A DNA stretch of 64,000 nucleotides from Schistocephalus solidus. Taxonomy: Eukaryota; Platyhelminthes; Cestoda; Diphyllobothriidea; Diphyllobothriidae. The notes under the pieces were generated by a model, which made no database searches, was not told the origin of the DNA, and saw only the letters and a list, made by a program, of their open reading frames with translations. Positions 1-64,000 of this stretch are shown here, piece by piece. Position numbers and translations under genes: made by a program. Position 1 is the first letter of the stretch; each line of letters begins with the position of its first letter. The stretch is from positions 215,146-279,145 of the forward strand of contig WEDG01002043.1 of the NCBI GenBank assembly GCA_017591395.1, in the 5' to 3' direction.

Positions 1-3000
1 TTTCTTGGCAACCCTTCCTTTTTTTAAATCCGGTGCATTTAGAAAGGCATAATTATTTTTCCTAGCCCGAAGGATACGCAGGTCGGAAAAATATTCCTTG
101 AAACCAACTGCGTCGCCAGAAAATGTTATCATAAAGAGGCATTCATGCTTTCTTGTCCTTAAGGCATATAGATGACAATAGTATATTTTCATCAAAATCT
201 GGAACAGCCTCCAATGCATTGAAAATACTACAGCAAATTAGCTATCCCGTTAAATGTTGCCAACTAGTAACCTCGTCTCAATAAATTCAGCAATCCACGG
301 ACACCGTGAGCACGCAACGTGATCTCCCTTGTAATGGCTTTCACATTGCTTGGGATTGTATGTTCGCTGCTTATGTGTTAATACTTTTACCGTTGAGAAA
401 AATTAACATTTCCTTTAACAAGAATCTATCTCGTGTTCTAGAGTGCTGGTGATATAGAACACCTAATAAAATCCCCCTCAAGGTAAAATTATGCCAATAA
501 AACTTACCACCTTTCCTTGCACTAAGAATCAGCAAACAAAATAGTGGGATGTGCATGAGTTTTATTAAAATAAAGTATCGAATTAGGATGGTCGACAACA
601 CGGTTACAAGGTTTTCCAAATAAATAGTGATAGAAGATGGAGTGGGCAGGACAAGCTTTATTAAGTAGAAAAGCTTACAATAGCTCTGTAAGTAGTTGCC
701 GTTTGTGCACCCTACAGGCAAGTTCTATTGCAAGCCGTGTCTGCCATTATTATTACTTGTCCAGCTGCAGGCAACGGCGGCATAATATCGATTACGAGAG
801 AAATATCGATCTTATTCACTCTGTCGCAGGCCTGAGTTCAAGTCACGCGAAGTGCGGGCGGCTGCGACCAATCGGTGAAGAGAGAAACATAAATATGCAT
901 CATGGCTTCGCAAGCCTGCGACCAATAAACAGTAAGGGTGGGGAAAAGTGTTGAGGGGCTCGCACGTCTAGTGCTGTCAGTAGTTCAGTCGAGGGGGGTT
1001 GGGAGTAATTGGGAGTGATGGGCTATGCATCTAGGTGAACCATTGGCCAGTGGAGCATAGAGGCCTGTAATAACGCTCTTTGCGATCAGAGGGTTGGGTT
1101 GGCTAGCCGTAGGGCTACTGCTTCTGCTGTCACAATTATCCGTTCTCCAAAAAACTTGGAGTCTCTAGCCGGTACTTTATAGATGCCCCGGAATAAGTGT
1201 TAAGCGTTTACCCTGTAGCCGCTGTCAACCAAGTGGGTCACAATTGCATTCGAGTTCGATTTTAACATGCATTGATTTAGCCAGGCAGGACGGTGCTCTG
1301 GTATCCGTTTGGATACTTAACTTACTATGTTTTCAGCAGCTATAATCAGAATGCCAATCGTAAAATATTTCTTCGGTTAAACGTTTAAAGACGCACAGAC
1401 CACTCAGTGAGAAACTGTTTGAACACAAACGCTATTAAATCCGAGCACCCATGTTTCGAAAGAATTTAAAGAAAAAAATCATAGTACAAATCAAATGCAG
1501 GCTAAAAATGCATTAACACCTTCCCTTTGAAATATGTTTCTCGCATGTATATGCACTGGTCATAATTGTAACTGCTAGGGACGAATATTGCAACCGGCTA
1601 ATGTGTGCTTACAAATAGAAGGACTTATTGAAGTCACATCTCTGCAAAATGTCATTGCCCAAAATAAACACAAAAATATGGCTCCGAATTATCTGCATTC
1701 TAATAATGTTGTCTGTGACAAGGCAATTAACCGTAACGACCAAAAAATTCAAGTCCTTAGGATCGCTTAGCGGTGGTTATCCGAGGATTGAATTTATGAA
1801 ATCGATACGTCAACTAATTATTAAGGGGCCATTAACTACAATAATTGTATTTAAATTCCCAGGGCAAAAGCATTTCATTCTGTCGGACATTCCCTCTCTA
1901 CATTTAGTCACTTACTAGAAATAAAGCATTTTCAATATCACTCTGATTTAACATATTGAGACAATATTTGTTATTTTAAAATAGGGTGTTATTGTACTGA
2001 CGAAAAACATTGCTGTTTCTTCAGATAGTTGAGGCTACAAATCAATAAAAAGGTTTTCACCAACATTTTCCAGACCGAAAGTTCTGTGCAGTCAACATCT
2101 GCGACATCACTCTCCTTGAATGACAACCCCCTATCCTTTTCATGCAGCTCCTAACAAGGCATCCAGTGAAATTTATTTTCACATCGGGATGCCACCAGTG
2201 GGCTTTTTGTTAACTTCAAATAGCCTGCTTTTATTTTTTAAAAAAATAATGTGAAACGAAGACAGAACGAGTTTTTGTGATGATTTAGCCCACATTACCT
2301 AGCAAGTACGATTCTGCCACGTCGGGGTCAACGTTTTCGAGACAGCTGAGGTCATATGGGATTTCTAGCCTCTAGAATCATCGGAATTGGTCACAAACAA
2401 TCAAAGCAGTGCTTAAAAGCTAGTTATGTGGATGCCGGTGTCTTCTAAGAATGGTCAATGTACATGTTGGCAAACTTTAGAAGCCGGACAAAGACGCACG
2501 TTCGACACTCCGAGTGAGAGAGAAAGCAAATGCTCCGCTCGTGAGGGAGCGCATGGCTGAATAACCATTGCACTTGATCGGTGTTACCAAATGTGTTACC
2601 AATGTGTTACCAAATTCATTCAAAATGTCAAAATTTACTGAAAGATTGGTAATCACCCGCAAACCGGAAGCAACGCGTGTGCCAAAGCTTTGAAATATTA
2701 ATGCACAAACTTAAGCGAATTTAAAGACTTAAAGGAGATAATAAAAAATATTATTCTCTTGAGAATAACTAACATTTTGATTGAAAGCAGCTTATTCTGA
2801 AAACGTTAAAAATGTTGGTACTGTGAGGAACTGTTAGATGTTGGTGTAAGCATTGCGTTTTGTGTATGTAAAGAAAATTACCCTTTCGTCTTATTTCTTT
2901 CCAGGTAGTTCTGGTATTGAATTGCGATTAGGTTCAGGTCATTCAAGAAATACCGGTGAGCATTTCATGATTTTCACTGTTATTAATCAATTTGAAAAAA

Positions 3001-3949
3001 TATATATATATACTGTTCAAAGTATGTATCAAAACCTTAAAAGTTATATATTTTGGAAAATTATTAACCAAACTGATGAGCCTCTTCATATTCCTTCTAA
3101 TGGAGATGTCCATTTGTGTCATATTTGTAGCTTCCAACAAGCACAAAAACTCATTGCCAAAAAAAGAACGTTCAAAAACAAATTTTACAGTAAATATGCC
3201 TAGGAACAAAAAAATACATTTTATACCAAGTTCCACGTTTGAAATCGTGAGAAATAGATACTTTGCTGACGAATATATGCGGATTTTACCTATGTTTAAT
3301 GATAAATAAGAGTAAGAATGTATACTTTCAATTTAATATAGCTGTAGTCCATCTCCGCAGTATCTTTCCAGTATTTTGTTAAGAGTCTTCATTGTCAACA
3401 CCGTGAAACAAAAACCAGTTTATTTCCCAGTTTGGTGAAAAAATACGTCAGCAATTTGCACAAAATAATTTACAAAGTTGAATTATTTGTATGCTTTTGG
3501 AAAACAGTGCGATTACTTATACTTGCTTTCATATGAGATTCATTAAGGTGGAAAGTTTCTAAAGACAAACGGAACGTTTTTGCAATATATGTTACTTTAT
3601 ACATTTGTATTACATCACAATGCTGGGAAACGATGGACATTGCTCTCTTATATTTAATAGCAATAGAAATCTCTTGGATGTCCAGCAACTATCGATCACA
3701 TAAGTTGCATGAATAAGGTTACCTACTGAAGTTCATTAGCATAGAAAACACATCCCAATTTTTAAGGAGGAAAAAGTGTGTTTTACCTCCGTACTCAGCA
3801 AACACACTCTTTCATGGAGTTCCCTCCAAAGTACGCATCAGCCAATGGGCGCGCGTTTAGGAACCACTCCACCCACAAGTGGCCATGCAAATACTTTCAG
3901 GAAGGGTCAATATCCTCATTATTTAACGTTCCCACATATACTCAGATAA
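1..3949. other. no recognised gene or repeat
   Basis: I see no protein family, RNA gene or transposon in this stretch. It is AT-rich, and its open frames are short (about 60-116 codons), overlap on both strands and show no motif. The frames near 2853-3309 and 2943-3236 overlap each other in an AT-rich sequence and look like chance. A short run of near-repeats built on TGTGTTACCA occurs at about 2580-2615. Exons of a spliced gene cannot be excluded from sequence alone. Confidence 0.5.
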
Positions 3950-4185
3950 AATAAAACTCTAACCTTATTCTTTAACCTAGCCCTTACCTAAATATTAAAT
4001 CTATGGTTAACCCCATCCCAAATCTTAACTCATGGCCCAATCCTGAACCTAACTCTTACTTTGAACTTAACTTAAAACCTAACCTTACGCACTCACATTA
4101 AGCCTTAACCTAATAACGTCTGAATTTGGCACTAAGCCACATATAATGTGGTTGGGTCCTACTTACATGTCAGACAACTACAAGG
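3950..4185. repeat. CCTAA/CTTAA-rich spacer, copy 1 of the higher-order repeat
   Basis: This block is rich in CCTAA, CTTAA and TTAACC words and contains the phrase CTATGGTTAACCCC at 4001. About 185 bp of it (4001-4185) recurs at 5389-5573 with few differences, an offset of 1388 bp. That offset equals four 305-bp monomers plus about 168 bp, so the spacer marks the start of each higher-order unit. The words resemble a degenerate telomeric repeat, but no perfect telomere tract is present. Confidence 0.75.
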
Positions 4186-4796
4186 GAGACCAGAATGGCC
4201 ATTTTTGGCTTATGTGTTATCATCAGCCATTTAATCATAAACCCTGGTGTGGATTAAATGGGGTTCAAACCCGCGACTTTTGGTTATACAGTCAACTGAT
4301 CTACCGTTAATCCCCGGCCTCAATGTTTAATGGGTTGCGATTGGGAATATAATAATAGAGTGTGAGTCACTGATCTACTTGTTAAACATGCATGTACCGT
4401 TGTCAACTGGAGTTTATAGAAGAGCCCTCGCAGGCTTTCGCGTAGCGAGGTGAAACATATGACGTTAAAGGAGAACCGAAAACTACAAACGAGACCAGAA
4501 TGGCCATTTCTGGCTAACAGGCCACCGTCAGCCAGTTATACCCAATCCTTAGTGTGAATTACCTGGGTTTCAAACCCACGGTATTTAGTTATTGAGTCGA
4601 GTGGTTTACCATTGAGCCACGGGCTGGTTGTAATGTTGGTTGCGATCGCAAATATGATGATAGTGTATGGTTCACTGATCTTCTTGTGGAACATGCATGT
4701 TCCGTTTTGCCCTGAAGCTTAAATAAGAGCCCTTACAGGCAGTTGCGAAGCGACGTGAAGCAAATGACGTTAAGGTAGAACCGAAAAACTATAATG

Positions 4797-4846
4797 AAGA
4801 CACGAATGGCCATTTCTGGCTTATATGCCGTCATCAGCCAGTCATT
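4797..4846 (-). ncRNA. type I hammerhead-ribozyme-like motif (monomer 3)
   Basis: On minus, CTGATGA (4837-4831) is followed after exactly 14 nt by GAAA (4816-4813). The intervening stem II contains GGC...GCC, with a C-A mismatch at its base. After the core comes the palindrome ATGGCCAT, which can form stem III, ideally between two neighbouring molecules. The predicted cleavage point is after U at 4805. Stem I pairing is weaker here (CGTGTC against GACTGG). Whether it cleaves is untested. Confidence 0.6.
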
Positions 4847-4867
4847 CCCAATCCCAAGTGTTGCACA

Positions 4868-4934
4868 CCTGGGATACGAACCCGCAACCTTTGGTATTTG
4901 AGTCGAACGTTCTACCATTGAGCCACGGGCTCGT
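4868..4934 (-). promoter_or_regulatory. tRNA-like head with pol III A and B boxes (monomer 3)
   Basis: This is the best preserved tRNA-like segment of the array. Read on minus it opens GAGCCCGTGGCTCAATGG, whose TGGCTCAATGG part fits the pol III A box. About 35 nt later comes GGTTCGTATCC, a near match to the B box GGTTCGANNCC. The D-arm (GCTC...GAAC) can partly pair, but the anticodon arm and acceptor do not close, so it is not a working tRNA. By analogy with tRNA-derived SINEs it could serve as an internal RNA polymerase III promoter for the downstream hammerhead-like region. The same segment recurs in all monomers with variable decay. Confidence 0.7.
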
Positions 4935-5102
4935 TGCCTTATCGGTTTTGATCGGGAATATTATGATAGTGTGTGGCTCACCGATCTGCTTAATGAACAT
5001 TTATGTTTCGTTGTGCCCTGGAACTCAGACTAGAGTTCTCCCAGACGGTTGCATAGCGAGATGTAGCATAGGTTGGTAATGTGAAACCGACAAAGACAAG
5101 GG

Positions 5103-5149
5103 AGACCGGAATGGCCATTTCTGGCTTATTAGCCATCATCAGCCAGACG
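5103..5149 (-). ncRNA. type I hammerhead-ribozyme-like motif, best copy (monomer 4)
   Basis: Both core boxes are intact on minus: CTGATGA (5142-5136), 14 nt, GAAA (5121-5118). Stem II is five base pairs (TGGCT with AGCCA) around the loop AATA. Stem III can be built from the palindrome ATGGCCAT (5118-5111), whose last U takes the conserved position before the cleavage base, U at 5110. Downstream CCGGTC (5109-5104) pairs with GTCTGG just 5' of CTGATGA in five of six positions, one a G-U wobble, giving stem I. All three helices fall where the type I hammerhead fold needs them. The unusual point is a two-nucleotide or absent stem III loop, which suggests dimers, as I recall for newt satellite 2. 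Confidence 0.7.
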
Positions 5150-5388
5150 AACCCAATCCCATCTGTGGATAACCTGCGTTTAAAACCCGCAACGTTCGGT
5201 TATTAAGTCAAACGCTCTCTCATTGAGCCAAGGGCTCATTGTTTTTTGGTTGCGATGAGGAATATGATGACTGTTTGGCTCACTGATATGCTTAAGGAAC
5301 ATGCACGTTTCTTTGTGCCCTGGAGCTCATAAAACAGACCTCGCAAATGGTTGCTTAACAACGTTCGGAATATGACGTTACGGTTAAC

Positions 5389-5573
5389 CTATGGTTAACC
5401 CCATCCCAAATCTTAACTCATGGCCCAATCCTGAACCTAACCCTAACTTTGAACTTTACTTAAAACCTTACCTTACGCAGTCACCTTAAGCCTTAACCTA
5501 ATAACGTCTGAATTTGGCACTAAGCCACATATAATGTGGTTGGGTCCTTCTTACATGCCAGACAACTACAAGG
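5389..5573. repeat. CCTAA-rich spacer, copy 2 of the higher-order repeat
   Basis: This is the second copy of the block at 4001-4185 and opens with the same CTATGGTTAACCCC phrase. It includes CCTAACCCTAAC at about 5436-5447, the closest approach to a flatworm telomere-type repeat in the window. It separates monomers 4 and 5 and breaks the 305-bp rhythm there. Confidence 0.8.
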
Positions 5574-5879
5574 GAGACAAAAATAATCATTTCTGGCTTA
5601 TATGCCATCATCAACCGGTTATTTTTAATTCCAGATCAGGATTTATCTGGGTTTCAAACACGCGCCTTCCGTTAATTGAGTCGAGTGCTCTACCATTGAG
5701 CCATAGGCTCGATATTTTGTCAGTTGCGATCGGAAATATGATGCAATCGTGCGGCTTGCCGATCTGCTTGAGGAACATGCATGTTTTTGTGCCTAGGAGA
5801 TCATATAAGAGCCCTTGCATGCAGTCTTGTAGCGACGTGAAGCATATGAAGTTCAAGTAGAAACGACAAAGACAAGGGA

Positions 5880-5926
5880 GACTGAATTGGCCATTTCTGG
5901 CTAATAAGCCTTCATCAGCCAGTCAT
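5880..5926 (-). ncRNA. hammerhead-ribozyme-like motif (monomer 6)
   Basis: CTGATGA (5918-5912) and GAAA (5897-5894) are both intact on minus with the same 14-nt spacing. The stem II inner part is GGCT...AGCC, with an A-A mismatch at the base. The stem III region is ATGGCCAA, so its palindrome is partly broken by an extra A. This copy supports the conservation of the core but is less likely to fold fully. Confidence 0.55.
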
Positions 5927-6489
5927 ACCCAATCCCAGGTGTTTATTACCTTGTTTTCATACCAATGACGTTTTGTTTTTGAGTTAAGTGCTCTCACATT
6001 GAACCACGAGCTCGTTATTTTGTTGGTTGCGATCGGAAATATGATGATAGTGCGTGACTCACTGATCTGTTTGAGGAACATGCATGTTCCGTTTTGCCCT
6101 GGAGTTCATTTATGAGCCCTCGTAGGATTTTGCTTAACGGCGTGAAGCATATGACGTGTAAGTAGAACCAACAAATAAAATGGAAAACAAAATTATAATT
6201 TATTGCTTAAATGCCATCATCAGCCAGTTATACCCAATCCCATGGGTGGACTTCATGGGTTTCCAACCCTTAGACTTTAGGTGATTGAATCGAACGCTCT
6301 ACCATTGAGCCACGGGTTCGTTGGTTTGTCGGTTACGACCGGGAATATGATGAAAGTGTGGCTTACCGATCTGCTTGAGGAAAATGCATGTTCTGTTGTG
6401 CCCAGGAGATCATATTAGAACCCTCTTAGGCGGTCGCGTAGCGACGTGAAGCATATTATTTTTCAGTAGAACCGACAAAGAGAAGGGAG

Positions 6490-6536
6490 ACTAAAATGGT
6501 CATTTCTGGCTTATAAGCCGTCATCAGCCAGTCTTA
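6490..6536 (-). ncRNA. hammerhead-ribozyme-like motif (monomer 8)
   Basis: CTGATGA (6527-6521) and GAAA (6506-6503) are intact on minus with the usual 14-nt spacing. Stem II is built on the palindrome GGCTTATAAGCC with a C-A mismatch next to the core. Stem III would use ATGACCAT, a palindrome with one mismatched centre. Monomers 1, 2, 5 and 7 have lost one of the two core boxes: box 2 in 1 and 7, and CTGATGA in 2 and 5. Confidence 0.55.
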
Positions 6537-6725
6537 CCAAATCCCAGGTGTGAATTACCTGGTTTTCAAACGCACGACTTTTGGATATTGAGTTTAGTGC
6601 TCTAGCATTGAGCTACGGGCTCGTTATTATGACGTTTGCGATCGGGAATATGATGAAAGTGTTTGGCTCACTGTTCTGCTTGAGGAAAATTCATGTTCCG
6701 TTGTGCGTTCGAGCTAATATTTTTT

Positions 6726-7129
6726 GGATTATTTTTCCATTAAACATGGGTTTATAAATTCCTCCGATAGTAATAACTAACTACGCGGTTATCAGTCTAT
6801 TAGAAGGACTTAAAGAGAAACGGAAATTTGATATGAATAATTGAGCCGATGTTTATAAGCCACAGCAGAATAACTACGTTATATGAATTAAACATCTAAC
6901 AGGCAGCCGGCAGAACGCATAGGTTTTCCAGAATATGGGGTCATATAATTCAACATTTTTCGAAAAACGAAATATATTCTGATTTATTACTAGAATGATT
7001 AGCGTTTATTCATAAACATTGCACCAATATTGTTAATATACTATTTCTATTTATCAGTGACTTCAGCCTGGTGGTATAATAAGTTTAAAAGAGAGAAAGA
7101 AATCTCGGAAAACCTTTTTTAGGCATTTT
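6726..7129. other. no recognised feature
   Basis: AT-rich sequence between the end of the tandem array and the 5' part of the RTE-like LINE. I see no gene, repeat or RNA here. Confidence 0.5.
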
Positions 7130-7159
7130 ATTTTTTAAAGTGCCTTTCCACAATAAAAC

Positions 7160-7837
7160 TTGCCAAAGTCCGGAAGAAGAAATAGTCAATGGATGCAAGG
7201 ACGCCTAAGTATAGTGGATAATCGGGAACTTCGGACACGAACGCCTTTATTTTCCCGTGTTTATTTGTGTAGTGTGTGGTGTGTAGGTGTACTTGTTAAG
7301 GGTAGCACCACACCGATAGCATTTTTTCGCTCCATTTGTCTCGTTCAGGTGGTGATTGCTTACTGGTACCCAACTCTCACCTGTGGCTTCTCGAAGTTGG
7401 GTTCTTCCCAGCGGCCAAACCCTGGGCAACTATCACGCCAGGTGAAGGTCTCCAGTGTAGTGTGTGCCTCCACACTCGGTATGCCCGACTCCCGAACTTC
7501 CCACCTCCCCCCTCTCAAAAAGTCCTACGGTGGGGGCGACAGCAACCCTGTAGGTAGCCCAGACTAACTCGGGTCGTTCTCCCACTAAAACAAATCTGTG
7601 ACCCATAGTGGAGTTCGGGAGCCGTCTGGGATGTCCGAGCTGCCCGATTTAGGGATAGCACTGCTTGCCTCCTCGTGGAGGAAGGGGCCAGAAAATGTTT
7701 TTTGAAAAAATGCTGGTTCTCACGTCTTCTGCAGCCGGCCGCGTTTCGCAGGTCGCAAACTACGCGGTCGTAAACCTCAAACAAACAACAATACCCCCTG
7801 TCCCCATCCCCCTCGCCATACTCTCCAGGCAGCTCGG
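7160..7837 (+). other. RTE-like LINE 5' untranslated region
   Basis: About 680 bp upstream of the endonuclease frame. The stretch from roughly 7320 to 7660 aligns with 58800-59215, sharing phrases such as CTTACTGGTAC, CCAGGTGAGGGT or its variant, and TCTACGGTGGG. Shared sequence at this position in two copies marks it as part of the element. Open frames here are GC-driven and carry no motif. Confidence 0.65.
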
Positions 7838-8600
7838 GTGAGTCCACTCACACTAGCAGCCTGGAATGTTCGCTCCCTTTTAGACAATCCTAGGAGCAAC
7901 CGGCCGGAACGGAGGATGGCACTAGTCGCTCAGGAACTGGTGCGATACAAGGTGGACATTGCTGCTCTCAGCGAAAAAAAATTCTCTGAGCAAGGTCAGC
8001 TGGATGAGGTTGGTGCCGGCTACACCTTCTTCTGGAGCGGCCGGCCAAAGGCAGAGCGACGCGACGCTGGTGTTGCCTTTGCCATCCGTAACGACATCGT
8101 TGGACGTCTGCCCTGTCTGCCACAGGGTATCGATGATCGCTTGATGAGCCTCCGCCTGCCTTTTCGGGGAGGCCAGTTCGCCACTATCATCAGCGCCTAC
8201 AGTGACGAGCTCTGATGCGGCGAAGGACAAATTATACGAGGACCTGCACGCCTTGCTGGCGACTGTACCGAATGAGGACGAGTTAATTGTCCTTGATGAA
8301 ATCAATGCCCGCAACGGGACGGACCACGCTGCCTGGCAGGAAGTGCTGGGTCCCCACGGTCTCGGTAGCTGCAACGATAACGGCCTCCTTCTTCTGCGCA
8401 CGTGTGCGGAACACCGTCTACTGCTGTCCAACACCTTCTTCCGCCTTCCGACGCGGGAGAAGGCCACGTGGATGCACCCTCGGTCGCGGCGCTGGCATCT
8501 GCTGGACTATGTTCTCGTCCGGAGTCGAGATCGACAGGACGTGCTGGTAACCAAGGCGATCCGCGATGCCGATTGGTTGGACAGATCACCGCCTCGTCAT
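7838..8600 (+). pseudogene. broken AP-endonuclease domain of RTE-like LINE
   Basis: The frame opens M-S-P-L-T-L-A-A-W-N-V-R-S-L, the usual N-terminal beta strand of LINE endonucleases. It continues through A-A-L-S-E (metal-binding Glu) and the Y-T-F-F-W-S-G-R segment. A frameshift near 8200 moves the frame, and another near 8570 moves it again to reach the conserved T-D-H-R-L-V end. Where the family has G-D-F-N, this copy reads D-E-I-N (about 8290-8310), so a catalytic Asp is altered. In an active element this domain nicks target DNA to prime reverse transcription. The break points are seen directly; the role is family knowledge. Confidence 0.85.
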
Positions 8601-8701
8601 CTCTCAGATGAGGCTCCAACTGCAACCCCGACAAAGGCCCCAAGGTAAGAGGCCGCCACCCTCGATGTACTTGGACAGGCACCGTCGACACCAGGACTGG
8701 T

Positions 8702-10155
8702 TTGACGACAATGACGCTGACATCAGCAACTTACTTGCGGAGAAGAAATAGACTACACAAAGCCTACATGGACGTTCGGACTGACGCTACCAAAGCAGCC
8801 TTTTTCAGATGCCGGCGCCTTGTACAACAACGGCTGCGGGAGATGCAGGATGCCTGGATGATCCGAAAGGCTGAGGAAATCCAGGGGTATGCGGACCGCA
8901 ATGAAATGAAAAGCCATCAAGGCCATCTACGGCCCGTGTGTCAAGGTGTCCGCACCGCTGCTTAGCTCTGACGGCACAACACTGCTGACAGACAAATCGC
9001 AAATTCTGACGCGCTTGGCCGAGCACTTCAGAAGTGTCCTTAATTGCTTATCAGCCATCTCCGATGCTGCCGTTGACCGGCTCCCTCAAGTTGACACGAA
9101 CAATGACCCTGATTGGTTGCCTTCCCTCCCAGAAACCATCCGGGCCGTGCAGCAGATTTCCAACGGTAAAGCACCGGGATCCGACGCAATTCCACCGGAC
9201 GCTTACAAGCACGGTGGGTCTCGGCTAATGGCAGAACTCAAAACACTCTTCCAGGAGATATGGCGTCCATCTCTACCTACTAAAGGGGAACCGGCAACTC
9301 TGTGATAATCACAGAGGCATCTCGTTGCTCAACAATTCTAGGAAGGTCTTCGCCCGTATCCTTCTCAATCGTCTGAACGGTCACCTAGAGCAGGGTCTGC
9401 TCCCGGAAAGCCAATGTGGCTTCCGCCGACACCGCGGAACAACTGATATGATCTTTTCCGCCGTCCAACACACTAGAAGTGCCAGGAGATGTGAACGCAC
9501 ATATAAACTACCTTTTTGGATTTTACGAAAGCCTATGACATGGTGAATCATGACGGACTGTTGAAAGTCATGCAGAAATGTGGTTGTCCTGAGCGGTTCA
9601 CGCACATGGTATGTCAGTTTCATGACGGGATGACGGCGCGCGTCACTGACAATGGGACGGAATCCGAAGCATTCGCAGTGACCAACGGAGTGAAGCAGGG
9701 CTGCGTACTGGCCCCCACCCTCTTTAGTCTCATGTTCTTGGCTATGCTGATGGACGCCTACCGTGATGAGCAGCCTGGTATCCGCATCGCTTACAGAACT
9801 GCCGGGCACCTTCACAACATTCGGCGTATGCAGGCTCTAATGCGCGTGTCTACGACTACAGTCCATGACTTGCTCTTCGCGGATGACTGCGCCCTTAACA
9901 CTGTGACGGAGGAGGACATGCAAAGGAGCATGGACCTCTTCGCCAAAGGCGGCGCCGATTTCGGATTAACAATCAGTACAGCCATAACGGTTGTCATGCA
10001 CCAGCCAACACTCAGCGCGGAATGCAATGTTCCTCGAATGAATTTCAACGGTGCTAAACTTAAAAGGTGGAAACCTTCGCATACCTAGGAAGCACGAGGT
10101 CACGCAACACGAGAATCGATGACGAGGTTGCCCAACGGATTTCCAAAGCTAGTCA
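8702..10155 (+). pseudogene. broken reverse transcriptase of RTE-like LINE
   Basis: Segments in different frames follow the order of a LINE polymerase: a basic linker (about 8740-8915), the K-A-P-G-S-D-A-I-P motif (about 9165-9200), N-H-R-G-I-S-L-L (about 9307), C-G-F-R-R-H-R-G-T-T-D (about 9415), D-F-T-K-A-Y-D (about 9517), G-V-K-Q-G-C-V-L-A-P (about 9690), and the catalytic F-A-D-D at 9876-9887. Frameshifts fall near 8745, 8915, 9290 and 9510. The catalytic box itself is intact. The thumb and C-terminal parts are missing because the element stops at 10155. Full family members continue into a zinc-finger tail, seen elsewhere in the window. Confidence 0.88.
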
Positions 10156-10794
10156 TTTGTGTTAATTGACTGACTGGCGGACTGAGAGTCAGGCTGCAAA
10201 GGCTCCTTCTTAGTGTGGCCTAATGGCACTCCCACTCAGTGGGATCCGAGCCAGGTGTGGTAGTATGCCCGGGCTGGCTCCGACTGCGCCAGCCACCTGC
10301 AACCTCTCCCAGCTCCAGTCTTCTTGCCTGTGAGATAGACTGTGCTCAGGTGGGGGCGGAAAAAAGTGTGTGGTAACGTTAAGCACCGCGATTGGAAGGT
10401 TGCCAACTGACAATTACAATCAGACATCGCAGTTAATCCAATGTGTGTTGTGTGGAGTGACTGACTGGTTGTCTGAGAGTCAGGCTGCGATGGCTCCTTC
10501 TTAACGTGACCTCTGGCTATCTCACTCGTGTAAGAAGTAAGCCGTTTAACCCCCTGTTGTGTGAAATCCCGGTTCTCGTGTTTGCGGGGGCCAGGTCATG
10601 TACGTAGTATACGTAGACGAGGTCACCAGCAGCGGCGCCCACTTCCACATCAGACGACTAACCGGCTCAGACAGCTGTTTAACTGTGGGGGTGGAAGAGA
10701 GAGTGAGGTCGACAGCTCAGCGCATGTTGCTCACTAACAAAAGTCTGACGCACTTGAAACTGATGCTACCGCAATCTCATCTCCCCCCAACTTA
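10156..10794 (+). repeat. repeat R (RTE 3' untranslated region), plus copies
   Basis: Two partial copies of a dispersed repeat, called R here. Hallmarks on plus are GACTGACTGGCGGACTGAGA, GTCAGGCTGCA, GGCTCCTTCTTA and CCAGCCACCTGC, then TCTTCTTG. A separate module near 10600-10740 contains GACGAGGTCACCAGCAGC and AGCTCAGCGCATGTT. In two zinc-finger 3' ends of the RTE family (11480 going down on minus, 14480 going up on plus) R follows directly in the same orientation, so it is best read as the element's 3' untranslated region. Here it abuts a truncated polymerase, so it must have arrived by insertion or rearrangement. Confidence 0.75.
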
Positions 10795-11430
10795 GTCCGG
10801 TGTCAAGACAGAGTCAAGAAGACCAGATATTGGAGAGGATGCAGGCGGCTGGTGTGGCCCGGAGCAGCACTTGGGTGTACCACCATACCTGACTCGGATC
10901 CCAAGGAGTGGGAGTGCCATTATGGTTACATTAAGAAGGAGCCGTTGCAGCCTGACTCTCAGTCCACCAGTCAGCCACTCCACACAAAACACACATTGAG
11001 CTGACCACGCGGTCCGAGTTATCCCGTTTGTTGTCAACCTTCCAAGCCATGGCTTTTAGCACAGCGTGACAGTTTCAAGCGCGTCTGGTGTTTTTAGTGA
11101 GGAAAATGCGCTGAGTAGTTGACCTTACTCTTTCCCCCAAACCCATAATCAGACTACTGTCCGAGCCGGTCAGTTGCCTGATGTGGGAGTGGACGCATTG
11201 GCTGACGGATCGGCGAAAACATATTCACGTGCCACAGCACGTCCTGGACCCCATACCACACACATTAAGGTTAACCTACTCAGGAGATATGCAAGAGCCA
11301 TCGACACCTGACTCCCAGTCCACTGGTCAGCCATTTGAAAAAAACACCTCATACACTGAGCCGACGGCGTGGTCTGGTGAAAGCGTCATATTGGCAGTCT
11401 TCCAAACCATGGTTTCTAGGAGACCCTGAT
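10795..11430 (-). repeat. repeat R, minus copy following the RTE 3' end
   Basis: The reverse complement of the R hallmarks is plain: TCTTGACTCTGTC at about 10815, then the GGATCC neighbourhood, TAAGAAGGAGCC and TGACTCTCAGTCCACCAGTC. The part at about 11230-11430 links in the same orientation to the zinc-finger 3' end at 11480. Together with the plus copies at 10156-10794 it makes a large imperfect inverted repeat centred near 10795. Confidence 0.75.
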
Positions 11431-11479
11431 GATAAGTGTGTTGTCTATGTATTAGTGTATATGGTGTGCGCTGATGTGG

Positions 11480-12398
11480 CTTAGCCTCCGGTGGTGTACC
11501 GCGGGTTGAAGTGGAGGCCCATGTGTTCTAAAAGGCGTATTTGGTGTGTTAATGTGCGGTAGCACTGAGGGTAGTGGAGGTGGGCGCGTCGACTTTATGT
11601 CGGAGCCCTATGCACTGGTTCACTTCCCTCCGTCTGTTAGATTCCCAGGTGACTGATCAAGCCGATACGTGAGTTGAATCTGTGGGGGGCAGTGTGTGCA
11701 GGAAAGATCGGAAGAGGCTGGGGGATGTCATTCATGGAAGTGGGGGTGGCAGTGGCGGTAAGAATAGCAGGAGCGGAGAGTGTGCATGATGTATCGGTGT
11801 TATTGGCATTGTGGTCAATCCCGCTGTCATGAACGCGCATGTGACCGAAAAGGCCCATGCGACGAGTGAATGCACGAGGACAGTGAGAGCAGTGGAGGCG
11901 GCGATCTCTGTTGTGTGTTGGAGCTCCAGGCACTTGTTCACGAGTCTCTGTACGATGGATTCGCAAATGACCAACCAGGCCGATGCGTGAGGTAAATGTG
12001 CGGTCGCAATGAGGACATTTTAGGAGAGAGTCCCCATTGCTGATGGTGGTGGTGGAAGTAAAGGCGAAGGTGGTGGAGGTTGCGTTGGTGTGGGTAACAG
12101 ACGACGATTAGATAAATGTGGTATCTATGATGGTGGAAGAAATGAAATTGATGCCAGGAGTGATGGTGGGCAAGTCAGTAGGAGGGTTGGCAGAATTTGA
12201 CTTAGAAATTTGAATTTTCGGATAGTGGGTGCATTGCTTCCGATGATGTCCCACCAGGCCGATTCGCGCGTGGAAGATGCGTTGACAGCACGGGCATGTT
12301 GGCAGGGCCTGGGTGTTGGTCAGGGGCACTTGTGACCTTCGTGCCGCTATTTTGGCCTTGGCGGTGGCGATCCTAGTTGGCCTCATAGATTGCTGCAC
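11480..12398 (-). pseudogene. C2H2/C2HC zinc-finger tail of RTE-like LINE
   Basis: Read on minus, one nearly continuous frame carries five finger-like units. The first is C2HC type (C-P-C-C...G-H-H-R-K-Q-C, about 12300). The second, K-C-P-H-C-D-R-T-F...H-L-R-I-H, is near 12000, and the third, H-C-S-H-C...H-M-R-V-H, near 11870. The fourth, near 11680, has lost its cysteines. The fifth, near 11560, is decayed. Linkers are rich in Thr, Ser and Pro. A single stop (12108-12110) interrupts the frame between fingers 1 and 2, and another follows finger 4 at about 11637. Position after the polymerase makes these a C-terminal extension of the LINE protein, presumably for nucleic acid binding. Confidence 0.8.
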
Positions 12399-12936
12399 AA
12401 TTCTTCACTGATCTTCTTCATGCCGGTCTATCCTGGGCGAGGTTCTCCCAGGTCACCGAGTTGATTTGCGGTTGCTTCATTGATTTCTTCAAATTGTCCT
12501 TGTTGTGTTTTTGGACCTACGTGTAGGCAAGCACCCATAGCGACATCCAAGTAGAAATGTCGTATGGGTAGTTGCTCGTCGTCCATTCTTACCGGGTGGC
12601 CGCTCAATCGCAGTTTCACTTGCCTCAGCATGGCGTGTATGCTGAGGAAATTGGGTCTGCTCCAGGACTTTCATGTCCGGGATCCTGTCTTGCCATCTCA
12701 GCTTCAGAATTCTGCGGAGGCAGCTGAGATGAAAGTGATTCAGCTTCCTTGTTTGGTTGAAGTAGACGGTCCAGGTCTCCGCTCCATAAAGGAGTGTTGT
12801 CAAAACGATGGCTTGTACATGTTCAGTTTGGTATTCAGGTGAATACCGTGGTGATTCCACACAGAGGCCTTCTGTCGATCAAAGGCCGTACTAGCTTTGG
12901 AGATCCGTTGAGCAACCTCATCATCGATTCTCGGGT
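12399..12936 (-). pseudogene. C-terminal polymerase region of RTE-like LINE (copy 2)
   Basis: On minus, just below 12936, the sequence enters the R-N-T-R-I-D-D-E-V-A segment also present at the end of copy 1 (about 10107-10155). It passes through [11 protein letters not shown], the conserved C-terminal block of this family, then H-L-S-C-L-R-R-I-L and W-Q-D-R-I-P-D. One or more frameshifts fall near 12600. It leads without a gap into the zinc-finger tail. Its start overlaps the end of copy 1 by about 48 bp with four differences. Confidence 0.85.
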
Positions 12937-13919
12937 TGTGATATAAATATATAGGTTAAATCACATTAAGCTTAGTCCTAAGGAATATGTTATTGTATTT
13001 GCTTCTTAAGTGATTGCAGTAAAATTCTTTTCTTTAATTTAAAATGCGAGATTATTTCGACGTGGCTCATGCTGTATCATCGCGAGAGGACTTCGTTTCG
13101 CATTGAGCTGAGCTCGGCCAGTCAGCTCACGATTCCGCTGTCAAGGCATATTGGCATGGCATGGTTGTTGCTATTCCGTATCTGAAATGTTCGGTCATGC
13201 GTTTGGCAATGTCTCTTATGGTGTTAGCCTAAATTGGACCTAGGCGTGGCGAAGCCTTTGGCAGGCTTCTTTATTTTTATATTTGGTTGGATGCCATTAG
13301 CATTCAGCTGCCTGCTTTGCTGTGCAGTCATGCGTTCGATCAGTATGGGTAAGGCTCGCGTATCGGTGATTATGTCAGGTTTTGTAACACGAGCCTTTCA
13401 GTTGCTGCAGCTGCCACTTGGCTGCCTGCTGCTATGTCCGGCCATGTTTTGACCTCGATTAGGTACGGTGTGGGTGTTAGAGGTAGGAACAGCGTCTTTG
13501 TATGTTTTCGGATCCGGAAGAAGGCTGTTAGTGGAGGCAGTTTCCTTGCAGTGGTTACGCTTTGAACCGTTTGTGGAATTCTGTTAATCGATTCCCCTCT
13601 CTTTCCTCCTCTCTTCCCCCCACAATTTTAGGCTCATTAACCGGTTAACAGCTGATTTATCCTACACCTGGGTGCTTTGTACAGCGACATTGCATGTTTA
13701 TGTAAACTCTGGAGTCGTCTTTGTACTGCCTTGTACTATGTGCAGGCAGTTGTTCGTCTCTCTTGATAAGTGCGCCTTATTTCTTGGGATTTGACTTCCG
13801 GGTTATTTTGAGTATTTGAATTAGGACTGGCTGTTTGTTTCCAAAGTGCCCGCCTTGTCACCACACCTTCCGCGTGTGAATCGGCCTTATCGGACATCTT
13901 CGGACGCAATGCACTAACA
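12937..13919. other. no recognised gene
   Basis: Sequence between the minus-strand RTE part and the next zinc-finger fragment. I see no motif. The frame at 13234-13452 is hydrophobic but unlike anything I know. A pyrimidine-rich run lies near 13590-13625. Confidence 0.45.
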
Positions 13920-14479
13920 GTCCGACAATTCAAAATTATACGTCAACTTCTGCCAACCCTCGTTCGAACTCCCACACTTTCACCCCTGGCATCAATTCCA
14001 TTAGTTAAACCATCATCGAAATCAAATAACAATGCTTGGCAACGTGGTACTCTCACCACCATCTTCACCACCAACACCAAAACCGACATCAGCGATAGGG
14101 ACTCTCTCCTAAACTGGACCTTTTCAGTCACATGCGCATCCATGACAGTCGAATTCCCCGCAATGTTGACAACACCAATACCCGAGACACACCCTCATTT
14201 CCAGCCATTCTTACCGCCACCACCACCCCCATTACCATGAATGCCTACCCCATTTTTGGGTCTTCCAATTTTTCCTGCCCAACCTGCGCCCGCGAATTCA
14301 ACTCACGCATCGGCTTGATCAGTCACCTGCGAATCCATCGCATGGAGGCCATCGAACCAGCACCTGGGCCTCTGACATGCAGTCGACGTGCCCACCTGAA
14401 CTGCACTTACTGCTCCCTTACATTCACACACTGCATGGGCCTATTCGGACACATGCGCATTCACAATAATCTGATGTAA
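13920..14479 (+). pseudogene. zinc-finger 3' end of RTE-like LINE (copy 3), with an internal finger deletion
   Basis: On plus, the D-S-L-L-N segment that normally leads into finger 2 (about 14098) runs straight into H-M-R-I-H-D-S, the end of finger 3 (about 14125), so finger 2 and most of finger 3 are missing. Two fuller fingers follow: C-P-T-C-A-R-E-F...H-L-R-I-H at about 14278-14340 and C-T-Y-C...H-M-R-I-H at about 14405-14463. The frame ends in TAA at 14477-14479, followed by repeat R in the same orientation. The polymerase part is absent, so this is a strongly 5'-truncated copy. Confidence 0.8.
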
Positions 14480-15900
14480 ACAACCGGAGGCTGATCTAAA
14501 CCAATACATCGATAACACCCTCATAATCACCATGTTTATGAGTATATCACGGTTTCCTAGAAACCGTGGCTGGGAAGGCTGCCATGCTGACGCTTACACC
14601 AGACCATGCCGTCGGCCCAGTTTATGCGCTGTGTGTGTCGAGTGGCTGAACAGTGTACTTGGCGTCAGACAGCGATGGCTGCTCCATATCCCTTGAGTTA
14701 GTGAATCCTGATGTTTGCGTTATGGGGGCCAGGTCGTGCTGCGGCACGCAAATACGGGTACACCAAACTGTCAGCCAATGCAAATCAGACAACTAACTGG
14801 CTCGGATGGTGGTCTGATTGTGGGGTTAGGAGAGAGATGGAGGTCAAGAGCTCAGGGCATTTACCACTATAAACAACTGAGGCGCTCGAATCTATCACGG
14901 TGTGCTAAAAGCCGATGCTTTACAGGTTGCCAACTAACAGGATAACTCGGAGCGCGTGGTCAGCCCAATGTGTGAATTTTTTAGAGTGACTGACTGGCAA
15001 ACGGAGATTCAGGAATCAATAACTCCTGTTTAATGTGGCCTTTTTGGCACTCAAAATCCGTGGGATCCATGGTGGGTGTTGTGGTAAGCTGAATGACGGC
15101 TCTGGCGGCGCAAGCCACATGTGCCCACTTCTATCTCCAGTCTTCTTGACTGTGTCATGAGACCGAGCTCAGGTATGGAATTCCGGTTACGTTAAGTGCC
15201 GTGTTTTGGAAGTTTGCAAACTGACAATTACACTCAGACCTCGCAGTTAGTCAAATGTACATTGCTAGAGTGGCTGACTGGGGGTCTTTGAGTCAGGCTG
15301 CGATGGCTCCTTCTCAACGTAACCTATGGCTTTCCCGCTGCAGTGAGATTAAAGCCGTAAAACCCTTTTTTTGTGTTTAATCCTAGTGCTCGTATTTGGT
15401 AGCCCAGATCATGTACGAAGCACAGGTAGACGAGGTCACCAGCAGCTTGGTCCACTTCCGCATCAGACAACAGACCAGCTTGGACAGTGGTTTGACTGTC
15501 GGGGTGGGGGAGAGAGTAAGGTCGACAGCTCAGCGCATGTTCCAAACTATAAACAATCTGCTGCGCTTGAAACTATCAGGGTCCGCTTAAAGCCGTGGCT
15601 TCGAAGGTTGCCAAATGATGGGAAAACTCAGACCACGTGGTCAGCCTAATGTGTGTTTTGTGTGTAGTGCCTGACTGGCGGACAGAGAGTCAGGCTGCAA
15701 CGGCTCCTTCTTACTGAGGCCTTATGGCAATGCCACTCCGTGGGATCCGAACAAGGTGTGGTGGCACGCCCAGGGTGGCTCCGTCCACCAGCCACCGACG
15801 TTCTCTCTCGCCTCCGGTCTTCTTGACTCTATCATTACACTGGGCTCAGGTGGAGGAGGATGAGAGAGTGTGGTAGCTGCAGCTCAAAGCTACTGTCACT
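14480..15900 (+). repeat. RTE 3' untranslated region with repeat R iterated about three times
   Basis: Directly after the zinc-finger stop, the sequence CACGGTTTCCTAGAAACCG and what follows match, in the same order, the region below 11480 on minus. The R hallmarks then recur: the GACTGACTGGC-type module at about 14985, 15270 and 15670, and the GACGAGGTCACC module at about 15430. The copies differ from each other at many sites, so the 3' end either expanded by tandem duplication or received several truncated insertions. Confidence 0.7.
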
Positions 15901-18900
15901 GGAAACTAATTCACGCACAAGATACCGTCCCTTCACCCCCTTCCGTATAGCATGCGGTGAATATCGTCGAAATATAAAGGTTTACTTTCAGGGCGGCTCG
16001 CAAAGCTAAGTTTATTATTTATCTAGGGATACTTTTTTAAATATTGCTTAGTTTTAGAAAAACGGTAAGTTTTATTTCTTGTTCCTGGTAAGGGTTATTT
16101 AATGTTTCAGTTAAATTGACTTTTTGGCAAGTTTCATGTTAAGGGTAAAGGTTCGTAGAGTTGTTATGTATTCGTTGTACGGAACGAAGCATTTTCTCAG
16201 CTCAAGGATAACGGTTAGGCGTGCTTACCGGTCTTCCTTTTCTTTCCTCAATCATTCAACCAGCAGACAATCACACAAACCGTCCTTCTTGTCAGCATGC
16301 GTTATTAAAGTTTGTATACTATTATTTCATTCTCTGCCACTGAATTTTGTGTTCCCTTCATTAGTATTTCCTCAGTTGCTTTTAATTTCAGTACTTATAA
16401 CATTCACTCTTCTCTTCTTCAAAATTTCCGTTATCGTACTGCTCTTGAATCCTCCAAATTTAGCAAACAGATGCCTCGTTCTGCTTACTTCTTCATTTTG
16501 CTTTTACCTGCTTTCTTTCAAACTTCTCATTTATGCTTTCTGCTTCCACATTATTTTCTTAATCAGAAATTATGCCTGGTGTGTTTACTTTTATCATTAA
16601 AATATTTATTCCGTTACCTTTTCCTTCTACTGCGTATCTGTTAACAATGATAATTCTGGTTCTTTTACACATAGACAGTGCCAAGGCTTCCATTTTTACT
16701 TTTTACTTTCTGAGGCTTATACTTTCATTTCAATTTACTCTGCTTATTAGCAGGTTTCATTGTCTTCCCTTGTTTATATTTTTAAAACTACATAATACCT
16801 TGTTTAAAGTTAATTACCCTTTCACTACCAATATCTACCCCCGCACATAGTTGGTTTGTCTACCAAATGCAGCTTTAACGTAGGTCAGGCCCTGTCTTTT
16901 TACTCACCAATGTCCTTCAGTGCATTTTGTGGTCGATACACATCGGTTTATATAAAGTATCTCACTAATAAAGGATAGCGGGATGTAGAATAAACTCTAG
17001 CAATTGCATTTATATGGTTGCGTTATAAAGTAAGGTTGTCCCTTTCATTGTCTTCAATGTCTTCGAAAGTCATCAGCATTCACCGTGTCCTTTTGCGATT
17101 CTCCTTCACTTCCTTTCGCAGAATTCCTTTCCATGGCATTTTCGATTGCACACAAAGGATAGGCTTTTGCTATGTGGCACAGAATAGCTTCCCAGACCTG
17201 ACTTAACTTGTCACAAGTCAGTTCTTTCCTAATTTTTTACCACAAATGGTATTGCAATCCATCCAGGTGGACATATGAAAGCCTTCTCGATACTGGACCC
17301 ATGTCGGAGAGTAAACTTTCAAGGCTGCACTAGTAGCCTTCTTTGACATTAGTGTGCATACGCTTTCGAGGACTCACAAAATGTTTACTGTGGTTAACTG
17401 TGACATGTCGGTTGCCCTCCTATGTAAGCCAGCAGAAGCTTTTCTATTCGTCCATTGCTATAAAAACTTTGCTAGGCATCAAAAGTTTCATCCCTGACTT
17501 GATCGCTGGTCAGCTACGGTTATTTACTTGTTCGAAGAGAAACTTCTCAAAAGAGGTGTAATACATTCCTAATACCTGCATATAGTATTCTTGCGCCTTG
17601 CTTTCATTGCCACATTATCTTCTGCTTCAAAACCGTCGCCGCCTATTTTGCTTGCAGTGCTCAGCAGTGCATTTTTGAGAAATTCTTGCAAATATTTTAA
17701 CGCTGCATTTCTGTGTCAATGCAGCGCAAGGCTTGGCTCGTACACCTTCGACGTTCCGATATGCAATTCTCATTATCTTAACCAGCAGTAATCTACTTCC
17801 CTCGCGTATGGCATCAGTTCTTATGGTCTTCTTCCACCCGAGGCAAATGCGCTTAAAATAAAAGGCCATCAGTATGCTATGTCGAGGCCTGCTGCGTCCT
17901 CTCCTCCATTGCATAAGTACTGCAGTTGTTCGAAGCATTTTTACCGGGTATGAATTTAAATCAGGCGTATACAGCAGGATTTAGTACTACCAACACATTT
18001 CGTGACGGCTTATCAACTGCAACACATATTTGCTTAAAACAGGTAAGGTATGAAAGAGGGCAGTAGTTTTAATTTACAGAAATGCAATAAATATCATGAA
18101 GGACAGTAGGCAATGTTAATAATAATTAGGATAACACGTCAGCTTTAAACTTTAGAGGAAAAAAATGAAACATCTGGAGTTGAAAATCACAAGGAAAATT
18201 GTGGATTGACCACGTTGTCTAGATGCTTGATACCAATGCATCCGGCTTTATATGCCGGTTTTAAATTCACTGCAGTTGTGTTGCTTTAAGTCCATTCTCC
18301 TGTAGGTACTACAAATTCCTGTTGAAGTGAATTCCTTTCCATACCATTTTCACACCCGGTTTCTGCGCTTTCGGGAGTTTTGCTTCAAAAGCCCCTTCGC
18401 TGGCTTCCAATTCCATAACTTAGATTTCGGCTCAACCCTCTGTCGGCAACTATTGTTTTTCAGTCAGGTTGGTTTATTTTTTCTCCAATAAGTGGAGCCC
18501 GGTCAAGAAAACTTTCTCATTGGCAAACTTGTCTGCCTGTTTCATCTTTGGTGGGTTCTTTTCACCTCACTAAAATGTATCCTTATGTATAATTTTTGAA
18601 CTTGTTTTAGCTTTCAGTTTTTATTTACTTATTTTTTCCTTTCTTAAGCCCCACCCATAAAACAACTTTTACCACGGTTCCGTTAACAGAAGCAGTAGTT
18701 TTTTTGCATTTTTCTCGGGACCCGGCTAATGTGTTCCAATCTTTTTGAACGAGACAGTAAAATTCACATTCTTAGAATATTTTGACAATCGATCGCCCAT
18801 GGGTGTTTCGTTTGTGAACAGTTGCATTTTTGCTAGTCCAAGTCAAACACAATTTATACAAGATATAACTGATTTCTACTAAAATCTTTCTGTTTCCCTG

Positions 18901-20689
18901 TAAAATATTTTAAATAGCGTTTATTCAAAGATGGTGTTTAATGCGATCAATTATTTTGCTTTAAATTCTTTACACTGCTTGTGAAACATGTCAGGCATTT
19001 AATTTTTGCGTGCCGATTTGTGAGATTGAATTTTCTGACTGGTATTTACTCTGATTTCGACAATGGCCATTTTTACGAAATACACCCATAACACCCCAAA
19101 ACAAATATCGTTGGTTTTCATTTAGCTTCAGCAGTTACGTGAAGCCAGAACCGTTTGAAAGAAACATGTATGCCAGCTCTGGTAATACGAATTGATGATG
19201 TCTATTAATCCAGATAATGCATTGTTTTCCATTGTAGACTGGCTGTCCAAAAAGCGAGCCGAATACGAACGTTCAGCATTTTTAAACTTACCTACCAATT
19301 AACGCTTTTGATCGCTTATTTTCGGCAGGATTTTGCCACTGAACCTAGCTGATGATCATCCTGACTAATAAATCGATGGTTGCGATAGAAAACCGTCAAA
19401 ATACTCCAACAATTCTACCCATAAATTAATAAATTTGCAAAAAGTCACATAAAACGATTAAAAAAACGACTTTCCAAAAACACATTCCAACATAGCTAAG
19501 AAAAAAAGGGAGTCAACAGGATAAAAAGCACCATCCTTCGACATCTTGTTGACACCGAGCATATTTTTGGACCACAACGAAACTTTCTCTGTAATTAATT
19601 AGGTCCTATAAGACGACCCAAAGCCACAAGGTCAACGTCTACTAGCAGCAGCAGAAGCGACCGCCATAAGGGTCAGGAAGCCGGTCGTGTTAACACAAAA
19701 GAACCTCGTACAAGCTCCACTTAAATGCATGCATTTCCCCACGCCAGCACTGTTCTATTCTTTCCCGTAGAACGGCTCTACCAAACACTTATTGCGGCCT
19801 ATCACACTGTTTCTTATCATCCTTATCCTATGCACACCTCTCACATAACCCAAACAATCAGACTTACATTATCGATTTCATGTTTTTAAATTTCTACTGC
19901 GATCGAACGTTTCCCTGTTACTGTTCTGGCCTAAAGAGACGTTATCGAAAGCAACACGTTTGCCATGCAAGTCTTTTTTTTGAATAAATAAACTCACGAG
20001 GCCAAATGCGATGGACAACCTGTGGAACACACAAAGTAACACGAAGAAATACGTGTTTAATGTGGTGTATCATTCAAAACAAATCTGAACTGAACGGTCG
20101 CCGCGCGGTTTGAATTTTCGAGCAACAAGAAGACCGAATTTAATCGAGTCTTTGCACTGAAACAAACAGTCCACATACATTAAATGGTTCAAATTATTGA
20201 ATTAATTAATTGAATCTTCCACGCAGTTGCCTTCGATACCCTCAAAGTTTGACCAGGAGAGTTCTCCAAATCGAGCACTGTCGGAAGAATAAATTTTTTC
20301 ATTGTGTCTACATTCTGCAAACCGCTGTCTTCAGCCATAAAGTGAATTAAAAAACGCTTTTCGTCAACAATCCTTCGCTTTAGATCCATCGAGATCCTTA
20401 TCGTCCGACCAGAAAAATTTTCTGCAAAACGGTTATTATTTTGCAAAAGATTCCTGCGGAAATCTCGACTTGAGCTACGCAGCCTACTTGCTCAAAATAC
20501 AGGATCAAACTGGTCATCGAACTAGCGAGAGTGTCATTTATAAAAGGTGGAGTCGATCATTTCTATACTGCTCAATGTTCTACTTTTCAGTTTATCCTAA
20601 ATATGCTTACCTGAAAACGTTCATGAGTCCTTTCCTCTTCACAATATTTCGACAACCTTAACATTAGCATAACCATTGTCTACAATTGT
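15901..20689. other. no recognised gene or repeat
   Basis: A long AT-rich stretch. Frames such as 16124-16600 and 16312-16644 are Ser/Phe/Leu-rich because the strand is pyrimidine-rich, and I do not read them as genes. The minus frame 20189-20446 (85 codons) has no motif I know. Nothing here resembles the elements seen elsewhere strongly enough to name. Confidence 0.45.
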
Positions 20690-20842
20690 GCCTCATTACC
20701 TTGCAGTTTGTCGTTTTTCGTAAATTCACGGCATGACGGATATGTGCACTGTTACCCAAAGTATCATGTCAGGGCATGGCTTCGATCTTCAGACCCCCGA
20801 CAACTCAGCCGCGCGCGCTAACCACTCGGCCACCGCATCACG
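20690..20842 (-). mobile_element. tRNA-derived SINE-like element, second type
   Basis: On minus, GGTGGCCGAGTGGTTAGCGC (from about 20835) matches the A-box region of a type II (Leu/Ser) tRNA. AGATCGAAGCC about 40 nt further resembles a B box. The stretch in between does not fold as a full tRNA, and about 80 nt of unrelated body follow. This is the usual build of a tRNA-derived SINE. It differs in head sequence from the array family and has no hammerhead core. A decayed tRNA gene is the alternative. Confidence 0.6.
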
Positions 20843-21256
20843 ACGACGAGCGATATCGCAAACTTTAATCGATTGTATGGGCATACCACAAGCCTACAGA
20901 ATTTGTAGTTGATGCCAGGGGTTAGCCGGCAAGATCAATTATCTGGAGGAAGAGATTGAGAAGATGAAAATCATGTAGCGGTCTAGGTAAGGCACAGTCG
21001 ACGATAATAATGAAGCTATTGGATGGATAACTAGAAGTAGGACAAAAGAACATCATGTAAAAGGTACGCGAGCAACACTTTCCGTAGCTGTTACGGCAGC
21101 CACAGAACAAACAGTGCAAATGCAAGACGAAAACAACCAGCGAGATAACTTGAAAAACAAGAAAAAAATAAATCTGTCAGTAAAATGGCCGAGAGTAAAT
21201 GACCAAGGCTTCCGAGACATATCTCCGCAAAACCCGAACGAGAAACGACGACGAGC

Positions 21257-21950
21257 GTGCCGCCTATCACATTAGACGCCGTGGGCCCTAAAACTATAAA
21301 CAAAACTATAAACCCTCGCAAAAAATCCCAGCTTGTTAAACCAAGTACGAGCAGTGCTATCGATTCACTCACCAAAACTACTGATTACAATTCGCTGCCC
21401 TCTGCGCCAGGTGCTTCTCAAGAATCTGGCAAAACAGGCCACGAACAAGCATCTGCTCTGCCATCCCCGGCAAATAGTGTCCGAGCAATAAATAATTTAG
21501 CTAACGATACCCCAATGGTCGATACGAATCAAATTGATCGAGAAAAATGCATCATTATACAAGGACTCCCAGAATCGTGTGCAATCACATCCTCGGAGCG
21601 CGTTTCGGATGACCTAGTGCTCTTCCAGGACCTACTTAATATCATTCTGGAATCCTCTTGGAAGAAGAAGTGATCAAAGCATTCCGCCTTGGGAAACGGA
21701 CAGAAAAACTACCGAAATTAACACGCCCTTGACCTCTTTAAGTCGTGCTTGTCAGTAGCGAGCAGTCTAGGCTCATTCTTTCCCAGTGATTAGGCATAAA
21801 AGGCTCCAACCCAGGCGTTTTTTTTCAACGGGACTTCTTACCAGCAGAAAGGCTGAAACGTCGTTTACTAGTTCTAGAACTAAGAAAGCAGTTCAGTAAG
21901 GGGGAGCGGAATGTGATTATCTACAATAGCCAAGTTCGGCGGCGTCCATT
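21257..21950 (+). pseudogene. LINE-B ORF1 protein remnant
   Basis: A Ser/Thr/Pro-rich N-terminal part (21257 to about 21530) is followed by D-R-E-K-C-I-I-I-Q-G-L-P-E-S, the start of the conserved ORF1 core. After a stop near 21671, other frames carry A-F-R-L-G-K (about 21680) and an ending with L-P-A-E-R-L-K-R-R-L (about 21842). These are hallmarks of the RNA-binding ORF1 proteins of CR1/L2 LINEs. Frameshifts and a stop make it non-functional. The start codon is unknown. Confidence 0.65.
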
Positions 21951-22029
21951 TTCTTCCATTGGGCAGGTCCGGTACGGATGACTGCTCAGCCGAGGCATTA
22001 ACTGAAGGCGCAAGCCGCATCGTTAACAA

Positions 22030-22960
22030 ATGTCCCTTAAACCGGAAGTTAAAATTCATGTACACCATTGCGCAAAGCTTGTTATCAAAGTTTGACGAAA
22101 TGCAGACCCATGTATGTGATCTCTCACCAGACTTCATTTCTTTGAGAGAAATCTGGTTGTCCAACCACGTGGACGACCGTGAGTTAACTATTCGAAGCTA
22201 TTTGACTCACTATAAAGAAGCCTAGATTACACTGTCTTGAAGTCCTGATCATCTACCGACCACCAAGAAGTGACTTCGAGGCGAGAGCTCGCTTGCTAGA
22301 AGAGATCAAAAGATTTTCCTCTCGATCCGACGTCTAAATAATGGGCGACTTCAATGCACCACTCATTGACTGTAGTTCAGTATATGCACGCGGTACACAA
22401 ATAGTTTTAGACCAACGTTTATTTGGCATGACACTGAGGTCATTCCTCACTCAGCACGTCTTATTTCCAACGAGGGTGCGGGAGGGACAGCATTCAAACT
22501 GTTTAGACCAGGTGTTTACGAAATCGCTTGATAGTATTGATGAGGTGCAAAGTCAACCTCCCCTAGGTCGGAGTGACCACGTCGTACTTCACTGGGACTA
22601 CTCAATGTTTTCGGTGCCTGAACAGCCCACCAGATTTGAAGAAATATTTGGTGTGGTGACTTTGATCAAATGAAGACTCCACTCAACAACATCAACTGGG
22701 AATCAGCTTTTTCCGGCAATGTGACAGAGGATTGGGAATGGTTCAGTGAGTGTTTGCACATTTTCCTCAGCAACCACTGCCCGATTTCACGTAAGAGACT
22801 GGATTAAAGACCCAAGTGGCTGACTCAAACGTTACAAAAAGAAGTGAATAAAAAGCGGAGGTTGTGGAAGAAAGCACTCGCAGATGAGACTCCTTTGTTC
22901 ATAAAGGCATAAAAGTGACAATTTACCATTCGTATTATCGACTTAAAAAATACTTTTTTT
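22030..22960 (+). pseudogene. LINE-B endonuclease and linker remnant
   Basis: The N-terminal strand reads S-L-L-S-K-F-D-E-M (about 22075). S-L-R-E-I-W follows where S-L-T-E-T-W is usual. The central box M-G-D-F-N-A-P is at 22341. Near the end come S-N-C-L-D (about 22495) and G-R-S-D-H-V-V-L (about 22566), the last catalytic box. Frame changes lie between the first part and 22341 and again near 22670. Lys-rich linker sequence with stops (22680-22960) follows, as expected upstream of the polymerase, which is missing. Confidence 0.8.
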
Positions 22961-22978
22961 TAAATCAATATGAAACAT

Positions 22979-23036
22979 GCGGCTAAGTGTAACTCCGCCC
23001 AGGTAACTCCGCCCTTATTTAACAGTGCTTAGCCGC
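22979..23036. repeat. small inverted repeat made from LINE-A sequence
   Basis: GCGGCTAAG (22979-22987) and CTTAGCCGC (23028-23036) are perfect inverted repeats of 9 bp around a 40-nt centre. The centre holds a near-duplication of TAACTCCGCCC. The left arm and centre resemble 26613-26650 inside the LINE-A linker, so this may be a tiny fragment of that family. Confidence 0.5.
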
Positions 23037-23480
23037 AAACATCCACTTCGCGTTAAACTTCCACAAGAGCAACCCTCCTTAAGCATGAAGAAATAAGACC
23101 TTGACGCCCTGGAAAACTGTTATACCTTTATGTCTAAATATGGTTCTCTTTCCACGATCCTTGATACTATTTTTTGATAGAAAGTTGTCTTCACTCACTT
23201 CTCAAGAATGCGTGAAACTAGAGACTTTTATAAATATGGTTAGTACCGAGTCAATTGACCGCCATAAGAGAGGTTTCAATTTTATTTAAAAAATTTACCT
23301 AAGAGTATAATCCCCCTGGACGTTGCATTTCCTTTCCTTTACTCATGCGTCTTTAACTTTAAAGTCGCTGAAGCTAAAAGGTTGTCTTCATGTAGCAAAA
23401 ACCCGGCAGTTCTGGTCAAACTTTCTTCAGGGATTGAAGTTGACCTTATTTTCTCGTAGCATGAGCACTCAGCTCAATAT

Positions 23481-23915
23481 TTGAAAAAAAACAAGTTTTT
23501 TATCTGTAGGGATAAAACCCCAATGCAACGTCGGGTTTCAACCTCATTAGCAAACAAGAAGCCTTCGTCTACACCTTCAATATCAAAAGTTATCTCAGAG
23601 GTTTGTCCTGTAGCTAATTCAAGCCCACGGCCCTCCGGATCGACAGAAATTTTGATTCCAGCTGAATCTTCACCCGTTAACCTTGTTCCTTGTTTCAGTG
23701 AAATTGTGTCAAAGCCACATTTTTCTCATCCCAAGCAAACCATGCCTGCTATAGCTGCCAAATCAACTAAACATAAGAAAACTCCTAGTAAATCTGAATC
23801 ATTGGCTAATCCAGGCATTAAATCAGTAATCTTATTACCGATGGGAAACCTGCTAACCCCTCAGCATCTAAAACAGCTGCGAATGCTAATGTTAGCATCC
23901 TTCCTAACCCCTTAG
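23481..23915 (+). pseudogene. LINE-A ORF1-like region
   Basis: A 144-codon frame, Ser/Pro/Lys-rich. It begins with C-R-D-K-T-P-M-Q-R-R, a segment that recurs as L-T-P-M-Q-R-R-E in the minus frame 51293-51622, upstream of the other family-A endonuclease. That shared position and motif are the reason for the call. The rest is low complexity and has no catalytic feature. Its role, by family analogy, would be RNA binding. Confidence 0.5.
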
Positions 23916-25429
23916 CTCTACAACTAACCGGTCTCAGTTTGTTTCCTCCAAAAATGCTTTTATATGGAATAATCTTCCACTGCAAATTATTTTGTCGTCT
24001 ACATTAGCTATTTTCAAAACCTAATTACGCAAACATTTAACTTCGGAAGATATAAAGTCCTTATTGTCTGTTTCCTTCCCAAACTCGCAACTTTTGGATT
24101 TCGAAATGGGTCCTCCTGGTATTTGAGGCAGCTCCCTTGATATTATATTGGTCTCTTATTATATTTCCATCATCCTTTGAAGTCAATCTTTGTATTTAGT
24201 TTTTCTTTTCCTCCTTTTAAACTAGCATTGCCAACTCTTGACAACTTTGATACTTTCCTCCGAATTTGCAAACCTGACGATAGTCTCCACGTTTTGTTGA
24301 CGATTGAGGCGGGTTCTGATGGTTTCGCCTCTTTGGTGATGGACTATGCAGTCAGCAAGGTCGCATCTCGATGATGATCTCGTGGCCTTAACTGTCCCCT
24401 GTTCGTTTTGAGCATGTTGTCTACGATGAGTTAATCTTCCCTCACATACACTGGTGTTTATAAACAGTAGCTCTGACTGCTATATTATCTCTCACCTGAC
24501 AAGGAGCGTTCCGAACCCTCATACGTTGTCAGCAACATCACAATACTATCCCATGGCATTAAGCTATTAATTTTTTAGTGAAGCAGTTTTTAACTCCTAT
24601 TTTTTAAAATTAGCGGCTCACCGAACTCCGCCTCCGAATTAACCCGAGGAGTTTTTTTAACTGCTTCTTTTCCAGTTCACCGTTTATGCCAAAGATTGTT
24701 GACTTTTGTTTTAAAAATGGCAAATCGTTTTGAATCGGATATGCTTACCATGCTACTCATTTCTGCTGCTCGTATGGATGCTCGCATAGTGCAGCAACTA
24801 TCCACTTTGTATTTATTTAAACCATGGTACTAAGTTTTAAAGATGGGGCCCTCTGGACCTTCAATATACAATTTATTTATTATATTTAAAAGTGGCCGAA
24901 ATCCCCAAATAATTAACGCTTCTAATTATGTTACCAGTTTTCCGAAATTTTTAAGTTTATTTTTCAGTTTATTTAGTGAGGATAATAGGCAATGCCTTTG
25001 AAAACCCTATTTAGCACGTGTAAATTTACCACTACTTACATAGTATTGGCAAACAGTGAGTAGCAATGTTTTTTACAATATATATCTCTTTTTTTTCGAG
25101 GTCAGACTTCGGGGGGTGGAGAGTAGCATTGTTTTTTACAATATATGTCTGGTTTTTAGAGTTCAGACTTGGAGAGAGGAGAGGGGACGCATGTAATTAT
25201 CCAAGCGTTGTTTGTACATTTGAAGGGAAGTTGCCTCCACGACTGACTGTGCCCTTTTTCCGCCAATTTATGCTAACTTCCCTCAAAATCTCATTTCTGT
25301 GCCACCCCTTATCTTTCAAATTCAACAATCTAGCCTTTCTTTACAATGTTTTTATCCAAATATGCCGTCGTACAATAATCTCAGTTCTCTTAACAGTAAC
25401 ATTTCGAAAAATTGTAGACCAGAGCAATT
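23916..25429 (+). other. LINE-A interior with no clear motif
   Basis: AT-rich sequence between the ORF1-like frame and the endonuclease. A local direct repeat occurs at about 25063-25170 (GTAGCATTG/GTAGCAATG with TTTTTTACAATATAT, then TTCAGACTT or its variant). Short frames here show no domain. I assign it to the element only by position. Confidence 0.35.
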
Positions 25430-25499
25430 TTGTTTCCTTCCTTTCGTTTCTTCTTTCCAGTTTTCTTCTCCGCCACCAAATTATCCTTTTTTATAAATA

Positions 25500-26140
25500 C
25501 TGATGAGCGTTACCTGCAGCGTAGGAATACGCTCACCTTAGTTTCACTCAATGCGAGATCAGTTGTAAATAAGATGGCTGAGCTTAGAACAGTAGCCTTT
25601 GAGCTTGATCCAGATGTGCTGTGCATCATTGAATCCTGGGCTCACTCTGTTATTTATGCCTCAATGCTTGCTATAGATAATTTCAATTTGTACCGACAAG
25701 ACTGCGCTGAAAAACGTGGCGGTGGTTGCCTCCTTTATATTAAGTCATCCTTTGTACATTTTCCTATTCAGCTGACCATTTCGTCCTTTTCTGGAAATGT
25801 ATGCTTTGCTTCAGTCATCTTCCCTCACAATAAAAAGCGTTAATTGGCTGGGTCTATAATCCTCCATGTTATTCTGGCAATGTAAGCGAGCTCTGTGAAC
25901 TATTTGAAAAAGTTGCAGACACTCAATTTGATGTCAAAATAATCGTAGGCGATTTCAATCAACCAAACATTGACTGGCAAGCAAATTACTATCCGCCTAA
26001 ACATCAGAAATTGGTCGATACTATTAACTCTTCAAACATGTCCCAACTGGTCAGATCAGTTACTAGAAATGACAACATTTTAGATTTATTTTTTACAAAT
26101 GATGTCCACCCTCTCTTTATGATTTTTTAATCATGATCTT
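25500..26140 (+). pseudogene. LINE-A endonuclease remnant
   Basis: The frame reads T-L-V-S-L-N-A-R-S-V-V-N-K-M (about 25530), then C-I-I-E-S-W (catalytic Glu, about 25623), Y-R-Q-D and R-G-G-G-C-L-L-Y-I. A stop at about 25841 interrupts it. It resumes with G-V-Y-N-P-P, I-V-G-D-F-N-Q-P-N-I-D-W (about 25945-25980) and L-D-L-F-F-T-N-D near 26085. These are the ordered boxes of an APE-type LINE endonuclease, and the last Asp-His box is decayed. Confidence 0.8.
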
Positions 26141-28215
26141 TTCACAAGTGATCACGCAATAATTCACTGTTGTTTTCCAGTCCCCCTTCTTACTAAGCCT
26201 GAGGGTAAATGCAATAACCTCGACTTTGCTAAAACGAACCATGAAATGATAAATAATTTCGTAAGCAATTTAGATTGGCAAAGCATATTCGCAATAAACG
26301 ATCCAAACTTTTTCCGTTAGCTATTGCAGAGCCTCACAGAACAAATCCAGGCTGTAATCCGGTTTATCATTTTTAATTCAAATACAGCTTCTTCTACTGT
26401 TCCGCATTTTCTCCAGAAAGAGATATAAACAATTACGAAAAGAACTTATAGATTCATCTTAAAGATCTTTGTCATTTCATTTTAAGGATTGCACAAATAT
26501 TTGAATCAGCATCGAAAATTAGGCTCGCGAGAGATACGTGTAGGGAGTCCAGGGCACTAGGTGATGGCAATTCATCCAAAGCTGTTGCTCATATCTTTCA
26601 TGTTCGGTCAGCGGCTAAGTGTCTGAATGTAACTTCGCCCTTATCTAACTGTAACAAAAGTTTTGTTACAGACGATTTGGGCAAAGCAGAGTTGTTAAAT
26701 CCGTTTTTTGCCAACCACTTTAACACTGAAACTAGCCCCACTCCCAAAATTCCTCTGCTTTCAAATTCAATTCTAACAACCATTAATTTATCGCCTTCAT
26801 GTATTCAAAGGAAATAGCTAACCTAAATAATTAACATTCGGTTGGAACTGATAACATTCCAAACTCACTTATTAAACAGTTAAGGGATTTTCCACGTTTA
26901 CTTAGCAAGTTATTCTCAGTATTTTTCGAAAATGGTTTTTACCCGATTACTGGAAAACTTCTATTATAATACCAGTTTTTAAATCTGATTCCCGCTAGGA
27001 AATTCGTAACTATCGCGGTGTTCATAAAACCCCCTTTCTTGCTATCATTTTCGAAAATCAAATTGCGAAATTAATCACGGATTTTTGCATAAGTAATCAA
27101 ATTATCAACTTTTCCCAACACGGCTTCTTACCGGACCGCTCTTGTGATACCTGCCACATGTCTTTTCTAAATCTACTAACCTCTCTTCGTAATGATCATC
27201 TCTCTGTGGTAGTTATCTATTTTAATCATTGTAAGGCATTCGATGAAACGCCTCCTAAACGCCTTCTATCTTAACAAGAAGCTATAGAATTTCGTAGTCC
27301 CCTTACTGACTTTATTAGATCATACCTAAATGATCGAAAGAAAAATGTTTTAGTAGGGTCCTTATACTCACGTGCTACCCCGATTGTTAGTGGAGTCCTT
27401 CAAGGTACCGTATTAGGTCCTTTGTTGTTCTTACTGTATATAAATGATATTTCATCGATAGTTAAACATTCTGAATCTTTATTTATGCTGATCACATCAA
27501 ATGCGTGTATTCCTTCTCTAACTCTACGACCGAACGGTGCCTAGAACAAATTAATTCTGACTTAGACGCTCTTTTGGCTTGAAGCTCCAAATGGCTAATG
27601 GAGTTCTCACCTACTAAGTGTCGCTTCCTGAGTTTTGGGCCTGTAAGGTTGCCGCAACCTCTTATCTTTAAAGGTTGCCCTATGATTGAATGTTCCTCCA
27701 TCAAGGACTTGGGCTTAAGCTACACCAATAAATTAGATCTTTCGCCTCATGCCGATAGAATAGCGGCCAAAGCTGCTCAGATTTTCGGCTTTATTTCTTA
27801 TAATTTCTACCTAACTGAAATTAAATTAAGACATTATCGTATGTTTGTTCTTCCCATTCTTGTATTTTGATGTCCTTTCTTCAGGTTAAAGAACGAATCT
27901 AGCCGTTCAAAAATTGAAAATTTCTAAAGACAATTCACAAAAAAACTCCTATTTCCGACTCTTTCAACTACTTCCTACCTAACAAGATGCCAACTAATGA
28001 AGCTACCATTTCTTTGGGTCAGGAGACTTGAAGCAGTCTTTTGTCTCCTTTTCCGACTAAAAAATAGTTCAACCCTCCCCAAGGTTTCTGTCATTACCCT
28101 CGTTAGTCTTCCTTATAACCTAAGACATTCTGCAATAATTATACCTTCCCATGCATCCTCCAGGTGTAAACGCTCTCTCTCTTCTTTGCTTCTAGGCATA
28201 GTTTTCTTTGAATAA
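26141..28215 (+). pseudogene. LINE-A reverse transcriptase remnant
   Basis: After a linker (F-V-T-D-D-L-G-K-A-E, about 26660), the polymerase boxes appear in several frames: G-T-D-N-I-P-N (about 26838), H-G-F-L-P-D-R-S-C (about 27120), G-V-L-Q-G-T-V-L-G-P-L-L-F (about 27392), and Y-A-D-H-I-K-C at about 27485. The catalytic Y-A-D-D has become Y-A-D-H, so catalysis is lost. A C-terminal part with W-L-M-E-F-S-P-T-K-C and S-I-K-D-L-G-L (27598-27870) is open. Weak similarity continues to about 28215. Confidence 0.8.
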
Positions 28216-28960
28216 TTTGCCAATTGAAATTAGGTCGTTAACTTTTCTATCTGCATTCAAGTGAAGACTGCTTATTTATCTTAACACTGTTTCTATTAAC
28301 CTTTTATTTTACTAATCTTTTCCCAGTAGCTTTCTACATGACTCTCAGAAAGGACCATCGGGAATTTAAATGACCCTCTTGCAACAATTTTTTCGCTACC
28401 TCGTGTCGCCCATGAACTATGATGTCTCCTTATATCACCAGTCATCCAAAAATGACTTCATTCGGACGTACATATTCGGTGGTCCACAATCTAAATTGCT
28501 ACCGTTTCTTTGGATACTTACCATCATCAGAATTCAATTTTGGATCCTAAGATGCTGAGGACTTAAGTTCATGGAAGCATTTTCGTGAGATTTTGTTTCA
28601 TTCGCCTAAGTGATCAAGAACGAATCACCTCGACGTTTCATTATCCCATTCTGAAATGCTACTACCATATTACCCTACTCTACCACCTGAACATTTTTTT
28701 CGTAAGCAGTTTTTTTCTTCTTCCTTCTATTAAACAATGAAGGCTTATTGAACACTGGCTCAATTTTTATGGTAGGAGTTTTTTCCCCTGCCTGTTTTTT
28801 TTTACCATTAATTTTAAAACATCGCTAACTGTTGACATAGCAGGACAAGTTATGTATTTGTACATTTTATCAGCACACATTGTCATAAGTTTATTTCGTT
28901 ACTTATGTTTGCTTAGACAGTGCCTTGCCGGTCCTAACCAAATAAAAATTCTTATTTCTA
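28216..28960 (+). other. presumed LINE-A 3' untranslated region
   Basis: AT-rich sequence with no frame of interest, ending in an A/T-rich tail (AAATAAAAATTCTTATT). The next LINE starts within a few bases at 28964, which is why I place the 3' end here. Confidence 0.4.
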
Positions 28961-28963
28961 AAG

Positions 28964-30130
28964 GCACAAAGGAACAAAGTTAAACGGCTTAGCCTCAGGA
29001 CACGACAGGATTTTGAAAAAGACCTGTTTAACCGGGCAGTAGAAACTCCGAAGTTATTCTACAATAACATTAGAAGGAGCACGCATAGCAAGGACCCAGT
29101 TCACTTTCTAAGGACTAGCGAAATCCTAGAGATAAGTGAGGATGGAGCAAAAGCGGAACACCTATCATAATTCTTTAAATCTATCTTGACAAATGAAAGC
29201 GCATTTAATCCTCCCGACTACGACTTAGATGAGGGTCCAACAATAGAGGCTGTATCTTTCGACGAGGCAAATGTTCATTAAGTGTTTTTGGCTCTGAATG
29301 AGTCTTAATCACCGGGCCCAGATGATATACCGCCAAAGTTACTAAAGGGACTCGCTGCGGAACTGGCAAAACCGTTGTCCATGCCTTTTCAAACCATGTT
29401 AGAAGCCGGCACGTTACCTGCTGATTGGAAATCTGCACGAATCATACCACAATATAAAGGTGGTAGCAAGGTCTCCACAAATAATTACAGGCCAATTAGC
29501 CTTTACTCGATCTGCTGCAAACTCATGGAAAAAATAATAAAGCGAGAGCTATTGCGCTTCTTAGAGCAGCAAAAATTATTATCTGACGCGCAGAATGGAT
29601 TTCGAAGTGGCAGATCTTGCCTAACGAACTTGCTCTTTTCTTTGGAACATAAGACGTGAGAAGTTGATGAAGGAAATGCGCTGCACGAAGTCTACGTTGA
29701 CTTTAAGAAGGCATTTGATAGTGTCCCTCTTCAGCGACTCCTACACAAACTCAACCGAACAGGCATTAGGGGTTATCTCCTCAGATGGGTCAAAAGCTTC
29801 TTATTTGGCCGCTCTCAAACCGTCCATGTCGGTAACCAGCAGTCGGCGGAGGTTGCGGTTGAAAGTGGAGTTCCCCAGGTCTCCGTTCTTGGCCCTTATC
29901 TGTTCATTTTGTACGTAAACGACTGCATCAATGAAATGGATTGTGATGTCGCCCTGTTTGCGGATGATATTAAGCTATGTAGGGTCATCAGAACTGCAGC
30001 TGACGTAAAGCATTTGCAGGAAAACCTAAACCGACTTCAACAATGGTTAAAGGACTGGCTTTTGCCTTTCAATAAGAAAAAATGCCCTATTCTACGATGC
30101 AGTAGAACTAGCACTCCGCACCTCATGGAT
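28964..30130 (+). pseudogene. LINE family C reverse transcriptase, 5' segment (copy 1, interrupted)
   Basis: One reading frame, open from 28964 with only a few stops (about 29168, 29279, 29307 and 29657), carries a polymerase linker and P-K-L-F-Y-N-N-I-R-R. It continues through S-P-G-P-D-D-I-P (about 29310), Y-R-P-I-S-L (about 29490), N-G-F-R-S-G-R-S-C (about 29593), D-F-K-K-A-F-D-S-V-P (about 29700), G-V-P-Q-V-S-V-L-G-P (about 29868) and the intact F-A-D-D-I-K box (about 29958). The endonuclease is missing, so the copy is 5'-truncated. At 30130 the frame stops after a Met-Asp codon pair and resumes at 35715, with family-B sequence between. Confidence 0.85.
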
Positions 30131-30352
30131 AACGTGAAAGACTGTCTCAATGACCTAGATTGTGCAGTTGACATGTTTGCAGATGACATTAAAATATGGA
30201 CTTAAGTCAGCTCCACTGATGACGCAAAATGGATACAATCGACTATCGACAAACTAAGTGCCTGGTTGGCTAGGTGGCTTCTTAAGTTTAATGTATCCAA
30301 GTGCGTGATCCTACACCTAAGTGCTGGTCAAAAAGTATCTCTGAGATGCCAG
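30131..30352 (+). pseudogene. LINE-B polymerase fragment at the left end of the insertion
   Basis: Begins with D-C-L-N-D-L-D-C and the F-A-D-D-I-K-I-W box (about 30177-30200), then A-W-L-A-R-W-L-L-K-F-N. It corresponds to 32620-32832 of the main family-B copy, about 2475 bp downstream. It ends abruptly in CCAGTAC, and ORF1 sequence of family B starts at 30353. It may be a separate truncated insertion or one end of a tandem duplication. Confidence 0.7.
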
Positions 30353-30760
30353 TACACCGTACAAAAAGCTTTCCGACTAGGCAAAACAGACCCCAGCCAC
30401 GACATGAGAATATCCCCAAGGCCTCTTAAAATTATTTTAGAAAATGAAACCCAGGCAGCACTTCTCTCAGAAGGAAAAAGGACCTTACGGTAATCGCACA
30501 AAAAAGTGTTTTTTAAGCCGGACTACGAGCCGAGTGAACGGCTGAAAATGAGGGAACTGCGGAAAGAATTGATGGAGAGAGTTGGCAGAGGAGAGAAACG
30601 GCTGAAAAACAAAGACGGTCAAATAGTGCAGATAAATGTGTCCTTCCTGTGGCTTAAACCTGTAACAATGAAGGCTGGGTCTCCCCGACGAATCGATCAT
30701 TGAAATTTATCTCCGAAAATGTACAAAGCCTGTTCAAAAAGTTGGACGAACTTAGAAACG
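30353..30760 (+). pseudogene. LINE-B ORF1 C-terminal part (copy 2)
   Basis: Reads K-A-F-R-L-G-K (about 30367), R-P-L-K-I-I-L (about 30421), then V-F-F-K-P-D-Y-E-P-S-E-R-L-K-M-R (about 30507) and a basic tail. Copy 1 at 21257-21950 carries the same order. A stop separates the two parts at about 30490. This is the nucleic-acid-binding ORF1 type of CR1/L2 elements. The N-terminal half is absent. Confidence 0.7.
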
Positions 30761-31470
30761 TTGTTGACTAAATTAAACGAGACGTTTTTGCTGTTACTGA
30801 AACGTGGCTTACTGCAAAAATAACTGATTCCGGAATATCACTCAGAGGATATAAGCACTTCAGGAGAGACAGACCAAGTTGAGGAGGAGGAGTCATCGTT
30901 TATGTCACTAGCTGACATATATATTCCATTACGCGATGGGGACTTCTTAAGCATTACTGTATCTGCTAAGTATTCCAGACCACTGACGATATCGGTTGTG
31001 TACCGTTCACCTTATTAGAATTCCGATGATGATCTCATTCTCATAACGGAACTCTTCAAAGTCAGCGAGAACAAAGATGTCCTCATTGTTGGGGATTTAA
31101 ACGCTCCTGATATTGACTGGAAAATCTGGACTGCGCAGGGAATGCCATATAACTTTAACCACAAACTTCTTCAATGGGCAACAGACAAACTTCTCTCTCA
31201 GTTCGTCACCTTTGGAACATGGACGAGAGAAGGACAGCAGTCAAACTGTCTTGACCTCATTTTTACCCGAGATGAGGAAAATGTGCTAGACCTACAGGAT
31301 CAACAACTATTAGGGTCAAGTGATCACATAACGCTGTGCTTCGAGTACATCCTGTTTTCAAAACCAAATTTACACGATACTTGGGTAAGAAATCATTTGG
31401 AAGGGGGACTACTCACTTATGAGAAGACAACTGTCAGAGATATCCTGGGAAACAGAACAATATGGTGAAA
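30700..31470 (+). pseudogene. LINE-B endonuclease (copy 2)
   Basis: Boxes in order: N-V-Q-S-L-F-K-K-L-D-E-L (about 30717), A-V-T-E-T-W-L (about 30791), R-D-R-P-S (about 30867), V-Y-R-S-P-Y (about 31000), V-G-D-L-N-A-P-D-I-D-W (about 31088), Q-S-N-C-L-D (about 31240) and G-S-S-D-H-I-T-L (about 31314). Most catalytic residues survive, but the G-D-F-N box reads G-D-L-N and several stops and shifts occur. Confidence 0.8.
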
Positions 31471-32852
31471 CCAATAAAGATTGGACGACATAGAGTTCGT
31501 TATTGAAAAGAATTCTTTACCTCTACTGTCCTCTTAGGAGAAAGACAACCACAAACCGCCCAAAGTGGATAAACTCAAATTTGCAGGCCTCTTTCAAAAA
31601 AGAAATCGCTTCTAGAGGCGTTACAGACAAACCGGCTCCAATGCTCACTTACGGGAATATAAGCAGCAACTCAACGTTTGTAAATGTGAGGCTGCTAAGC
31701 TGCGTAGGAAGTTCGAACTAAACATACTGCAAAAATCGTTGGAACACCCCAAATTGCTATATGGCTACATACGGAGTACAAAGAGAACTCAGGAAATGAT
31801 TCCTGCCCTTAGGACTGCAGATGGTAACATGGAAACTGACGACCAGGTTAAAGCATCTCTTCTTTCCAAATTCTTCCAGAACATCTTCACCAGAGAGCCT
31901 TATAATTTTGCTTCTATTCAACCAGTTGGTCAACCAATGTTTTCACCCCCTTTCTCTTTCTTCTCCACCTCCTTCCTCATCCACAACAAAGGACCAAGAC
32001 CTAGAATTTTCACCGACCGTAGTTAAAACTCAATTACTCCGTATAAAGCCAGCCAAGTCGCCTGGGCCGGATAGAATTCTTGCATTAGCACTTAGAGAAC
32101 GTGCTAACGAACTGTGTGTACCACTGTCCATCATATTCCAAAAGTCCTTTGAAGAAAGCAAACTCCCGGAAGAATGGAAGTGCGCATTCATCGCCATGAT
32201 CTATAAAAGAGGTTCACGACTCGACTGCGACTTTTATAGCGTGTAAATAATGGAGCGTATTATCAAGAGGCATTTAATGCGTTATCTGGATACAACCACA
32301 TCCTATGTGATGCCCAACACGGCTTCCGTCCAGGACGTTCCTCTCTCACGAGTGCCTTCAGTCGCACAAGAAATGGACGAGGGCCACAAATAAGGGTTAT
32401 GCAGTAGATGTTGTATTTTTTGACTTCAAAAGGGGCCTTTTACAGAAGATTTTGAACGTAGGAATTCAAGGAAAACTTTTCAATTGGATCAAGAGTTTCT
32501 TGTCTTTCAGAGAACAGAGAGTTGTTGTTGGAAACTGTAGCTCAGAATGGGCAAAAGTAGAAAATGGTGTTCCCCAGGGTTCTGTTTTTGGCAACCTACT
32601 CTTTCTGATCTACGTGAATGTCTCAGTGACCTAGATTGTAAAGCTGTCATGTTTGCAGATGACATAAAAATATGGACTGAAGTCAGCTGCGCTGATGACG
32701 CAAAAGGTTTACAATCGAAAATTGACAAACTATGTGCCTGGTCGGCTAGGTAGCTTCTTAAGTTTAATGTATCCAAGTGCGTGATCCTTCAAATAAGGGC
32801 CGGTCGAAAAGTATCTCTGAGACACCAGTACGTTATTAATGGCACTGCAACG
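31471..32852 (+). pseudogene. LINE-B reverse transcriptase (copy 2)
   Basis: A linker with P-K-W-I-N-S-N-L is followed by K-S-P-G-P-D-R-I-L (about 32055), E-W-K-C-A-F-I-A-M-I-Y-K (about 32170) and, after frame changes, G-V-P-Q-G-S-V-F-G-N (about 32566) and F-A-D-D-I-K-I-W (about 32651). The box 4-5 region is disturbed: the text between D-L-L-F-L-I-Y-V-N and S-D-L-D is shortened. Polymerase of target-primed reverse transcription; dead by frameshifts. Confidence 0.8.
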
Positions 32853-33460
32853 GTCAACTGCGAATTTGATGCTCTCAGAGCACTGTAAGAAAGCAGTCCA
32901 GAAGGCAACATGTAAACTACATTGAATCAGACGTGCGTTTAAAATATTCCCTCCTGATCCCTCCGGAAACGTCTATGGCGTCTTTGTGAGACCGCATTTA
33001 GATAACGGAATACCAGCCTGGACACCATGGGGGAAGAAAGATGTTGATGTCCTCGAACAGGTGCAACGGAGAGCAACGAAGATGGTTGACGGTCTTAAGA
33101 CTTTACCGTACCAAGACAGATTGAAAAAGCTTGACTTAATTCCTCTTTCCTACAGGCACTTACGGTGTAGCCTGCTCTGGACATTCTGGATTATCCGAGG
33201 CCATGATTCCTGCCTGAGGTCGGAGGATTTCTTCGACTTTGCCTGCACAACTCATCTGCGTGGTCATTCTTACATGGTTAATAGCGAACGCACGCGATTA
33301 AACCTCAGAAAGTTTGTTTCAGCCAACGAGTGGTACGACCTTGCAACTCGTTACCGAGCGAGACGGTTACCTCTGGCAGCATTACTGATTTTAAAAGAAG
33401 GCTTGATGGCATTTTATTTGACACTTGACGACTTTCACAAAATGATTTCTTAAAACCAGC
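32853..33460 (+). pseudogene. LINE-B C-terminal domain, tandem copy 1
   Basis: F-V-R-P-H-L (about 32985) leads into D-V-L-E-Q-V-Q-R-R-A-T-K-M-V (about 33043), L-P-Y-Q-D-R-L-K-K-L-D-L-I-P-L-S-Y-R and R-G-H-D-S-C-L-R, the usual C-terminal block of CR1/L2 polymerases. A one-base deletion near 33313, relative to copy 2, changes the frame before the end. Upstream of about 33050 it differs clearly from copies 2 and 3; downstream it is almost identical to copy 2. Confidence 0.85.
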
Positions 33461-34712
33461 CTTTTAAAATCTTTCGGGCTCTACTTTTCTTCCACAATTT
33501 TTCGCCTATGGCTTTGAAAACGCATTTGAAGTTATGTTATGCTTTGACTCATACATTTTTAAATGTATACCATTTTATATTGACTCTACACATGCAATGA
33601 TAACTTTACATTAATAGGGTCATCAAGGGCAATGCCTTTAACCTTTCAAAATATTCAATATATAAACAAAGATCTGGGTATGTGGACAACTGCGAATTCA
33701 TGCCCTCAGAACACTGTAAAAAAGCAGTCCAGAAGGCAACATGTAAACTACATTGGATCAGACTTGCGTTTAAAATATTTCCCCCTGATCTCTTCGGAAA
33801 AGTCATGGGCGTCTTTGTGAGACCGCATTAAGATTACGGAATACCAGCCTGGAAACCATGGATGAAGAAAGATGTTGAACTCCTCGAACAGGTGCAACGG
33901 AGAGCAACGAAGATGGTTGACGGTCTTAAGACTTTACCGTACCAAGACAGATTGAAAAAGCTTGACTTAATTCCTCTTTCCTACAGGCACTTACGGTGTA
34001 GCCTGCTCTGGACATTCTGGATTATCCGAGGCCATGATTCCTGCCTGAGGTCGGAGGATTTCTTCGACTTTGCCTGCACAACTCATCTGCGTGGTCATTC
34101 TTACATGGTTAATAGCGAACGCACGCGATTAAACCTCAGAAAGTTTTGTTTCAGCCAACGAGTGGTACGACCTTGCAACTCGTTACCGAGCGAGACGGTT
34201 ACCTCTGGCAGCATTACTGATTTTAAAAGAAGGCTTGATGGCATTTTATTTGACACTTGATGACTTTCACAAAATGATTTCTTAAAACCAGCCTTTTAAA
34301 ATCTTTCGGGCTCTACTTTTCTTCCACAATTTTTCGCCTATGGCTTTGAAAACGCATTTGAAGTTATGTTATGCTTTGACTCATACATTTTTAAATGTAT
34401 ACCATTTTATATTGACTCTACACATGCAATGATAACTTTACATTAATAGGGTCATCAAGGGCAATGCCTTTAACCTTTCAAAATATTCAATATATAAACA
34501 AAGATCTGGGTATGTGGACAACTGCGAATTCATGCCCTCAGAACACTGTAAAAAAGCAGTCCAGAAGGCAACATGTAAACTACATTGGATCAGACTTGCG
34601 TTTAAAATATTTCCCCCTGATCTCTTCGGAAAAGTCTAGGGCGTCTTTGTGAGACCGCATTAAGATTACGGAATACCAGCCTGGAAACCATGGATGAAGA
34701 AAGATGTTGAAC
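33050..34712 (+). repeat. ~831-bp tandem duplication within LINE-B 3' ends
   Basis: The landmark GTGCAACGGAGAG occurs at 33061, 33892 and 34724, spacing 831 and 832 bp. From 33050 to about 33690 the first unit matches the second with only about two differences by eye. From about 33453 to 33930 the second matches the third almost perfectly. The middle copy therefore has the upstream part of copy 3 and the downstream part of copy 1, as expected from unequal crossing-over. The near identity is far higher than between other element copies here. An assembly artefact is the alternative. Confidence 0.85.
33690..34290 (+). pseudogene. LINE-B C-terminal domain, tandem copy 2 (hybrid)
   Basis: Opens at about 33690 with GCGAATTCATGCC and a decayed frame, then an open frame 33862-34260 with L-L-E-Q-V-Q-R-R-A-T-K-M-V through to the protein end (R-R-L-D-G-I-L-F-D-T). 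It is the longest intact version of this C-terminal block. Its 3' untranslated sequence follows to about 34490 and ends with GGGTCATCAAGGGCAATGCC. Confidence 0.85.
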
Positions 34713-35100
34713 TCCTCGAACAGGTGCAACGGAGAGCAACGAAGATGGTTGACGGTCTTAAGATTTTACCGTACCAAGACAGATTGAAAAAGCTTGACTT
34801 AATTCCTCTTTCCTACAGGCATTTACGTTGTAGCCTGCTCTGGACATTCCGGATTATCCGGGGCCATGATTTCTCCCTTAGATTGGAGGATTTATTCGAC
34901 TTTGCCTGCACAACTTATCTGCGTGGTCAACCTTACAAGGTTAATAGCGAACGCACGCGGTTGAACCTCAGAAAGTTTTGTTTTAGCCAACGAGTGGTTC
35001 GACCTTGGAACTCGTTACCAAGCGAGACGGTTACCTCTAACAGCGTTCCTGAATATAAAAGAAGGTTTGATGGCATTATATTTGACAAAAGATGACTTTC
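34520..35100 (+). pseudogene. LINE-B C-terminal domain, tandem copy 3
   Basis: Upstream half almost identical to copy 2. From about 34764 on it diverges (for instance R-I-I-R-G-H-D-F-S-L-R-L-E-D-L-F). Open frame 34694-35095 ends with F-D-G-I-I-F-D-K-R. It represents the older, second family-B 3' end that took part in the unequal exchange. Confidence 0.85.
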
Positions 35101-35714
35101 ACAAAATGATTACATAAAACACGCCTTTTAAAATCTTTCGGGCTCTAATTTTCTTCCACAATGTTTCGCCTATGGCTGTGAAAATGCATTTGAAGGCACT
35201 TACGGTGAAGCCTGCTCTGGACTTTCCACATTATCCGGATCCATGATCCTCCCTGAGATCGGAGGATTTCTTCAAGTTTGCCTGCACAACTCATCTGCGT
35301 GTTCAACCCTACAAGGTCAATAGCGAAAGCACGCGATTGAACCTCAGGAAGTTTTTTTTAGCCAACGAGTGGTATGAGCTTAAAACGCCTTTCCAAGTTA
35401 GACGGTTACCTCTGACAGCATTTCTGATTTTACAATAAGACTTGATGACATAATATTTGACAAAATACGACTCTCGCAACATGATAATTTAAAACCAGCC
35501 TTTAAAAATATTTCGGTTTCTAATTTTCTTCCACAATGTTTCGCCTATAGATGTGAACACGCATTTGAAGTAATGTTATGCTTTGAATCAAACATTTTTA
35601 AATATACACCACTTTTATACTGACTGTACACATGGAATGATAGTTTTATATCAATAGGGTCATCAAGGGCAATGTCTGTAACCCTTCAAAATATGCATAT
35701 ATACTTCGAAAATA
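35101..35714 (+). pseudogene. LINE-B 3' end, truncated fourth copy
   Basis: At about 35194 the 3' untranslated text of copy 3 jumps to GCACTTACGGTGAAGCC, the middle of the C-terminal coding block. This runs, with stops, to about 35440. A 3' untranslated region with TCAAGGGCAATG follows to about 35714. The family-C frame resumes at 35715, so this is the right end of the family-B insertion. Confidence 0.75.
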
Positions 35715-36715
35715 TACTACCTGAATGGTATACCATTGCAAGAAGTTGACGCGCAGAAGGACTTGGGAGTGTGGATCTGGAGCTCCCTCAAACCCTCACT
35801 GCATTGTTCAAAGGTAGCCAAATCTGCGATGTCAGCCCTGTACCTTGTCAAGCGGGCTTTCTCTGCCTTTGATGAAGACTACTTTGCCAAAGTCTTTCGA
35901 ACTTTTGTGCGGCCGCAATAAGAGTTGGCTATCCAAGCTTGGAGAACCTGGACCGCGAAAGATCTCAATATCCTGGAAAAGGTTCAAAGGCGTGCAACCA
36001 AACTTAAGACTGGACATGGCTCATAATCCTATGAAACCAAATTCGCTCACCTTGATCTGTTTCCCTGGAGTTACAGGCAGCTACGAGGTGACCTGATACA
36101 AACATTTCGTATCATGTGCGGTCAGGGCTGCTGCCTCGCATCTGTAGACTTCTTCCAGGTAGCAACAACCACGAACTTGAGAGAGCATCCACTCAAACTA
36201 CGTGTAACTGGGGGCAGACTGGATACACGAAAGTTCTTCTTCTCAAAGAGAGCTGTTGACGCTTGGAATGCTCTGCTCCTGGATATTGTTATGGCTACTT
36301 TCGTTGAGATGTTTAAGAAAAACCTGAACCAGTATAGCAGTGCCCACTATAATATCCCTAGATCTTCTTAGTCACGTCCCATTTGAATCACAGTCTTATA
36401 TTACAATACTACTTTTTACATTTCAGTACCATTTTTATAGCATTTTTATTATCTCAAACTCATCGCATATGCCTCACTCACGAAAATCTTGTCACCAAAA
36501 ATAGCATGTACTCATGCTTCTCGTAATATGCGAGTACATATTATGTTTACTCTCTTCAATGAGCATACAGCTGCTTATTTTCTGCACGCTATTATGTAAA
36601 CCAACTTTTTTACATTTTCATGATGTATTAGAGGCTTTTAAGCCATACTGTAACCAAGAGGGAGTTCAAAGGCATTTGCTTATCCTTCCCTTAATAAACT
36701 TGACTAAACTTAACT
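35715..36715 (+). pseudogene. LINE family C, 3' segment (copy 1, resumed)
   Basis: Resumes with Y-Y-L-N-G-I-P-L-Q-E-V-D-A-Q-K-D-L-G-V-W, which follows the 30130 end as in the uninterrupted copy at 53330-53410. It continues V-Q-R-R-A-T-K, P-W-S-Y-R-Q-L-R-G-D-L-I and the C-terminal K-R-A-V-D-A-W-N-A-L to a stop at 36369-36371. One stop (35920) and a shift near 36025 break it. The 3' untranslated part ends at about 36715 with a TTGACTAAACTTAACTTAA tail. Confidence 0.85.
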
Positions 36716-36717
36716 TA

Positions 36718-37225
36718 AGGACGAAGAGCAGAGTCAGGAGTTAAATTGAGACGGCGTTCGATAGAATGAAATCGAGCAATGAAGATCGATCGTTGCAATT
36801 GACTGCAAGTAATTGAGAGAGATAAGTACAATCAAGAGATCAGCGGTAACATGCAGCAACGAAAACAGAAGACGTCCAGCATGTGAGTTGGAGCTTGCTG
36901 TTTTATTTTAAGCACAGTGAAAAAAGCGTACATAACGATTATGGTGAACAAAAAAATAAAAACATGTAAATTGTACAAATACCTACACAAATTCCACACC
37001 AAAGTGTTTGTTGAACAAAAAACGCTATATGAAAAAAAGGCAAAAAATTAAACGACAAACGCCTTAAGGTTGGCAGGAAAATGCATATGTCTACCATAAC
37101 GAGAGGAAATGTTTTGTGGTTAAAAAAAGAGTAGCCAAACGTGTGGTTGGGGTTGTCTTGGGTGAAGGATGAGTGGAAGGGACCGACATAGGTGGAATGG
37201 GTGGTGAGAGTGCGGAGGAATACTT
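36718..37225 (-). mobile_element. fragment of CsRn1-like LTR element (inner LTR plus pol end)
   Basis: Aligns closely with 43951-44455: the LTR part (from ACGAAGAGCAGAG through AAACATGTAAATTGTA), the junction TACCTACACAA, the polypurine side and the last part of pol. The outer about 220 bp of the LTR are missing on the left. It abuts the 3' tail of LINE-C within a few bases. Confidence 0.8.
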
Positions 37226-37987
37226 TTAAATGTTACCGAGTGGTTTGTTCTCATAAATCCCTAAAAATTATCTATCAATCTTTGGCTGGTGTGAAAATAA
37301 AAGGAGGTAAAACGTACCACCTCATCAAAATAGCTTTATTTAATTTAAAATCACAACCAGCATAATCCTTGCAAAATGGGATAGAAGTATCTATCGTCGA
37401 ATCTGACTTTTCATACAAGTTAACCCTGAAATGGAATGTTACCATTTTTCATTTCCTAATTTTTACTTACATGGTTAGTTTTCAAACTGTTACGAAAAGA
37501 TTACAGTCAATACAAATTCTCCACCCAAGATGATTTCTCCTGGTAACCTCCATGTCCGAGAGTTTTTATGGGGTTCATCGCAAACGGCTGAATGTGGGTG
37601 GCTCTCAAAATGCACACTATCATGCCCACCCAGTTGTTCTGAACATGGCCACTTATCGAATGTCCCATATTTTATCAGCACTTCAGGACAATCAACCAAT
37701 TAGTTTGGCAATATGAAAGTAGTTATACATCACAATGTATGGATTAAAATAAATATCACGAAGATAATAACGTTTAAACCTGACATGCGTTAAGTGTAAA
37801 GACATTAAGATAACAACCATGTCCTCGGACGCAGACTTTGTTACGTAAATTGGACCACTGGTGGAACATACCGGAAGCTGAATTAATATGCTGGATTAAT
37901 TCAATGGAGTAGTTTTATCTTCTCAGTGGCCTCGCGGCGTTTTGATCTGCCGCCGTACCTATCACGGCAGCATAAACCAGTCAATAG

Positions 37988-38016
37988 TTGTTCTGCGAAT
38001 AACATCCGCAGAACAA
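37988..38016. repeat. perfect 10-bp hairpin
   Basis: TTGTTCTGCG and CGCAGAACAA form a perfect 10-bp inverted repeat around a 9-nt loop. The flanks carry further short GC inverted words (GCCGCCG near 37950). No U-tract or gene context gives it a role. Confidence 0.6.
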
Positions 38017-39666
38017 TTATTTTAGCTGGTATTTCGGCAAAGGGCTTCTGCAGACGTCAGGAAAACGTTATGGCCTACCTGTAAAAACTATAGAGTGGGC
38101 AGCCAATAAATGACCGCTTGTCAGTGAAGCCGGCCCAGCAGAAGTTTAGGCACAGGGGTGGTCCATCAAAACATGTCAAGAGGTTCCGGACGAACTCTTA
38201 TTTCTTACCCCTACAACTGACAACATTTCTATCAATCTATTTTTGAATTCGTGATAGATTTCGAGTCGCGGTCATCACAGAGCAACAGTTTAGTTGCTGT
38301 GGTATTTTTCAACTGGAAATACAGAACAATCTGGGTATATATAGTGGAATCGATTGCGATGCATGGAGAAAAAAATTCATTAAGAACTTGCACACAACAC
38401 ACTAAACTGGCAGACAATCAGTTTCAAATAATGAGACAATATATCAGTTAACCCTTATCAATGATTTTTGCAGGAGTTAATATACCAAAGGTGCAGTGCG
38501 AAGTTCTCATCATAGCCCCATCGTCCGAAATATTTGTAGGATGTACAGTTTTTTGCATAACCTATGCAAACTTTTGCCGTTGCTTCCTGAGTTAAGTGCC
38601 CTGAAGGTGGAGTTATAATTTGATGTTGACACAGCAGCCGGGATATGGGATGGCTGTGCAATCAGCGCCAAAAGTACGATATTTATAAAATAATGAGGGA
38701 ATAAATATCTTAAGGCACCAACATGCCTTGTTTGCACAGACCTTACGACATTTAGCAGCGTCTCCTAACACTTCAGGTTTTAAGTATATTAGACCGCGAT
38801 AGTGGGAATCTCGCTGCAGTTGGTATGCGATGCCATCCTCATCGGTCGCTAAAAGGAAAGGGATGAAATTACGAATTTGAATTCAGAATTCAAAAAATAA
38901 TCTCTTTCAAATACATAGAAATTGGAATGATTCCTCTTTGTCATAAGAGAACGTACAAATAATTTATCATCTTGTGCGAATGTCGTGATTAAAAACGTGT
39001 TACGGGCATTTACATGGAATCTTATGCAGAACCAAACTTTCCGACAGCGACAGCCATGAAACACAACGCAGTCTGAAAAAAATCGAAAATGGAGGTCCTA
39101 TCCTCATAGTTGTAGGCACCGGTGCACATCGTTCCTCTTAAAATCTGGCCATATTTATTTACTCAAACAACGGTTTTACTAAAACCCTATTGGAACAAAA
39201 TTGTTAGCAATAAGGTCCACTGGTATTTTCCACATGTGCGAATGCTATTGTAATTGGGAACATACGAACAGGAAAGGTTAGTATGGCTATGTGATGAAAG
39301 CCAATAAAGGAGCGTGAGTCATATTTAGAAGCTCAGCTTCTTCAATTTATGCTCTTTCTCTCACCCAATTAGATCGATTACAATATTAAAGTCAAGTTTC
39401 TTTGAAATTCAGCGCTAAACTATGCGAGCCCACTTAACTGCTTCAAGCAAAGTGATTTGGCTGGTGCTGACTGAATAGAAGGACGGCCATTTCTGAGTCT
39501 TCCAGTTTACAAGTCAGGCGGTCTGCTGGACTAGGCTATGCAAACACGATAACGATCAAAGAACTAAAGGCAAAAACACAAATCTGATTTTTCAACTTTT
39601 TTTAACATCGGCAATGCACTGAAACTGCTGTAGCATGTACAACTTATGAATGCTATTTTTCTGCCC

Positions 39667-39990
39667 ACTGATTGGACTTCACACATTGCACAAACCTCAG
39701 CATTCACTTTTCGATGAACATCTGCGAATGTTCTTAAGCTAAGGGTTATGTTTTGGGTTTTGGTTAGTGCTGGGGTTTTAATATGTGCATCGCAGCGTTC
39801 TCAAATGCAGTTGTTTGAACATTCGCCTCTATTCATGAATAAGATGTGGCCTAATGTTTGGCCATCAGAAACCTCACAAGTGTCAGCAATGACCTTTTGA
39901 TGCACGACTGTCAAAATTCTTAAAATTAAATTTAGGGTATGGATGCCGGTTAGCGCTGGGGTGAAAGTATGTATTTTTTCTTCCATGTTT
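39667..39990. repeat. diverged direct repeat of about 180-190 bp
   Basis: Two blocks share the order C-C-T-C-A near the start, TTCTTAA, then GGGTTATG or GGGTATGG, GGTTAG(T/C)GCTGGGGT and an ATATGTGCA-like end (39732-39790 against 39915-39972). Identity is moderate, so this is an old duplication. Confidence 0.5.
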
Positions 39991-42929
39991 GCTTGTACTG
40001 ATCTGCTTTCGGTATACCACCAACTTGGTTAATATGGTTGAGTTTGCATGTCTACTTTTTTCCCGTCCTAGTAGTCCTATGGCCTGAAAGCGACGTACGC
40101 GGCTTCGAAAGTTTTCACCTGCGAACGAAAAGTAGTGATCTCATGATCTAAATATGCGAACAATTTAAGCGCAGACACACTGCTTCAACCGGAAACAGTT
40201 TTTATGTGAAGCCGGAAGAGTAGAAACAGAAACTAAAATCGACTCTATTAATGTGCGAAGTGCTGCAAAAATTCTGAAAAATGTGCCATTCTGTTAAGAC
40301 GTAACTCTTACAGTCGTTCGATGCAACTGCAGAATCTCAATTAAACAAGTGTCTGGACAATAACCTTGTACATGTGCTGACTGTCTTTTGGTCACTTTTA
40401 AATATTACACGGTAAGCCCGCAGTGGCTGATGGACTTCAGCCCTACTATTTTTATCATATTTCTGCCTGCGCATATAAATACTTGTATAAACTGATCTCA
40501 TCCATAGTTACAAAAATAATTTCTGTGGAACTTAAAAACTGAAAAATAGTTTTACTAATAAACAAATAAATTTATTGATTTGGCACTGCTTGGGCACCAT
40601 CAAATCCTTAGAACACAGGAAAAAAACCTTAATCAAACTCCTCTTTTCATTAACCACATTATCTTTGGTTTGTTTATTTGCTTAAATAGCAGTGTTCGGA
40701 ATGACGATTTTGTTAAAAGTAAAAACCTGTTTTCAAAGGTTAAGAAATAGCAAAATTTGAAATTAAATTAGCTATACAGAATGGGGATGAATGTATCAGG
40801 ATGAAAATGGTTAGAGTCAAGACTAGTCTGTTAGTGACGTTTGAGAGTATTCATTCGATAGAGGTAGAAACCTCTGCGGTCGATTTGAAGGGATAAGTAC
40901 TTCCAATCAGATGCGAGCGCAGTAGATTCCGGTGTGGGGATGTAACAAACTGAATCGAACAGGACAGACGGAAACGGGCGGGGTGTTTAAAATTCACTTT
41001 CACTTTCTTTTTCCTTTTCGATCCCCATCTAAGCGGCCGTGGTGGTAGTCGAGTCCCTGCAGTTCAACTACCTACATCCTTCGAATGATCAATCGTCCGC
41101 CAATATCCCCTTCTCTCTGTTAAGTCTTCCGATTCGGTGAAGACAAACCTTTGTATAACTTATCGCTATTGAATCCTTTCTCAGTTACAGTTTATCATTA
41201 TTATTTTTCTACATTTCATCGAATACGTTTTCTCTGTAAATAAGCAATTATCTACTCTCTAAATTATCTACTTCTATGAGTTTTGATGTAAATGAATCAC
41301 AATAGCGAAGACAAATCTGAGAAGGACGAATCTCTTACAGAGCCTGCACTATTGGACTGTGAAAGCATCATCCCCGTATCAGCACCTAATATCAAAGGTG
41401 AGAGTTTACGTTCGAGTGACGGAAAAAAGAAGGACGTTATATTGGTGGCAGCGGTAGAATGGAGAGGATCACACACTTCCAAACCTACCAAACCAACCCG
41501 CACAGCATTGAGGACAGTGCTGCATTTCAGAGGGAGGCCATGTAATGAACCACAGTTCCGACAGAATTGTTAAAATGGAATGGGAGCACTTTTCGCGCGG
41601 ACCCCGGATGGGAATGAAGTGATGGAATGTCGGTGAAGATGCTGGTGCCCCCTTCAACTCTCGAAAGCTGACCCCCGTCCACACGATTACCGGTCACCGC
41701 TTATCGCATTGTTATCCTCCGTTTAATGTCAGCATCCCCTCATCCCGACCCTGCAGTTGTCCACAGCATTGCACTCCACACCAGTTATCCAAAGGACATG
41801 GCAGAATAACCCCAAACCCAAAAGGGACACAGCTTCATGTAACGCACCCTTCTTTATTTTCTTTCATGTCCTTTCATAACTTTTATATCCTTTTTACCAG
41901 TAGAATCCATTTCGACATTCCTGTCGTTCCATTTAATGACTGTTGCGTTTAAGTGATCGGCATGGGGCTTAGAAACCCTGTTCAATACGCGCATCGTATA
42001 ATAACGACTACAGGTGCGTTACTCGCCCGTGTGTGCCCACCTCGAAGTCCTCGGCCGCTACAGCGTCTGCCGACTAATTAAACTCAGTAAACAGCTAAAA
42101 AATTTAAAAATAGATTAAGAGCAAGAACAGATCGACGGTAAGAAACTTTCAATGCAGTTTTAACAGTCATTTTTTGTGTTTTTATAATATAGTGTTGATT
42201 ATGTTTGATCTAGCTGAATGAAACAGCTAGTACCATTCATATCGTAAAGCTATATTAAAACCTAGGCGTGCTGCTCGTTGCGCATTTGAATTACGTAGAG
42301 CAAAACTGATGTTAAAAACGGAACAAAATATGCAACTAACAGATAGAGATAAAAAAATAAGTTTTGCAAGTGAGTTTTAAAGTAAATTGTTTAGCAATCA
42401 TAAAAACATTTGAAAATGTAAAATTATCATACACTTTTTTTAGAAGTTTTAACTATAGAAAATAAGCTGCTTTTAGATAATGGGTTTATAAATCATTAAA
42501 CAGAGAGCCCTTGCGCATAGCCAGAGGATAGGTATTTATGAGTCTTGTAGGTCACTAACCCCCCAGCTATAGCTTTCCCATAACCAGGTGTACTACATAA
42601 CCAGATGATTAAATTCTTAATCTATGTGTACATTGCAGGTCGTCGTAGGAGGTTCATAAAAGGACGTAAAATAACTACTGGTGGCAGCTTCTGGCCTGAG
42701 TATTCAGTTATAGTGACATGGCTATTGCCGTCATAGGTAGCAAAGTACGTTTGGATTTGCAGCTTGATTTCTAGGTGCAGATATGGCAGCTCATCGGGAG
42801 GACTCAGAATTAAAATAGCTATCGCCGATAGTAACTGACGCATCTTAAAACGCGTGATTCCCGAAGTTGGCGTTATCAGAGACCTTTCTGGCCCAACTTC
42901 TATGTTGAATAACTTATTCAAAAAAGATG

Positions 42930-43730
42930 TGTGGTATTATTTAACAGATATTGATTGATTTTTATTTTAAATTCTAGAAGGGTTCGACTTTTTCTAATAG
43001 AACGTGGCAGGGCATTCCGTATTATTGCGTATCTTATGGCATAGAAGTTGGATCGTTGGGCCTTTTTGAATTTAGGAATTTTCATAATATTTTCATAATT
43101 TCTGGTGTCTTGGGGGCCATTTTATTTGTCAGTATATTCATTTTGAGAATATATTGGACGTATGTAATTTTGAATAGAAAATTGACATAATTTTTGAGTC
43201 TTCTCATCCAGACGGTTTGAAGACCATATCTATTGTATAGTTCCAGGTATGAGTCTCGAATGTCATCACATTTGGATAAGGATCTGGTAAAAGCATCTTT
43301 GAATGGCTTCTAGTTACTTTCGGCCCAACTGATGGCATTATGCCGAAAAAAATTTAGCAGTTTTTATGATCATTTTCAATCGTTCTATGCATACTGGCTA
43401 ATGTATGCTTGTTATATGCATATGCAAGTTTTAAGTCATCCGCATATAAAACTAATTAAGCTGATGTTGATATAGAGGATAAATCGTGAATTTATATAAG
43501 AAATAGGAGGGGACCTATGATAGTCCCCTGAAGTACCCCACTGATAATGTGAGATGGTTCTGAGACCACGTTTCAAAATTTTATAACCTGATATCAGTTT
43601 TGAAGGTAAGAATGAAGAAGAGAAAAACAGAAGACCCAATCCCATGACTTATTAGCCCTTGATGGGAGACTTTATCGAATTCTTTTTTAGGTCAAAGTAT
43701 TTCGTAGCTACCGTGCTTCCATAATTCTGT
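42930..43730 (-). pseudogene. LINE-A (copy 2) polymerase, 3' segment after the LTR-element insertion
   Basis: On minus the frame reads Y-F-D-L-K-K-E-F-D-K-V-S-H (about 43700-43660), then L-Y-A-D-D-L-K-L-A (about 43445-43420), the catalytic box, here intact. Next comes W-M-R-R-L-K-N-Y (about 43210), and N-A-L-P-R-S-I-R near 43010 as the C-terminal block. Several frame changes and stops occur. The 5' segment lies beyond the LTR element at 48890-51622. Confidence 0.8.
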
Positions 43731-44222
43731 TACTTGTGGTGCAGACTAGGGTCAAAACTGCTAAGAACCAAGGTATACAAAATAAATTAACGCTTAGTGG
43801 GGAATGGTGTCTAAACTACAAACGAAGAAAGGACGGTAAAAACTTTATAGGATTGTTAGAATGTAGACTCACGAAAAACGCAGCTTCTCGATAGCAAGTG
43901 TTGTTTAGGATTGTAATGCACTTTAAACTAGATCTAGGAAGCTTTGCATCAAGGACGAAGAGCAGAGTAAGGAGTTCAATTAAGACGGCATTCGGAAGAA
44001 TGCAATCGAGAAATGAAGATCGATCGTTGCAATTGACTGCAAGTAATTGAGAGATATAAGTTCAATCAAAGGAACAGCGGTGACATGCAGGAACGAAAAC
44101 AGAAGACGTCCAGCATGCGAGTTGGAGCTGGCTGTTGTATTTTTAGCACAGTAAAACAAGCGCACATAAAGATTCAGGTGAACAAAAAAGATAAAAACAT
44201 GTAAATTGTAGAAATACCTACA
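43731..44222 (-). repeat. 3' LTR of the CsRn1-like element
   Basis: Read on minus it starts TGTAGGTATTTC at 44222, right after the purine-rich run CGCTTTGGTGGGGAAGTTG. It ends near 43731. The whole length pairs with 48411-48889, with shared text such as ATCGATCGTTGCAATTGAC and AAACTGCTAAGAACCAA. The low-coordinate edge is uncertain by several bases. Confidence 0.85.
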
Positions 44223-44241
44223 CAACTTCCCCACCAAAGCG
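44223..44241 (-). other. polypurine tract next to the 3' LTR
   Basis: On minus, the purine-rich run GGTGGGGAAG sits directly before the LTR start TGTAGG. This is the usual primer site for plus-strand DNA synthesis in LTR elements. Confidence 0.65.
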
Positions 44242-45499
44242 TTTGTTGAAAAAATATGCGCGATGAAAAAAGTCAACAAAATTAACGACAAAGTCCTTAT
44301 GATTGGCAGGAAAATGGATATGCCTACCCAAACGAGAGGAAATGTTTTGTGGTGAAAAAGGAGTAAAAAAACGTGTGGGTGGGGAAGTCTTATGTAAAGG
44401 TTGAGTGGAAGAGACCGACTTAGGTGGAATGGGTGGTGATAGTGCGGAGGAATTGGATGGAGCAATGAGCGGTGTGATGCACTCAAGATAAACTGGCTTG
44501 AGTCTGTCGATGGACACTTTGTCAGTCTTATCAGCCTTCTGTATGACGTAATACTTGTCCATCTATTTAAGTTCCTGGTACTGGCCATCATTAGGGAAAA
44601 AAGGGGCTTGCAAACTGCATCGTGCCGGACGAGGACGAATGGCGCCGAATTGAGGTCGTCTTGCACAAAAACGCGTTTGAAGTTCAGGCGAGTGGGCGTT
44701 GGACGCAGCCGAGCCATGCTCTGTTTGAATTGTTGAATGAAAGCATTCGACAAGCTTGTTTCTACGGTGGAAGATTGCACAAATTCGCCGGGCAGGTGGA
44801 GAGGTGTACAGTATACAAGTTCTGCCATATTACATTGAATGTCCTCTTTGACAGCTGATTGAATACCCAAAAGGACGAGGGGTAAGTTGTCACTCCACGC
44901 AGTTGTGCCTGAGTGAGACATCAGTACTGTCTTTAGTTGATGATGCAGGCGTTCCAAGAAGCCATTAGAAGCAGGGTGATATGCCATTGTCGTGATGTGC
45001 GCACACCCGAGATGTTAAGTGAACTCGCGGAAGAGACTAGATTGAAACTGGCTTCTGCAGTCAATGTTAATGGTGGCTGGCACACCAAAATTGGATATCC
45101 GGTGATGCAAGAAGACCATGCAATATTTTCTGCTGAGGTATCCGATATCGGAATTGCAATTGGCCATTGTGTGAAACGGTTGACTGTTGTGAAAATATGT
45201 GTGTGTCAACGTGAAGGTGGTAACGGCCCAACTAAGTCTAAATGAACGTGATGGAATTGAACGTCCGGAACAGCAAATTTGCTTGATGGGGAAAAGGTAT
45301 TGCAATGCACTTTGTTTTTCTGGCACGCTAAACATTGCCTTGTTAATAGTTCATCTTTGGCCACACAAAGCGAACAGCAATTAGTTTGTGACCAGCGCGG
45401 ATGCCGGGATGTGACAGAGTGAAAATGATGAAAAAATACCATACGCTAGGATAATGGAACAAAAGGTTGGGGAGTGCCTGTGGACCAGTCACATAAAAT
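44223..45499 (-). pseudogene. integrase of the CsRn1-like element
   Basis: The zinc-binding part carries F-H-H-F-H-S-V-T-S with C-L-A-C-Q-K-N-K (about 45330-45300). H-L-D-L-V-G-P-L-P-P-S follows (first catalytic Asp, about 45230-45210). A frameshift precedes N-I-D-C-R-S-Q-F-Q (second Asp, about 45060). H-P-A-S-N-G-F-L-E-R-L-H-H-Q-L-K holds the catalytic Glu (about 44980-44935). The frame stays open to 43980, across the C-terminal tail and into the LTR. The tail frame includes V-S-I-D-R-L-K-P-V-Y (about 44515), usual in this group. Confidence 0.8.
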
Positions 45500-45927
45500 C
45501 GTTCCCGGTGATGCTGGAAGTGGTGCATCTCGAAGCTGCAGAGTACTAGATGTACGTAGATCAGCAATAAACTCGTCTTTTAGTTGGAGGTCTTTAAGCT
45601 TCGCCAGGTCAAAGTTGGATGACAAGGTGTTGATGTCCGGTCTCGGTAATGCATCATCAACGACATTATCGCTGCCTCAGACCAAGGGGATATCTGCAGT
45701 AAACTTCGAAATATAGTCAAGGTGACGCACTTCTCTTGGCGAGTGCCTATGTGGTTTGGCCTTGATGGCATAATTGAGAGGTTTCTGATTGGTATGAATC
45801 CGAAAATCTCTTCCCTTTTATAGGTGGCGACAATGACGGATAGGCAGGTATACAGCCATGAGGTCGTGAGAGAAAGAACTGTAGCGAGTCTGAGCTGGTT
45901 GTAGCTTCTGTGAAAAAAATACAATGG
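45500..45927 (-). pseudogene. RNase H and tether of the CsRn1-like element
   Basis: After G-V-H-Q-Q-V-N-N-Q-L (45928) a frame change leads into L-S-V-I-V-A-T-Y-K, then W-S-E-A-A near 45680. This is the RNase H-to-integrase tether as seen in CsRn1-type elements. At least two frameshifts occur. The catalytic Asp of the last RNase H box could not be placed with confidence. Confidence 0.65.
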
Positions 45928-46830
45928 CTACAACTGGTTATTCACCTGTTGATGTACGCCTGCGCCGACAGCATTGTTAGAAGCGTCAGTTGTCAAAATC
46001 AACTGCGTAGAAGCGTCAAAGTTGAGGTGGTGCAGCATATTCGCATCAGCGAGGGCCTTCTTGGCTGCATCAAAAGCTGAGTGCGCTGCCAGTGTTAGTT
46101 CAATCGGTTTGGCTTTCGACTTCAAAAGATAAGTCAAGGTCGCCAGAATAGCCACACAGCTGGGAATGAAACGTCGGTAGTAATTGATAAGTTTAATGAA
46201 TCGTCGCAGTTGTATGAGGGTCTTGGGAGACGGAAAAGATAAATCGCTTTGCAACTTCTCTGAAAGTGGTGTGATTCCATGCTGATCGACGTGATGACCA
46301 AGGAAACCAAGAGAATGAACGCCAAAAAAGCCTGTGTTGACGTTTACTTGCAAACCGTGTTGCTGGAAATGATCGAACACTTGGCTCAAGTGCGATGCAT
46401 GTTCCGTTGGTGAAGAACTTGCTACGAGTATGTCGTAAATATAGACAAAGGTCAACGAAAGACCGTTCAAGACCTCATCAATAAACCGCTGGAAGGATTA
46501 GGTGGCGTTACACAAACTGAAAGGCATGCGAAGAAATTCGAACAAGCCAAAAGGAGTTGTGATGGTGGTCTTGGGGATGTCATCCTTAGCGACTGGTATC
46601 TGATGATATGCTCTCATGAGGTCTATCTTGGAGAAAATAGTTTTTGTAGCGGACATGTGAGAAAAATCATGAATATGAGGAATACGGTTCTGGTCGTGGA
46701 TGATTGTTCTATTAAAAGCACGATAATCACCACATGGCCTCCAATCATCGGCCGATTTCTTGGGGACCATGTGCAGGGGAGAGGCCCATGGACTGGAAGA
46801 AGGGCGGATAATCCCCAAATTTCGCATGTG
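45928..46830 (-). pseudogene. reverse transcriptase of the CsRn1-like element, catalytic Asp lost
   Basis: Boxes on minus: [35 protein letters not shown] and [12 protein letters not shown] stop at about 46498-46500 replaces a codon before S-F-Q-R-F. The catalytic box reads V-Y-I-Y-D-I-L-V, so the first Asp of Y-x-D-D is now Tyr (a GAC to TAC type change). The connection region and L-T-T-D-A-S-N-N-A-V-G-A-G, the start of RNase H with its Asp, follow. Confidence 0.88.
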
Positions 46831-46952
46831 TTCGAAATCTCTTCAAGCCAACCGCAGCGTTTCTGGATGAAGCCTGCATGGATGGGCATGAGTGGGTTGC
46901 CCTGTGGAAACAATTTATGCTTAACTGTTTTCTGAACCTTTTCGGTAAACTC

Positions 46953-47345
46953 TCAAGGTTTAGCAAAGGACGGATAGTGCTTCAATATGTCAGCAAATGG
47001 TGAACTTAGAATAGTCAAGTGAATGCCAACCGAAGGTTCAGAGGTGACCGTACCGACGGTGAAAATTTTGGTTGTGGTATTAATGAGTCGACGATGCTTC
47101 AAATCAACTGCAAGGCCAAAATGTGAGAGGCAATCAGCTCCAATAATGGGTGACTGGATATCGGCTTGAATAAAAACCCATTGGAAACATCGCCTCAGAC
47201 CAAGGTCAAGAGTCAGGGACTGCTGTCGGAATGTGGGGATGACGGTGTTGATAGCAGCCTGCAATGAGAATTGCGAAGGCTTGAGGTGGTGACGCTTAGG
47301 AGGCGGGATAACACTCACCTCAGCACCGGTATCAAGAAGAAAACA
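46953..47345 (-). pseudogene. aspartic protease of the CsRn1-like element
   Basis: On minus, F-L-L-D-T-G-A-E-V-S-V-I-P has the catalytic D-T-G-A at 47333-47322. I-I-G-A-D-C-L-S-H-F (about 47140-47110) is the second conserved box (usually G-A-D-F-L). The frame is open from about 47345 to 46953. It sits between gag and reverse transcriptase as in other gypsy elements. Confidence 0.85.
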
Positions 47346-47459
47346 GAGACCGACTCGACTTATCAGTGATATAGAGGAGGTGACTGGGTCGCCACTGGCC
47401 AGCAGCAGTCGTCGCCATTACTGGCTGGTTATGTCTTTTAACTGTTGCGCCGTCTGTGA

Positions 47460-48365
47460 GAATTCGCACGGCGGAATACACTTGCGTGCTTTCACGCAAT
47501 AGGTACGATGGTACCAGCCCACGGTCTGTGTCTGCCATTCCCGTGATTTGGACCGTCAACGTCGATATGTTTGACGACTGTTTTACTGAAGATTTTTGAT
47601 GATAGAAACGCATTTTGCTGACTTGCGTGCATAAAAGGCAGACGGTTAACTTTAAGTCTTCATAATCACTGCTGCGCACGGTATTTGACTCTTGTGAAAG
47701 GTCGGATGATGGTGCGGCCCGTCGATATGCACTACAGCACTATGATAACTGCATAAAAGGAGGGTCACGTTCTAACTTTAGAATGCCTTGATGTGCAGGA
47801 GTGCCAGCATAATTAGATCTTGAAGTGGACACCGATGTCTGTTGAAGACTAGAACATGCAATACCGGTAGGGTAGCATTCCATGATTCAGTCTGCATGAG
47901 TGGCTAGTTTGTCCAATGAGGTGCTCGTTTCGAGGATAGATAAAACTTGCTGCACGGGCAGGGGAAGCTTATCAAGCCAGATCTCTCGGAAAATTGCATG
48001 ATCCATATGGCGACCAGCAAGCAAAGAACGCATGTTTCACGTAAGTTGGGAAGGCGTTTGATCGCCGAGTTCAATTGCGTGGGAAGTCGACTTGGCCACA
48101 TTATTAATTACAGCATCCGTCAACTGGGTGCATGGCTCCTTGGCAGAGATTTGATCAAGGAGGTCCTCGACGTCAACGGCAACATCGAAGGGAAGTGATT
48201 GCACTACGTATGAATAACATTTTCGTTTCCTGGTGATACGGCGTGTTGAGAAACTGTCTCGATCTGCCTAAACCATACGCGAGGGTTTCTCTGCGTAAAT
48301 GGGAGCAATTTTAAAGAGAGGATATTAAGGTCAAGAGAGTCTGCGTTAGTCTCAGTGTCCGTCAT
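47460..48365 (-). pseudogene. gag of the CsRn1-like element
   Basis: Starts at an ATG on minus at 48365 (M-T-D-T-E-T-N-A-D-S) with R-V-W-F-R-Q-I-E soon after. A frameshift near 48240 is needed to reach S-L-P-F-D-V-A. Capsid-like W-L-D-K-L-P-L-P-V-Q-Q-V-L lies near 47975-47940. A stop follows at about 47888. Towards the end G-W-Y-H-R...K-C-I-P-P-C-E-F (about 47520-47465) matches the CHCC nucleic-acid motif of the CsRn1 group, with its first Cys changed to Gly. Confidence 0.8.
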
Positions 48366-48390
48366 AATAAGTTATTTGGAGCGTTATGAT

Positions 48391-48408
48391 AGATAAGCGG
48401 GGTCACCA
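48391..48408 (-). other. primer-binding site, tRNA-Trp-like
   Basis: On minus, TGGTGACCCCG begins at 48408, immediately inside the 5' LTR. I recall this as the tRNA-Trp-type primer site used by the CsRn1 group. Only the first 11 bases fit; the rest has drifted. Confidence 0.65.
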
Positions 48409-48410
48409 AT

Positions 48411-48889
48411 TTCGTAGCGTAGACAAGGGTGAAAACTGCTAAGAACCAAGATATATAAAATAAACTAACGCTAAGTGGGGAATTATGTCTAAACTTTAGA
48501 CGAAAGGACTGTAAAAATGTTAGAGGATTGTTAGAATGCAGACTCACGAAAAACGCAGCTTCTAGATAGCATGTGTTGTTGAGGATTGTAATGAACTCTA
48601 AACTCGATCGAGGAAGCTATGCATCAAGGACGAAGTGCAGAGTCAGGAGTTCACTTGAGACGGCGTTAGGAAGAATGCAATCGAGAAATGAAGATTGATC
48701 GTTGCAATTGACTGCAAGTAATTGAGAGAGATAAGTACAATCAAGAGAGAAGTGGTGACATGCAGCACCGCCATCAGAAGACGTCTAACATGCGAGTTGA
48801 AGCTAGCACAGTAAAACAAGCGTTCATACGAGATTCAAGTGAACAAAAAAATGATATAATCATGTAAATTGTACAAATACCAACCTACT
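48411..48889 (-). repeat. 5' LTR of the CsRn1-like element
   Basis: Partner of the LTR at 43731-44222. Its first base is changed (AGTAGG instead of TGTAGG on minus) and a few bases are inserted after it. It ends next to the primer-binding site. Confidence 0.85.
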
Positions 48890-51622
48890 TTAGACGAAGT
48901 CAAGGAAGTTGAGATGGCAGGACTGACATTATCTTTTAGGTAAGAAAGCGTGTTGAGGGGAAGTTATGATGTTAGCGTTTGTTAGATGGTTCAGCATTTA
49001 GTTGGATTTTTTTCCAGGATTTTTATAATTACTGCAGTTCGCTGTTCACCACGATAGCTTTATGCATCAGATCGGTTCCCGTTTTTAAAGATTGGTGCAA
49101 TGCTTGAGTATTTCCAGATTTCTAGATGCATAACATTCGATTGGCGTTAGCAGAATAGACGAGAGAGCAGTATTGGTGCATATATCATATGCTTCAGGAT
49201 GCAAGGTAAAATTTTATACGCTCCAAAGAGGTGGAATCAGAAAGTCGTCTGACGGTTTTTTGACGGTTTCTTTCGCTTAAAACAGATCTCATTGAGTGTT
49301 AAAGCTGTCATGTCTGTTGGTTGGGATATCGGCTCCTCCTCAACTGAATATTTGGCTGAGAATTACTTATTGAATAAATTGGCTATTTGCTTATCATCCG
49401 TTTTTTACTTGTCCTGCTTCATCTATCATGAGTTGGGACCTGGTTTTTGATAAGTGTTAATTTGTTTCCGAAAGATCTGGGCTGTGTTTTGGTAGACTCT
49501 ATTGTCCAGTGTTCCGCTGCTATGTTTTTGTTTGCTTCCATTTTTTTTCAACCTATGATCATGAATTTCCATAATTCGTCTGAGTGTTGGATAAATAACT
49601 AACTGAGGGATCATGAAGTTGTTTTTTTAGTCTTTTGGAAAGGAAGTTAGGAATTTGTGACTTATACGGTGGTATCGCATCTATTATGGTACCTCAAATT
49701 ATAAAAAGGGTAGAGTATAAGAGGTGAACGGCTTCGTTGCGGATATCGTTAGAAGATATGAGCTCCAGTCTAGTGACCTTTCATATTTGTTCATAAAGTC
49801 AATGTCAAGTTTTTTTGGATTAAAGTAAATGTAACTAGAATCTGATGTTACTTTGTTGTTTAAAGGAAGCATTATTATTGCCTAATGATCACTTTCAAAG
49901 GTTATGTTGTCGTATTGCGTATGCAGGGGCCAGAAATCACTTGTGAGAATAATGGCTAGCATGTTGCTTCTTTGGTAGGGTTTATTGATTGTGTCAGTTA
50001 TGGAAGACAATTGAGGATAGCAGTTCATCATGTCTGGTGGGTGCTGATAGTTTAGCCCAGTTTATTTCAGGACGGTTAAGATCGCCTGCACTTATCTTCT
50101 ATTCAAATTGAATATTTGATATGGTATCTAGAAGATTGGTTAGGTCAGTTTCATCATAACTACATTCTGGAGGAGTGTAGAGACATCAGATAAGTATCTT
50201 TTTGTATGACAGGGATTTTACTGTGGCAAAGCATGCTTTTCCAGGGAAAGTTTCGTGTAAAACATCGAAACCACTTTTTTCAATAGAAGTTTTAATGTAT
50301 ATCATACATCCGCCGCCTCGTTTTTTGATGCGGTCTTGTCGATAGAAATTGTAGTTTGGGACAAATAGCATATGATTATATGTTAATTCATTTACTCATG
50401 TTTCCGGTAAAAAAAACTATATTGGGATTATAGGTGTACGTTGGTGTATTTTATGTACTGTCGATCTCGTATTAATAAGGGCGATACTTAGAATGTCGGA
50501 TAGGGAAGAGACCAGCTGTTGTGAATAAAATGATTTTTAAAACGGTTTTGATTGCGCGATGGGCTAATAAAAAGGAAGTGTGTAACTGTTGGGATGCATG
50601 GTGATGTGTTTGGTGAAAAATTAGTGAATGGGTAAGAGTGAATGTGTTAAGTGGGTGGTAGGATTTGAGTGCATGGGTTCTAGTGTATGGGTTGTATGAA
50701 GGTGTTAGAGTGCATGAATTGAGTGAAGAGGTAATGCCCCATATGGGGGAGAATTGACTGGTGGTTATTGTTAATACCTGGAGTTATTATTGGGAAGGTT
50801 TGCTGACCTAGGTAACTGGTTGGTTGCCATAAGTTGCTACTATGTTCGAAAGGTTAGCGTGCTTTGGTTACTCCTATGCCATGCATTTGGATTTGAGGAG
50901 TTGAGGTGTTATTATAAGAGCTTATTCGTGTCTTATGAGAGTTTGGAGAGCTTGGAGCCATCATATTTCTTGGGTTGACATTTTTCGGGCTTTTGGTAGT
51001 AATGGTTTGCTCAATAAAGCTTTTTGTATAGGAATACTAACTGGAAGACAAATTGGTTATCTTTTGGGCTTTGAAGGGATTGACGTATGTCATAGGATTT
51101 GTATGAGTGGCTGGGTCGACATTTTCTGTTACTGGTTGTTCATTTGGCGGAGTCGTAGTAACACTTATATTACTATCTAATATTGCGACTTGACTGGGTC
51201 CAGAACTTGTGTCATCAAGCTGTTCCAGAGAGGTTATAGCATTTTGAGTTGCTCGTTTCGTTTGATTCTGACCTCCCTAACTGCTGAAGCAATTATTCGA
51301 TTGGTATTGTGAGTGTCAGAATAACAATTAGATAAAATTGCCAAAGGTTTGGCAAATAAGACACTTTATTATTTTGATCAAACTGACTTATACGCTTTGC
51401 ATTATAGTTGGCAGCGTTGGAAGTGCCTACTTGAGGTTCCACTGAGGAGACGGTATGATTAACATCTGGTTTGAGCTGTGTGGCTTTAGTCTGAAGTTCG
51501 CGTCTTTGCATAGGTGTGAGGTGTGGACCTACGAATGCTTTTCGGGTGAGCAGAGTTTGGTTTACTTCAGGGTTTTGTAGAACTAGATCCGCTTTGGTTC
51601 GCGAATAGAAGGTCACTAACAC
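48890..51622 (-). pseudogene. LINE-A (copy 2), 5' segment: ORF1-like, endonuclease, start of polymerase
   Basis: On minus, L-T-P-M-Q-R-R-E lies at about 51520 in frame 51293-51622 (ORF1-like). The endonuclease carries L-I-N-T-R-S-T-V (about 50460), N-F-Y-R-Q-D...R-G-G-G-C-M-I-Y-I (50371-50270) and A-G-D-L-N-R-P-E-I-N-W near 50080. A linker with M-I-D-E-A-G-Q-V-K-N (about 49430) is followed by polymerase text with I-F-K-N-G-N-R-S and then C-H-L-N-F-L-D-F-V, where the LTR element cuts in at 48890. It matches LINE-A copy 1 domain by domain. Many stops and shifts. Confidence 0.75.
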
Positions 51623-51839
51623 TGGCTTATTTTTGCTTCTTGAGCTAAGCCTTTTTGATGGAAGCTATGCGGAGACTAATGCTACTGAAAGCAACATTTC
51701 TACTATTTTACAGTTAATAAGGTTGATAATAATGGTACTGCCACCTATATTTAAAATTGTTTTAACTATTCCTTACTTAACTTTACCTAATACCACTATT
51801 GTGACAGTTTGATCTTCGTAGTCGGGCCATGTCCACCGT

Positions 51840-52620
51840 ATGCGCAACAGAAGAGTGTTACAGGGACGGGGACTTTCGCGTGGATTAGTTTTAAGGTGTA
51901 GTAGTCTTGCGCTGCAGCAACAGCACTCCCTCTTCCTCCCACAGCTCAGCCTGGTATCATGGCAGAGTCAAGAAGACCGGAGGCGGGAGAAGACGCAGGT
52001 GACTGGCGCGGCTGGAGCTGCCCCTGGGCGCTCAACTACACATGGCTTAGATCCCATGGAGAGGGAGTGCCATCAAGGCCACATTAAGAAGGAGCCATTG
52101 CAGTCTCACTCGCATTCAGCCACTTCCACTTAACACACACTAGGTTAGAGTTATCCCATCAGTTGGTGACCCTCCAAGCCATGGGTTTTAGCGCACCGTG
52201 ATCGTTTCACACGCATCAGCTTGTTTAAAGTGATGAAAATGCACTAAGTCATCGACCCCACTCTCTGCCCTTAGCCCACAATCAGACCACCATGCGAGCT
52301 GGTAAAATGTCTGATGCAGAAGTTAGCGCAGCTGCTAGTGACCTCGTCAACGCGTACTACGAACACGACCTGGCCCTCAAACACAAACACCAGGATTCTA
52401 CACAACAGATGTTTAAAAGGCTCACATCTCACATGTTTGAGATAGCCAAGGGTCACGTTATGAAGTGGTCATCACAGCCTGACACTCAGACCACCAGTCA
52501 GCCACTCCAAAAACACACATTGGACTGACTGTGGGGTCTGTGTGTAATTGTCTGTTGGCAACCTCCCAACCCACGGCGCTTATCGCCCCGTGATATTCTT
52601 AAGCTCAGGTCACACATGCA
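51840..52620 (-). repeat. repeat R, minus copies
   Basis: The reverse complement of R is clear: GTCAAGAAGACCGGAGGCGG, then CACATTAAGAAGGAGCCATTG, TTCAGCCACTTCCACTTAAC, and the second module with AGTGACCTCGTCAACGCG near 52340. A second partial copy follows at 52480-52600. No zinc-finger or polymerase sequence is attached, so these are separate 3'-end fragments of the RTE family or a derived non-autonomous repeat. Confidence 0.75.
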
Positions 52621-52711
52621 CCAGATGAGCCACAGGAAATGGAGCTGAGGAGCAAATTTGTCTCTCAATCTGCGGGGCTAACCAAATATAAATTCTAAGT
52701 TCTAAATCCTA

Positions 52712-54100
52712 AATGCTCAATAATTACAGACTAATAAGTCGATCTCCTGCAAAAATCATTGAAAAATAATAAAGCGAGAGTTAAATGCATCTAAGAGACA
52801 GCACAAATTATTATCCCGATGATGCGGGGATTCCGGCGACAAGTCTTGTCGTTACGAACTTGCTCTATTGTTTGGAACATTGGACGCGAGCAGTTGATGA
52901 AGGAAATGCGCTGCACGTAGTCTACATTGACTTTAAGAAGGCCTTTGATAGTGTGCCACACCAGCGACTCCTACAAAAACGCAACCGAATAGGCATTTAG
53001 TAATATCCCTCAGATGGATCAAAAAGCTTCTTATTTGGCCGCTTTCAAATCGTCCGTATCGGAAATCAGCAGACGGCAGAGGCTGCGGTAGAAAGTGGTG
53101 TTCCCCAAAGCTCCTTTACTGGCCATAAACTGTTATTTTTTAAGTCAACGACTGCGTTAATGAACTGAAGTCTGATGTCACCATGTTTGCGGATAATATT
53201 AAGCTATGTAGGGCCATCGGAACTAAAGCTGACATAATGCAGTTGCATAAAAACGTAAACCAGCATAAACACTGGCTAACGACTGGCTTTTGCCCTTCAA
53301 TGAGAATAAATGCACTTTTCTGCGATTCAGCATAACTAGCACTCCAAACCTCCTGGATTACTGCCTGAATGGTATACCATTGCAAGAAGTTGACACGCAG
53401 AAGGACTTGAGAGTGTGGATCTCGATCTCCCTTAAACCTTCGCTACTTTTTCCAGATGAGCCACGTCTGCGATTTCATTCCTGTACCTTGTCAAGTGGGC
53501 TTTCTCTGACTTTGATGAACACTGCTTTGCCAAAGTCTTTTGAACTTTTGTGCGGCCTTAATTGGGGTTCGCTATCCAAGCTTGGAGACCCTAGACCGCA
53601 AAAGATATCAATATCCTCGTAAAGGTTGAAAAGCGTGCAACGGTACTTGTGACTGGACAAGGCTCATAACCCTATGAAACCCGATTAGCTTACCTTGATT
53701 TCTTTCCCTTGAGTTACAAGCAGCTACGAGGCGACCCGATACAAACATTCCGTATCATGTGCGGTCAGGGCTGCTGCCTCGTACAATGAGACTTCTTACA
53801 GTTAGCAAAAACCATGAACTTGAGAGGTCATCCACTGAAAGTACGTGTGACTTGGGCAACACTGGGTACACGAAAGTTATTCTCCAAAAGAGCGGTTGAC
53901 ACTTGGATTGATCTGTCTCTGGATGTTGTTATGGCTACCTCCGTTGAAATTTTTAAGAAAAACCTGGACCAGTATAGCAGTGCCCACTATTATATCCTCA
54001 GATCTTCTTAGTTCCGTTCCAGTTGAATCAAAGTCTTATTTTTACAATAATACTTCTTTTATTTCAGTAAAGTTTGATAGCATTGTTGATTTGTTGACAT
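52712..54100 (+). pseudogene. LINE family C (copy 2), 5'-truncated
   Basis: Starts inside the polymerase (N-N-Y-R-L-I-S at about 52715) and continues with D-F-K-K-A-F-D-S-V-P-H-Q-R (about 52930), G-V-P-Q-S-S (about 53097), then a decayed catalytic region where the box reads roughly F-A-D-N (about 53188). Y-C-L-N-G-I-P-L-Q-E-V-D (about 53360) is uninterrupted, which fixes the split point of copy 1. The C-terminal block V-V-M-A-T-S-V-E-I-F-K-K-N-L-D ends with a stop at 54009-54011. Many stops. The 3' end is near 54100. Confidence 0.82.
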
Positions 54101-57100
54101 TGTTGACATTTGTTTATGTTTGTTATTTTCGTTTGAGGTCTTGCACTCACCCATAATTCCAATGCTGGGGTTGTCGAGGTCTTCGCTGCTTAATTATTTG
54201 CACACCTTGGTGACACAGTGAGTTTTAGCATCAGCTGCACCTGGCGGCCGTCGTCCATGAGGTGTATGAACGTTCTCCCTGAGTTCGAACCGCAATGGAC
54301 CGAGGATGATCTAAGCATATATTTCCGCCTTTGAAATCCATCAACGGACTCTGCAATCAGCAATAGAGCATCTGGCTGATTCATGTAACATCCGCAATGA
54401 CCCCCATTGGATCCCCAGCCCCCAAGGGCAACAGTTTTTATCTCCTTAATATCACCGGGAGTTTTTTTACTGTCGGTTGTTTTTCAACTATGTTGGCCTC
54501 ACCAATATATCGTGATACTACTTTTTGATACAACAACTCGCATGTACAACTAGGGAATTCAAAGTTGACTCACAAACATATCCTTCAAATATACTGATAC
54601 TGATACCCTTACATCTTATCTTAAATCTTAACCTAACCTCCATCAGAATTAGCGCAAGGAAAATTGTCTTGCATCGCATTTAAACCAAGTTCAGATGTGT
54701 TTCTGTTCTCAAAGAGCTATATAACCTCAGGCCGTAATGTAAACGCTAATCAGAATACTGGTTAAGTAAAGAAATAATCTGGATATGGCTCATAAGATGC
54801 CTAAATCAAATTTTTAACTGCCATATGCTTTCGAGGATGCAGGGCATCCAGTCGGCTGATGTCAGCGTCAGAGGCAACTAGCGCTAGCAATCAACATGTC
54901 TGTTCCAGAAAGTCATTCTTAATATATGACATAACTGGTTTTCTTTAGCAAATACCTGATTCTTTTTCCGTTGGCTCCTTTATCTGAAGCTCTTTTGTAG
55001 CTACAGATTTAAGAAGGGTAAAAAGAAGAGTAAATATTTGAATCCCGAGAAGGGATAAGAAAATATTTGCTTTTTTTTAACTAAATAATGTATAATTTTA
55101 CAACCGTTTATGTCATCATGCATGGAACCATGCGGGCAAGGGAAGATACATTACATTATTTAGATGCTTTGCCAGATACAGACGTAGGTTTCCCTGCCAT
55201 TTTCATTAGATACGTTCTATCCAAACAAAGTCCTGATGCGTTTGAACCCTCAAATACCTTAATTCTTACAGGCCGTATTCTCAAAGATAAACAGAACTCT
55301 GGTTTGTTAAAGAATGAGTCTTGATTCGGCTCATGGGGAGCCTATATTGGCTACTGAACTGCCAGACGCACACGAGGATGTAGGGGATCCAGTTGGCTGA
55401 TTTTAGCCTCAGAGGCAATTCACGCATGAATTCAACGTGTCTGTTACTGAGATTCCAGCCCACATATAAAGAATAGTTGCATGGTCGAAATAGCCCATCT
55501 GCCAATCTACTAAATAAATGTTATGCGATGTGATTCATACAATCAGGAGCAATAATGCTTTGATTCGAATACCATGTAAAGTGAAAATTTTTGGCAATAT
55601 TCAATTTTACCTCTAGTCAACTACGACGAACCAACTGGCTAAATTATAGATTTAGACTCTCAGGAAATCAATCAATATGCCTGATACCGACAGCTGTGCA
55701 AGAGACTCTCTCGTCAATAGAATAGGCTTGACTAAATTTATCGCTTAGATGGATGAAACTGCTAACATGGATCGAGAAGAATTTCAATTTTTTCTGCTCA
55801 TCGGCCATTCAGTCGTCATGGGCTTGAACTGCATGTTGAAACATTTGTCTAGGTGATGTCGGACAAATAAAACAAGACGAAAAATACGCAAGCAAATCTG
55901 TTGAGATTAAGCCAAATAAGGCCTCTTATGCATGGAGATACATTACTGTTTATGAGCGTCCGATAGATAATGCAATGAAATATTGGCTCAGCGATGTACC
56001 TTGCCATACATGGATGAGTCTGCTTTAAATGCTGCCCTACTCACCACATTTGCCAGCCTTATATCCTGTTGTGGTTCCTTGGCAGAGCTTCGTCCCCCCA
56101 CGAAAACATTCAAACTACAGACGAAGACAAAGCCTGATTGATTATGCTGACCAAACCATTAATTAAAGGGGGTTCCTTCTTTTGGACAACAGAAATTTAC
56201 TTACAGCAGTCCTGGTCTCCACGGTTCGGGGGAATTTCCAAACCAAAGTTGCTTACTTGTAATTGGGGCCTTTGGTCAGCTCCATGTCCTGCTCGACTTT
56301 AAAGCGATCTGCAATGTTGGTGGTAGAAACAACTTACTCTCAGTGAATGGGAAATTAATCAAATATTTTGAATGGAAACGATTTCAGCGTCTAGTTCTCA
56401 AAACTTTATTGGTTTTTCGATCCTTTCAGTGGTCACGGGATAGGTTCTGTCAATGAATATCGCGTCCACCTCCGTGATTTTGGGCACAGTAATTTCTGTT
56501 TCCAAAATATCGTGATCTACATCTTTTATAAAGAGTTTAATATCAGGGTTAGTTCATACTGATTACTAAGTAGTGCTATATTTAAGCATTCACCGTTGAG
56601 AATATGCCTGCCGTGCAACGTACCATCAGCGTACACACATTGAATGCCACGTCACGAACGTAGCAGATTTCCCGGCTGAACCATTTTTATGTAAACGGAC
56701 TTTTTCCAAGTTATCCCCTGTCGTCAAAATGATCGTATTGGATATGGAGTTATCAGAAGTATCAACTCACCTTTGTATGCTCTACTGCGGAGAAGAGTGA
56801 AATTAACTGGACAATTCTGCTTCGTAAATGTCCAAAGGTCCCAGTCACAGATCTTAACCACCTTTTTGTTATCAAAAAATGTCCTCTAATTATAGATAAC
56901 GTTTAAATTTACAACGTTCAAGCATCGAAAAATAGTCCTTTGAAGGACACATCCATGGATTTTATTGCAGTTTCCTCATGTTGCATTGCATTTCAGGCGT
57001 ATTTGAAAGGTACACGGAAATATTCTTATTATCAGGTAAGTAATTAATGAGATAAAGCAACGCAGAGAAGCGTAAGTTTACATTTGGTCAATAAAAGCGA

Positions 57101-58740
57101 TGAGGGTAAGCGAGAGAACTAGACATCCGCTGGCTGCACAACTCATTTTCATTTGCATGAAAAGGAGCAGTTGCTCTGGGCATCCGTTTTTTATTCTGAC
57201 CTCCTTTAACACCTTCAATCTGTAGGCTGCGCTGATCGTTGCATATCTGCTGTATCCTTTTCGTTTGACTTAAGGCTGTTGAACTGCCCGGAAGGCCTGC
57301 GGTGAGCTCACGTTTTGTTTTTTTGTTTTGTTGAACGAAACATGTACAAGAATGAAGATGATGTTTCGGATTCTCGGCTATAAACAATCCCTTTGGGAAA
57401 AATGATACGAAATTACGGATTTTTGAGATTGCGTTGATTTAAACAGAATCCTTTTTATGGCAAGTGAAGCAACCACCTTCCTTTGTTTACATTTTTGTTA
57501 AAAAGTCTAATGAGGGAAGACTGATTTTCAGTTTTGCTCAGCCTCCTAAGAGCAAAATCAACTGTCCCTCATATCTCATATTCCGGTGCCCTATGTATGC
57601 CAATGTTTCTGCTCTGAACGAGGAGGCCTTTTTTTGCAGAATAAAAGCTTTTCTATTGGTTTATTTTTGTCACAAGTGGAATTCAACCACAAGCAAAGGA
57701 TGATGGCTTTCGTCTTCGTCAAGTGCGCTGTCACCAGCTGTTTATTTAATATCGTAGCAAGTAAAAAAAGACCACCATTTTATCGATTGTTTCAAAGTGG
57801 AGCTGCTAAAATTTCTTACTTGCTTCTTTACTTCTCCTGTATCACTATTGGGTACTGGCCTGGTCGAACCGCCCGTGTTTACGGGCATGTTGTAGATTCA
57901 GACACTTGAATGACAATAGAATACATATCTATTGAAAATGCTTATGAGCACTAAACGATACGTTTTCCTTACACGGAAAGCAGAAAGCAGATCATTACCG
58001 AACATAATTTGGGAGTAAGATGCTATTTTAAAGCTGATTTCGAGACTGTCTATGAATATCCGGTTGAAATACGAAATAATTGGGTATCAACGTGGTACAA
58101 AAATGATCATATATAGGCCCCTTAAATTCTATGAAATATCTGTGAAATTATGAGTGTGTATCGCAAATCAATAAAAACAAAAACGTACAACATAGCATAC
58201 AACTTTTTGCTGATGCGGTTTCCGCAGACGTTCGAACTATCGTGCATTCAGCAGTCGGCAGTCAGTCGTTTTTGAAATACATTGAGCGTATTTAACATAA
58301 TAATAAAAAAGGTTAAACACATGTTAATGATCCTACTTATCACACGCGCAACGTACAATTTAGCTAAGCATTTAACGTTATCAGTGAGTGATTGTGCAGT
58401 ACCTACCTATGACATGAAATGTATCAACATTTACGAGAGGTTTTAATTCAATTACAAACTGGCACCATTGAACTTCACAAAGCTTTTAAATAATACTGAG
58501 TAAACTCAAGGGCATTGATTTGTATAAAAAAACGTTTAAAAAGTTATGTTGGTTAGAAATATATGTATTTTTTAAGCCGGAACTTCCGAGAAGGTTAAAA
58601 ATCGTGGTTCCTGAGCAAGTGTAAACTTTCTATGTGCAGAATGACCGTCCATTTGATAAAAAGTGCAAAAGAAATCAGCATTTAATATAATAATATTTAA
58701 AATTATTCCTTCGTTGAAAATTTTCACTTCAATTTCGTTT
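54101..58740. other. no recognised gene
   Basis: AT-rich sequence. Frames at 54190-54384 (minus), 55088-55324, 57088-57387 (minus), 57464-57703 and 57586-57909 have no known motif. A diverged duplication is described separately. Nothing else stands out. Confidence 0.4.
54735..55480 (+). repeat. two diverged direct repeats about 539 bp apart
   Basis: CAGGCCGTA at about 54729 and 55269 begins each copy. Shared text follows: GGTT(A/T)... AAAGAA, GGCTCAT, GAGGATG(C/T)AGGG, ATCCAGT(C/T)GGCTGAT and CAGAGGCAA, then TGTCTGTT. Identity is moderate over about 170-200 bp. The frame 55088-55324 spans the gap and is probably chance. Confidence 0.6.
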
Positions 58741-59380
58741 CAGAATAAGTGCAATGACTTTTATGGCACGAACAGAACGTTCTTACATTTTAACAGCGTT
58801 TCCAACGCAGTTGCATTTGGTCGCTCCATTTGACTCATGCAGGTGGTGGAAGGCTCCTGTGACCGCCACTTACTGGTACTTAATTTTACCCTGTTGCTCA
58901 TCGAAGCTGGCTCCACCCCGTCGCCACAACCCAGGCGACCGACACGACCAGCGGACTAAACCAGGTGAGGGTCTACGGTGTTGTTTGTGTTATCACACCC
59001 GGTACGTCTTCTCCCTTTCCCCACACTTCCTCCCTGACCTCCAGTCCTCCCTTTCTTCTTTCCCTTTCATTCCCCTCACGGTTTAAACGTTCTACGGTGG
59101 GCACAAAAGCAATCATGTTTGCGACCCAGACAAATTAATCATTCGTCAACTTACCCAAATCATCCCCCTAATGGAGTTCTGTAACCGCCTGGGATGACTC
59201 AGCGGCCCCCAGGCTGCTCGAAATGAGTCTGCTCACGATGATCACTGATCGCCTCAGCCAGCCAAGCTTTCCGAGATCGAGCAGAACGTCTTCTGGACTC
59301 GACAAGGTCTTTACCTCAGTACCAAACTTAAGATGTACCAAGATGTCATCTTGCCGATTCTGCTGTATGGAGCAAAGACC
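58741..59380 (+). pseudogene. RTE-like LINE fragment: 5' region joined to polymerase C-terminus (copy 4)
   Basis: From 58800 to about 59215 the sequence matches the 5' untranslated region of copy 1 (7320-7660). At about 59225 it jumps to the polymerase C-terminal block, with [22 protein letters not shown] at about 59310-59378. So some 2.5 kb of endonuclease and polymerase are missing, by internal deletion or by the union of two fragments. Confidence 0.72.
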
Positions 59381-59499
59381 AATCTGGTCAGTAATCTGAT
59401 GCGGGAGTCGGCGCATTGGCTGGCAAACCTTGAGTACCCTGTCTTCGCGCGCCTTGCGCGACCTCATACCGTAATGCACAAATCAGGTTTCACAAAGCC

Positions 59500-60200
59500 A
59501 GGAGGGGAACTAGGAGCCATCGCCGTCTGACGCCGAGTTCACTGGTCAGCCTCTCAACACACAGCACACACTGGGCTGAAGACTGCGTCAGTCGACAGCC
59601 TTCAAAGTCACGGTTTCGAGGTAACCGTTATAGTATCAGATATGCGATGATGGTGAGATGATGCGAATGTATTTGTGGATGTATTGTGCTCTGCTGTGGT
59701 TTAAGCCTACGATGGTTTACTACAGTTTACGTTGAGAAGCATGTGACCTGAGTCGTCTGTCTCCATATGATATATTCGCAATTGACCGATCGGGTCGATG
59801 CATGAGGTGAATGCGTGATCGCAATATGAATAGTTTGGAACCGAATCCTCATCGTTGGTAGCGAAGGTGGTAGTGGGGGTAGCGGGTATTCTGAAGGGAG
59901 TGTGAGTGGGGGAATCGTCACCAGTGAGCGACGCGGAGGCTGCAAGAGAGATAGTGGTGCCGGTGATCGAGCGTGGCGGGGCATCGACAGAGTGATCAGC
60001 TGGTGATAAGGATCATCGATAAAGTGCGATCCGATGTAAGGTTGGCAGGAAGGATGTTCGCTGACGTAGAAATTGATATTGTCGGATTGTGGTTGCGCTG
60101 CGCCCTGTAGGTGTCCGATCGTGCCGATTCTTGTGTGGAAGGTGCATTAGTAGTTTGGCCATGTTGAGAGAGTTTGGACATTGGCGATTTTGATCCGAAG
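59500..60200 (-). pseudogene. RTE-like LINE zinc-finger 3' end with repeat R (decayed)
   Basis: On minus, finger-1-like text (R-I-G-T-I-G-H-L, about 60130-60110) and Thr/Pro-rich linkers (59996-60181 and 59727-59984) are followed below 59720 by the R junction: CGGTTACCTCGAAACCGTG, then CAGCCCAGTGTGTGCTGTG and GGCTCCTAG. Order and orientation repeat those at 12398 down to 10795. Most finger cysteines are lost. Confidence 0.6.
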
Positions 60201-60587
60201 TACTCTCGACATGCGTGTCACCCTTTTAGCTTTACCTGCGACGATCCGCTTTGCACGCCAGTCTTCACAGCAATGTAAATCAGGTTATTCGCAAACACAT
60301 CCCTTAAATGAGCTTTTTAACGAATGTTACCGTACTGCATTGCACCATTCTTAGTGCTATTCGTAAAGTTTGGTCAGTTACTGATTAAGTGCCAGTTCTT
60401 AGTAGATATTAATAACTGCCAAACAATCATGGTCAACCATGTCACGCTTAGAAGTCACCTGCGTCCTTTGAAGTAAATTGCCAAAACCTTCATTTTCCTG
60501 CATCACTTAACCTCGGAAAACCTCGCCTACTTAATAACCAAAGAATTCAGTTATCTTTTCGTAGCAAGCAACCAAGCGACAAGACCA

Positions 60588-60760
60588 CGAGTTCGTGGCT
60601 CCGTAGTTTGAGCGTTTAAATTTAAATCAACATGTTCGAGACCCACGTGGTTCGATGCGTGTGGCTGGGTATGGCCGACTGATGATGGCTACTAATCTAG
60701 AAATGGGCATTTTATGATGCGTTCTCTTTCGTTGCCTATGATACGTGTAACTAGTGGGCT
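60588..60760 (+). mobile_element. dispersed tRNA-SINE of the array family, with hammerhead-like core
   Basis: On plus, GTGGCTCCGTAGTTTGAGCG (A-box region) and TGTTCGAGACCC (B box) form a tRNA-like head at about 60592-60652. GGCTGGGTATGGCCGACTGATG and CTAGAAATGGGCATTTT follow, the same order as the minus strand of the 305-bp monomers (GGATTGGGTATGACTGG, CTGATGA, GAAATGGCCATT). The copy shows that the family also moves or moved as single elements. Tail position is uncertain. Confidence 0.7.
60670..60715 (+). ncRNA. hammerhead-ribozyme-like motif in the dispersed SINE
   Basis: CTGATGA (60679-60685) and GAAA (60700-60703) keep the 14-nt spacing of the array copies. Stem II pairing is reduced (TGGC against TCTA, about two pairs), stem III would use ATGGGCAT, and stem I pairing is weak. 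The core boxes survive, but the helices are probably too weak for activity. Confidence 0.45.
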
Positions 60761-60764
60761 GCTG

Positions 60765-61395
60765 GCAGAGCTCAATGAGGAATCCCGTAACCTATTGGCC
60801 TGCATCCATCCAACAGCATTTTTTTCCTCCATTCTATCTGCACTGATAACCCTTGCTTAACATGTAACTTCGTGCAAGTAGCCCTATAATTTCCGTTTGT
60901 TTTCATGGAACAAATCTGCTTGCATCAATTTCAACGGTGCTCAACTTAAATCCGTGGATAACTTAATTTGCCAATGCATAAACCTCTCCCACAACACAAA
61001 CATCTAAATGATGAGGTGGCCCCCTGGATCGCGAAAGCCAACCAAGTCTTTGGACGGTTGCAGAACGTCATCCGGAATAGATACGGTGTCCACATTAGCT
61101 CTAAAAACCAAAATGTAAAAAACTGGCATATTGCGGACGCTGCGGTACGAAGCAGAGACCTAGACAATTTACCAAAAGCAGGCACGCAAGCTCAACCAAT
61201 GTTAAACCAGAAATTGCTTTTCCATTTTGCGTTGTCATTCTATGCCTATAATACTTAATACGCTGCGGCTGCCGGCGGAGCTCGGGAATGAGTCCCGTAA
61301 TCCACCGGAATGCGTTTATCCAACAACTTATTTAACTTCCTTATAAATATATTGATTACCCTTACATACCATAAAACTAAATACAGCTAGTAGAA
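60765..61395 (+). repeat. two copies of a ~110-130-bp repeat flanking an RTE fragment
   Basis: GCTGCTGGCAGAGCTCAATG at 60768 and GCTGCCGGCGGAGCTCGGGA at 61268 open two related blocks. Both continue with GTCCCGTAA or ATCCCGTAA, then CATCCAACA or TATCCAACA, an A/T-rich centre and GATTACCCTTRC (or a close variant). The RTE fragment at 60920-61130 lies between them. They may be 3' tails of SINE copies. Confidence 0.55.
60920..61130 (+). pseudogene. RTE-like LINE polymerase C-terminal fragment (copy 5)
   Basis: I-N-F-N-G-A-Q-L-K (about 60927) is followed by a stop-broken stretch and by D-E-V-A-P-W-I-A-K-A-N-Q-V-F-G-R-L-Q-N-V-I (about 61010-61070), then N-R-Y-G-V-H-I-S. This is the region spanning the end of copy 1 and the start of copy 2. 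Both ends are truncated. Confidence 0.8.
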
Positions 61396-61399
61396 TATA

Positions 61400-61815
61400 T
61401 AGGTTTGTTTTCTTCATGTTGCCATAAACGTACGCTATCAGTCACTATACCGGTTGGCGCAGAAAGCCAACCAGTTGTTTTGATAAGAAGTCAATACAAC
61501 TGCTGTTGTCATGGGGACAGGTGAACCACAAAAATGGTGCAAAACAATGTCACAATTGTTTTCATACCTTTACTGGATACACAACGTGAGGTCCTGTTTT
61601 GTTTTCTTCATGTGACTACAGTCCTGCACAGCCAGTTACGATACCGGTGGCCTCAGCAATCAAATAAGTCAGTAGTCAGTAAAATAATATTGCCATGGTG
61701 ACCGGCTACTCTATTTCCATTGGTTTTTCTGCGACCCACATCAAGTGATGCTAAGCAGTGTCACAATTGTTGTTATATGTTGATTGGTCACACTACTTGA
61801 GGTCAGGGCGAAGAG
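61400..61815 (+). repeat. unnamed repeat, two tandem copies of about 200 bp
   Basis: TTGTTTTCTTCATGT occurs at about 61406 and 61604. Each copy continues with a C-C-G-G-T core (TATACCGGTTGGC or GATACCGGTGGCC), AAGTCA, a CATGG(G/T)GAC word and TGTCACAATTGTT, ending with GGATACACAACGTGAGGTC or GGTCACACTACTTGAGGTC. No coding or tRNA-like content. A third, inverted copy is at 63745-63890. Confidence 0.65.
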
Positions 61816-61889
61816 AAAAAGGCAAAACCAGTTGATAACACGTGATACCATGCGCAAAGGAATGCCTTAACTGGGTGTGGCAGGGGAAG

Positions 61890-62095
61890 AGGCGAATGCG
61901 AGATGTAGTTATGTCGTATAGCCGGCGGTGTTCTACTGCCGGTATTCATGGAGACGCATGTGATGAATGAATGTGCGACGACAGTATGGGCAGGTGTATG
62001 TAAGTATTTCGGTTTCTGTGCAATGGATTCGCAAGTTACCTGTCAGGCCAATGCGTGATGTGCACGCATATTCACCTCTTTGCTGCCAATCCTAC
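61890..62095 (-). pseudogene. RTE-like LINE zinc-finger fragment
   Basis: On minus, T-S-R-I-G-L-T-G-N-L-R-I-H-C-T-E-T (about 62055-62005) and C-P-Y-C-R-R-T-F-I-H-H-M-R-L-H (about 61990-61945) match fingers 2 and 3 of the family tail. Finger 3 has lost several residues between Phe and His. No polymerase or R is attached on the expected side. Confidence 0.7.
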
Positions 62096-62279
62096 CCTAA
62101 TAAGCGCGTATGCTACATGTCGCATCCATCCACAAAATATCCCAATGCACACCTAAATAATGCTTTCGTCTCATTTTGTAAGTGCCACGTGGTAGGCTAA
62201 TTAACAAATTTCCGAAGATGCGTATTTCACATGAGTGGACTTTATTCAACTCAGTGTAGCAAGAGCATGGTTGTGAGTT

Positions 62280-62510
62280 CGTGGCATCTGCCTGCTCGGC
62301 CACTTATGGGATATTCGTTATTTTGCAAAGGTGCGTTTATTCTGAGTCAGGTGTTATGGTACACCCAGGGGTGGCTCTGGCCGCGCAAGCCACCTGCGCC
62401 GTCTCCCATCTCCGGTCTTCTTCACTCTGTCTTATCACTGGGCTTAAGTGGGGAGGGGGAGAGAGAGTGCGTTAGCTGCAGCGCTAGTCACCATCCCTGC
62501 ACCACGTGGT
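62280..62510 (+). repeat. repeat R, plus fragment
   Basis: Matches the second half of the R module: GGTGTTATGGTACACCCAGG, GTGGCTCTGGCCGCGC, AAGCCACCTGCGCC, then TCCGGTCTTCTTCACTCTGTC and the purine-rich GGGGAGGGGGAGAGAGAGTG. Overlapping short frames are by-products. Confidence 0.75.
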
Positions 62511-63744
62511 GTGGAACATACGATTGACCTCGTTGAAATCAACGGTCGAACTGTCATCATGCATATTCCCCCGTACCTCACTGTCATTAACATTCGTAAG
62601 CTGCAGAAAGATACAAAGACCATGGATCTTCGTTACCGGATCTTCTATTGTGGCTGGCTGTCTGCGAAGAACATATTTGTGGTTAAGCTGAGTTTTTGGG
62701 ATAGGGACCATGTCTCCATGTTTGTGCATATCACGATGGTTTCCATGAGTTCGAACTTAGGCGGTGCAGGGGCAGTGAACTGCGCGTGGATAGCTGACCT
62801 GCACTGCAGCTACAACACTCACTCGTGCCTCATCCATATGTGTTCAGAAGACTAGAGGCAAGTATTACCAGGGGTTTAGCACGGTCGGAGACTGCCAGTA
62901 CCAGTCTGCCACGCCTGATTGGAGTGGAAGTCCCATAAATGGTCCAAAGCCCACATTGTCAGCGGCAGACGTCAGAGCGAATATCAAAAGAACCGGTTGA
63001 ATTGGCTTCACCAAGTCCGTCATCTGGAAATCAGGAGTTGGCCGTTCATCAGCAGGCATGCTAAGGGTGGAGAGTGGCTCAGTTTCTTATGCTTTGTGAA
63101 TTATATTCAAAAGCCTTTAGGTATAAGATTATGGACAAGTACGTTTGAGATGGTATTTGCGGTCCTTATTTCACTGACTCCATCTATCAGACATTTTCAA
63201 CAGAGGATGACAATTGCTTGCAGCATACAAACAACTGAAACTTTGACAGCCATTTTTCAATACAGTGGTCGAATCCTTTCGAGGAGGATACTTTTGCTTG
63301 CACTCATAGTTTTCGAATAACGGATAGGCAACTGCAGGCGGAATGCATATTATGGAAGTCGGCCAAGGCTGCCCAGTTGAAACGGAGCCTGTGGTTGAAC
63401 TTTCCATATCGATATCAATGGTTATGATAAGATCCATTTGAAAACAGAGTATATATATCCCTGACCCAGTTAATCGGAATTGGACAACAGAGAGGATGCA
63501 AGTATTAAATATTTCCCGCTTGAGATGGCCCACTAAAACTAAGTTCCTGTCTTACTCAGGACTATTGCACGCTTAGAAACTTTTAGCGTGAAACTAACTG
63601 ACTTAGTAGGATAAAGAGGAAACAGTAGTTGTCGTTGTAACATCAGTAGCAGCAGCAGCAGAATTGGCAGCAGTTGTCGTCCACAGCCCAGTTAAGAAAT
63701 ACCCTTGAGCAAGGCATCACGTTTTATCAACTGGTATTGCCTTT
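62511..63744. other. no recognised gene
   Basis: Frames 62448-62855, 62919-63320 and the minus frame 63171-63533 overlap each other and have no motif I know. A short CAG/GCA-type run lies at about 63645-63673. Nothing else recognised. Confidence 0.4.
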
Positions 63745-63890
63745 TTATCCTCGCCTGGACCTCAGGCAGTGTGACTAATCAACATATCCTAACAATAGTG
63801 ACATTGATTTGCACCAAATGGTGTGGGTCGCAGAAAAACCAATGAAAAAGAGAAGCCGGTCAACATGACAATAGTAGTTTACTGATATTC
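63745..63890 (-). repeat. inverted copy of the repeat at 61400-61815
   Basis: Its reverse complement matches 61690-61815: GGTTTTTCTGCGACCCACA with CATTGG before it, a GTGATG-type centre, TATGTTGATTGGTCACACT and GAGGTC. The match is strong over about 120 bp. It lies directly beside the LTR-element fragment at the window end. Confidence 0.7.
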
Positions 63891-63902
63891 TTAGCAAAAC
63901 AA

Positions 63903-64000
63903 CGCCAGCCAGTAATGGCGACGACTGCTGCTTGCAAACCGCGACCCAGTCGCCTCTTCTACATCACCGATAAGTCGAGTAGTCTCCATTTTTCTTGACG
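63903..64000 (+). mobile_element. start of another CsRn1-like element fragment, cut by the window end
   Basis: CCAGCCAGTAATGGCGACGA, ACTGCTGCT, CGACCCAGTCGCCTC and CACCGATAAGTCGAGTAG match, in plus orientation, the gag-protease junction of the element at 43731-48889 (47333-47430 on minus). It would enter the protease D-T-G-A box just past 64000. No LTR precedes it, so its 5' part is missing. Confidence 0.8.

Follow-up and report, generated by a model that had tools for sequence, protein, structure and literature searches.

How animal retrozymes start their transcription, and how their circular RNAs become DNA, is an open question, on which a family of tRNA-headed repeats in the cestode Schistocephalus solidus may shed light. 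The locus that drew our attention is a tandem array in a window of 64,000 nucleotides (contig WEDG01002043.1, positions 215,146 to 279,145), in which each repeat carries a block resembling a hammerhead ribozyme. Is the block a hammerhead, and what do the ends of such arrays suggest about their copying? The reading we prefer, to which we assign a probability of about 0.6, is that of a small non-coding retroelement family with a tRNA-derived pol III head, a 60-nt type I hammerhead block and a variable remainder, which would spread by way of pol III multimers, cleavage, circles and (TA)n-primed copying.

A decayed array and its young relatives

Profile matches place eight monomers of approximately 305 bp in tandem on the minus strand of the window, between 4166 and 6720 (Table 1), bearing out the array, strand and period originally described. 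Their spacings are 302-306, apart from a single spacing of 476 where some 170 nt are inserted. The monomers are 65.9-79.9% identical to one another and 79.3-86.5% identical to their own consensus. The core had been thought to recur in seven places with the same 14-nt spacing; CTGATGA-N14-GAAA is exact in only five, four of the eight monomers and a plus-strand copy at 60679-60703, while the block as a whole is found in nine places, all eight monomers and the plus-strand copy, when up to 10 substitutions are tolerated. One core box is altered in each of the other four monomers, the palindrome ATGGCCAT is intact in 4/8, and the full hammerhead descriptor is satisfied by two of the eight only. One of these is the monomer that had been singled out as drawable as a type I hammerhead (the fourth in that description, monomer 5 here), and the cleavage site proposed for it agrees with the fold. 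The core-box changes in four monomers, together with the loss of the cleavage-triplet U in monomer 3, indicate an old window array in which most copies are dead as ribozymes.

Table 1. Positions of array monomers and associated features in the window
Feature	Position	Strand	Description
Monomer 1	6465..6720	-	Hammerhead-like block about 6549-6482; core boxes exact; full descriptor satisfied
Monomer 2	6161..6431	-	GAAA changed to TAAA, core broken; stem III palindrome is ATTATAAT
Monomer 3	5855..6126	-	Core boxes exact; U of cleavage triplet changed to A
Monomer 4	5553..5822	-	CTGATGA changed to TTGATGA
Monomer 5 (monomer 4 of the original prediction)	5080..5347	-	Core boxes exact; predicted cleavage between 5110 and 5109; full descriptor satisfied
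Monomer 6	4777..5046	-	Core boxes exact; two stem I pairs broken
tRNA-like head of monomer 6	4877..4932	-	Rfam tRNA 23.1 bits, under the gathering score of 29
Monomer 7	4469..4740	-	CTGATGA changed to CTGACGG
Monomer 8	4166..4435	-	GAAA changed to AAAA
TTAGG-like insert or tail after monomer 4, breaking the array	5386..5563	-	Boundaries approximate; about 170 nt
Second copy of the TTAGG-like tail, after monomer 8	3998..4175	-	Boundaries approximate
Ninth copy (copy x), diverged and dispersed	60573..60729	+	tRNA-like head; hammerhead-like block 60660-60727

The ninth copy scores 47.4 bits with nhmmer (E 2.6e-14), aligns with both of the young families described below and continues downstream into a tail like that of family B. 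The TTAGG-like tail was considered as the 3' end of the element and rejected: no (TA)n accompanies it, and it arose much more recently than the monomers. The window also contains pieces of LINE-like and LTR-like reverse transcriptases.

The window array is a decayed representative of a repeat family with young members at other places in the genome. Searching the 603,688,359-base assembly (8019 contigs) with one window monomer as query gave at least 195 matches, 40 of 6291 first-look candidates having been scored. Twenty fetched loci yielded 270 full monomers of family A, which forms 305-bp arrays with a consensus of 305 nt; as these loci were selected by similarity to a single monomer, they represent one young subfamily. 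Family B, found via locus L018, forms 309-bp arrays with a different tRNA-like head, and its own search returned at least 155 matches (36 of 4850 candidates scored). The GC content given by the repeat finder is 48% for family A and 55% for family B. Scans for exact patterns in collections of prokaryote and viral contigs returned no matches.

Pol III-type A and B boxes had been reported for every monomer of the window. The A boxes are indeed recognisable there; the B boxes are degraded, and are perfect only in young genomic copies. Young family A copies carry a canonical A box, TGGCTCAATGG, and a canonical B box, GGTTCGAATCC, both of which fully match the pol III consensus; box B of family B fits the consensus less well. 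In three young loci the Rfam tRNA model scores 31.9 and 30.8 bits at two places, over its gathering score of 29, and 28.8 bits at two other young places. TTTT is absent from the consensus of both families. In having a tRNA-like head with A and B boxes the elements resemble tRNA-derived SINEs, and the data support the original prediction of a SINE-like satellite that combines a tRNA-like pol III promoter with a hammerhead-like core, comparable to Sm-alpha.

The common block: fold and conservation

The two families are 69% identical overall. Over the hammerhead block, four overlapping 24-nt windows are 96, 100, 100 and 96% identical; the next window past the block falls to 88%, and those further downstream to 33-67%. 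The 60-nt block in common contains CTGATGA, 14 nt, GAAA and ATGGCCAT, and the differences between A and B within the fold, A18G and G58A, leave stem I paired. Such identity could also be obtained through recent gene conversion of the block, or if the block were a SINE core domain with another task.

In family A the block reads GACUGG-CUGAUGA-CGGC-UAAUAA-GCCA-GAAA-UGGCCAUU/CCGGUC, the slash marking the predicted cleavage site. Stem I has six of six pairs with an internal UAU loop beyond, helix II has three pairs and a C.A mismatch at its base, and helix III consists of two base pairs and a palindromic GGCC tetraloop. The type I layout, with three helices in place and the structure open at helix I, is present in both families and is weak by energy. 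The young A and B consensuses both contain the catalytic core CUGANGA ... GAAA together with A15.1-U16.1 and H17, so the expectation that a consensus monomer should hold both core boxes was borne out. Judged by its sequence, the block fits a type I hammerhead of the weak-helix-III kind. The descriptor used to assess this fit was composed after the sequence had been seen, and its final version, which also admits a 2-bp helix III with a tetraloop, finds 24 matches in 3.741 billion Markov bases, or 3.9e-6 per 305-nt unit over both strands; a first version with a stricter loop (2-nt loop, three pairs) found 7 in 470 million bases.

Two results run against the hammerhead. The Rfam covariance models, which a hammerhead of this kind had been expected to match, gave no hit at any threshold tried in the window monomers or the young loci, and none over the cut-off in the genome search, in which 73 of 91,055 candidates were scored and the best reached 24.4 bits against a cut-off of 34. 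Nor did the anticipated stem covariation appear across genomic copies, compensatory changes being no commoner than in shuffles: 372 of 500 shuffles paired as well as the nine copies of a first alignment, and 241 of 500 as well as the 50 copies of a larger one. The hammerhead reading still stands because a second family shares almost nothing except the block, because the catalytic positions are conserved and because the array ends resemble those left by retrotransposition.

Folding energies favour another structure for the block. The isolated 64-mer prefers a rival hairpin by approximately 11 kcal/mol. For the whole unit, the penalty relative to the best fold for imposing the hammerhead is 4.6 kcal/mol in A and 6.1 kcal/mol in B, rising to 6.9 (A) and 8.4 (B) kcal/mol if the core is also kept open, in energies that exclude tertiary contacts; the folding control was an Sm-alpha ribozyme fragment. 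The pairing probability of stem I is 0.36-0.84 in A and 0.05-0.08 in B. Folded as circles, the units are more stable than shuffles by 5.7 s.d. in A and 4.7 s.d. in B.

These energies bear on the proposal that the elements are a tRNA-SINE satellite of the ordinary sort, in which the block forms a long hairpin (CTGGCT...AGCCAG plus flanking pairs) or is a SINE core domain for reverse-transcriptase recognition, and that the likeness to a hammerhead arose by chance. Minimum-energy folding of the block yields the hairpin, and RNAalifold picks it for nine copies, returning no structure with 50. Its pairs are formed in 88.7% of cells, a little more than in shuffles (10 and 15 of 500), against 83.6% for the hammerhead pairs, which do not exceed them, and the absence of an Rfam match also counts in favour of this proposal. 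A chance resemblance has nevertheless to be reconciled with the low rate of chance descriptor fits given above, and a hairpin makes its own predictions about conservation, which can be examined in the 50-copy alignment (39 dispersed copies, copy x, the eight window monomers, one young A and one young B).

In this alignment, whose dispersed members were collected by similarity search with copy x and are biased toward conserved centres, the catalytic core is complete in 36 of the 50 copies. The internal UAU, one candidate partner in a loop I-loop II tertiary contact, is 92-96% conserved, and the last base of loop II, the other candidate, is A in 50/50 copies; this A is also paired in the rival hairpin. 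The 11 catalytic columns are 97.1% conserved. The remaining columns of 17-58 average 86.7% (permutation p 0.00085), and the non-catalytic columns within 23-55 average 89.5% (p 0.0061). The hairpin leaves G5, G8, A9, A13, A14 and U16.1 unpaired and does not predict their conservation at 97.7%, against 84.9% for other unpaired columns (p 0.0023; 0.0089 within 23-55); its paired non-catalytic columns, at 87.7%, are hardly better conserved than the unpaired ones at 84.9%. With the 39 dispersed copies alone all of these tests are weaker (p 0.0022 and 0.015; 0.031 and 0.087 for the columns left unpaired by the hairpin). Weighing both sides, we regard an ordinary satellite with a chance likeness as unlikely and keep the hammerhead as the preferred reading.

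A hammerhead that worked in an ancestor may, on the other hand, be inactive or nearly so in the present families, which would then rely for their spread on their pol III promoter and on borrowed reverse transcriptase alone. The base of helix II is C.A in 19/50 copies and U-A in 28/50, and both young families have the C.A mismatch where many older copies have the pair; stem I is moreover weak or absent in the predicted fold of B. Set against such a loss, both young consensuses retain every catalytic position, and of the 270 young family A monomers 220 are identical across the 60-nt hammerhead region. The axolotl hammerhead HHR_Amex2 likewise has a 2-bp helix III with a tetraloop, and the base of its helix II, the same place as here, has a U.U mismatch, yet it still cleaves, weakly alone (22% per hour) and efficiently as a dimer (PMC7229834). 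Given this precedent, the weak features of our block fit a hammerhead that acts as a dimer, and we find it improbable that activity has been lost.

Array ends and (TA)n junctions

We mapped the ends of arrays on the unit, taking as position 0 the first base past the predicted cleavage site. A (TA)5+ tract lies within 40 nt of 27 of the 34 3' ends and of 4 of the 31 5' ends (p 6.6e-8). By our own sorting 17 of the 31 5' ends are outer ends, and 4 of these 17 have (TA)5+, which still differs from the 3' ends (p 2e-4). The 3' ends peak at position 43 in family B (12 ends), at 152 in B (7) and at 151 in A (4); 5' end positions are scattered over the unit. ATAT/TATA occurs at exactly two spots in each unit, 38-43 and 148-152, which make up about 8% of its length, and 27 of the 34 3' ends lie no more than 4 nt from them, with the junction placed only to within the TA run since aligners run on into matching TA letters. 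None of the 34 falls within 5 nt of the predicted cleavage site. The junction GTTATTCTGCM(TA)8A occurs in 272 exact copies genome-wide, while its reversed control occurs in none. The window array's two 3' ends, outside the 34 counted, are at unit position 20 or so and have no (TA)n; among the dispersed copies, 5/39 have a long (TA)n near unit 35-43 and most others have none.

When non-LTR elements insert by target-primed reverse transcription, their 3' ends are fixed and carry a simple-repeat tail, while their 5' ends are scattered. We infer a comparable process here, in which (TA)n would act as the primer for reverse transcription of RNA that is circular or multimeric. Insertions measure 1.65-6.6 units, which implies a template longer than one unit, either a circle or an uncleaved multimer, and the position of the 3' ends away from the cleavage site is evidence against cleaved linear monomers as the template. 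Variants in eight short arrays comprise 6 common to all units, 4 common to some and 63 specific to one unit; with so few common to all units, the variants do not distinguish a single circle from an uncleaved multimer.

An alternative that dispenses with reverse transcription is that the (TA)n-linked ends stem from events at the DNA level, with arrays recombining or breaking at fragile (TA)n tracts inside and around them. Such tracts are unstable, and no target-site duplications were visible by eye at L021 and L024, the two loci inspected. At five loci (L025, L060, L062, L063 and L069), moreover, two arrays face each other 3' to 3' over one common (TA)n tract, and the ends counted above are for this reason not all independent. 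Breakage would not, on the other hand, be expected to separate 3' from 5' ends to the extent observed, nor to give ends that, in both families, always read outward from one and the same pair of spots, and we consider it an unlikely source of the junctions.

Proposed mechanism and relation to known systems

We picture the steps from transcription and cleavage to circles, primer and choice of reverse transcriptase as follows. Pol III would transcribe tandem units, and the hammerhead would cut the resulting multimer after AUU, releasing RNA one unit (305 or 309 nt) long; this cut would probably work best if helix III were formed jointly by two copies by way of the AUGGCCAU palindrome. The released RNA could then be circularised by a host RNA ligase. 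Using as primer a (TA)n 3' end annealed to one of the two UAUA spots, a borrowed reverse transcriptase may copy this template more than once round, resulting in the insertion of a short tandem array. In its most specific form, which we advance tentatively and at rather less than even odds, the model describes retrozymes driven by pol III, with a circular RNA that is reverse-transcribed in repeated rounds from a (TA)n DNA tract whose 3' end is paired to one of the UAUA spots. If true, it would account for the insertion of short tandem arrays, for the two fixed positions of 3' ends and the scatter of 5' ends, and for head-to-head arrays flanked by (TA)n on either outer side; it would also constitute the first sequence evidence of priming in a metazoan retrozyme. 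Most outer 5' flanks are without (TA)n, for which the proposed mechanism gives no reason. Because a candidate promoter and a repeated 3'-junction signature occur together, transcription and DNA copying are testable in one system.

The closest parallels by description are Sm-alpha and Sj-alpha of Schistosoma, which are likewise non-coding, occur both in tandem and dispersed, and join tRNA-derived sequence to a type I hammerhead. Unlike Sm-alpha, the elements described here have two heads of other sequence, a 2-bp helix III with a palindromic tetraloop and predicted cleavage after AUU; Sm-alpha has a different cleavage triplet and a more stable helix III. Many Sm-alpha copies score as tRNA-Gln-TTG (PMC2770079). 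Among the literature matches listed, which were mostly papers available outside subscription, we found no tRNA-headed hammerhead satellite outside the schistosomes.

The metazoan non-LTR retrozymes of cnidarians, mussel and axolotl consist of tandem units of approximately 150-450 bp with a type I hammerhead and form multimeric insertions, their units being predicted to be highly self-paired as circles (PMC7229834, PMC7761336). The 305- and 309-bp tandem units of our families resemble these, provided that their block is accepted as a type I hammerhead. Section 9 of a 2020 review describes metazoan retrozymes as having no evident promoter and no motif that shows how reverse transcription is primed or which retroelement is the partner (PMC7761336), whereas the present units have internal pol III boxes and 3' ends that point to (TA)n priming; their GC content is 48-55%, against values below 45-50% in the metazoan retrozymes.

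The satellite hammerheads of newt and axolotl (HHR_Amex1 and HHR_Amex2) are similar in their weak helix III with a palindromic tetraloop and, in the case of HHR_Amex2, in the mismatch at the base of helix II. They differ in host and sequence, and the account of the amphibian units in PMC7229834 that we drew on describes no tRNA-derived part. Penelope-like elements carry minimal type I hammerheads that act as dimers (PMC7761336); unlike those elements, the units described here encode no protein. Compared by description, the family appears to work like Sm-alpha and the metazoan retrozymes, a likeness in kind, and it differs from the retrozymes described so far in its internal pol III promoter, its higher GC content and its (TA)n junctions.

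Duplicated tail within the old array

Two of the numbered ~305-bp monomers that make up the old array, 4 and 8, are each followed by a TTAGG-like tail, and both tails sit at one shared monomer position. The two copies are about 94% identical, as judged by eye in the alignment, while the monomers that precede them share only 71% identity; the pair points to either a young event or conversion within an otherwise old array. Elsewhere in the window, no Pfam match was found for the open frame that underlies the tandem repeats, and the reverse-transcriptase element remnants comprise RNase H/RT on the minus strand and RT plus endonuclease pieces on the plus strand.

Features of the window and of the family A and B units (unit position 0, first base after the predicted cleavage site)
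Feature	Position	Context	Basis
TTAGG-like tail, ~170 nt	window 5386-5563	after monomer 4	alignment
TTAGG-like tail, ~170 nt, second copy	window 3998-4175	after monomer 8	alignment
Tandem repeats, 832/831 and 375 bp	window 32866-35651	overlie open frame	
Reverse-transcriptase element remnants	window 43980-46497, 29660-31468, 7706-10088		
Segments (complementary in family A), family A and B units	unit 13-26 and about 157-175		predicted fold

Predicted stem in the unit RNA

The family A unit (from the young 305-bp arrays) has two complementary segments: ACCGACAAAG, which precedes the tRNA-like head, and CTTTGTCGGT, which follows the hammerhead. The modeled fold suggests that a long stem may enclose both head and hammerhead in the RNA.

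Paired and bordered arrays

The 2.8-unit array at locus L024 is bordered by an 18-nt inverted repeat (94%; 1332-1349 and 2234-2251), and possibly lies inside a small inverted-repeat element. At L025, L060, L062, L063 and L069, two arrays are oriented 3' to 3' with a single (TA)n tract between them, and the pair often combines family A with family B (309-bp). Inverted arrays are also found head-to-head with fused 5' ends (L018, L020, L025, L068, L071 and L076), an arrangement that twin priming would give.
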